From the NCBI GenBank assembly GCA_900322215.1, contig ONYW01000017.1, forward strand, positions 1-32,175: a stretch of DNA of 32,175 nt. Reading direction: 5' to 3'. The stretch's first letter is position 1. The number at the start of each line of letters is the position of its first letter. Positions 1 to 32,175 of this stretch are shown one piece after another. Source of the stretch: an uncultured Eubacteriales bacterium. GTDB taxonomy: Bacteria; Bacillota; Clostridia; Christensenellales; CAG-917. The notes under the pieces are model-generated. The model had not been told where the DNA came from, searched no databases, and was given only the letters and a program-made list of their open reading frames with translations. A program made the translations under genes and the position numbers.

Positions 1-2
1 AG

Positions 3-365
3 GGATACGTGTCCGTTGCAAAGCAACTTACCGAACGATTTGGCATAAAGGCTGTCGCGATCACTCTCCGCGAGAGCATAAACGCAAACGACAACAATTG
101 GTCGGGTATGCTCTACGTCGGCGGGAATGCGTTTTTCAGCAAAAAGTACGCCATCAACATAGTCGATCGCGTGGGCGGTGGAGACAGTTTCGGCGCAGGA
201 CTCATCCATAGCATGCTAAACGGTGCGCACGCCGGGGACGCCATCGAGTTTGCGGTTGCCGCAAGTTGCTTGAAACACACAATCGAGGGCGACTACAACC
301 TTGTCAGCGAGCAGGAAGTTGTCGCGCTCGCAAATGGGAGCGCAAGCGGTCGCGTTCAACGCTGA
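3..365 (+). CDS. PfkB-family sugar kinase, probable 2-dehydro-3-deoxygluconokinase (3' part only)
   Basis: The open frame is already running at the left edge, so only about the last 120 codons are visible. The segment carries the second PfkB signature: D-x-V-G-G-G-D-S-F around nt 171-193, whose last Asp is the catalytic base in ribokinase-like kinases. It is followed by the usual small-residue helix and an AVAASCLKHT-type stretch before the C-terminus. The preceding phrase VAITLRES is typical of KDG kinases, which phosphorylate 2-keto-3-deoxygluconate in pectin/uronate breakdown. The sugar isomerase and oxidoreductase downstream fit a sugar-acid catabolic cluster. Substrate is inferred from resemblance alone; another PfkB sugar kinase remains possible. 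The GTG at nt 9 is an internal Val, not a credible start. Confidence 0.8.
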   Translation, partial: GYVSVAKQLTERFGIKAVAITLRESINANDNNWSGMLYVGGNAFFSKKYAINIVDRVGGGDSFGAGLIHSMLNGAHAGDAIEFAVAASCLKHTIEGDYNLVSEQEVVALANGSASGRVQR

Positions 366-490
366 CAAACGTCTGATTTAGCGACCTGCTTTGTTATCGC
401 GCTTTGCTCGTCAGACCGTGTACGCCTATGTACACTGGGTCCGCCGTTCAAGGCACGATGCCTCGCATCTCATCTAAATCAGCCGTTTGT
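365..490. repeat. Inverted-repeat-bounded palindromic intergenic element
   Basis: Two ends pair over 17 positions with one mismatch: 365-381 (ACAAACG..GATTTAG) against 474-490 (CTAAATC..CGTTTGT). Smaller hairpins lie inside, including GTGTAC/GTACAC near 418-435 and AGGCA/TGCCT near 450-462. The left arm begins at the stop codon of the kinase, so the structure could also act as a transcript 3' end, though no T-run follows. It resembles a small non-coding palindromic element; other copies would decide. Confidence 0.45.
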
Positions 491-558
491 ACCACATACG
501 GTGCCGAGCGACTTGAAAAAATACAGTAAAAATTGATTACAACATAGAGGAACAAAAA

Positions 559-1476
559 ATGAACAACATCACAATATCAGGGTTTTATGATGAAATAAGC
601 AGTGATTTAAGTGCGCAAATTGCAGTTTTGCACGAACTTGGCGAAACGTATATGTGCCCAAGATCCGTCGATGGCAAGAACATCGCCGACTACACGTTTG
701 AAGAGTTCAAAAAGGACATATATCCAATTCTTCAAAGAGAGGGAATAAAGTTCTCATCAATCGGCTCTCCTATCGGAAAGGTCGGTATTGATGACGAAGA
801 GGGCTTTGCAAAACAAAAGAAGCAACTTGCCGAACTCGTCAAAATCGCTCAGCTTATGGAGTGCAAATATATCCGCATTTTCTCCTTCTATTACGGAGAC
901 AAAAATCCCGCCGACTGCCATGCAAAAGTCATTGCACGACTCAAAGAATTTTTGGCGATTTCAAAGGGTAGCGGAGTCAAACTTATGCACGAGAACGAAA
1001 AACTCATTTACGGCGACACTCCCGAGCGTGTGCTTGCCATAAAGAAAGAGATAGACGACGAGGACTTTGTCTTTTGCTTTGACGCAAGCAACTACGTGCA
1101 GTGTGACGTGAACCCGAAAGAGGCTTTTGAGCTTCTTAAAGACATCACGGTGTACTATCACATCAAGGACTGTTCGAAGTACAAAGTCGAAGTGCCTGTC
1201 GGAACGGGCGAGGGCGAATACAAATACATTATTGGCAAACTCAAAAAGCGCGGATACGAGGGCTTTATGACCTTAGAACCGCACACCTGGAAGTACGCCG
1301 TTTTGAAGCCCGTCGTCTACTTCGTGCCGTTTGCCTGCCTTGCAAAGCGCGACTACTACAAGGCGTTCAGACTTATTGACAAGAAGATGAACAGGGGATT
1401 CTTTAAGTGCGCGTCAAGAAAACAAGTTTTCTTGTGGCAATACGAAAACCTCAAAAAACTGCTCGCGGAGGCATAA
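559..1476 (+). CDS. Sugar phosphate isomerase/epimerase, xylose-isomerase-like TIM barrel
   Basis: A 305-residue protein of the COG1082 / AP-endonuclease-2-like TIM-barrel family. Likely metal ligands occur in the usual order: Glu in MHENEKLIYG, Asp in FCFDASN, His in YYHIKD and Glu in FMTLEPH. Start ATG is preceded by GAGG at a normal distance. Family members interconvert ketoses, inosose or sugar phosphates with a divalent metal. It lies 3 nt upstream of a Gfo/Idh/MocA oxidoreductase, a common pairing in inositol, sugar-acid or glycoside-oxidising pathways, so the two probably form an operon. The C-terminal 60 residues (a hydrophobic/aromatic and basic stretch) extend beyond the barrel's last metal ligand. 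Exact substrate cannot be assigned. Confidence 0.85.
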   Translation: MNNITISGFYDEISSDLSAQIAVLHELGETYMCPRSVDGKNIADYTFEEFKKDIYPILQREGIKFSSIGSPIGKVGIDDEEGFAKQKKQLAELVKIAQLMECKYIRIFSFYYGDKNPADCHAKVIARLKEFLAISKGSGVKLMHENEKLIYGDTPERVLAIKKEIDDEDFVFCFDASNYVQCDVNPKEAFELLKDITVYYHIKDCSKYKVEVPVGTGEGEYKYIIGKLKKRGYEGFMTLEPHTWKYAVLKPVVYFVPFACLAKRDYYKAFRLIDKKMNRGFFKCASRKQVFLWQYENLKKLLAEA

Positions 1477-1479
1477 ACT

Positions 1480-2640
1480 ATGGCGGACAAAAAAGAAATC
1501 AGATACGGTATCGTCGGCATCGGCAAACAGGGTACATTTTATACGAACATCTTTATGCACAATATGGGCGTTTTGAAAGGCGCAAAACTCACCGCGGTGT
1601 GTGACATTGCGGAGGATAGAAGAAAGTATGCGGAGAAGAATCTCAAGGGCGTAAAAGTCTTTTCCGACTACAAAGAGATGTTTGCTTCGGGTCTTATCGA
1701 CGTCGTTATGGTGGAGACTCCTCATTATTTCCACCCGGAGATAGTCATCGACGCACTTAGAGCAGGGCTGAACGTGCTTTGCGACAAGCCTGCGGGCGTA
1801 TACACAAAACAGGTCAAAGAGATGAACGAGGAGGCAAAAAAGCATCCTGAACTCCTCTTTGGCATGATGTTTAATCAACGCACAAATCCGCTCTATATCA
1901 AGGCAAAAGAGATCATCGAGAGCGGAAGACTCGGCAAACTCACGAGAATAGTGTGGATAATAACCAACTGGTATCGTCCAAAGGCGTACTATGACCAAGG
2001 CGGATGGAGAGGCACTTGGTGGGGTGAAGGCGGAGGCGTACTCCTCAATCAATGTCCTCATCAACTCGACCTTTTCACTTGGCTCGCGGGGCTTCCTGTC
2101 TCCGTTACGGCAACTTCTTCGACGGTAGGACGCGATATAAGCGTTGAAAACGACGTTACGGCGTATTGCAAATTCGCAAACGGTGCAACGGGCGTGTTCA
2201 TTACGTCCACGCACGACGCACCCGGCACGAACAGGCTCGAAATCACAGGCGAGGGCGGCAAAATCGTCATCGAGGGCGGAAAACTCGTATTCACCGAGAA
2301 CGAGGAGATGGAGCCTGAATTTTCCGCACACAACAAAGTGTTTATGGGCGCGCCGAAGACAAAGAAGCACGTCTATCGCGGTTGGAGCCACTATTGCCAT
2401 TTCAAAAAATATCCGCCGCAGCACGCGGGCATCATCAAGAACTATACTGACTTCCTGCTTGGAAAGACGGACAAATTTATTGCGCCGGGCGAGGAGGGCA
2501 TCATAGGACTCACTTTCTCAAACGCAATACACCTTGCGGGCTGGACGGGAAAAGAAGTGAAGATCCCGCTCGACGAGGATTTGTATCTTGAAGAACTTGA
2601 AAAGCGCAAGCAAGAAGAAAAAGAAAAACAAGCAAAATAA
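1480..2640 (+). CDS. Gfo/Idh/MocA family NAD(P)-dependent oxidoreductase
   Basis: A 386-residue two-domain dehydrogenase. The N-terminal Rossmann fold shows the dinucleotide loop in YGIVGIGKQGTFY. The family's conserved Lys is in LCDKPAGVY (the usual EKP motif). The substrate-domain signature G-G-G-x7-H-x2-D is present in GGGVLLNQCPHQLD, supplying the probable catalytic His/Asp. The family oxidises or reduces hydroxyls on cyclic sugars, inositols or their derivatives. The tail is strongly charged (Lys/Glu/Gln) over the last 20 residues. Only 3 nt separate it from the upstream isomerase, and the SD lies inside that gene's end, implying translational coupling. Substrate is unknown. Confidence 0.88.
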   Translation: MADKKEIRYGIVGIGKQGTFYTNIFMHNMGVLKGAKLTAVCDIAEDRRKYAEKNLKGVKVFSDYKEMFASGLIDVVMVETPHYFHPEIVIDALRAGLNVLCDKPAGVYTKQVKEMNEEAKKHPELLFGMMFNQRTNPLYIKAKEIIESGRLGKLTRIVWIITNWYRPKAYYDQGGWRGTWWGEGGGVLLNQCPHQLDLFTWLAGLPVSVTATSSTVGRDISVENDVTAYCKFANGATGVFITSTHDAPGTNRLEITGEGGKIVIEGGKLVFTENEEMEPEFSAHNKVFMGAPKTKKHVYRGWSHYCHFKKYPPQHAGIIKNYTDFLLGKTDKFIAPGEEGIIGLTFSNAIHLAGWTGKEVKIPLDEDLYLEELEKRKQEEKEKQAK

Positions 2641-2674
2641 GCGGTTAGATAGCCGAAAATCATAAGAGGGAAAT

Positions 2675-3889
2675 ATGCAAACAGTTGAAGTGACGACGCC
2701 TTGCGGAAAGGTGATCGGAGAAAAAACAGAGTATGGCGCGCGCTTTCAAGGCGTAAGATACGCGACTGCAAAACGCTTTGAAAAGCCTGTCGAAATCACG
2801 CACTATGACGCTGTGCAGGACGCAACGAAACAGGGCGTATGCTGTCCGCAAATGCGCGCTTATTGGAATGAGGAGCATCGCTTCTATTATCAAGAACTTC
2901 GCAAAGGACAGACCTTTACGTACAGCGAAGACTGCCAAATCCTCAACATCTTTACTCCCGACAACGCCAAAGACTGTCCCGTCATCGTCTATATTCACGG
3001 CGGAAGTTTTACGGGCGGCAGCATAAACGAAAAGCACTTTGACGGCTGGCAGTATACAAAGCGCGGAGTGATTTTTGTCGCAGTGAATTACCGCCTCAAT
3101 ATCTTCGGTTCGTTTGTGGACGGAGTGCATTCAAACGGCAATTTGCACCTCTTCGATCAATATACGGCTATCGAGTGGGTTAGACACAACATTTCTGCGT
3201 TTGGCGGTGATCCGAACAGTATTATTCTTATGGGACAGAGCGCGGGCGCGATGAGCGTGCAGACTCTCATTTGCACGGACGCATTAAAAGGCAAAGTCAA
3301 AGGCGCCGTTATGTTCTCGGGCGGTGGAAAACGAGTCGGTCTTCTTCCGATTTCAAAACCGAACAAGAGGTACTGGGCAAAACTCGTCAAAGAGTGCGGT
3401 GCAAAGACGTTTGAAGAGGCGCAGGCAATACCCGCCGAACAACTTTGGACCGTATGGAAGCAAAAACACCTCTTCGGAAAGGCTATGGAGACAAAAATCG
3501 TCCTTGACGGCGAACTCGTCAAAGACAAAAAGTACAACACCGACATTCCCGTAATCTTCGGCGTGGACAAAAAGGATCTTATGCCTCCGCTCCTCAACCA
3601 CATGGCGCAGGCGTTCGCAAGAAAGCAGAGGAGAAAGGGATGCAAGGCGTATATCTTCCACTTTGACAGACTTTTGCCACCCGACGGAGCGTCTTTCCAT
3701 GCCTGTGAACTTTGGTACGCGCTTGGGAGCCTCGCAAATTCTGAACGTCCGTTTGAATCTCACGACTATGAGATAGCGGACGATATGATGGACAGATTTT
3801 CCGCTTTTGTACGCACAGGCTCTCCAAACGTAAACGCTGAAGACTGGCACCCGTATCACAGTAAAAAAGATATAAAAGTGTGGGAATAA
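2675..3889 (+). CDS. Type-B carboxylesterase family protein
   Basis: A 404-residue alpha/beta hydrolase of the carboxylesterase/para-nitrobenzyl esterase family. Oxyanion-hole motif is IHGGSFTGGS, the nucleophile elbow is GQSAGAMSV with Ser189, the probable acid is an Asp in the VDKKD segment, and the catalytic His lies in a HACELWY motif corresponding to the family's HAxEL. Typical members run 480-520 residues, so this one is short, mainly after the nucleophile region, but all catalytic elements are visible. No signal peptide, so it is cytoplasmic. The start is set by AGAGGGA just upstream. It lies 34 nt downstream of the oxidoreductase and may deacylate sugar-linked esters; that role is inferred from context. 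Confidence 0.87.
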   Translation: MQTVEVTTPCGKVIGEKTEYGARFQGVRYATAKRFEKPVEITHYDAVQDATKQGVCCPQMRAYWNEEHRFYYQELRKGQTFTYSEDCQILNIFTPDNAKDCPVIVYIHGGSFTGGSINEKHFDGWQYTKRGVIFVAVNYRLNIFGSFVDGVHSNGNLHLFDQYTAIEWVRHNISAFGGDPNSIILMGQSAGAMSVQTLICTDALKGKVKGAVMFSGGGKRVGLLPISKPNKRYWAKLVKECGAKTFEEAQAIPAEQLWTVWKQKHLFGKAMETKIVLDGELVKDKKYNTDIPVIFGVDKKDLMPPLLNHMAQAFARKQRRKGCKAYIFHFDRLLPPDGASFHACELWYALGSLANSERPFESHDYEIADDMMDRFSAFVRTGSPNVNAEDWHPYHSKKDIKVWE

Positions 3890-3916
3890 CATACAAAGTT
3901 TATAATTAAATTCCTA

Positions 3917-3940
3917 CCAAAATACTTTTTGTATTTTTGG
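3917..3940 (+). terminator. Weak stem-loop after the esterase gene
   Basis: CCAAAATAC (3917-3925) pairs with GTATTTTTGG (3931-3940) with one bulge and a T5 loop. No clear T-run follows the stem, so factor-independent termination is doubtful; it separates the sugar cluster from the tRNA promoter. Confidence 0.3.
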
Positions 3941-3962
3941 CGAAAAGAATTGACAAAACTAC

Positions 3963-3991
3963 TTGTCAAAACGAGGAGTTTAATATATAAT
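3963..3991 (+). promoter_or_regulatory. Sigma70-type promoter for the tRNA-like array and tRNA-Ser
   Basis: A -35 TTGTCA (3963-3968), a 17-bp spacer and a perfect -10 TATAAT (3986-3991) predict a start near 3998-4000. The TTGACA at 3950-3955 overlaps as part of an inverted TTGACA/TTGTCA pair and is at the wrong distance for this -10. No other good promoter lies before the tRNA, so leader, hairpin units and tRNA are probably one primary transcript. Confidence 0.72.
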
Positions 3992-4006
3992 CATTTGCGT
4001 TGGGTT

Positions 4007-4083
4007 ATAAGGAGAAGATGTTCTCCCTGAACAGTTGGAGGCGATGGTTTTGTTTTCCATCCACTTCCAACTGCCACCCTTAT
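4007..4083 (+). ncRNA. Structured 5' leader of the tRNA-Ser transcript
   Basis: Directly after the predicted transcription start, GGAGAA (4011-4016) pairs with TTCTCC (4021-4026) around a GATG loop. A second, two-tier hairpin follows: AGTTGGA (4033-4039) with TCCAACT (4066-4072), and inside it GATGG (4043-4047) with CCATC (4057-4061). ATAAGG (4007-4012) can instead pair with CCTTAT (4078-4083), which is exclusive with the first hairpin, so two alternative folds exist. The second hairpin has the same outer-stem/inner-stem plan as the downstream units but unrelated sequence. No known RNA family recognised. Confidence 0.45.
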
Positions 4084-4115
4084 TGAAAATGAACTACAAC
4101 TTAATATAATTCTTT

Positions 4116-4314
4116 GGAGAAGTCGCGTATATGGTATTTATACCAAACACGCTCTATCTCCCGAAACTTAATATTTTATTTGGAGAAGTCGCAATTATGG
4201 TACTGCGTTCCAAACTGCTCCTTCTCCCAACAATTTAATAATTCTTTGGAGAAGTCGCCTAGTTTGGTACTGCGTTCCAAACTGCTCCTTCTCCCAACAA
4301 TTTAATAATTCTTT
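4116..4314 (+). repeat. Three tandem 66-67-bp tRNA-Ser-like hairpin units
   Basis: Units begin at 4116, 4182 and 4248; the true tRNA begins 67 bp later at 4315. Each starts GGAGAAGTCGC like the tRNA. The third is identical to the tRNA for its first 21 bases, then diverges and ends CTTCTCC (4288-4294), rebuilding the acceptor helix. Between these strands AGTTTGG (4261-4267) pairs with CCAAACT (4277-4283). In the first unit both the outer stem (GGAGA/TCTCC, 4116-4120 with 4157-4161) and the inner stems (GCGT/ACGC, TGGTA/TACCA) are kept with different bases. The second unit keeps the outer stem but a weakened inner one. No anticodon arm, T arm or CCA is present. Units are joined by an AT-rich linker ending TTCTTT or similar. 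Confidence 0.75.
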
Positions 4315-4407
4315 GGAGAAGTCGCCTAGTTTGGTCGAGGGCGCGCGACTGGAAATCGCGTAACCGTCAAAAGCGGTTCAAGAGTTCGAATCTCTTCTTC
4401 TCCGCCA
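4315..4407 (+). tRNA. tRNA-Ser (anticodon GGA), CCA encoded
   Basis: Acceptor GGAGAAG (4315-4321) pairs with CTTCTCC (4397-4403), discriminator G4404, CCA 4405-4407. The D-loop contains TAGTTTGGT. The anticodon stem CGCGA/TCGCG encloses loop CTGGAAA with GGA at 4351-4353. A long class II variable arm (AACCG/CGGTT) and T arm AAGAG-TTCGAAT-CTCTT follow. It reads UCC/UCU serine codons. It is the attachment site of the island downstream. Confidence 0.97.
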
Positions 4408-4416
4408 AAGAAAAGC
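4400..4416 (+). repeat. Left att-like direct repeat (within tRNA-Ser 3' end)
   Basis: Identical over 17 bp to 8816-8832. Contains the last four paired acceptor bases, the discriminator, CCA and nine flanking bases, so integration leaves the tRNA intact. Confidence 0.8.
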
Positions 4417-4438
4417 ACTCGAAAAGAGTGCTTTTTTT
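4411..4438 (+). terminator. Rho-independent terminator of tRNA-Ser
   Basis: AAAAGCACTC (4411-4420) pairs with GAGTGCTTTT (4426-4435), loop GAAAA, running into a T7 tract. The stem core is almost the same as the terminator at 10170-10196. Confidence 0.9.
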
Positions 4439-4440
4439 GA

Positions 4441-4507
4441 TGCGGAGAAAGTGAAGAGATTCCCCACAATAAATTGTGGGCACACTTCGTGTGCGAACGC
4501 GAACTCT
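4441..4507 (-). repeat. Inverted, interrupted copy of the tRNA-Ser 3' end
   Basis: In reverse orientation to the tRNA, CGGAGAA (4443-4449), GAAGAGATTC (4453-4462) and CGAACTCT (4500-4507) match the complement of the tRNA acceptor 3' strand and T arm in order. The copy is split inside the T loop by about 37 bp made of two perfect hairpins: CCCACAAT/ATTGTGGG (4463-4480) and CACAC/GTGTG (4481-4493). It cannot make a tRNA. It is probably debris of an earlier insertion at the same site. Confidence 0.55.
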
Positions 4508-4633
4508 CGTGACAGCAAGGAACGAGCAACTTGCTCGCAAGGGTTGTGAGAGACGTAGATGACATAGGTAGTCATATTTCTAATATACAATTATTCTTAT
4601 TTCTTCTAGTTTTTTAAATTACAAAAATTTTGC

Positions 4634-4662
4634 TTGCTATTGTTCGAGATATAGAATATAAT
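4634..4662 (+). promoter_or_regulatory. Promoter of the island restriction operon
   Basis: TTGCTA (4634-4639), 17-bp spacer, perfect TATAAT (4657-4662). The predicted start near 4669 gives a short leader with GAGGTGAG SD before the ATG at 4688. No other good promoter is seen between the four genes. Confidence 0.65.
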
Positions 4663-4687
4663 GTGATTAACATAATGAGGTGAGAAT

Positions 4688-5755
4688 ATGTTAAGTTTTA
4701 TTTCTGCAAAAGAAGCTGCTGAAAAATGGGATATATCTCAAAGGCGCGTGGCTGTTTTATGTTCTGAAAATCGTATAAATGGAGCAATGATGGTTGGCAA
4801 TATGTGGATTATTCCAAGTAATGCGACTAAGCCAATTGATAAGCGTACGATAAGATATGAGAAACAAAAAAATATTGTCTTGAAACCATTTGTAAAGTGG
4901 GTTGGCGGCAAAGGTCAATTGGTTGATCAACTCGAAAAAATGTTCCCCGCAAACGGCGAAAGAGTTTTGACAAAATACGCAGAGCCAATGGTTGGCGGAG
5001 GCGCATTATTTTTTAATGTGCTGTCAAAGTATGATTTTGATGAGTTTTATATCGGAGATATAAACCCCGAACTTATTAATGCCTATCAAGTTATTAAAAA
5101 CGATGTTGATAATTTGATTTCAAAGCTTAATGAAATGCAAATAACATTTTTGCCAATGGATGAAAACGGCAGAAAGTATTATTATTACAGCATACGTGAA
5201 AGATTTAATAATACGGGCTTATCTAACGAAACCGCGACAGAAAAAGCTTCTCAATTTATTTTCTTAAATAAAACTTGTTTTAATGGTCTTTATCGTGTTA
5301 ATAGAAAAGGACAATTTAATGTTCCTATGGGCGCATACAAGAATCCGACAATTTGTGATGAGGAAAATTTGCTCAATATTCATGACGCTTTACAAAATGT
5401 AACAATTGTATGTGGTGATTATTCGTTGTCAAAGTCGTTTATAGATAACGAAACATTTGTTTATCTTGATCCACCGTATCGTCCTATTTCGGAAACTTCT
5501 GGATTTACAGCATACAATACTGATACATTTGATGATAACGAACAAAGGCGTCTTGCACAATTTATTGATGAAATAAATAAAAGTGGTGCAAAAATTGTTT
5601 TGAGCAACTCCGATCCGAAGAACATCAACGAAGAAGACAATTTCTTTGATGATTTATATAAGGATTATACTATTAACCGTGTTGAAGCAACTAGAATGAT
5701 AAATAGCAACGCAGAAAAGCGTGGGAAAATCAATGAATTACTTATTCACAATTAA
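4688..5755 (+). CDS. HTH-fused D12-class (Dam-like) DNA adenine N6-methyltransferase
   Basis: A 355-residue protein. Residues 1 to about 60 form an excisionase/MerR-like helix-turn-helix of the type seen in small clostridial regulators (FISAKEAAEKW, ISQRRVAVLC, then a basic wing with a MWIIP strand). From residue 66 on it is a class D12 alpha-type adenine methyltransferase: the SAM-binding segment FVKWVGGKGQL near 68-78 and the catalytic DPPY at 261-264. Family members methylate the adenine of short sites such as GATC. As first gene of the operon it would protect host DNA, and the HTH may let it control its own promoter at 4634-4662, as several type II methyltransferases with N-terminal HTH domains do. 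Recognition site not predictable here. Confidence 0.9.
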   Translation: MLSFISAKEAAEKWDISQRRVAVLCSENRINGAMMVGNMWIIPSNATKPIDKRTIRYEKQKNIVLKPFVKWVGGKGQLVDQLEKMFPANGERVLTKYAEPMVGGGALFFNVLSKYDFDEFYIGDINPELINAYQVIKNDVDNLISKLNEMQITFLPMDENGRKYYYYSIRERFNNTGLSNETATEKASQFIFLNKTCFNGLYRVNRKGQFNVPMGAYKNPTICDEENLLNIHDALQNVTIVCGDYSLSKSFIDNETFVYLDPPYRPISETSGFTAYNTDTFDDNEQRRLAQFIDEINKSGAKIVLSNSDPKNINEEDNFFDDLYKDYTINRVEATRMINSNAEKRGKINELLIHN

Positions 5756-5769
5756 AGGAGACGATACAG

Positions 5770-6309
5770 ATGATAAAAAGTGGGAAAGGTGGCGGAAATA
5801 CTCGTACAGGTTTAGTCTTTGAAGGCAAAACAGATTTGTCAACATTTTTAGGGCAACAACCACATTACAGAGTTGTAGAACATGATGTTTTTTATAACGA
5901 TGAGAAGGTCGCGGAAGTATATAAAAAGCATAATTTTTACTCCATATTTTTGAACAAATTAGGTATTGACTGGGCACAATATATATCTAAAAAACTTTTG
6001 CCTGATGATAGCATTTTTGTTTTGCTCAATAATGTATTGTTTATTATTGAATGCAAGCATCAAGAAGTTGCAGGCTCGGTCGATGAAAAACTACAAACAT
6101 GCGACTTTAAGAAAAAACAATATAAAAAGTTGATGGCTCCTGCAAACATTGATGTTGAATACATCTATTTGTTGGATGAATGGTTTAGAGATCCAAAATA
6201 TAAAGATGTATTGGATTATATACATTCCGTCGACTGTGACTATTATTTTGAGTATATTCCGCTTGTGCGTCTTGGACTTCCTGTTCCGCCTGAACTTATA
6301 GAAGACTGA
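5770..6309 (+). CDS. Probable PD-(D/E)XK restriction endonuclease
   Basis: A 179-residue protein between two DNA methyltransferase genes. The nuclease signature reads P78-D79-D80, then Glu94-Cys-Lys96 (FIIECKHQ) on a hydrophobic strand, i.e. PD..ExK with the usual spacing. A short downstream helix segment (VDEKLQTC, DFKKKQY) is typical of type II enzymes, and the N-terminus has a GGGNTRTGLVFE segment that may supply another acidic residue. SD AAAGGAG sits before the ATG; 14 nt separate it from the methylase and 1 nt from the next gene. Its role as cognate nuclease of the neighbouring methylases is inferred from order and motif. Family name and target sequence not recognised; it is shorter than DpnII (about 290 residues). 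Confidence 0.72.
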   Translation: MIKSGKGGGNTRTGLVFEGKTDLSTFLGQQPHYRVVEHDVFYNDEKVAEVYKKHNFYSIFLNKLGIDWAQYISKKLLPDDSIFVLLNNVLFIIECKHQEVAGSVDEKLQTCDFKKKQYKKLMAPANIDVEYIYLLDEWFRDPKYKDVLDYIHSVDCDYYFEYIPLVRLGLPVPPELIED

Positions 6310-6310
6310 T

Positions 6311-7051
6311 ATGGCAAAGAAGATTCCTCTACAACCTGAAAATTTCGAACTCGAGACGAACACCGTTTGGGCATTTCCCGACCGCGGTAAATGGGCGACT
6401 CACGATGCTAAATATCGTGGCAATTGGTCTCCGTATATTCCGCGCAACTTAATATTGCGTTATTCGGCTGAAGGAGATACGGTTTTAGATCAGTTTGTCG
6501 GTGGTGGCACTACTGCAGTTGAGGCAAAGCTCACAAATCGAAATTTTATCGGGATTGACATAAATCCAAATGCGCTTGAAATTACAAAAAGCAAGTTGGA
6601 TTTTGAGTGTGAATTTAACCCGACGATTGATATAATACAAGGCGATGCGCGTAATCTTTCACCAATTGCCGATAAGTCAATAGATTTAATTTGTACGCAC
6701 CCACCTTATGCCGATATAATTCATTATAGTGAAGATATAGACGGTGATATGTCACTTATGCCGATGAAAGATTTTTTATTTGAAATCGGCAAAGTCGCAG
6801 AAGAATGCTATCGGGTATTGAAAAAGGACAAGTTTTGCGCTATACTTATGGGAGATATGCGCAAAAAAGGTATGGTCCAACCACTTGCTTTTGAAACGAT
6901 GCGTATTTTTGAAATGGCAGGATTCAAAACGAAAGAAATTATAATCAAGGAACAACACAACTGCAAAGCCACGGGCTATTGGAAAACAAACAGCATAAAG
7001 TTTAATTTTCTTTTACTCGCCCACGAGTATTTGTTTGTGTTTAAGAAATAA
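6311..7051 (+). CDS. Second DNA methyltransferase (N6-adenine/N4-cytosine type)
   Basis: A 246-residue SAM-dependent DNA methyltransferase. Motif I is VLDQFVGGGTTAVEA near residues 58-72, followed by an acidic strand FIGIDINP. The catalytic motif IV is THPPY near 137, a variant of the (D/N/S)PPY tetrad with His in the first position. Motif I precedes motif IV, unlike the beta-class order of DpnA. The C-terminal third (ECYRVLKKDKFCAILMGDMRK) matches the N6_N4_Mtase fold. It starts 1 nt after the nuclease stop and is presumably co-translated. Two different methylases flanking one nuclease recall DpnII/MboI-type systems, where the second enzyme guards single-stranded or hemimodified DNA; that role is inference. 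Confidence 0.85.
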   Translation: MAKKIPLQPENFELETNTVWAFPDRGKWATHDAKYRGNWSPYIPRNLILRYSAEGDTVLDQFVGGGTTAVEAKLTNRNFIGIDINPNALEITKSKLDFECEFNPTIDIIQGDARNLSPIADKSIDLICTHPPYADIIHYSEDIDGDMSLMPMKDFLFEIGKVAEECYRVLKKDKFCAILMGDMRKKGMVQPLAFETMRIFEMAGFKTKEIIIKEQHNCKATGYWKTNSIKFNFLLLAHEYLFVFKK

Positions 7052-7066
7052 CAAAAGGAGATAATT

Positions 7067-8794
7067 ATGGAACTTAATGCATTTCCAAAAAGCATAGAAG
7101 ATACTCTGAGATTGCAAAGAGAATATATTATTCCGAGATTTCAAAGGGAGTATTCTTGGGAAAGTGAAGAATTATCTGAATTGTTTGAAGACCTACTCGA
7201 CAATATTCATTTGGACAGTAATGGTGTGCTGCAGCCGACTGAATACTTTATAGGCTCATTAGTCTTGGTGGGAGACGAAGACAATACCACAGATATAAAA
7301 CGTTATGTTGTAGATGGTCAACAACGCCTTACAACTATTACTATACTTTTTTCCGTGATTGCTAGAAAATTTAAAGAATTAGGTGAAGACAAGCTTTTTG
7401 AAAAAACGCATTCATACATAATTGGTGAGGATGATGATGGTATGCCATACTCTAAATTGATTAATGAAATGGCAAAACCATATTTTCAAACGCGAATTCA
7501 ACAAAAGGAAATTGATTTCTCAGCAACACCAAAAACGCAAGAAGATAAAAGAATTCTGTTTGCTTACAACTACTTCGATAGGCAATTAAAAGAAACATTA
7601 TTAATTAAAAGCATTAGGGAAAGAAATCCTTCGGTAGCGGAATATGATTATGTGACTTTATTAAAATTAATAAAAGAGCAAGTTTTAAAATGCAAAGTTA
7701 TCTATGTAACAGTGAAATCGTTAGATGATGCTTATGAGATTTTTGAAGTATTAAATGCTAAAGGAAAAGATTTGGAACCCGTCGATATGATTAAAAATAC
7801 CATATTTAGTGTTGTAAACGAACAAACTCCACTTGATAACGCATTAGAGTTATGGACTGGAATTAAAAACTCGATTTCTGTTTTGGATAATTGCGATTTT
7901 TCTTCTGCATATAGACATTATTGGCTTTCTAAGTATTGCTTATCGACATCAAAAAAACTAGTATCAAATTTTAACAAGTATATAAAAAAAGACAAGGGAA
8001 CTTATTTGAGTTTTTTAGACGATTTAAAAACTAATATGAAAAACTATGTCTCAATTGCACACGTGGATGAAAAAGAATGGCAACAACCAGAGGATCTCGC
8101 TTTATATACTAGTTTGAATGCCTTAAATACATTCAATGTAACACAAACAAGAGTTTTTTTGTTGGCGTTGTTTGATGTGAAAAATAGAAATATAATATCT
8201 CATAAGAATTTCAAGAAAATACTTTTGTTTTTAGAGCATTATCATTTTATATTTACCGCAGTTTGTTCTTGTCGTCCATCAGGGCTTGAAAGGAGGTATT
8301 CTTCCTATGCAAGAAACTTAAGAAATTGTTCTTCAAAAGAAGAAACAGCAAGGGAAATAAATAATTTAATCGTTGACATGTCATTGCCAGATTATAATGT
8401 GTTTGAAACTCATTTTTTGGAACTCAGATTCTGTTCTTCACAGGAAAAAGATAAAAAGCTAATACAATATATTATGAGGAAAGTCGAACGATACTATTCA
8501 GGTGAAGAGCTTAAACCTAATTCGTTCACAATTGAACATATCCTTCCTGAATCGACACAGGCTGATTATGTTGGAATGGTTGGGAATTTATTACCTCTTG
8601 GCGCAAAGCTTAATGAAAAATTAGCAGATAAGGCATTTTCGGATAAATTAAGTGGGTATAAGCAATCGCAATATACCACAGTAAAAGAATTTATTGAAGA
8701 ATTTAAGGAGTGTTCTATATGGGATGAATCATCAATAATTAGCAGAACGAAAGAATTGGCCAACTTGTTGTATGATAATATTATTGAAGGGTAA
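7067..8794 (+). CDS. DUF262/DUF1524 (GmrSD-type) modification-dependent restriction protein
   Basis: A 575-residue protein with two recognisable halves. The N-terminal DUF262 (ParB/GmrS-like NTPase) shows IPRFQREYSW at 22-31 and the DGQQRLTT motif at 83-90, followed by the conserved FEVLNAKGKDLEPVDMIK segment. The C-terminal DUF1524 HNH nuclease has IEHILPE with His491, then GNLLPLGAKLNEKLADKAF. This architecture is that of GmrSD, BrxU and SspE-like enzymes, which hydrolyse NTP and cut or nick DNA bearing (or lacking) particular modifications. SD AAAGGAG lies before the ATG, 15 nt after the methylase, so it is the last gene of the operon. The modification sensed cannot be read from sequence. 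Confidence 0.9.
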   Translation: MELNAFPKSIEDTLRLQREYIIPRFQREYSWESEELSELFEDLLDNIHLDSNGVLQPTEYFIGSLVLVGDEDNTTDIKRYVVDGQQRLTTITILFSVIARKFKELGEDKLFEKTHSYIIGEDDDGMPYSKLINEMAKPYFQTRIQQKEIDFSATPKTQEDKRILFAYNYFDRQLKETLLIKSIRERNPSVAEYDYVTLLKLIKEQVLKCKVIYVTVKSLDDAYEIFEVLNAKGKDLEPVDMIKNTIFSVVNEQTPLDNALELWTGIKNSISVLDNCDFSSAYRHYWLSKYCLSTSKKLVSNFNKYIKKDKGTYLSFLDDLKTNMKNYVSIAHVDEKEWQQPEDLALYTSLNALNTFNVTQTRVFLLALFDVKNRNIISHKNFKKILLFLEHYHFIFTAVCSCRPSGLERRYSSYARNLRNCSSKEETAREINNLIVDMSLPDYNVFETHFLELRFCSSQEKDKKLIQYIMRKVERYYSGEELKPNSFTIEHILPESTQADYVGMVGNLLPLGAKLNEKLADKAFSDKLSGYKQSQYTTVKEFIEEFKECSIWDESSIISRTKELANLLYDNIIEG

Positions 8795-8815
8795 ATTCGA
8801 TTTACGATACTATCG

Positions 8816-8832
8816 CTCCGCCAAAGAAAAGC
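8816..8832 (+). repeat. Right att-like direct repeat
   Basis: Exact 17-bp copy of 4400-4416, 21 bp after the last island gene and directly followed by a second terminator hairpin that was probably the original one of the tRNA. Confidence 0.8.
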
Positions 8833-8853
8833 CTCGCAAATGCGAGGTTTTTT
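8831..8853 (+). terminator. Terminator at the right island boundary
   Basis: CCTCGCA (8832-8838) pairs with TGCGAGG (8841-8847) around AA, followed by T6. It would end the restriction operon. Confidence 0.88.
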
Positions 8854-8905
8854 GTTGATTAAAAAATGAAAATGTGGTGAATAATTGCCTCAAAAGGAGA
8901 CAAAT

Positions 8906-10153
8906 ATGAACCCACTTAAACAAAATGTAAAAGATTTAGATCAATGCTTTTATGCGCTCAAAGAAATGTATCCCGTGCCGTACGACAAGAAGACGACGAG
9001 TCCGTACACGAAGACGAGGGTTATTCTTATGAACGGCACGGAATATGAAAGCGTATGGTTTTTGCATCAATTTGCGCGACACTGCGACGTGCCGGAAATC
9101 AAAAACGCGATAGCGGTCGTCAGGAGTCAAGAACAGCAACAGCAAAAGGTTATCGCTTGTTTGAAGCCGATGGACGAGAGCATACTCGAGACCACGATAG
9201 GCTATGAGCAACTGGCGATAGACCTCACGGCTACGCTTGCAAAGCACGATACAGACAAGGGGAATATAGAAGCCCTGAATTTTGCGCTGCTTGAAGACTT
9301 TGACCACTTGTATAGATTTTCAAATCTTATGCTCTTGGACGGTCAAGATGGAAATCCCGAGACTCTTGTCGGAAAGTATACCGAGATTATGCCCGGTCGC
9401 CCGACGATAGCGCATCACCGCTATCCCGTCGACAACGTAAAGCGACCTATGAACGCAAAGAAGAGCGAACTTTTTTCAAAACTCGTCGCAAACGTCATAA
9501 CCGCCGCGGAGCAGCAGACGATGAACTATTATATGAACATCAGTCAGTGGTACAAAACCGACCTCGGCAGGCAACTGTATGCCGAGATCGCTATGGTCGA
9601 AGAGGAACACGTCACGCAGTATGAGAGCCTTAAAGATCCGAATTGCAGTTGGCTGGAAAACTGGGTAATGCACGAATACACCGAAGCATATTTGTATTTC
9701 AGCATGTACGAGGACGAGTCGGACGAGAATATCAAGAAAATTTGGAAACGCCACTTCGATATGGAACGCGCGCATTTGAATGTAGCCTGTTCGATGCTTG
9801 AAAAGTACGAGGGAAGGCGCGCGGCGGAAGTTGTCGGAGACGGGGAGTTCCCCGAACTCTTAAAACTCGGCTCAAACAAGGAGTACGTCAGGGACGTGCT
9901 TGAAAGGACCGTGCTTCTAACAGGCGACAAGCAGGGCTATATCGACGTCATGCGCCTTAAAGATAATGCGGACTTTTTCTGCTATCAATCCGCGTTTATT
10001 GACGAGCCTACTACGCCAAGTCACCTTGTCATCGCCAAGACTATTGAAAATCACGGCAAGGATTATAGATTTGAAGAATCTCCGCACCCCGTGCAGGACC
10101 TTGCTTGTAGGACTTGTGACAACACAAAACTCGGTAGAACGAACAAAAAATAA
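8906..10153 (+). CDS. Ferritin-like (putative di-iron) protein of unknown function
   Basis: A 415-residue cytoplasmic protein. The start is set at ATG 8906 because AAAAGGAG sits 6 nt before it; the in-frame TTG at 8885 lacks an SD. The middle contains carboxylate/histidine-bearing helices in ferritin-like order: AEQQTMNYYMN, then MVEEEHVTQYESL (E-x-x-H), MHEYTEAYLYF, and FDMERAHLNVA (E-x-x-H). That is the ligand pattern of a di-iron four-helix bundle. The N-terminal 180 residues form a second helical region, and the C-terminus ends with a short Cys pair in ACRTCDNTK. Such proteins can act as oxidases, peroxidases or stress ferritins, but I know no named family with this layout. It has its own terminator and may be monocistronic. 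Confidence 0.7.
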   Translation: MNPLKQNVKDLDQCFYALKEMYPVPYDKKTTSPYTKTRVILMNGTEYESVWFLHQFARHCDVPEIKNAIAVVRSQEQQQQKVIACLKPMDESILETTIGYEQLAIDLTATLAKHDTDKGNIEALNFALLEDFDHLYRFSNLMLLDGQDGNPETLVGKYTEIMPGRPTIAHHRYPVDNVKRPMNAKKSELFSKLVANVITAAEQQTMNYYMNISQWYKTDLGRQLYAEIAMVEEEHVTQYESLKDPNCSWLENWVMHEYTEAYLYFSMYEDESDENIKKIWKRHFDMERAHLNVACSMLEKYEGRRAAEVVGDGEFPELLKLGSNKEYVRDVLERTVLLTGDKQGYIDVMRLKDNADFFCYQSAFIDEPTTPSHLVIAKTIENHGKDYRFEESPHPVQDLACRTCDNTKLGRTNKK

Positions 10154-10169
10154 GCAAAATTCATCCGAC

Positions 10170-10196
10170 AAAAAGCACTCGTTTGAGTGCTTTTTT
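10170..10196 (+). terminator. Rho-independent terminator of the ferritin-like gene
   Basis: AAAAAGCACTC (10170-10180), loop GTTT, GAGTGCTTTTTT (10185-10196). Stem core shared with the tRNA-Ser terminator at 4411-4438. Confidence 0.92.
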
Positions 10197-10215
10197 GATA
10201 TAAATCATTCTTATA

Positions 10216-10244
10216 TTGATTTTTATAGTAAAATATGGTATTTT
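10216..10244 (+). promoter_or_regulatory. Possible promoter of the lipase-like gene
   Basis: TTGATT (10216-10221), 17-bp spacer, TATTTT (10239-10244), in an AT-rich stretch just downstream of a terminator. The -10 is weak, so this is tentative. Confidence 0.35.
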
Positions 10245-10272
10245 TATTGTAAGTCCATAGGGGGATTTGCGT

Positions 10273-11730
10273 ATGTCAAAGACAAGAAGCAAAGTTTTGG
10301 CAATAATCGGCTTGGCGGTAGTGTTTGCGCTGAGCGTATCTATATTCTTCACCTGCGCGGGGAGCGGATCCGTTGCCGAGGCGTATGAGAGTTATTTTGC
10401 CGAGGACGCGGACAAGTGGGAAGACGGCGTCTTTACGGAGTATTCCACGGGTATATACTGGTATGCGAGCGGAAATCCGATTCCGAGGCGGGATAATCCC
10501 GTTGACAAGTCCAAGCCTACTCTTATCTTCGCTCACGGTTGGAAACAAAACGAGGGTTATAAAGAGCGCGACCTCTTGTCGCTGTGGCATGGGACTAACA
10601 GCCAATTTGAAAAGGCAGGCTTCGGAAGTTTTGAATTTGACGACGCATATTATCAAACGCTCATAGATCTCGGCTACAACGTCGGGCATTTCTATTGGAA
10701 TCAACTTTCTGACGACGCGCTCAACTGCGACGAAAAAATTTGGTCGTCGACAGGTCAAGTCGGTATGGGCTACGTTGTGAACAACGGCTCGGGCAAGCGC
10801 GTACAGGGTGACGCGAGCAAAAATCCGACAAAATCCGTCGCTGTGATATTCGGCGATGCGATAAAGCAAGCACTCGGAAGCGATTATGCGCAGGATTTGC
10901 ACCTTGTCGGACACTCTATGGGCGGACAACTTGTGCTTGCGACAGGCGAATATCTTTGCGTACAGAAAGAAGAAGGGGCTGTCAGCGAGCATCTCGTGCC
11001 GTCACAGGTCACTCTCATTGATCCGTATATGACTTTCAACGCTTTGTCGCAAGGCGCGACCGTCGATCACTTGCACGGCAAATCGTATCCCGAAAGGGAA
11101 AAGGTGTGGATCGTCGGGCTTTGCGCCGACGCTATGGAACACCTTGCTCGTCACAACGTCGCGATGGACTCATACGGCACCGTGTTTTACCGCATGTACC
11201 CGATGGTGCTCGGCGATGAAGCGGGCAAGATGATGACCGAGCGCCTGGCGAGATATTGCGCCTGGACGTATCTTTCAAGTCTTAAGAGCAAATACACGCT
11301 TGAAAACGGGCATTGCATGGCGATCGACTACTATTTTTCAACTCTCTATGAAGAGACTATCGCAAAGGACAATTTCGGAGTCGAAGTGCCGAGCGCAAAG
11401 GCGAGCAAGGAATACATCTTGTCATTGCGCGGAAAGGCTTTCACGCAGTCGCTTGCGGTGAGCGGTGCAAATCCGTTCTATATGCACAACAGCGCGTACA
11501 CAAGAACGAATGCGGAATATGAGGAAGTAGGCGAGGACTACACCGCATATAGAGAACCGCCGAAAGGTGCTCCCGAAACTCCTGACGGAGAGCCGAGTGG
11601 CAACAAAACGCGCGATATAGTCAGTTCTACGGGATTTATCGTCGGTATGTCCGTCGGCGGTGCGATTATCGTCGCAGGTATTGTCGGAATAATTGTCATA
11701 GTATTGAAAAACAAAAAAGCAAAACAATAA
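10273..11730 (+). CDS. Exported, C-terminally membrane-anchored lipase-like alpha/beta hydrolase
   Basis: A 485-residue protein. ATG 10273 is chosen because AGGGGGA lies 8 nt upstream; TTG 10267 is too close to it. Residues 1-35 are a signal peptide (basic start, long hydrophobic core, small residues before cleavage). The hydrolase domain has FAHGWKQNEG (oxyanion region) and the elbow VGHSMGGQL with Ser215. A possible acid is the Asp in LIDPYMTF, and the likely His is in NGHCMAIDYY. A Pro/Glu/Gly-rich linker leads to a single C-terminal TM helix with a basic KNKKAKQ end, so the enzyme faces outward and stays on the membrane. It resembles lipase-family (Pfam Lipase) proteins; substrate unknown. 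A small membrane protein follows 14 nt downstream. Confidence 0.8.
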   Translation: MSKTRSKVLAIIGLAVVFALSVSIFFTCAGSGSVAEAYESYFAEDADKWEDGVFTEYSTGIYWYASGNPIPRRDNPVDKSKPTLIFAHGWKQNEGYKERDLLSLWHGTNSQFEKAGFGSFEFDDAYYQTLIDLGYNVGHFYWNQLSDDALNCDEKIWSSTGQVGMGYVVNNGSGKRVQGDASKNPTKSVAVIFGDAIKQALGSDYAQDLHLVGHSMGGQLVLATGEYLCVQKEEGAVSEHLVPSQVTLIDPYMTFNALSQGATVDHLHGKSYPEREKVWIVGLCADAMEHLARHNVAMDSYGTVFYRMYPMVLGDEAGKMMTERLARYCAWTYLSSLKSKYTLENGHCMAIDYYFSTLYEETIAKDNFGVEVPSAKASKEYILSLRGKAFTQSLAVSGANPFYMHNSAYTRTNAEYEEVGEDYTAYREPPKGAPETPDGEPSGNKTRDIVSSTGFIVGMSVGGAIIVAGIVGIIVIVLKNKKAKQ

Positions 11731-11744
11731 TATGGAGGTGCAAA

Positions 11745-12305
11745 ATGAGTTATTTACCGGATGATTCACATGCAAAAAAGATGTTGAAGACTTCTGCGAT
11801 TATGGACTTTGTGTCCGCCGCGGCATATCTTGTCGTGTCGGTTGTCGTCATCTATTTCGGCATTACGATGTTCAACTTTGATCCAAACCAAACGGGTACT
11901 GAAGGCGCGGAGGTTATGGGAGCGGTGATTGGAGGTATATTCATCATCTTGTTTGGTATAATCTTCATCATCATCGGCGCCGCTTCGCTCATATTCTTTA
12001 TCGCAGCGGTCGCATACGGCGGTTCGACGCTGTCCGCAAGGAAACTTCCTATTGACAAACTTGCAAAGCGTATGCGTGCGGTAAAAGTCGGCTACGTGCT
12101 CGGCTATATCTTCTCGGCAGGCTTTATCATCGCGGCGATAGTGTCCGTCGTCGGAGGTTCTTACGTGACGATCGCGCTCTTCCTCGTGCTTGCGGGGCTT
12201 ACTATCGCAACCTCCGTCGTCAATATGAAGACTTGCAGAGAAGTCGATATCGAGTGGAAAAAAGAACTCGAAGCAAAACAGGCAAACGGGGAGTATTATA
12301 TTTGA
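11745..12305 (+). CDS. Four-helix integral membrane protein of unknown function
   Basis: A 186-residue protein with four hydrophobic helices: about residues 19-42, 59-90, 115-135 and 138-158. A soluble charged C-terminal tail (EVDIEWKKELEAKQ) follows. A loop rich in Asp/Asn/Gly/Thr lies between helices 1 and 2. GGAGGTG SD and 14-nt spacing place it in an operon with the anchored lipase-like enzyme, and the terminator at 12327 closes that unit. No family is recognised; it may assist or regulate the exported hydrolase, but nothing in the sequence shows this. Confidence 0.75.
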   Translation: MSYLPDDSHAKKMLKTSAIMDFVSAAAYLVVSVVVIYFGITMFNFDPNQTGTEGAEVMGAVIGGIFIILFGIIFIIIGAASLIFFIAAVAYGGSTLSARKLPIDKLAKRMRAVKVGYVLGYIFSAGFIIAAIVSVVGGSYVTIALFLVLAGLTIATSVVNMKTCREVDIEWKKELEAKQANGEYYI

Positions 12306-12326
12306 CGCTATATTGTTATAATCTAG

Positions 12327-12354
12327 CAACCACACAACGCATGTGGTTGTTTTT
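12327..12354 (+). terminator. Terminator of the lipase/membrane protein operon
   Basis: CAACCACA (12327-12334) pairs with TGTGGTTG (12342-12349), 7-nt loop, then T5. Confidence 0.85.
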
Positions 12355-12359
12355 ATTTA

Positions 12360-12840
12360 CGTCATTTCGTTCGCAAGACTGAGCAGAAGCGCAAGCGACT
12401 CAGACCAAACAAAGTGCGTGGAGAAATCCCATATGTAGAGACGTGTGGTTGCTCTACCTTACGGTCGTCGGGAAAATCTAAATAAAGTTTTCCCATCTCC
12501 TTCGTATGGTTCTTCCCACCGCGCCTGAACCGAACACAAGTCAAAATGCTTGGTTTATGGAAAATTGTATTGTCGCATTTTGACCTTGCTATTCTCTACA
12601 AGACGTTATACCCGCTCCGGGAAGCACCATCGGTGCCCTCAAAAGTATCGTGCTCTCATTATGCCACGCCTCTTTGGGCGAAAAAGAACGGAGCCTCGCC
12701 GTCGAGGCGTACTGAGTATCAGTCGGGACACACTCACGCGGTCGTCGCCGCTGCGACTCCAATCACGTCTTCGAATGAGTAATCGGGACTCCGGCGCGTC
12801 TTCGAACAGTTGACGTGAAAATATTATTTATCCTTTGAAG
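12360..12840. other. Gene-free, stem-loop-rich intergenic stretch
   Basis: No reading frame here has an SD, domain or codon bias like the neighbours. Several hairpins are visible: CTGAG/CTCAG (12379-12403), GTAGAG/CTCTAC (12435-12457), GGGAAAA/TTTTCCC (12470-12494), TCAAAATGC/GCATTTTGA (12541-12583, 9 bp perfect), and GCACC/GGTGC near 12625-12640. Near 12755-12812 a short motif ending CGTCTTCGAA occurs twice about 45 bp apart. Possible readings are a structured RNA, an intergenic repeat family or a decayed gene. I see no match to RNase P RNA, tmRNA, 6S or SRP RNA. Confidence 0.4.
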
Positions 12841-12850
12841 ATTCATTTCA

Positions 12851-12886
12851 AAAAAATCCATCGGTCAAAGCCGATGGATTTTTTTT
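12851..12886. terminator. Bidirectional terminator
   Basis: ATCCATCGG and CCGATGGAT pair around TCAAAG, with an A-run before and a T8 run after, so it can end transcripts from either side. It lies 11 bp past the stop of the minus-strand DUF1508 gene. Confidence 0.9.
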
Positions 12887-12897
12887 GTAGTCAATTC

Positions 12898-14463
12898 TTA
12901 CCAAAGGTCGTCGTTTCTGACGATGTCGGCATTTGAAGACGCACGTGCGATTGCATCGATGCCTTTCTTTGCCGCGTCCTTGGAGAGGTAGCCATCGTTT
13001 GTTGTTGCGACGATGTTGCCGTTGGATGCGATGAGTCTCAAGCGATATTCGCCTTTCTTGTCAAGGAAGATAACCCACTTCGGGCACTTTTGCTCGACCG
13101 GTTTTTGAAGTGTTTGGTCTTCGATAGGGCATGTGCCGGAGTTTTTGATAACGCTTTGAATACCCGTCTTGCAGCTTGTGAGTGCAGGGTATGGTTGAGC
13201 ACCGATTGCAATAACTCTCTTGTTGGATGAGAAGAGTTTGTAGACATAGTTGCCGTTGTCAGTAACTTTGATAACAAACTTTGCGCGAGTCTTTTGATCG
13301 CCTGTGCCTTCAACAAGGACTTTTTCTTGTGGCTTATCGTCTTTCTTTGGTGCCGGTTTTGCTTCTTTTGTTGCCATTTTCTTCTCCTCCGTAGCTTTTG
13401 TAGATTTATTTGTGCTTTCTTTTGTAGCCTTTGCCGGAGCCTTCTTTGGCTCTTCTTTCGGTTCTTCCGCCTTTGGAGCGACTTTCTTTGCAGGAGCTTT
13501 CTTTGCGGCAGGTTTAGCCTCTTCCTTTGCAGGTTCTGCTTTTGCAGCCGTCTTCTTTGGAGCAGCTTTCTTTGGCTCTTCCTTTGGTTCCTCTGCCTTT
13601 GGAGCAGCTTTCTTCGCAGGCGCTTTCTTTGGAGCAGGTTTTGCCTCTTCCTTTGGCTCTTCGGCTTTCTTTACGGATGCGACAGCCGCTACTTGCCATA
13701 CGTCGTCCTCTTTGACTTTCTTGGACTTGACGACTTTTGCAGGTTTCTCGTCCTTGACTTCAAAGTTGGAATCTGAAAGGGCAGAGTTCACGTTGTTACC
13801 GTCAAGACTGATAGACGTTGCGGAACGTTTCGGTGCCTTTGCAGGTGCCGCTTCTTCCTTCGGCTCGGCTGCTTTCTTTGCGCGTGGCTTCTTTTCAGGA
13901 ACAGGAGAAGGTTCTTCGACAGGTGCCTGTTCTTCTTCGACAGGTTCTTCTGAGGATTGTTCTTCTGCGGTGACTTCCTCTGTGACTGGCTCTTCAGCTT
14001 GCTCTTGTACAGGTTCCTCTTGAACCTCTTCCGCAGGCTCTTGAACGTCTTGCTCAGGTGCTTCTTGTGCTTCCTCAACAGGTTCGCCGGCTTGTTCGTC
14101 TTGAACAGGTTCTGCCTCTTCAACAGCTTGGACAGGTTCGTCGGTAGGAGCTTCCTCTTGTGACGGTTCCTCTTTATCAACAGGTTCTGTTGCAGGTTCC
14201 TCGGCATGAGCTTCCTCTGAGACCGACTCTTCCTCTGCAGGTTCTTCCGCTACAGGTTCTTCGACATGGGATTCTTCCGTTGCAGGTTCCGCCTCTTCGG
14301 CTTTTTCCTCTACAGGAGCTTCCTCGTTTTCCGCCTGTGCAGGCTCTGCGACTTCTTGAGGTTCGTCGTCAACGACGTGGACAAGAGTGCCGACGGGAGC
14401 GTCGTCATCGTCATCTTCAAGTTCTGCTTCCAAAAACACGATTTCGTCTTTCAATTCTTCCAT
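12898..14463 (-). CDS. Tandem DUF1508 (YegP-like) protein with a long disordered charged tail
   Basis: A 521-residue protein in three zones. Residues 1 to about 190 are very acidic, Glu/Pro/Val/Ala-rich. About 190-385 is Lys/Ala/Pro-rich with two imperfect ~40-residue repeats (KKAPAKKAAPKAEEPKEEPKK type), like H1-like or RNase E-like disordered regions. Residues 394-442 and 462-509 are two DUF1508/YegP domains: each has an FVIxxxxxGxYxxxL strand pair, xSNxxxIA, and an xxGIxxV helix. YegP domains are small, function poorly known, and often stress-induced. AAGGTGG SD precedes ATG 14463. A second, stronger SD sits inside the gene before Met363. Not a membrane protein; the tail may bind nucleic acid or protein, which is inference. 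Confidence 0.82.
   Translation of the reverse strand: MEELKDEIVFLEAELEDDDDDAPVGTLVHVVDDEPQEVAEPAQAENEEAPVEEKAEEAEPATEESHVEEPVAEEPAEEESVSEEAHAEEPATEPVDKEEPSQEEAPTDEPVQAVEEAEPVQDEQAGEPVEEAQEAPEQDVQEPAEEVQEEPVQEQAEEPVTEEVTAEEQSSEEPVEEEQAPVEEPSPVPEKKPRAKKAAEPKEEAAPAKAPKRSATSISLDGNNVNSALSDSNFEVKDEKPAKVVKSKKVKEDDVWQVAAVASVKKAEEPKEEAKPAPKKAPAKKAAPKAEEPKEEPKKAAPKKTAAKAEPAKEEAKPAAKKAPAKKVAPKAEEPKEEPKKAPAKATKESTNKSTKATEEKKMATKEAKPAPKKDDKPQEKVLVEGTGDQKTRAKFVIKVTDNGNYVYKLFSSNKRVIAIGAQPYPALTSCKTGIQSVIKNSGTCPIEDQTLQKPVEQKCPKWVIFLDKKGEYRLRLIASNGNIVATTNDGYLSKDAAKKGIDAIARASSNADIVRNDDLW
13375..13390 (-). promoter_or_regulatory. Internal Shine-Dalgarno and ATG inside the DUF1508 gene
   Basis: On the minus strand GGAGGAG (13390-13384) is followed by 6 nt and an in-frame ATG (13377-13375). 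Initiation there would give a 159-residue protein made only of a short basic lead and both DUF1508 domains. The codons spell Glu-Glu-Lys-Lys, so the match could arise from coding sequence alone. Confidence 0.45.
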
Positions 14464-14525
14464 AAATAACCACCTTGTTGCATAAAAAGAAATAAAAACT
14501 TCCTTTTAACCCAAATATTATATTC

Positions 14526-14554
14526 ATAATAACATAATAAAAATAATATTTCAA
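14526..14554 (-). promoter_or_regulatory. Promoter of the DUF1508 gene
   Basis: On the minus strand TTGAAA (14554-14549), 17-bp spacer, TATTAT (14531-14526). It leaves a leader of about 55 nt. A TATAAT further downstream lacks a matching -35. Confidence 0.5.
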
Positions 14555-14605
14555 TATAGTAGACAAACTTTTTTTCGCAAATTTTGTGCTTTCTCCCGAA
14601 AAAAA

Positions 14606-14634
14606 TTGAAATATTCCACAATATGTGGTAGAAT
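14606..14634 (+). promoter_or_regulatory. Promoter of pcrA, implying a leaderless mRNA
   Basis: TTGAAA (14606-14611), 17-bp spacer, TAGAAT (14629-14634). The predicted transcription start at about 14641 lies next to the ATG at 14642. The spacer holds an inverted repeat CCACA-ATA-TGTGG that could be an operator. Confidence 0.6.
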
Positions 14635-14641
14635 GTTTGCG

Positions 14642-16933
14642 ATGGAAAAGTTGGATTTTAAACTCAATGAACAGCAACAACAAGCAGTCCTTGCGACGGA
14701 AGGTCCGGTGCTTGTTATTGCCGGTGCGGGAAGCGGAAAAACGCGCGTGCTTACGGCGCGTATTTGTCATCTTATTGAACTTGGCGTGGATCCGTACAAC
14801 ATTCTCGCTATCACGTTTACGAACAAGGCGGCGAACGAGATGAAAGAGCGTATCGAACGTTCTCTCGGTATGTCGGGCTCGCAGGTGTGGACGAGTACGT
14901 TCCACTCTATGTGCGCCAAGATTTTGCGTTTTGACGCGGACAAAATCGGCTATTCCACTGATTTTACCATCTATACGGAGCAGGAGAGCGAGCGTGTCGT
15001 AAAGCGCGTTGCGGAAGGACTGCTTGACGCGGATCCGAAGTATAAAAGCGACTATTTGTGGCATATATCTCGCGCAAAGACGCTTGCGCTTGATCCCGAC
15101 GACTACTATTATGCGACAAAGCAAGACGTTTCAAACGCCGGAGTTATCAAAGAAGTTTACAAGGCGTACGAGGCGGAACTCAAGCGCTCAAACGCTCTTG
15201 ATTTTGACGATTTGCTTTTGAAGACACTCTACCTCTTCGAGGAGTGTCCGTCCGTGCTTGAAAAGTACCAAAGGCGATTCAAATACATTCACGTGGACGA
15301 ATTTCAAGACACGAACAAACTCCAATACAGCATCGTCAAACTGCTTGCGAAAGGTAGCGGAAATTTGTTTGTGGTCGGCGACGAAGATCAGTCGATATAC
15401 AGTTGGAGAGGCGCGGAGATAAAGAATATTCTCGATTTTCCAAAGGATTTCCCCGGCGCGCAGGTGTTCAAACTCGAACAAAACTACCGCTCGACAACGT
15501 CTATTCTCAAAGCGGCAAACGCAGTCATCAAGCACAACGCGAACAGGAACGAAAAGAACCTTTGGAGCGATATAAAAGCCGACAATTCAGTCGAATATTA
15601 CGAGGCGTACTCCGACCGCGAAGAGGCAAGCCAAGTCGCCCGTACGATAGACTACCTTTGCAGGCTCGACGAAAGCTACAAGGACATAGCGGTTTTGGTG
15701 AGAGCAAACTCGCTCACAAGAAACTTTGAAGAGGAGTTTAATCTTCACGGAATACCTTACAAGGTATTCGGCGGCTTCCGCTTCTTTGAAAGAAAGGAAA
15801 TAAAAGACGCGCTTGCCTATGTGCGACTTGCAATAAATCCAAGCGACAACGACAGCATTTTGCGCGTCGTGAACTACCCGAAGCGCGGTGTCGGCACCAG
15901 CACCGTGGAAGAACTAAGGACCGTTGCCGAGCGCAACGATATGACGTTTTTCTCCGTGCTTGCAAATCCCGCTCTTTTGAGCGCAAATTCGCAAAAAAAA
16001 CTCGCGCCATTCATTGAAATCGCGATGAAACTCGTGAGCGGTGTAAAAACGATGCGCCCGACGGAGTTTTTTACGTATATGGTTGAGACGAGCGGACTCG
16101 AAACAGCACTCACCGCGAGCGGTGACAAGGAAGACGAGAACAGGCTTGAAAACATTCACGAACTCGTCAATGCGGTCAAAGAGTTCGAAGAGGTCAACTC
16201 GGACGCTACGGTCAGCGACTTTATGCAGTCCGTCGCGCTCGTTTCCGACACGGACGATATGTCAGACGACAACTACGTCACAATCGCCACGATTCACGCG
16301 GTCAAAGGGCTTGAATTCGACGACGTGTTTATCGTCGGATGCGACGAGGGAATATTCCCGACTCAGCGCTCTATCGTAAATTGCGATATAGAGGAAGAGC
16401 GCAGGCTCATGTACGTCGCGATTACGAGAGCAAGGAAGCGCCTGTTTGTGCTGAATGCAAGGGAGAGATTCAGATTCGGCAAACGCGAATCATTCAACAA
16501 GAGCAGGTTTATAGGGGAGATGCGCGGGATTCAACCTTCCGTGCGCTTTGCCAACTCCACATACGGCGCAAGGAGTTTTGACGAGCCGAAGAGGGAAAAG
16601 TTCGGATTTAACGATAACGACTACAAGGCGTATTCTTCCTCGTACGATGACATCTACTATTCGGATCCTCAAGTGTACAACACGAAGGGCACGCTCGGCG
16701 GTTTTACAAAGCAAGCGCCGACAAAGACCGTCAAAAAGCAGTCGAGCGGTATAGATTATGACAAATATACCAAAGATACGATTGTGGAACATGCAAAATT
16801 TGGTCGCGGACTCATAATCTCCACAAGCGGAGAAGGCGAGGACAAGATTGCCTCTATCGCGTTCAAGGGACTCGGTGTAAAGCGGTTTTCTCTTGCGGTG
16901 GCTGCGCCACTTCTCAAAATCGTGGAAGAATAA
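14642..16933 (+). CDS. pcrA: UvrD/PcrA-type superfamily 1 3'-5' DNA helicase
   Basis: A 763-residue ATP-dependent helicase that unwinds DNA in repair and displaces RecA and replication-blocking proteins. All SF1A motifs are present: Walker A GAGSGKT (28-34), TFTNKAANEM (Ia), DEFQDTN (II), GDEDQSIYSWRGA (III), QNYRS (IV), TIHAVKGLEFDDVF (V), YVAITRARKRL (VI). The C-terminal region (DTIVEHAKFGRG.. IAFKGLGVKRF) is the UvrD C-terminal Tudor-like domain. Size fits PcrA (about 740). ATG 14642 is chosen; the in-frame TTG at 14606 is the -35 element itself. No SD precedes the start. ligA follows, a pairing usual in Firmicutes (pcrA-ligA). Confidence 0.95.
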   Translation: MEKLDFKLNEQQQQAVLATEGPVLVIAGAGSGKTRVLTARICHLIELGVDPYNILAITFTNKAANEMKERIERSLGMSGSQVWTSTFHSMCAKILRFDADKIGYSTDFTIYTEQESERVVKRVAEGLLDADPKYKSDYLWHISRAKTLALDPDDYYYATKQDVSNAGVIKEVYKAYEAELKRSNALDFDDLLLKTLYLFEECPSVLEKYQRRFKYIHVDEFQDTNKLQYSIVKLLAKGSGNLFVVGDEDQSIYSWRGAEIKNILDFPKDFPGAQVFKLEQNYRSTTSILKAANAVIKHNANRNEKNLWSDIKADNSVEYYEAYSDREEASQVARTIDYLCRLDESYKDIAVLVRANSLTRNFEEEFNLHGIPYKVFGGFRFFERKEIKDALAYVRLAINPSDNDSILRVVNYPKRGVGTSTVEELRTVAERNDMTFFSVLANPALLSANSQKKLAPFIEIAMKLVSGVKTMRPTEFFTYMVETSGLETALTASGDKEDENRLENIHELVNAVKEFEEVNSDATVSDFMQSVALVSDTDDMSDDNYVTIATIHAVKGLEFDDVFIVGCDEGIFPTQRSIVNCDIEEERRLMYVAITRARKRLFVLNARERFRFGKRESFNKSRFIGEMRGIQPSVRFANSTYGARSFDEPKREKFGFNDNDYKAYSSSYDDIYYSDPQVYNTKGTLGGFTKQAPTKTVKKQSSGIDYDKYTKDTIVEHAKFGRGLIISTSGEGEDKIASIAFKGLGVKRFSLAVAAPLLKIVEE

Positions 16934-17129
16934 AACACTGTCGCGTTTCATTACGCAGTAACGCCATTAGTCTCATACATATAATGACGCGTTGCGAAAC
17001 GGTGCGTTTTGCAAAAAGCAGGACGAGCGTGAATAGTGTTATTCCACTTGAAAATCAAAACGTAAAATGCAGGCATAAAGTCATAAAATTTGCAAAAGCG
17101 GTTATCTAATCCGCTCAAAACGGTGAATT

Positions 17130-19079
17130 ATGGACAAACTTCAAAGAATGAAAGAACTTGTTGAGACTCTCAACGAGTGGGCAAGACTCTACTATGAAGA
17201 GGACGCTCCCGTCGTTTCCGACGCGGAGTATGACAAACTCTATGACGAACTTCGCCGTCTCGAGAGCGAAGAGGGTTTTTCGCTCAAAAACAGCCCGACG
17301 CATAGAGTCGGCGGAGCCCCGCAAAAGAAGTTTGAACAGTCCAAACATTTGCAAAGACTTTACAGCCTTGACAAGTGCCAGTCAAAAGAAGAGTTTTTTG
17401 CCTGGTGCGGTAGGCTCGCAAAGCAACTCGGATTTTTCCCCGCGCTCACGTGCGAGTACAAGTTTGACGGGCTTACGCTCAATCTCTTGTATGAAAACGG
17501 CAAACTCGTCAAGGCGACGACGAGAGGCGACGGCACGGTCGGGGAGATAGTCACGGAACAAGTGAAGACGATAAAGTGGCTGCCGAGAGAAATAAGTTAC
17601 CAAGGCGTAATTGAAATACAAGGAGAGGGCATTCTCCGCCTTTCACAACTCGAAAGATACAACGAGACGGCGTCCGAGCCTCTCAAAAACGCAAGAAACG
17701 GTGCCGCCGGCGCAATACGCAACTTGAACCCCGCGGTGACCGCCGAGAGAGGTTTGTCGTTTATGGCGTACAACATAGGTTACAGCGACAAAACCTTCCG
17801 CTCTCAAACCGAAATGAGAGAGTTTTTGAAAGCCGAAGGCTTTGAAGTAGAGGGCGATTTTGCGCTCGTCGACGACGCTGAAAAGGCGATGAACTATGCC
17901 GACAATACGGGTGAAAAGCGTCCGACGCTCGACTACCTTATAGATGGCGTAGTATTTAAGGTCAACGACGTGAACGTGAGAGAAGAACTCGGCTTTACCG
18001 AGAAATTTCCGAAATGGGCTATCGCATACAAATTCAAAGCCGACGAGATGACGACCGAACTGCTTGACGTCGTGTGGCAAGTCTCACGCAGTGCAAAACT
18101 CAACCCGCTTGCGATACTCGAACCCGTCGACATCGGCGGAGTCACCGTGTCTCGCGCGACTCTCAACAACTTCGGCGACATTCAAAAGAAAAAGGTGAAG
18201 ATAGGCGACAGGGTGTTTATCAGGCGTTCTAACGACGTAATTCCCGAGATTATGGGCGTTGCGGTGGAAAATCCGAACGCGAAGACGATAGAAAAACCTC
18301 TCGTATGTCCCGCCTGCGGTGCGCCCGTCAAAGAAGTCGGCGCGTTTCTCTATTGCACGGGCGATTACTGCGCTCCGCAAATCGTGTCGTATCTCGACCA
18401 CTTCGCATCAAAAGACGCTATGGATATAGACGGCTTTTCGGAGAAAACCGCCGAACTGCTGTATAATGAAACTCATTTGGAGACGGCTGTCGACCTCATG
18501 AATTTGCAGTCGCACGACCTCTTCGGACTTCAAGGATTCGGCGACAAAAAAATATCAAATCTCCTTGCCTCGATAGAGAAGTCAAAGCATACGACTCTCG
18601 ACAGGTTTATTTTTGCGCTCGGCATAGGCGGTATCGGCAAAAAGACCGCGAAAGACCTTGTCAAGAAGTTCAGAACGCTTGAAAACATCAAGTGTGCAAC
18701 TCTTGAAGAACTCTCCGCCGTCGACGGCATTGGCGGAATACTCGCGAACAATATATATGACTTTTTCCGCGATTCTAACAGCATTAAATTTGTCGATGAC
18801 CTCATTGCAAGCGGTATTGAATTTGAGGAAGAACAGGAAAGGACGGGCGTCTTTTCAGGACTAAAGGTGGTGCTTACCGGATCTCTTCCGACCTACAAGC
18901 GAGGAGAGGCGACGAGACTTATCGAAGAGAACGGCGGAGAAGTCGCAAGTTCGGTTTCAAAGACCGTTGATCTCGTGCTTGCAGGAGAGGACGCAGGCTC
19001 GAAACTCGAAAAGGCGCAAAAACTCGGCATTAAGATCATTGACGAGCCGGAGTTCAAGCGCATACTCGGGCTTGAATAA
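17130..19079 (+). CDS. ligA: NAD-dependent DNA ligase LigA
   Basis: A 649-residue ligase sealing nicks in replication and repair through a ligase-AMP intermediate. The adenylation Lys is K111 in EYKFDGL (KxDG). The N-terminal Ia domain has the VSDAEYDKLYDEL motif for NMN/NAD binding. A four-Cys zinc finger (CPACG ... CTGDYC) follows the OB fold, then HhH repeats with two GIGGIG-type hairpins, and a BRCT domain from VVLTGSLPTYKRGEA to the end. Slightly short of the usual 665-675, with all domains present. The YKFDG context (most have PKxDG) is a mild variant. Only a weak GGTG precedes ATG 17130. It lies 196 bp after pcrA with an imperfect palindrome between them. Confidence 0.95.
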   Translation: MDKLQRMKELVETLNEWARLYYEEDAPVVSDAEYDKLYDELRRLESEEGFSLKNSPTHRVGGAPQKKFEQSKHLQRLYSLDKCQSKEEFFAWCGRLAKQLGFFPALTCEYKFDGLTLNLLYENGKLVKATTRGDGTVGEIVTEQVKTIKWLPREISYQGVIEIQGEGILRLSQLERYNETASEPLKNARNGAAGAIRNLNPAVTAERGLSFMAYNIGYSDKTFRSQTEMREFLKAEGFEVEGDFALVDDAEKAMNYADNTGEKRPTLDYLIDGVVFKVNDVNVREELGFTEKFPKWAIAYKFKADEMTTELLDVVWQVSRSAKLNPLAILEPVDIGGVTVSRATLNNFGDIQKKKVKIGDRVFIRRSNDVIPEIMGVAVENPNAKTIEKPLVCPACGAPVKEVGAFLYCTGDYCAPQIVSYLDHFASKDAMDIDGFSEKTAELLYNETHLETAVDLMNLQSHDLFGLQGFGDKKISNLLASIEKSKHTTLDRFIFALGIGGIGKKTAKDLVKKFRTLENIKCATLEELSAVDGIGGILANNIYDFFRDSNSIKFVDDLIASGIEFEEEQERTGVFSGLKVVLTGSLPTYKRGEATRLIEENGGEVASSVSKTVDLVLAGEDAGSKLEKAQKLGIKIIDEPEFKRILGLE

Positions 19080-19205
19080 TCTAAAAGTTTTTGCATTTTC
19101 GCATTGTAGGAAATTTCGATATTTCCGAAATTTGTGACGTATTTGCCGTCTTCAAACATTACGCCGCTTGTTGCTTGCAAGCGGTGATAACAAAAACACG
19201 AAGTG

Positions 19206-19235
19206 TTTGCCCGAGTTTTCGGGCAAATTTTTTTT
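19206..19235 (+). terminator. Rho-independent terminator after ligA
   Basis: TTTGCCCGA (19206-19214) pairs with TCGGGCAAA (19219-19227), then T8. A second small hairpin AAACAC/GTGTTT lies directly before it. Confidence 0.9.
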
Positions 19236-19266
19236 GCATAAATTTTGCAATTCGAGGCGTTTTGAG

Positions 19267-19295
19267 TTGAATATTGCAATAAAAAGTGTTATAAT
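19267..19295 (+). promoter_or_regulatory. Promoter of the yicC-gmk-rpoZ-coaBC-priA operon
   Basis: TTGAAT (19267-19272), 17-bp spacer, perfect TATAAT (19290-19295); start expected near 19302, about 20 nt before the yicC ATG. Genes downstream to def are spaced by 15 nt or less. Confidence 0.7.
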
Positions 19296-19323
19296 GCTTA
19301 AAATTATTTTAGTAGGTGCGCGT

Positions 19324-20199
19324 ATGTACAGTATGACCGGATATGGCAAAGGTGTCGCTACCGACGGCAAAAAGACTATTACGGTTGAGATGAAATCCGT
19401 AAATCACAGGTATCTCGACCTGAGTCTTAAACTTCCGAGAACTTTTTTGTTTTTGGAAGACGACTTCAAAAAGACGATAGAAAAAAGTCTATCCCGCGGA
19501 CACGTCGACGTCTATCTTACGTATGAACAAAAGGCTTCCGACGAGGGCGAATTTGTCGTCGACGTCGACCTTGCAAAAAACTACCTGCACGCTGTTAACG
19601 TGCTTGCAATGGAGACGGGCATCGTCAACGACTTTACCGTCACGAACCTTGCAAAAGTCCCCGACGTTATCACTCGCGAAGCGGCGGTTGAAGACGAGGA
19701 CGTACTCAAAAATCTCGCTATCTTCGCACTTACCGAGGCGCTTAAAAATCTCACGCAAATGAGAGAAAAGGAAGGCGAAGCTTTGAAGAAGGACTTTGAA
19801 GTCAAACTCGGAGCCATCGAGTCCGCGCTTAGCAAGATAAAGGAATATGCGCCGAAGGTCGTCGAAGAATACAGGAACAACCTGACGGCAAGAATAGAAG
19901 AGGTTGTCGAACCTACGCTTGTCGACAGACAGCGCTTGGCAACCGAGGTCGCGCTCTTTGCGGATCACTGCGCGATAGATGAGGAAATCACAAGACTTTC
20001 CACGCATATAAAGGCCATGCGCCATCACTTGGAGGCAACCGAGCCTGTCGGAAGAAAGATGGATTTTCTCGTTCAAGAGTTTTTGCGCGAGACAAACACA
20101 ATAGGCTCGAAAGCCAACAATATTTCCATCACCGAGCAAGTGCTCATCATAAAGAACGAGATAGAAAAAATGCGCGAACAAGCGCAAAATATTGAATAA
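19324..20199 (+). CDS. yicC: YicC/YloC family endoribonuclease
   Basis: A 291-residue protein beginning MYSMTGYGKG, the hallmark N-terminus of the YicC family. It also shows the family's EMKSVNHRYLDLSLKLPR segment and a C-terminal DUF1732 region with GRKMDFLVQEFLRETNTIGSKAN. YicC homologues are RNA endonucleases implicated in mRNA/sRNA turnover. Start ATG 19324 has AGGTG upstream, and the longer upstream frame crosses terminator and promoter so is excluded. In Bacillus remA lies between yloC and gmk; here gmk starts 15 nt after the stop with no such gene. Confidence 0.93.
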   Translation: MYSMTGYGKGVATDGKKTITVEMKSVNHRYLDLSLKLPRTFLFLEDDFKKTIEKSLSRGHVDVYLTYEQKASDEGEFVVDVDLAKNYLHAVNVLAMETGIVNDFTVTNLAKVPDVITREAAVEDEDVLKNLAIFALTEALKNLTQMREKEGEALKKDFEVKLGAIESALSKIKEYAPKVVEEYRNNLTARIEEVVEPTLVDRQRLATEVALFADHCAIDEEITRLSTHIKAMRHHLEATEPVGRKMDFLVQEFLRETNTIGSKANNISITEQVLIIKNEIEKMREQAQNIE

Positions 20200-20214
20200 A
20201 GAGGCAACAGTATT

Positions 20215-20823
20215 ATGGACCCAAAAGGCATGCTTATAGTCATTTCCGGTTTTAGCGGAGTGGGCAAGGGAACGGTTATGCAACTCGTTTTCGACTCGCT
20301 TCCGAATCTCCAATTTTCCATCTCCTGCACATCGAGAAAACCGAGACAGGGAGAGGAGAACGGTGTGAACTATTTCTTTATCTCCGAAGAGGAATTTGAA
20401 GAAAAAATCAAGAATGACGAGTTTATCGAATACACGAAGACGTTTACCAACTATTACGGCACGCTGAAGAGCGAAATCGACGGTCCGCTGTCGCGTGGCG
20501 TCGACGTACTGCTCGAACTCAACGTGGTCGGCGCAAGACGTATCAAAGAACTCTATCCCGACTGCGTGACGATCTTTATCACTCCGCCGTCTCTCGACGT
20601 GCTCAAAGCAAGACTTATCGGTCGCGGTACCGAGACGAAAGACAGTTTGAAACGCCGTCTTGCCGAAATCCAAAAAGAGGGTAAGGACATAGAAAGATAT
20701 GACTATGCGGTCACAAACAACGTCGCCCGCACTTGCGCCGACGAGGTTGTGCATATAATTCAGAGCGAGCACCTCAGAGTTTCTCGCCAAAATCTCAAAA
20801 ATTTATTCGTATCGGAGGAATAA
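20215..20823 (+). CDS. gmk: Guanylate kinase
   Basis: A 202-residue enzyme phosphorylating GMP to GDP with ATP. P-loop is SGFSGVGKGTV (residues 12-22), GMP-binding region STSRKPRQGEENGVNYFFIS-like with the usual CTSRKPRQGE opening, and EYTKTFTNYYGT matches the conserved E(Y/H)A..YG segment. The lid region carries an Arg-rich GRGTETKDSLKRRL. Length is standard. GAGGC-type SD lies before ATG 20215. It shares its operon with rpoZ; the rpoZ SD lies in its last codons. Confidence 0.95.
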   Translation: MDPKGMLIVISGFSGVGKGTVMQLVFDSLPNLQFSISCTSRKPRQGEENGVNYFFISEEEFEEKIKNDEFIEYTKTFTNYYGTLKSEIDGPLSRGVDVLLELNVVGARRIKELYPDCVTIFITPPSLDVLKARLIGRGTETKDSLKRRLAEIQKEGKDIERYDYAVTNNVARTCADEVVHIIQSEHLRVSRQNLKNLFVSEE

Positions 20824-20827
20824 CCTT

Positions 20828-21022
20828 ATGATGATCGATCCACCTATTGACAAACTTATCACTCGTGCAGAGTGCAGATACGCTCTCACATGCGCCGTCG
20901 CAAAGCGCACGCGCGAACTCGTTACAAGCGAGAGCGCATACCTTGAAAAGAGCGGAGAAAAGCCGATCACGCTTGCCTGCAAAGAAATCTACGAAGGCAA
21001 AATCAAGATCGTTCACGACTAA
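20828..21022 (+). CDS. rpoZ: RNA polymerase omega subunit
   Basis: A 64-residue omega subunit that helps assemble beta' into RNA polymerase. It shows the conserved pattern PxxxKLITRxxxRYALTxAVAKRTREL and ends with ACKEIYEGKI. GGAGGA overlaps the gmk stop and is 8 nt from the first of two adjacent ATG codons (20828 and 20831); the first is taken. Typical for the gmk-rpoZ-coaBC order in Firmicutes. Confidence 0.92.
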   Translation: MMIDPPIDKLITRAECRYALTCAVAKRTRELVTSESAYLEKSGEKPITLACKEIYEGKIKIVHD

Positions 21023-21025
21023 GTT

Positions 21026-22210
21026 ATGTTGTACGGAAAAAACGTCGTTCTCGGCGTGAGCGGAGGCATCGCGGTCTACAAGGCTTGTGAAATCGTCTCA
21101 AGACTTAAAAAACTCGGCGCAAACGTCGACGTGATTATGACGGATCACGCGACCGAGTTTGTCACCCCGCTTACGTTTCAAACGCTGGCAAAATCCGCCG
21201 TTGTTTTGAATCCGTTCGAACCGGTTAAGGAATTTGACATCAACCATATTTCGCTTGCAAAAAAAGCGGACGTCTTTCTCGTTGCGCCGGCGACGGCAAA
21301 CGTTATCGCAAAATTCGCGCAAGGGATAGCGGACGATATGCTTTCAACGACGTATCTCGCTTCCACAGCGCACAAAATCATTTGTCCCGCGATGAACGTC
21401 AACATGTATGAGGACGTCACGACTCAGCAAAATATGCAAATTCTCAAAGACAGGGGAGTGGAATTTGTCGATTCTACAGTCGGACTTCTTGCGTGCGGAG
21501 ACGTCGGCAAAGGTCGTATGGCGGAGCCTGCGGACATCGTGAGAGCGGTTGAAAACTATCTTACGCCTTGTCAGGACTTTGCGGACAAAACCGTGCTGAT
21601 TACTGCGGGCGGAACGGAAGAGAGCATTGACGGCGTTCGCGTGCTTACAAACCGTTCGAGCGGAAAAATGGGCGCGGCGCTTTGTCAGGCTGTTTCGGAC
21701 AGGGGTGGAAAAGTCCTGTTTGTGCATGCAAATATGTCCGTTCCCGTGCCAAACTGCGTCGCCGAGGATATAAGAGTGAAAACTACTGACGAGATGCTCG
21801 CCGCCTGCAAAGCGCTTTGCAAAAAAGCGGACGTCTATATTTTTGCCGCGGCGCCTGCGGATTACAAACTCAAAAACAAGTTTAAAAACAAGATAAAGGG
21901 CGACGCGCTTACGCTTGAATTTGTCAAAAATCCCGACATCGCAAGGACACTCGGCGAAAATAAGGGTGAGGCAAAGTCCGTCATATTCTGCGCGGAGACG
22001 ACAAATCTCGTTGAGTCCGCAAAGCAAAAACTCGCCCTCAAAAACGCCGACCTCGTCGTCGCCAACGACGTGTCAAGAAAGGACATTGGTTTTGAAGTCG
22101 ACGAAAACGAAGCGGTGATTATCGGAAAAGACGGAAAAGAATTTGCGGCAGGCAAACTTTCAAAGCGCCGCCTTGCGGACGTAATACTTGACAAAATTTT
22201 GTTGATTTAA
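21026..22210 (+). CDS. coaBC: Bifunctional phosphopantothenoylcysteine decarboxylase/synthetase
   Basis: A 394-residue two-domain coenzyme A biosynthesis enzyme. The N-terminal CoaC flavoprotein part has GVSGGIAVYKA, the catalytic His in INHISLAKKAD, PAMNVNMYE and the active-site Cys in LLACGDVGKGRM. The C-terminal CoaB part has ITAGGTEESIDGVR, NRSSGKMG and the catalytic Lys-containing LALKNADLVVAND. It condenses 4'-phosphopantothenate with cysteine (CTP) and decarboxylates the product. It begins 3 nt after rpoZ without a clear SD, suggesting coupling. Its stop TAA overlaps the priA ATG by one base. Confidence 0.95.
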   Translation: MLYGKNVVLGVSGGIAVYKACEIVSRLKKLGANVDVIMTDHATEFVTPLTFQTLAKSAVVLNPFEPVKEFDINHISLAKKADVFLVAPATANVIAKFAQGIADDMLSTTYLASTAHKIICPAMNVNMYEDVTTQQNMQILKDRGVEFVDSTVGLLACGDVGKGRMAEPADIVRAVENYLTPCQDFADKTVLITAGGTEESIDGVRVLTNRSSGKMGAALCQAVSDRGGKVLFVHANMSVPVPNCVAEDIRVKTTDEMLAACKALCKKADVYIFAAAPADYKLKNKFKNKIKGDALTLEFVKNPDIARTLGENKGEAKSVIFCAETTNLVESAKQKLALKNADLVVANDVSRKDIGFEVDENEAVIIGKDGKEFAAGKLSKRRLADVILDKILLI

Positions 22211-24387
22211 TGGTTTTAGAAGTTATTGTTGACATATCAAGCAACGAGATAGACCGCACCTTCGACTATTCGGGTGCGGATTGTCCTATCGGCAGTCGCG
22301 TCGTCGTTGAATTTGGTCGTCAGCACATGATAGGCTTTGTCATCGGAAAGAAAGAAAATTCCGAATACGGCAAGGCGCTAAAGCCCGCAAAATATCTCGA
22401 TACGCCGATAAACGACGAGCAGCTCGCACTCATGGACTTTATGCGAAAGTCGTATAATCTCCGCTATATAGACGTGCTCAGGCTCTTCGTTCCGGCAAAA
22501 CTGAGAGAGGAACGCGATCCCGAGTTTACGAGAATATTCTTGACTGTAGACGATTCGAGACCGCTTGAAGAACTCAAACGTATAGTCGGTGACAGGGCAA
22601 AAAAACAGCAGGAAGCCCTCGACTTTATCGCGGCGACATCCGGGCAATTTTTGAGTCTTCTCGTCGGCAAATTCGGCGTGTCGGCAATAAACGGCATAAG
22701 AGAAAAGGGAGTCGTCAAAGAGAATAAAATTCACGAACGCTCAGCACCTCTCGGCACTCTCAAAAAGGAAAAAAAGACGGTCGTACTCACGGCGGATCAG
22801 GCTCTCGCCGTTGACAAAATCACAAACGGTAAGGGCGTGTTTTTGCTTCACGGCGTCACGGGCTCGGGCAAGACGGAGATCTATGAGACGGTCATAGAGA
22901 AGTTTTTGGAGCAAGGGAAGACGGCTATTATGCTTGTCCCCGAGATTTCGCTTACTCCTCAAATGCTCGGACTCTTTCGGGCAAGATTCGGAGAAAGCGT
23001 CGCGATACTCCACAGCGGTCTCAACGCAAGCGAGAGGTATGACGAGTGGAAGAGACTCTACACGGGGGAGGCAAAAATCGCTATAGGCGCGAGGTCGGCT
23101 ATCTTTGCACCGCTAAAGAATATAGGCGCGATAATCATTGACGAGGAGCACGACACGTCCTACCTTAGCGAATCCAACCCTCGCTATGACACAAAGGCAG
23201 TCGCAAAGTTCAGGGCAAACACCTGCGGTGCGGTCCTCGTGCTCGGATCCGCAACTCCCGACATGGAGACGTATCTAAGCGCAACCGAAGGCAAATATAC
23301 GCTCATCACTCTCAAAAACCGCATTTCTTCGCACGGACTTCCCGAGATGGAAATCGTCGATATGACGCAGGAATTCAGACAGGGCAACAGGGGACTGTTT
23401 TCAAAGACGCTCGAAGAGGCGATAAGAGAGAAACTTGAAAAGAAAGAACAAGTTATGCTCTTTCTCAACCGCAGGGGCTACGCATCGTTTATTCGCTGCA
23501 AAGAATGCGGGTATATCGCAAAATGCGAGGACTGCGACATCTCCCTTACGTACCACAAAGAAGACAACGAACTCAAATGCCACTATTGCGGCAGGAGATA
23601 CCACATGCTGTCCAAATGCCCTAACTGCGGAAGTACGGAGATAAAGCAGGGGCGCATCGGCACGGAGAAGGTCGTCGACGAACTCAAAAAGATTTTTCCG
23701 AACGTTCGCACGCTCAGAATGGACAACGACACGACGGCAAGAAAGGACAGCTATTTCAAGATATTAAACGCCTTTGCAAACGGCGAGGCGGACGTGCTTG
23801 TCGGCACGCAAATGATAGCGAAAGGGCACGATTTTCCAAACGTCACCTTAGTTGGCATACTGGAAGCCGACCAAGCGCTGTATTTCAGCGATTATCGTTC
23901 GTCCGAGAGGACTTTTCAACTCATCACCCAGGTCGCAGGCAGAGCGGGAAGAGCGGACAAGGAAGGGAGAGTCATACTGCAAACTTATGCGCCTAAACAC
24001 TATGTGTTTAGATTTGGAAAATCCTACGACTATTTAGGGTTTTGGAAAAAGGAAATCAACACGCGTCTCGTCACAAAATTCCCGCCGTACACAAAGATCG
24101 TGAGGGTGCTACTCACGTCGCTTGAAGAGGAAGACGTCGTGAACAGCACGCGCAATATATACAAAGGCGTTCAGGCACTCGAGGCAAGATACGGCAAGTT
24201 TGTCTACTTGGGAGCCGCGAGGTCGCCCGTCACCCGTATGAACGGACTCATAAGGTATCAAGTCATGATGCGCGTGGTGCCCGAAGAGTTCGATCTTATC
24301 ATCTCGGAGGTATACCGCCTCTGCGACGAAAACAAACCGAAGAAAGGTAGCGGATTTGTAGAAATCAATCCGCAAAGCATGATATAA
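22210..24387 (+). CDS. priA: Primosomal replication restart helicase PriA
   Basis: A 725-residue superfamily 2 helicase that reloads the replisome at stalled forks. N-terminal 3'-DNA-end binding and winged-helix parts are followed by Walker A GVTGSGKTEIY, DEEHD (DEAH-type box), and a zinc module of eight Cys in four pairs (CKEC, CEDC, CHYC, CPNC). The C-terminal helicase lobe has GTQMIAKGHDFPNVT and QVAGRAGR. Length is normal. The start overlaps the coaBC stop (TAATG). Confidence 0.96.
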   Translation: MVLEVIVDISSNEIDRTFDYSGADCPIGSRVVVEFGRQHMIGFVIGKKENSEYGKALKPAKYLDTPINDEQLALMDFMRKSYNLRYIDVLRLFVPAKLREERDPEFTRIFLTVDDSRPLEELKRIVGDRAKKQQEALDFIAATSGQFLSLLVGKFGVSAINGIREKGVVKENKIHERSAPLGTLKKEKKTVVLTADQALAVDKITNGKGVFLLHGVTGSGKTEIYETVIEKFLEQGKTAIMLVPEISLTPQMLGLFRARFGESVAILHSGLNASERYDEWKRLYTGEAKIAIGARSAIFAPLKNIGAIIIDEEHDTSYLSESNPRYDTKAVAKFRANTCGAVLVLGSATPDMETYLSATEGKYTLITLKNRISSHGLPEMEIVDMTQEFRQGNRGLFSKTLEEAIREKLEKKEQVMLFLNRRGYASFIRCKECGYIAKCEDCDISLTYHKEDNELKCHYCGRRYHMLSKCPNCGSTEIKQGRIGTEKVVDELKKIFPNVRTLRMDNDTTARKDSYFKILNAFANGEADVLVGTQMIAKGHDFPNVTLVGILEADQALYFSDYRSSERTFQLITQVAGRAGRADKEGRVILQTYAPKHYVFRFGKSYDYLGFWKKEINTRLVTKFPPYTKIVRVLLTSLEEEDVVNSTRNIYKGVQALEARYGKFVYLGAARSPVTRMNGLIRYQVMMRVVPEEFDLIISEVYRLCDENKPKKGSGFVEINPQSMI

Positions 24388-24398
24388 AAGAGGAAACT

Positions 24399-24857
24399 AT
24401 GGCAAAAAGAATTATCGTTCAAGTCCCCGATCCGATTCTTACGAAGAAGTGTAGAGTCGTAGATAGTTTTGACGCAAGGCTTTGGACTTTGCTCGACGAC
24501 ATGAAAGACACCGTCAAGGCTGCAAACGGCGCAGGTCTTGCCGCTCCGCAAGTGGCGGTCTTGAAGCGCGTATGCGTCGTTGACACGGAGGACGGCTATT
24601 TTGAACTTGTAAACCCCGTCATCACATCCACGAGCGGAGAGCAGTCGGGCATGGAGGGTTGTCTCTCCGTTCCGAAAAAGTACGGCACGGTCGTACGCCC
24701 CGAAAAAGTCACCTGCGTTGCGCAGGATAGATTCGGCGAAAAGCACACCTACAAGGTGAAAGGCTTTACAGCGCGCGCGTTTTGTCACGAAATCGACCAC
24801 CTCGACGGCATCGTCTACACGACGAAAGCGGAAGAGTTTTTCGACTCCGAAGACTAA
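24399..24857 (+). CDS. def: Peptide deformylase
   Basis: A 152-residue metalloenzyme removing the formyl group from nascent N-terminal Met. The three signatures are complete: GAGLAAPQV, EGCLSVP (metal-binding Cys) and CHEIDHLDG (HExxH, two His ligands and catalytic Glu). SD in AAAGAGGAAAC. Placed 11 nt after priA and before fmt, so formylation and deformylation enzymes are neighbours. Confidence 0.96.
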   Translation: MAKRIIVQVPDPILTKKCRVVDSFDARLWTLLDDMKDTVKAANGAGLAAPQVAVLKRVCVVDTEDGYFELVNPVITSTSGEQSGMEGCLSVPKKYGTVVRPEKVTCVAQDRFGEKHTYKVKGFTARAFCHEIDHLDGIVYTTKAEEFFDSED

Positions 24858-25026
24858 CTTCGTTAGGTTATTATTGCTATGCGTCTCACACAAACTATGA
24901 GGGAGCAATGCGACATGGTCACCGACTACCGATTTTGTCAGTTCATTATTGCTGAATATTCCACTCAAATTTTAGTGCGACACAACAAAAGAAGTTGGCA
25001 AAAATGAGTGCATCGTTTATTAAATT

Positions 25027-25956
25027 ATGAAAATAGTTTTTATGGGCACACCGGATTTTTCCGCAGTTGTGCTTGAAAAATTGAATAGCGTATATCCGGT
25101 ATCCGCCGTCGTCACGGGACTTGACAAGCCTGTCGGGCGCGGCTATCAACTGAAACCCTCTCCCGCAAAAGTCAAAGCGGAGGAACTCGGCATTCCTGTT
25201 TTGCAATACGAAAAGGTGTCGAGAGAGGGTTTAGACGACATAAGAGCGCTTGAACCCGACGTTATCGTCACTGCGGCGTTCGGACAAATCCTCTCGACCG
25301 CGTTTTTGGAGATTCCGAAGTTTGCGGTGCTCAATGTACATGCGTCGCTTCTTCCTGCGTATCGCGGTTCTTCGCCGATACAGTGGTCGATAATAAACGG
25401 CGACGAGTATACTGGCATTACAATTATGAAGACGGTAAAAGCCGTTGACGCAGGCGATATTCTCCTTCAAAAGCGTACTAAAATCGGCGAGAAAGAGACC
25501 GCTGGCGAACTCTTTGACAGACTTGCGATTCTCGGCGGAGAGGCGATAGTCGAGGCTCTTAAACTGGTAGAAGACGGTAGAGCGCAATTTGTTCCTCAAG
25601 ACGAGAGCAAAGTGTCGCACTGCTCGATGATCGCAAAGGAAGACGGAGAAATCTCTTTTGACAAGACCGCAAAAGAACTTGACTGTTTTGTGAGAGGTAT
25701 GTCGCCGTGGCCGTCCGCCTACACGCAGGTTTTTGACAAAAAACTCAAAGTTTTTGCCATTCAAAAGGTAGAGTGCGAGAGATGCGGAAAGGCGGGCGAA
25801 GTGCTTGCCGCAAACGAAAAACAAGGGCTTATCGTCCAAGTCAAGGACGGAGCGGTACGCCTTTCGGACATCCAATTAGAGGGCGGAAAGCGAATGAACG
25901 ACGCCGACTTTTTGCGCGGTAGAAAGATAGAGACGGGCACGGTTTTGGGACGATGA
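25027..25956 (+). CDS. fmt: Methionyl-tRNA formyltransferase
   Basis: A 309-residue enzyme that formylates initiator Met-tRNA using 10-formyl-THF. It has MGTPDFSAVVLEKL at the N-terminus, the catalytic Asn/His segment VLNVHASLLPAYRGSSPIQW, and the catalytic Asp segment in AVDAGDIL. HAS replaces the usual HPS, a common variant. The C-terminal OB-like tRNA-binding domain begins near FAIQKVE. There is no clear SD before ATG 25027. 169 bp of non-coding DNA, with a CTAAC/GTTAG hairpin right at the def stop, separate it from def. Overlaps rsmB by 4 nt (ATGA). Confidence 0.95.
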   Translation: MKIVFMGTPDFSAVVLEKLNSVYPVSAVVTGLDKPVGRGYQLKPSPAKVKAEELGIPVLQYEKVSREGLDDIRALEPDVIVTAAFGQILSTAFLEIPKFAVLNVHASLLPAYRGSSPIQWSIINGDEYTGITIMKTVKAVDAGDILLQKRTKIGEKETAGELFDRLAILGGEAIVEALKLVEDGRAQFVPQDESKVSHCSMIAKEDGEISFDKTAKELDCFVRGMSPWPSAYTQVFDKKLKVFAIQKVECERCGKAGEVLAANEKQGLIVQVKDGAVRLSDIQLEGGKRMNDADFLRGRKIETGTVLGR

Positions 25957-27227
25957 GACGGCACATCAATTCAGCACTCAAAATACTCACTAAGGTTTTC
26001 AGCGAAAAGGCATATTCAAATATGGCTTTTTATGGCGAAGACGTGAGCGATATGACGACAAAGCTCGTCTATGGCGTGCTGGACGAAAACGTCAAAATCG
26101 AGTACGTTTTGTCCTTGCTCGTCAAGAAAAAACCGCAAAACGTCGTATACGTGCTTCTCAAAATCGGCACCTATGCAATAATGAACCTTACGGACGTTCC
26201 GACTTTTGCCATAGTCAGCGAATGCGTCGAGGTGGCAAAGATGAACGGAAAGGGTGCCAACGCGGGCTTTGTCAATGCCGTACTCAAAAAGGTTGCGGCA
26301 AAAGAGTACGAATTGCCTGAAAAATCCGCAAAGAATTACTTGTCCGTTACATATTCAAAACCCGAGTGGTTCGTGCAAAAACTCGTCAAACAGTACGGCA
26401 AAGAAACTGCGGAACAAATCGTCTCCGCAAAGCCGTTTGAACTCGAACATATAAGAGTCAATTCAAGACTTTCAACTCTTGAAGAGGTCAAAAAAACGCT
26501 TGACAGAGCGGACGAGCCGTACAGGGAGAGCGAAGTCGGAGGACTTGTCTTAAAGGCTACGGACACTGTAGCAAATCTTTTCAAAAAAGGCATTGTGACA
26601 TATCAGTCGCCGTCCTCGATTCTCGCCGTCTATGCCTTAGGACTGAGAGACGGAGCGGACGTGCTCGATCTTTGCTCGGCGCCGGGCGGAAAAGCGATTC
26701 TTATGAGCGAACTCACGCCGCATGGCAAGGTCACAGCCTGCGACGTTCATCCGCACAGGGTGAAACTCATTCAGTCCTACAAAGAGCGCATGAAGGCTCA
26801 AAACGTCGAGACTCTGACGTCCGACGCGTCCAAGTTCAACGAAGAGTGGGAAGGCAAGTTCGACTACGTCCTGCTCGATGCGCCTTGTTCGTGTTTCGGG
26901 ACTTTCAGAAAGCATCCCGATGTGTTTCTCTCAAGGGGAGAAAGTGACCTCGCCGGTATTGCAAAAACTCAACGAGATATTTTGAAAAATGCCGTTAGAT
27001 ACCTGAAAAACGGCGGTATGCTCGTGTATTCTACTTGTACCGTCTTCGACGAGGAAAACACGCAGGTCGTAAATTCGATACTCAGTGGCGAAGAATATGC
27101 ACTTGAAAAAATCGTGTTTTACAGCGAGGCTCTAAATGACAAGTTTGCGGACAACAACGGATGTATATCCATTCTTCCGCACGACGAATACGACGGATTC
27201 TTTATTGCGAAGATAAAGAGAATTTAA
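25953..27227 (+). CDS. rsmB: 16S rRNA cytosine-C5 methyltransferase (RsmB/Sun)
   Basis: A 424-residue protein: N-terminal NusB-like RNA-binding domain (about 1-140) and C-terminal Rossmann methyltransferase. SAM site DLCSAPGGKA, motif IV DAPCSCFGTFRKHPD (usual DAPCSGxG), motif VI YSTCTVFDEEN with the catalytic Cys. It methylates C967 (E. coli numbering) of 16S rRNA. Start overlaps the fmt stop (ATGA), and rlmN follows 1 nt after, so the three are co-translated. Confidence 0.94.
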   Translation: MRRHINSALKILTKVFSEKAYSNMAFYGEDVSDMTTKLVYGVLDENVKIEYVLSLLVKKKPQNVVYVLLKIGTYAIMNLTDVPTFAIVSECVEVAKMNGKGANAGFVNAVLKKVAAKEYELPEKSAKNYLSVTYSKPEWFVQKLVKQYGKETAEQIVSAKPFELEHIRVNSRLSTLEEVKKTLDRADEPYRESEVGGLVLKATDTVANLFKKGIVTYQSPSSILAVYALGLRDGADVLDLCSAPGGKAILMSELTPHGKVTACDVHPHRVKLIQSYKERMKAQNVETLTSDASKFNEEWEGKFDYVLLDAPCSCFGTFRKHPDVFLSRGESDLAGIAKTQRDILKNAVRYLKNGGMLVYSTCTVFDEENTQVVNSILSGEEYALEKIVFYSEALNDKFADNNGCISILPHDEYDGFFIAKIKRI

Positions 27228-27228
27228 T

Positions 27229-28275
27229 ATGGAAAAGACCGTACTTCTTTCAAAATCTATACAAGAACTGACTGAACTCTTTCCGTCTCAACCGAAATTT
27301 GTGCCAAAGCAAATCTACGGTTTTTTGATGGACGGCAAAAACTTCGACGAGATGACCTCGCTCAAAAAAGAGTTCAGAGAGGAATTAAAGGCAAATTATA
27401 TTGCAAATCCGATAGAGATTTTGGAAGTCTTTGAAGGAAAACTCGGCACTAAGAAATACCTTTTCAAACTCACGGACGGCAACCTCATAGAGGGCGTGTA
27501 CATGCCGCACGACTACGGCAATACGCTTTGTCTTTCCACACAAGTCGGGTGTCGAATGATGTGCAACTTTTGCGCGTCCTGCCTTGACGGGCTTCTTCGC
27601 AACCTGACGTCCGCCGAGATGCTCGGGCAAGTCGTCGCAGTCAACCGCGACAACTGCGGTACGGCAAAGGCGAGGGCTGTCACAAATCTTGTGCTTATGG
27701 GAAGCGGGGAGCCGTTTGACAACTATGAAAACGTGCTTGACTTTTTGAACAAGGTGTCGGAGGACGGCGGTATCAACATAAGCGAGCGAAACATCTCGCT
27801 TTCAACCTCCGGACTTTGCGACAAAATCAAAGATTTTGCCGACAGCGGACACAAGGTCACTTTGTCAATAAGCCTTCACGCGCCGTTTGACGAACTCAGG
27901 TCAAATCTTATGCCTGTGAACAAGCGTTTCCCGATTTCGAAACTCGTGAAAGCCGCAAAGTACTATTTTGACAAGACGGGCAGGCGCGTAATATTCGAGT
28001 ACACGCTCATCAAGGGCGAAAACGATTCGGACGCCTGTGCAAAGGAACTTGCAAGACTCACAAAAGGTTTCCCGTCTCACGTCAACCTGATTCGTTTGAA
28101 CGAGGTCAAGGAGCGCGATCATACGGCACCGAGCGAGGACGCAACGCAGGAGTTCCTTAAAAAACTTGAAAAACTCGGCGTGTCTGCAACGATAAGAAAG
28201 AGCCTCGGAAACGACATAGAGGGTGCGTGCGGACAACTTCGCCGCAGGTATATAGAGGATCAAACACACGAGTAA
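27229..28275 (+). CDS. rlmN: Dual-specificity 23S rRNA A2503 / tRNA A37 C2-methyltransferase
   Basis: A 348-residue radical SAM enzyme. The 4Fe-4S cluster motif is CRMMCNFC, following the conserved TLCLSTQVG. The methylated second Cys lies in the C-terminal EGACGQLRRRY motif. LMGSGEPFDNYENV and LSISLHAPFDELRS are typical RlmN segments. An extra Cys follows the cluster (FCASCLDG, usually CASTxxG). In Bacillus the prpC-prkC pair follows; here rsgA comes next. Confidence 0.95.
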   Translation: MEKTVLLSKSIQELTELFPSQPKFVPKQIYGFLMDGKNFDEMTSLKKEFREELKANYIANPIEILEVFEGKLGTKKYLFKLTDGNLIEGVYMPHDYGNTLCLSTQVGCRMMCNFCASCLDGLLRNLTSAEMLGQVVAVNRDNCGTAKARAVTNLVLMGSGEPFDNYENVLDFLNKVSEDGGINISERNISLSTSGLCDKIKDFADSGHKVTLSISLHAPFDELRSNLMPVNKRFPISKLVKAAKYYFDKTGRRVIFEYTLIKGENDSDACAKELARLTKGFPSHVNLIRLNEVKERDHTAPSEDATQEFLKKLEKLGVSATIRKSLGNDIEGACGQLRRRYIEDQTHE

Positions 28276-28350
28276 ACTTTTTGAAAACAATACAAAGTTT
28301 GCGCTGTATTATTGTTTCAACAGGTTGGAGATAAAGAAAATTACGAGCCT

Positions 28351-29205
28351 ATGAAAACGATAGACGGAAGAGTCATAAAAGCGGTTGCTTCAAAATTTTT
28401 CGTTGACACCTTGGAGGGCGTCAAGGTTTGTTTTGCAAGAAAACGCTTGAAAACAGGCGGAATAATCTTTGTCGGCGACTACGTGACTGTCGCAAAAGAC
28501 AGGGGAGACTTTGTCATCGAAGAGGTTAAACCCCGCAAAAATCAACTCATTCGTCCTTACGTTTCAAACATAGATATATGCCTCATCGTGATTTCTCCCG
28601 AGCCTGAGCCCGACTTCGTGCTTGTGGACAAAATCATCGTCAACTGCTTGGAGCAACGCATAACTCCCGTACTCGTCAAGAATAAGGACGATATAAAGCC
28701 CGTCGACACCTCAGAATATGACGGCGTAGTCAAACAATTCGTTTGTTCGGCGGCAACGGGAAACGGAGTGCAGGAGATAGTCGATTTTGCAAAAGGCAAA
28801 ACGGTATGTTTTGCAGGTCAGTCGGCTGTCGGCAAAAGTTCGCTCATCAACACTATACTCGACTGCGACATGCTCGAAGTCGGAGAACTCGCAAAGAAGA
28901 TAAAGCGCGGAAAAAACACAACCCGAAAAACCGAGATTTTCAGCCTGAACGGTACGTATTTTGTTGATACATGTGGTTTTTCCATGCTTGAAACCGTCGA
29001 CGTCGAGCCAAAGGATTTGCGACTCTATTACGACGATTTTGAGGCGTTCAGACGCGAGTGCAGGTTTTCGAGTTGCACGCACACGGACGAGCCCGACTGC
29101 GCCGTAAAGGCGCACGTCGGAAAAGAGATCGGAAAGGGAAGATACGAGAGATACCTCGCCATCTACAAAGAACTTGTCGAGCGCAAAGAAAACAAATACG
29201 ACTGA
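28351..29205 (+). CDS. rsgA: Ribosome small subunit-dependent GTPase A
   Basis: A 284-residue circularly permuted GTPase acting in late 30S maturation. An N-terminal OB fold opens MKTIDGRVIKAVASKFFV, which fixes ATG 28351 rather than the in-frame TTG at 28312. Motifs come in permuted order: NKDD (G4), GQSAVGKSS (G1, 156-164), GKNTTRKTE (G2; usual GRHTTT), DTCGFS (G3; usual DTPGF). The C-terminal zinc site is ECRFSSCTHTDEPDC. SD is weak (GAG 5 nt before ATG). Its normal upstream partners prpC-prkC are absent. Confidence 0.94.
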   Translation: MKTIDGRVIKAVASKFFVDTLEGVKVCFARKRLKTGGIIFVGDYVTVAKDRGDFVIEEVKPRKNQLIRPYVSNIDICLIVISPEPEPDFVLVDKIIVNCLEQRITPVLVKNKDDIKPVDTSEYDGVVKQFVCSAATGNGVQEIVDFAKGKTVCFAGQSAVGKSSLINTILDCDMLEVGELAKKIKRGKNTTRKTEIFSLNGTYFVDTCGFSMLETVDVEPKDLRLYYDDFEAFRRECRFSSCTHTDEPDCAVKAHVGKEIGKGRYERYLAIYKELVERKENKYD

Positions 29206-29206
29206 C

Positions 29207-29225
29207 ACACGCTTCGCGTGTTTGT
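29207..29225 (+). terminator. Weak terminator after rsgA
   Basis: ACACGC/GCGTGT with a TTC loop directly after the stop codon, followed by TTGTTATTT, an imperfect T-run. Confidence 0.45.
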
Positions 29226-29447
29226 TATTTGTGCGTTCACGGTATGTATGTGTGCTGATTATGCGTGCGGGAACTATATGTGAGTTGTCATGTGACAATT
29301 GTTCATGCGCTCAAATATGCGCTTAACGCAGTGCATAGTGTTTGTGGGTATTATCAAAAAACGTGAGTGCGCTTGCGCGAGAATTGAGATATTGCGATAC
29401 TAATTAAATAAAATACTAATAAAAAACCGATTTTTGAGGATTATAAG

Positions 29448-30095
29448 ATGAAAATGCTGGTTGCACCGTCGATACTTTCGGCGGATTTTGGGAAAATGGC
29501 GGAAGCCGTCGAAAACGTAAAGCTTTGGGGCGCCGACTGGGTGCATTGCGACGTTATGGACGGTGTGTACGTGCCGAACATCACTTTCGGTATGCCAATG
29601 GTGAAAGCGCTAAGAAAGTACAGCGATATGGTGCTTGACGTCCACCTTATGATAACAAAGCCCGAAAAGTACGTCGGGCAGTTTTGCGACGCAGGCGCGG
29701 ATATCGTGACTTTCCATCCGGAGGCGTCGGACGACGTGCAAGGTGCGCTTGACGAGATAAAATCAAAGGGCAAAAAGTGCGGCCTTGTCATCAATGCGGA
29801 TCAGCCTTTTGAAATCGTTGAGAAATATCTTGCAAGCATCGACCTGCTCCTCATCATGACCGTTCAAGCAGGCTTTGGCGGTCAAAGTTTTAAGCCAGAA
29901 TGCGTTGAAAAGGCTGCAAAGGGCGCCGAACTTCGCAAAAAATTCGGCTATTCCTACCTTATTGAGATAGACGGTGGCGTATCTCCCAAGAACGTTGAAC
30001 TCTTAAAGCAAGCGGGCGCCGACGTCGTAGTCGCGGGCAGTTCCGTCTTTAAGTCGGAGAATCCGTCTCTCACAGTCAAACAAATGCAAATTTAA
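29448..30095 (+). CDS. rpe: Ribulose-phosphate 3-epimerase
   Basis: A 215-residue TIM-barrel metal-dependent enzyme of the pentose phosphate pathway, interconverting ribulose-5-P and xylulose-5-P. APSILSADF opening, HCDVMDGVYVPNITFG (metal-binding His/Asp), VLDVHLMI, MTVQAGFGGQSF, EIDGGVSPKN (Asp) and a phosphate-binding VVAGSSVF are all present. GAGG SD lies 9 nt before ATG. It follows rsgA as in Bacillus, after a 242-bp gap containing small hairpins; the usual thiN is missing downstream. Confidence 0.96.
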   Translation: MKMLVAPSILSADFGKMAEAVENVKLWGADWVHCDVMDGVYVPNITFGMPMVKALRKYSDMVLDVHLMITKPEKYVGQFCDAGADIVTFHPEASDDVQGALDEIKSKGKKCGLVINADQPFEIVEKYLASIDLLLIMTVQAGFGGQSFKPECVEKAAKGAELRKKFGYSYLIEIDGGVSPKNVELLKQAGADVVVAGSSVFKSENPSLTVKQMQI

Positions 30096-30109
30096 GGCTT
30101 CGCCTTTTT
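30094..30109 (+). terminator. Terminator of rpe
   Basis: AAGGC-TTC-GCCTT followed by T5, overlapping the rpe stop codon. Confidence 0.8.
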
Positions 30110-30296
30110 GTTCTTATTATTCTATAATAAAAAACGACAATACCGCCATATTTTTCCTGCACAACATGCGCCGTATTGACTTGCAAAGTAAGTTGTAACG
30201 TGCGCTATACTGACTTGTTTGTTAGTTTTTGTTTGCGGTATAAACTTTATTTTTGTAGTAAAAGTTTTGATTTTGCATGAAAATATAATGCAATAT

Positions 30297-30336
30297 ACAC
30301 AAATCGTGTTTTGAAAACTCAAGACACGATTTGTGT
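30297..30336. repeat. Perfect 13-bp inverted repeat between rpe and spoVM
   Basis: ACACAAATCGTGT (30297-30309) pairs exactly with ACACGATTTGTGT (30324-30336) around a 14-nt loop. No strong T-run on either side. The rest of 30110-30377 is AT-rich and shows no gene. Confidence 0.5.
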
Positions 30337-30377
30337 TATTTAGCGAATAATCCTGCAAAATTGCAGCGAAATAATGC

Positions 30378-30400
30378 AAAAAGAGGGCATATTATTGCCC
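30378..30400 (-). terminator. Terminator of the spoVM-like gene
   Basis: On the minus strand GGGCA (30400-30396) pairs with TGCCC (30389-30385), then T5. The stem includes the last codons and stop of the small gene. Confidence 0.75.
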
Positions 30401-30478
30401 CTTTTGTTTGTCTTTTACAAAGAGTCTTAAGATTGCTTTTACAAATTTTGGCGGATTTATGCAAATAATTTTGTTCAT
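30392..30478 (-). CDS. spoVM: Stage V sporulation protein SpoVM (28 residues)
   Basis: A tiny gene with sequence MNKIICINPPKF-VKAILRLF and a short basic tail (VKDKQKGQ). It matches the SpoVM pattern of a hydrophobic N-terminus, Pro-Lys-Phe, then an amphipathic helix x3-I-(L/V)-R. SpoVM is the curvature-sensing peptide that anchors the spore coat basement layer (SpoIVA) on the forespore membrane and also inhibits FtsH. GGAGGTC lies 4 nt before the ATG. A terminator overlaps the stop. In Bacillus spoVM likewise sits between rpe-thiN and rpmB, and that position is the strongest support. Identity from motif, size and synteny; no search was run. Confidence 0.78.
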   Translation of the reverse strand: MNKIICINPPKFVKAILRLFVKDKQKGQ

Positions 30479-30508
30479 ACGACCTCCATGCGTTTATTTT
30501 TATCAAAA

Positions 30509-30538
30509 TATGTATAGAAATCTTGTTTTGTTAATATT
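30509..30538 (-). promoter_or_regulatory. Possible sporulation (SigE-like) promoter of spoVM
   Basis: On the minus strand an AATATT element (30538-30533) is followed by a 16-nt spacer and TATACATA (30516-30509), similar to the mother-cell SigE pattern (ATATT and CATACAAT). Match is partial in AT-rich DNA. Confidence 0.28.
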
Positions 30539-30539
30539 T

Positions 30540-30730
30540 AGTGTCGTTTTACAAATAAGAAATTTTAGAAGTCACTAACTATTTGGCTAATTATATTAAA
30601 TTGAAGATAAAAACTCGGACAATTAATGATATAAATCCGTAAAAATTGATAGAATAAATTATGTAATGCAAAAATCACATCATACTATCAAAAGAGGAAA
30701 TAATAGGGCTGTGAAGAGTAAGATTTAAGC
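30540..30730. other. AT-rich intergenic stretch, no supported gene
   Basis: Only very short frames occur. One plus-strand frame of 20 codons (ATG at 30664, basic, ending just before the hairpin at 30731) lacks an SD. A short transcript ending at the 30731-30756 terminator is possible, but no good promoter is visible. Confidence 0.4.
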
Positions 30731-30756
30731 AAAAAGCAAATGAATATTTGCTTTTT
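30731..30756 (+). terminator. Plus-strand terminator hairpin upstream of rpmB's 3' end
   Basis: AAAAAGCAAA (30731-30740) pairs perfectly with TTTGCTTTTT (30747-30756) around TGAATA. It works in either direction by symmetry; the transcript it serves on the plus strand is unknown. Confidence 0.6.
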
Positions 30757-30759
30757 AAC

Positions 30760-30788
30760 AAAAAAAATCCTTCCTGAAAACAGGAAGG
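30760..30788 (-). terminator. Terminator of rpmB
   Basis: On the minus strand CCTTCCTG-TTTT-CAGGAAGG followed by a T8 run, 21 bp after the rpmB stop. Confidence 0.92.
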
Positions 30789-30809
30789 AAAGTATATCGT
30801 TATATAAAA

Positions 30810-31001
30810 TTATGCACGATCTACTTTGCCGGAACGAAGGCAACGTGCGCAAACGTAAACTTCTTGAACGCCACCGGACGGAGTGTTGACTTTGACTTTT
30901 TGGACGTTTGGTGCCCAACTACGTCTCGTCTTTCTGTTTGAGTGGCTAACTGCGTTTCCGCTCATTCTACCTTTTCCACAAACACTGCATACTCTTGACA
31001 T
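30810..31001 (-). CDS. rpmB: 50S ribosomal protein L28 (zinc-binding C+ form)
   Basis: A 63-residue L28. It has [19 protein letters not shown] and the usual PNVQKVKV segment. Two CxxC pairs, CSVC near the N-terminus and CARC near the C-terminus, make it the zinc-binding (C+) type. AGGAGGT SD precedes the ATG. It is transcribed against its neighbours rpe and yloU, as in Bacillus. Confidence 0.97.
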
Positions 31002-31046
31002 ATATTTGTACCTCCTAATTGGACAGTTTCATACTTGAACAGCGTA

Positions 31047-31075
31047 ATTGTAGCAAATAATAAAACCTTTTGCAA
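31047..31075 (-). promoter_or_regulatory. Promoter of rpmB
   Basis: On the minus strand TTGCAA (31075-31070), 17-bp spacer, TACAAT (31052-31047), about 45 nt before the start codon. Confidence 0.7.
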
Positions 31076-31103
31076 CCGATTTGCAGCAAAATTTAACATT
31101 TAG

Positions 31104-31132
31104 TTGCAAAAAAATTTTATATATAGTATATT
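31104..31132 (+). promoter_or_regulatory. Promoter of the yloU-fakA operon
   Basis: TTGCAA (31104-31109), 17-bp spacer, TATATT (31127-31132), divergent from the rpmB promoter; start expected about 13 nt before the yloU ATG, so the leader is very short and lacks a strong SD (only TAGGT). Confidence 0.6.
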
Positions 31133-31152
31133 TTATAAAGTAGGTAAAGAAT

Positions 31153-31503
31153 ATGTTGCTCACAACTTCAAATAAATTCGGAAAAATTTTAATCAGTTCG
31201 GACGCTGTCAAGATTATGGCGGCGCATACCGCACTTGAATGCTACGGCGTGGTAGATCTTGTATCCCGCCGTTTTTCCGATAATTTCAGCCGCGCATTTT
31301 CAAAATCCGAACTCGGAAAAGGCGTCAATGTTCAAATCATCGACAACCTTGTTTACGTCGAGGTTTCCGCAGTGCTGAAAGTTGGAGTCAATATCGAGGC
31401 AGTAAAAAAGTCTTTGATGGATGCGGTCAAATTTTCACTCGAAACGTTTACGGGTATGAGCGTCAAGCGCGTACACGTCGACGTCGTTGGCATCCGCGTA
31501 TAA
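31153..31503 (+). CDS. yloU: Asp23/Gls24 family protein (YloU)
   Basis: A 116-residue alkaline-shock-like protein. ILISSDAVKIMAAHTALECYGVVDL matches the family N-terminal helix, and the end VKRVHVDVVGIRV matches the usual VxxVNVxVxGVxx strand. The family is linked to cell-envelope homeostasis; YloU itself is paired with FakA in nearly all Firmicutes. It is followed 10 nt later by fakA with its own GAGG SD. Confidence 0.93.
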   Translation: MLLTTSNKFGKILISSDAVKIMAAHTALECYGVVDLVSRRFSDNFSRAFSKSELGKGVNVQIIDNLVYVEVSAVLKVGVNIEAVKKSLMDAVKFSLETFTGMSVKRVHVDVVGIRV

Positions 31504-31513
31504 TAGAGGAAAA

Positions 31514-32175
31514 ATGGACAAAATAGATAGTTTAAAATTCAAGGAAATGCTCGCGGGAGGCGTTAAGTGCTTAGAACTTAACCGCGCAACCGTCGATGAA
31601 CTCAACGTTTTCCCTGTCCCTGACGGCGATACCGGCACGAATATGTTCATGACGGTGTCTTCCGCGCTTCGTGAGGTGAATGCAAGCGGATCTCTTCTTA
31701 TCGACGAGGTCGCTTTGGCGTTTTCAAAGGGAGCGCTCAAGGGCGCGCGCGGAAATTCCGGCGTCATTTCTTCACAAATATTCAAAGGTTTTTCCGTCGC
31801 ACTTCAAGGCAAGGCAGATCTCAACCAAAAGACTTTTGCCGAATGCTTGAAGAAGGGCGCGGAAATCGCATACGGTGCAGTTACAAAACCAAAAGAAGGC
31901 ACGATACTCACAGTCATTCGCGTTATGGCGGAGACGGCAACATCGCTTGCAAAGAGCAGAAGAAAGCAGGAATTTGAGGTTTTCTTCAAAAAAGTCCTCG
32001 ACGCAGGCGAGGAAATCCTCCAAAAAACTCCCGAAATGTTGCCTGTTCTTGCAAAAGCAGGCGTTGTCGACGCAGGCGGAAGAGGTCTTCTCACCATCTT
32101 CGACGGTATGTACAGGACTCTCATCGGAGAGGAACTCGTGTTACTCAGCGGAGAGACCGTCAAGTCAAACTTCCA
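31514..32175 (+). CDS. fakA: DAK2/DhaL-domain fatty acid kinase FakA/YloV (5' part only)
   Basis: The first 220 codons are visible; the frame is open at the right edge. The DhaL nucleotide-binding domain shows NVFPVPDGDTGTNM (Asp residues hold Mg-ATP), GARGNSGVISSQIF and VVDAGGRGLL. FakA phosphorylates fatty acids held by FakB for phospholipid synthesis; full proteins are about 550 residues. Start ATG 31514 follows AGAGGA. Gene order yloU-yloV as in Bacillus. Confidence 0.93.
   Translation, partial: MDKIDSLKFKEMLAGGVKCLELNRATVDELNVFPVPDGDTGTNMFMTVSSALREVNASGSLLIDEVALAFSKGALKGARGNSGVISSQIFKGFSVALQGKADLNQKTFAECLKKGAEIAYGAVTKPKEGTILTVIRVMAETATSLAKSRRKQEFEVFFKKVLDAGEEILQKTPEMLPVLAKAGVVDAGGRGLLTIFDGMYRTLIGEELVLLSGETVKSNF

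Follow-up and report, generated by a model that had tools for sequence, protein, structure and literature searches.

Tandem repeats that stand beside a tRNA gene and each carry a copy of its end are known from tyrT/tyrV of E. coli and the associated RtT RNA (RF00391). In our control run on this region the tyrV repeats appeared with a 178-bp period and 3.1 copies, the 3' end of the tRNA recurring as exact 19-nt copies 159, 337 and 515 nt after tyrV, and four RtT matches were found, three downstream and one between the two tRNAs. A part of a tRNA precursor other than the tRNA itself can also serve as a small RNA, as in 3'ETS-leuZ of E. coli, an external transcribed spacer that is reported to act as a sponge RNA (PMC8166272), and this provides a model for the leader described below. 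Conserved structured 5' leaders are present in Clostridia as T-boxes and other structured leaders, and short tandem palindromes are known as REP/BIME or MITE-like repeats. Nothing corresponding to the leader or the 5'-end palindromes of the present locus was recognised in a literature search that was weak on older and subscription papers.

The window, that is the whole stretch of DNA analysed, comprises 32,175 nucleotides of contig ONYW01000017.1 (assembly GCA_900322215.1) from an uncultured Eubacteriales bacterium. The features of the locus, with the evidence for each, are:

3963–3991, plus strand: promoter TTGTCA-17-TATAAT (promoter scan and conservation across 21 loci)
3999–4079, plus strand: predicted three-way-junction leader RNA, conserved (covariance model matches 3999–4086, folds, covariation)
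4116–4181, plus strand: palindromic unit 1 (hairpin 4116–4161 and an AT-rich spacer)
4182–4247, plus strand: palindromic unit 2 (hairpin 4182–4227 and spacer)
4248–4314, plus strand: palindromic unit 3 (hairpin 4248–4294 and spacer)
4315–4407, plus strand: tRNA-Ser(GGA), the sole such gene found in the assembly
4408–4438, plus strand: terminator-like inverted repeat with a T run (inverted-repeat search)
4441–4463, minus strand: degenerate inverted copy of the tRNA-Ser 3' end, just past the terminator (limits set by eye)

The promoter scan lists two sites near the leader of the window, with 1.3 expected by chance. The hexamers and spacing of the upstream site are identical in 20 of the 21 loci, the window included, the remaining locus having TTGATA-18-TATAAT, and the leader starts 6 or 7 nt past TATAAT in all 21; in the window transcription probably begins at 3999, after a 7-nt gap. 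The second promoter-like site (4083–4110) is at chance level and by eye not conserved, and was rejected. An earlier note on this DNA had placed the array and the tRNA behind one promoter, and with TTGTCA-17-TATAAT found and conserved it is probable that leader, units and tRNA-Ser(GGA) are co-transcribed. A single transcription unit would then give a composite precursor consisting of the leader, the palindrome array, tRNA-Ser(GGA) and the terminator. The consensus terminator scan lists nothing in 3880–4480, and it also misses the likely terminator at 4408–4438, probably because the T run sits within the stem. The inverted 3'-end copy at 4441–4463 scores 13.0, against 9.8 for the 99th percentile of other tRNAs.

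A carboxylesterase gene is located upstream of the locus. Directly 3' of tRNA-Ser there is a restriction-modification cluster (4688–8794) with genes for a D12 methylase, a PDDEXK-like protein, an N6/N4 methylase and a GmrSD-type protein. Starting at about 14.6 kb, most genes are housekeeping genes. Comparison of 20 window ORFs with Pfam revealed no integrase. A 126-bp repeat with 1.8 copies (13438–13668) lies within a minus-strand ORF with DUF1508.

The leader is predicted to form three helices, P1 (4002–4005 with 4076–4079), P2 (4011–4016 with 4021–4026) and P3 (4032–4073, with a 9-nt loop). In an alignment of 21 leaders, giving 20 distinct rows, P3 and the tip pair in 98–100% of the cells, and changes on both sides are found in six pairs, amounting to 30 cells against 8.0 ± 3.0 in shuffles and 0–5 in slid controls; this covariation above both types of control indicates that the leader is a structured noncoding RNA. 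P1 as modelled pairs in just 77% of the cells, the failures being partly due to a shifted register, and by eye 20 of the 21 leaders have it as GGGT/ACCC or as a shifted form. At the position of P2 all 21 are predicted to form a hairpin, the sequence of which is free, and the predicted fold deviates in one leader, L054 (both by eye). The leader had been described in the earlier note as carrying GGAGAA together with a double stem, outer and inner; the hairpin exists (GGAGAA/TTCTCC, 4011–4026), but it belongs to P2 of a separate conserved RNA, and among the 16 leaders of genus g1, which includes the window genome, this sequence is seen by eye only in the window and in its closest relative G004. 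The earlier note had merged leader and units: the leader is conserved separately, and is an RNA distinct from the palindromic units that occurs without them in genus g7.

At gathering scores the tRNA is the only Rfam match in the window, with none above threshold at the leader, and the sub-threshold matches obtained at permissive settings were, apart from the tRNA, judged to be chance; the locus scans gave no Rfam T-box match. A leader peptide was rejected by inspection: in P3 the ATG and CAACTG are 28, 30 or 31 nt apart, depending on the genome, and the ATG is missing from all five g7 leaders.

Covariance model R1, run on 44 genomes of the family, finds the leader in 21 of them, namely 16 of the 21 genomes of g1 and 5 of the 10 of g7. 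It lies upstream of tRNA-Ser(GGA) in all loci but one, whose contig ends within the array, and in all five g7 loci it is followed by tRNA-Ser with no units. In a sample of the order it is present in 19 of 397 genomes, of g1 and g7 only, and in a sample of the class in 1 of 391, the window's own, with 11 candidates scored per genome in both samples, so that distant forms may be missed. Among the 23 family genomes with no leader match, 18 have no match to tRNA-Ser(GGA) at E≤1e-12, the gene being either unassembled or, in other genera, too diverged; tRNA-Ser(GGA) is present without a leader in four, three from g8 with the tRNA 15–29 nt after the likely start and one from g3 with about 50 nt between them; and in G028 (g7) the tRNA-Ser match lacks the first 17 nt of the tRNA. 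In a search with a leader pattern, 6 of 26 matches in genome contigs were judged to be chance, as were those in 12 viral contigs (two close variants of one sequence), the latter having neither the 3' half of the leader nor the promoter. The named matching records come from uncultured Clostridia; Horse_feces and Water_buffalos_Reticulum are among the isolate names in their titles.

When outgroups are added to the rpoB tree, g1, g7 and g8 group together (support 92/91) with an unresolved fork, and the leader may therefore have been gained within this group, or earlier with a loss in g8. This rooted tree has seven more genera of the family or order and long branches, G038, one of the ten genomes chosen, gave no rpoB, and of the two rpoB copies in G003 one was used. 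In the two related genera a leader of about 80 nt stands between promoter and tRNA, with a fold that appears to be held by selection, judging from the covariation. It would probably be freed by the RNase P cut at the 5' end of the tRNA, and might then function as a small RNA, bind a protein or have a stabilising effect. In G011 (L010:1400–2100) leader and tRNA-Ser lie 422 nt apart, and between them there are a terminator-like hairpin (by eye; not in the list of the terminator scan) and a weak promoter-like TTGCTA-17-TATTAT (three sites found, 1.3 expected), a single case that hints at the leader being an independent RNA gene there.

The units of the window begin at 4116, 4182 and 4248 and are 66, 66 and 67 bp long. 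TRF reports a single array (4106–4335, period 67, 3.5 copies), and the three tandem units with copies of the tRNA-Ser 5' end, as first described, hold in coordinates and sequence. Each unit opens with the first 11–21 nt of tRNA-Ser, and the first 21 nt of unit 3 are identical to tRNA-Ser(GGA). Compared with dinucleotide shuffles the folds have z-scores of -3.4, -3.0 and -4.5, with 1, 2 and 0 of 200 shuffles as good. Units 2 and 3 have a perfect outer GGAGAAG/CTTCTCC helix; unit 1, where the outer helix is bulged, does pair with different bases as had been noted, building its inner helices from GCGT/ACGC and TGGTA/TACCA. The array occupies one locus in the window genome (at E≤1, with three other matches of 16–25 nt), and with a single array in that genome the units are not a dispersed palindromic mobile repeat.

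The origin of the 3' half was analysed in 15 distinct long units, leaving out 10 distinct short ones. Its reverse complement aligns with the tRNA-Ser 5' end in all 15 (0–17 of 1000 shuffles as good) and fits the tRNA D-loop more closely than the direct arm of the same unit in 13, equally well in one (G011) and worse in one, namely unit 3 of the window, the direct arm of which matches 21 nt of the tRNA exactly. The inverted 5' end also scores above the direct 3' end of the tRNA in 13 long units, from 19 vs 16 up to 33 vs 11, and the two tie at 25 vs 25 in window units 2 and 3. Compared with the 5' ends of other tRNAs the inverted copy reaches 33 vs 28 (tRNA-Pro) at best, but since D-loops are alike among tRNAs the rivals score close in some lineages (22 vs 21 in G004, 19–19 in G016), and in window unit 1 another tRNA outscores tRNA-Ser with 23 vs 21. 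The best reading of these alignments is that the unit is a palindrome, the 3' half of which would be the tRNA 5' end copied in inverted orientation, D-loop included. What the earlier note took for a rebuilt acceptor stem is better explained in this way, with the tie in window units 2 and 3.

The units might also be trimmed tRNA-Ser pseudogenes, formed by internal deletion of a duplicated tRNA, as they retain the acceptor 5' strand, the linker and the start of the D-loop, and the CTTCTCC arm of the two tied units fits the tRNA 3' end equally well. However, the 13 other long units favour the inverted 5' end, a complement of the D-loop is not expected in an arm derived from the tRNA 3' end, and the units have no T arm or CCA; an anticodon or T arm followed by the 3' acceptor strand in tRNA order was not recognised in them. 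Lineages with CGACTTC arms largely refute this origin, which we regard as highly improbable. According to the palindrome reading, the units would have been born in one of the two genera by a fold-back (inverted) duplication of the first 22 or so nucleotides of the tRNA, and the array would have grown and shrunk by slippage or unequal exchange between identical GGAGAAGTC blocks.

A DNA search of the 21 g1 genomes gave matches in 17, and the 16 loci holding the leader, which have a common layout, were compared. Complete units, seen in this one genus only, number 29 in 12 of the 16 loci (30 unit starts, one of them cut by a contig end), and none are present in G003, G013, G015 and G006. Array size varies from 0 to 5 units of several types, copy numbers that rest on draft metagenome assemblies, which may miscount repeats; in G008 and G014 a contig edge falls within or just past the array. 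The unit spacing ranges over 39–78 bp, with 43–44 (two genomes), 39–44 (G008), 52, 66–67, 72–73 and 72–78 bp, and three genomes have single units 52, 56 and 59 bp ahead of the tRNA. Two fold classes are seen, sometimes within a single genome: GGAGAAG/CTTCTCC, which has an internal loop, and GAAGTCG/CGACTTC, which may or may not be bulged. Unit types and spacing are clade-specific, and units are alike within a genome. In the rpoB trees, read by eye, units are found in every main clade of g1 but the early G006, which sits on a long branch, and they are missing at the scattered tips G003, G013 and G015, indicating that units were present early in the genus and then lost repeatedly, and that their loss is tolerated. 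A search of 397 genomes for a repeated-GGAGAAGTC pattern gave matches in nine, seven of them in the genus; a match in G289, where the repeat looks coding by eye, and an isolated one in G390 were rejected. The pattern covers spacings of 37–67 bp only, so that the 72–78-bp arrays of the genus were missed and similar arrays elsewhere would be as well.

Among the 25 distinct units the z-scores of the folds lie between -1.7 and -5.5 when the hairpins are trimmed to their predicted ends before shuffling. The mean folding energy is -15.1 kcal/mol for a unit's own halves, -14.2 for halves from the same clade and -12.7 for halves from other clades. Permuting the halves gives -13.1 kcal/mol with 0 of 5000 permutations as good, a result inflated by the kinship of the units. 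For a given 5' half, 0–15 of the 24 3' halves taken from other units give a better fold, and the own half is best in just 2 of 25. The claim of selection on RNA fold stands as far as the maintained pairing is concerned, but because related units are non-independent and template-switch correction would mimic the result, selection on the pairing is likely, not proven. The earlier note had named a lack of paired-base covariation in homologues and units occurring only as degraded partial tRNA duplications as evidence that would tell against it; pairing is kept among homologous units, and the array is found at one locus in the window genome, unique among 37–39 tRNA genes.

For this last comparison, the RF00005 model gave 40 matches in the window genome, and 39 distinct genes were checked. 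Copies of the first 12 nt (at most one mismatch) within 600 nt upstream are found only at tRNA-Ser(GGA), and with neighbours masked (37 genes) tRNA-Ser(GGA) alone is clear, tRNA-Trp being marginal with 9.5 vs a threshold of 8.5. The tRNA's own 3' end is directly copied 131–191 nt downstream in 8 of the 37 genes, at a threshold of 10.0 that is the 99th percentile of other tRNAs' ends, for which the maximum is 22; these copies form a mirror image of the array and resemble the tyrT/RtT repeats of E. coli, where tyrV has the analogue. Inverted 3'-end copies are present at 7 of the 37 (99th-percentile threshold). The 3'-copy loci include L094, L099, L101, L118 and L122 and other tRNA loci of the window genome, and L050 in g7; several of them have a common inner GCTGACGC motif and a second terminator, and they resemble short elements with tRNA-derived ends (all by eye). 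In six of these loci scanned with Rfam there was no RtT match up to E=0.5. A Gut-1 RNA (RF01706; 51.7 bits, gathering score 50) is located at L118:1004–1074 on the minus strand, 3' of tRNA-Ala(GGC).

It is possible, if doubtful, that the array is a neutral repeat, that is, a template-switch palindrome spread by replication slippage, the pairing of which is kept by quasi-palindrome correction, with the leader alone being functional. Clade-specific spacing and unit types, the likeness of units within a genome, the unit-free loci and the 3'-end copies adjoining other tRNAs all agree with this, while the presence of units across the main clades of the genus, with a single exception, though the spacers have diverged, and the lack of a clear 5' array at any other of the 37–39 tRNA genes speak against it.

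The effect of the units on the precursor was assessed by computing equilibrium folds for 8 of the 12 precursors with arrays and for four without units, a calculation that takes no account of co-transcriptional order, modification or tRNA tertiary structure. The predicted probability of the native acceptor stem is 0.357 in G000, 0.010 in G018, 0.872 in G010, 0.614 in G004, 0.689 in G016, 0.000 in G020, 0.022 in G005 and 0.005 in G019, and it rises to 0.89–0.99 in all eight when the units are deleted in silico. Three of the four unit-free precursors have 0.90–0.99, and G015, with leader and no units, has 0.05. Nucleotides 1–7 of the tRNA have a unit 3' part as their main partner in five of the eight precursors, with probabilities of 0.98 (G020), 0.79 (G019), 0.76 (G005), 0.58 (G018) and 0.48 (G000); in G004 and G010 the leader is their chief competitor. 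Shuffling the unit 3' parts lowers the acceptor probability in 22–29 of 30 trials in G000, G010, G004 and G016, and in just 3–17 of 30 in G018, G020, G005 and G019, and shuffling whole units also yields low values, with means of 0.20–0.58. In this model the units may insulate the acceptor stem in four of the eight genomes, the native stem being rare in the other four.

The same calculations bear on the idea of a self-antisense attenuator, in which the unit 3' arms, complementary to the tRNA 5' end, would make the precursor switch between two folds, one with self-folded units and a folded tRNA, the other shifted in register so that unit arms would capture both acceptor strands and block RNase P, and array length would set the yield of tRNA-Ser. 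The pairing of unit 3' parts with nucleotides 1–7 in five precursors and the restored acceptor stem in all eight deletions would be expected from it, and a 5' leader that pairs with the 3' RCCA reportedly inhibits assembly of an RNase P complex (PMC9433436). Yet equilibrium folding neglects the order of transcription, modification and tertiary structure, whole-unit shuffles and the unit-free G015 give low values too, the leader and not the units is the main competitor in two genomes, and units are absent from 4 of 16 loci; we consider such a switch unlikely. Distinctly unlikely is a broader scheme in which a sensor-like leader together with variable antisense palindromes would form an adjustable brake on the maturation of tRNA-Ser(GGA) by alternative pairing; if it were true, repeat number would tune UCU/UCC decoding between species. 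The units have also been suggested to be decoys for RNase P or SerRS, or a source of unit-length small RNAs. The sequence spanning the RNase P cleavage site (T/GGAGAAG) does recur in each unit, and every unit has a stem resembling that of an acceptor, but T arm, RCCA end and long variable arm are lacking, and as SerRS reads the long variable arm of tRNA-Ser the SerRS version is weak; as a whole this role appears very unlikely.

The account that we hold, with about even confidence, is that of a co-transcribed and functional leader RNA followed by units that are tolerated, self-folding repeats and maybe tune the pre-tRNA. The hairpin of the units would be kept since an extra tRNA 5' end left unpaired, or an antisense to it, would compete with the real acceptor stem. 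That the array, mainly a tolerated repeat, may in addition tune the folding or maturation of the pre-tRNA is the weakest step in this account.

Compared with REP/BIME or MITE-like repeats, the array differs in being found at a single locus and not dispersed. T-box leaders precede an mRNA, whereas the leader of the window precedes a tRNA gene and has no Rfam T-box match. 3'ETS-leuZ is a 3' trailer, and the present element is a 5' leader; should it prove to be a genuine RNA, it would be a structured RNA not described before and linked to one tRNA in two genera of uncultured gut Clostridia. The natural series of 0 to 5 units, with several unit types, allows direct tests of effects on pre-tRNA folding and RNase P. 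The tyrT/tyrV repeats copy the 3' end of the tRNA, downstream and directly, and inverted copies were not seen there even with 5 mismatches allowed, whereas the array described here has the 5' end, upstream, in direct and inverted copies, with a spacing of 39–78 bp and behind a conserved leader. RtT was found in the E. coli control and is not among the matches up to E=5 for window positions 3960–4450. With 5'-end copies as opposed to tyrT-type 3'-end repeats, the array is placed beside that kind and not inside it, and shows a tRNA end copied forward and backward beside its gene, as a mirror of the E. coli tyrT repeats.
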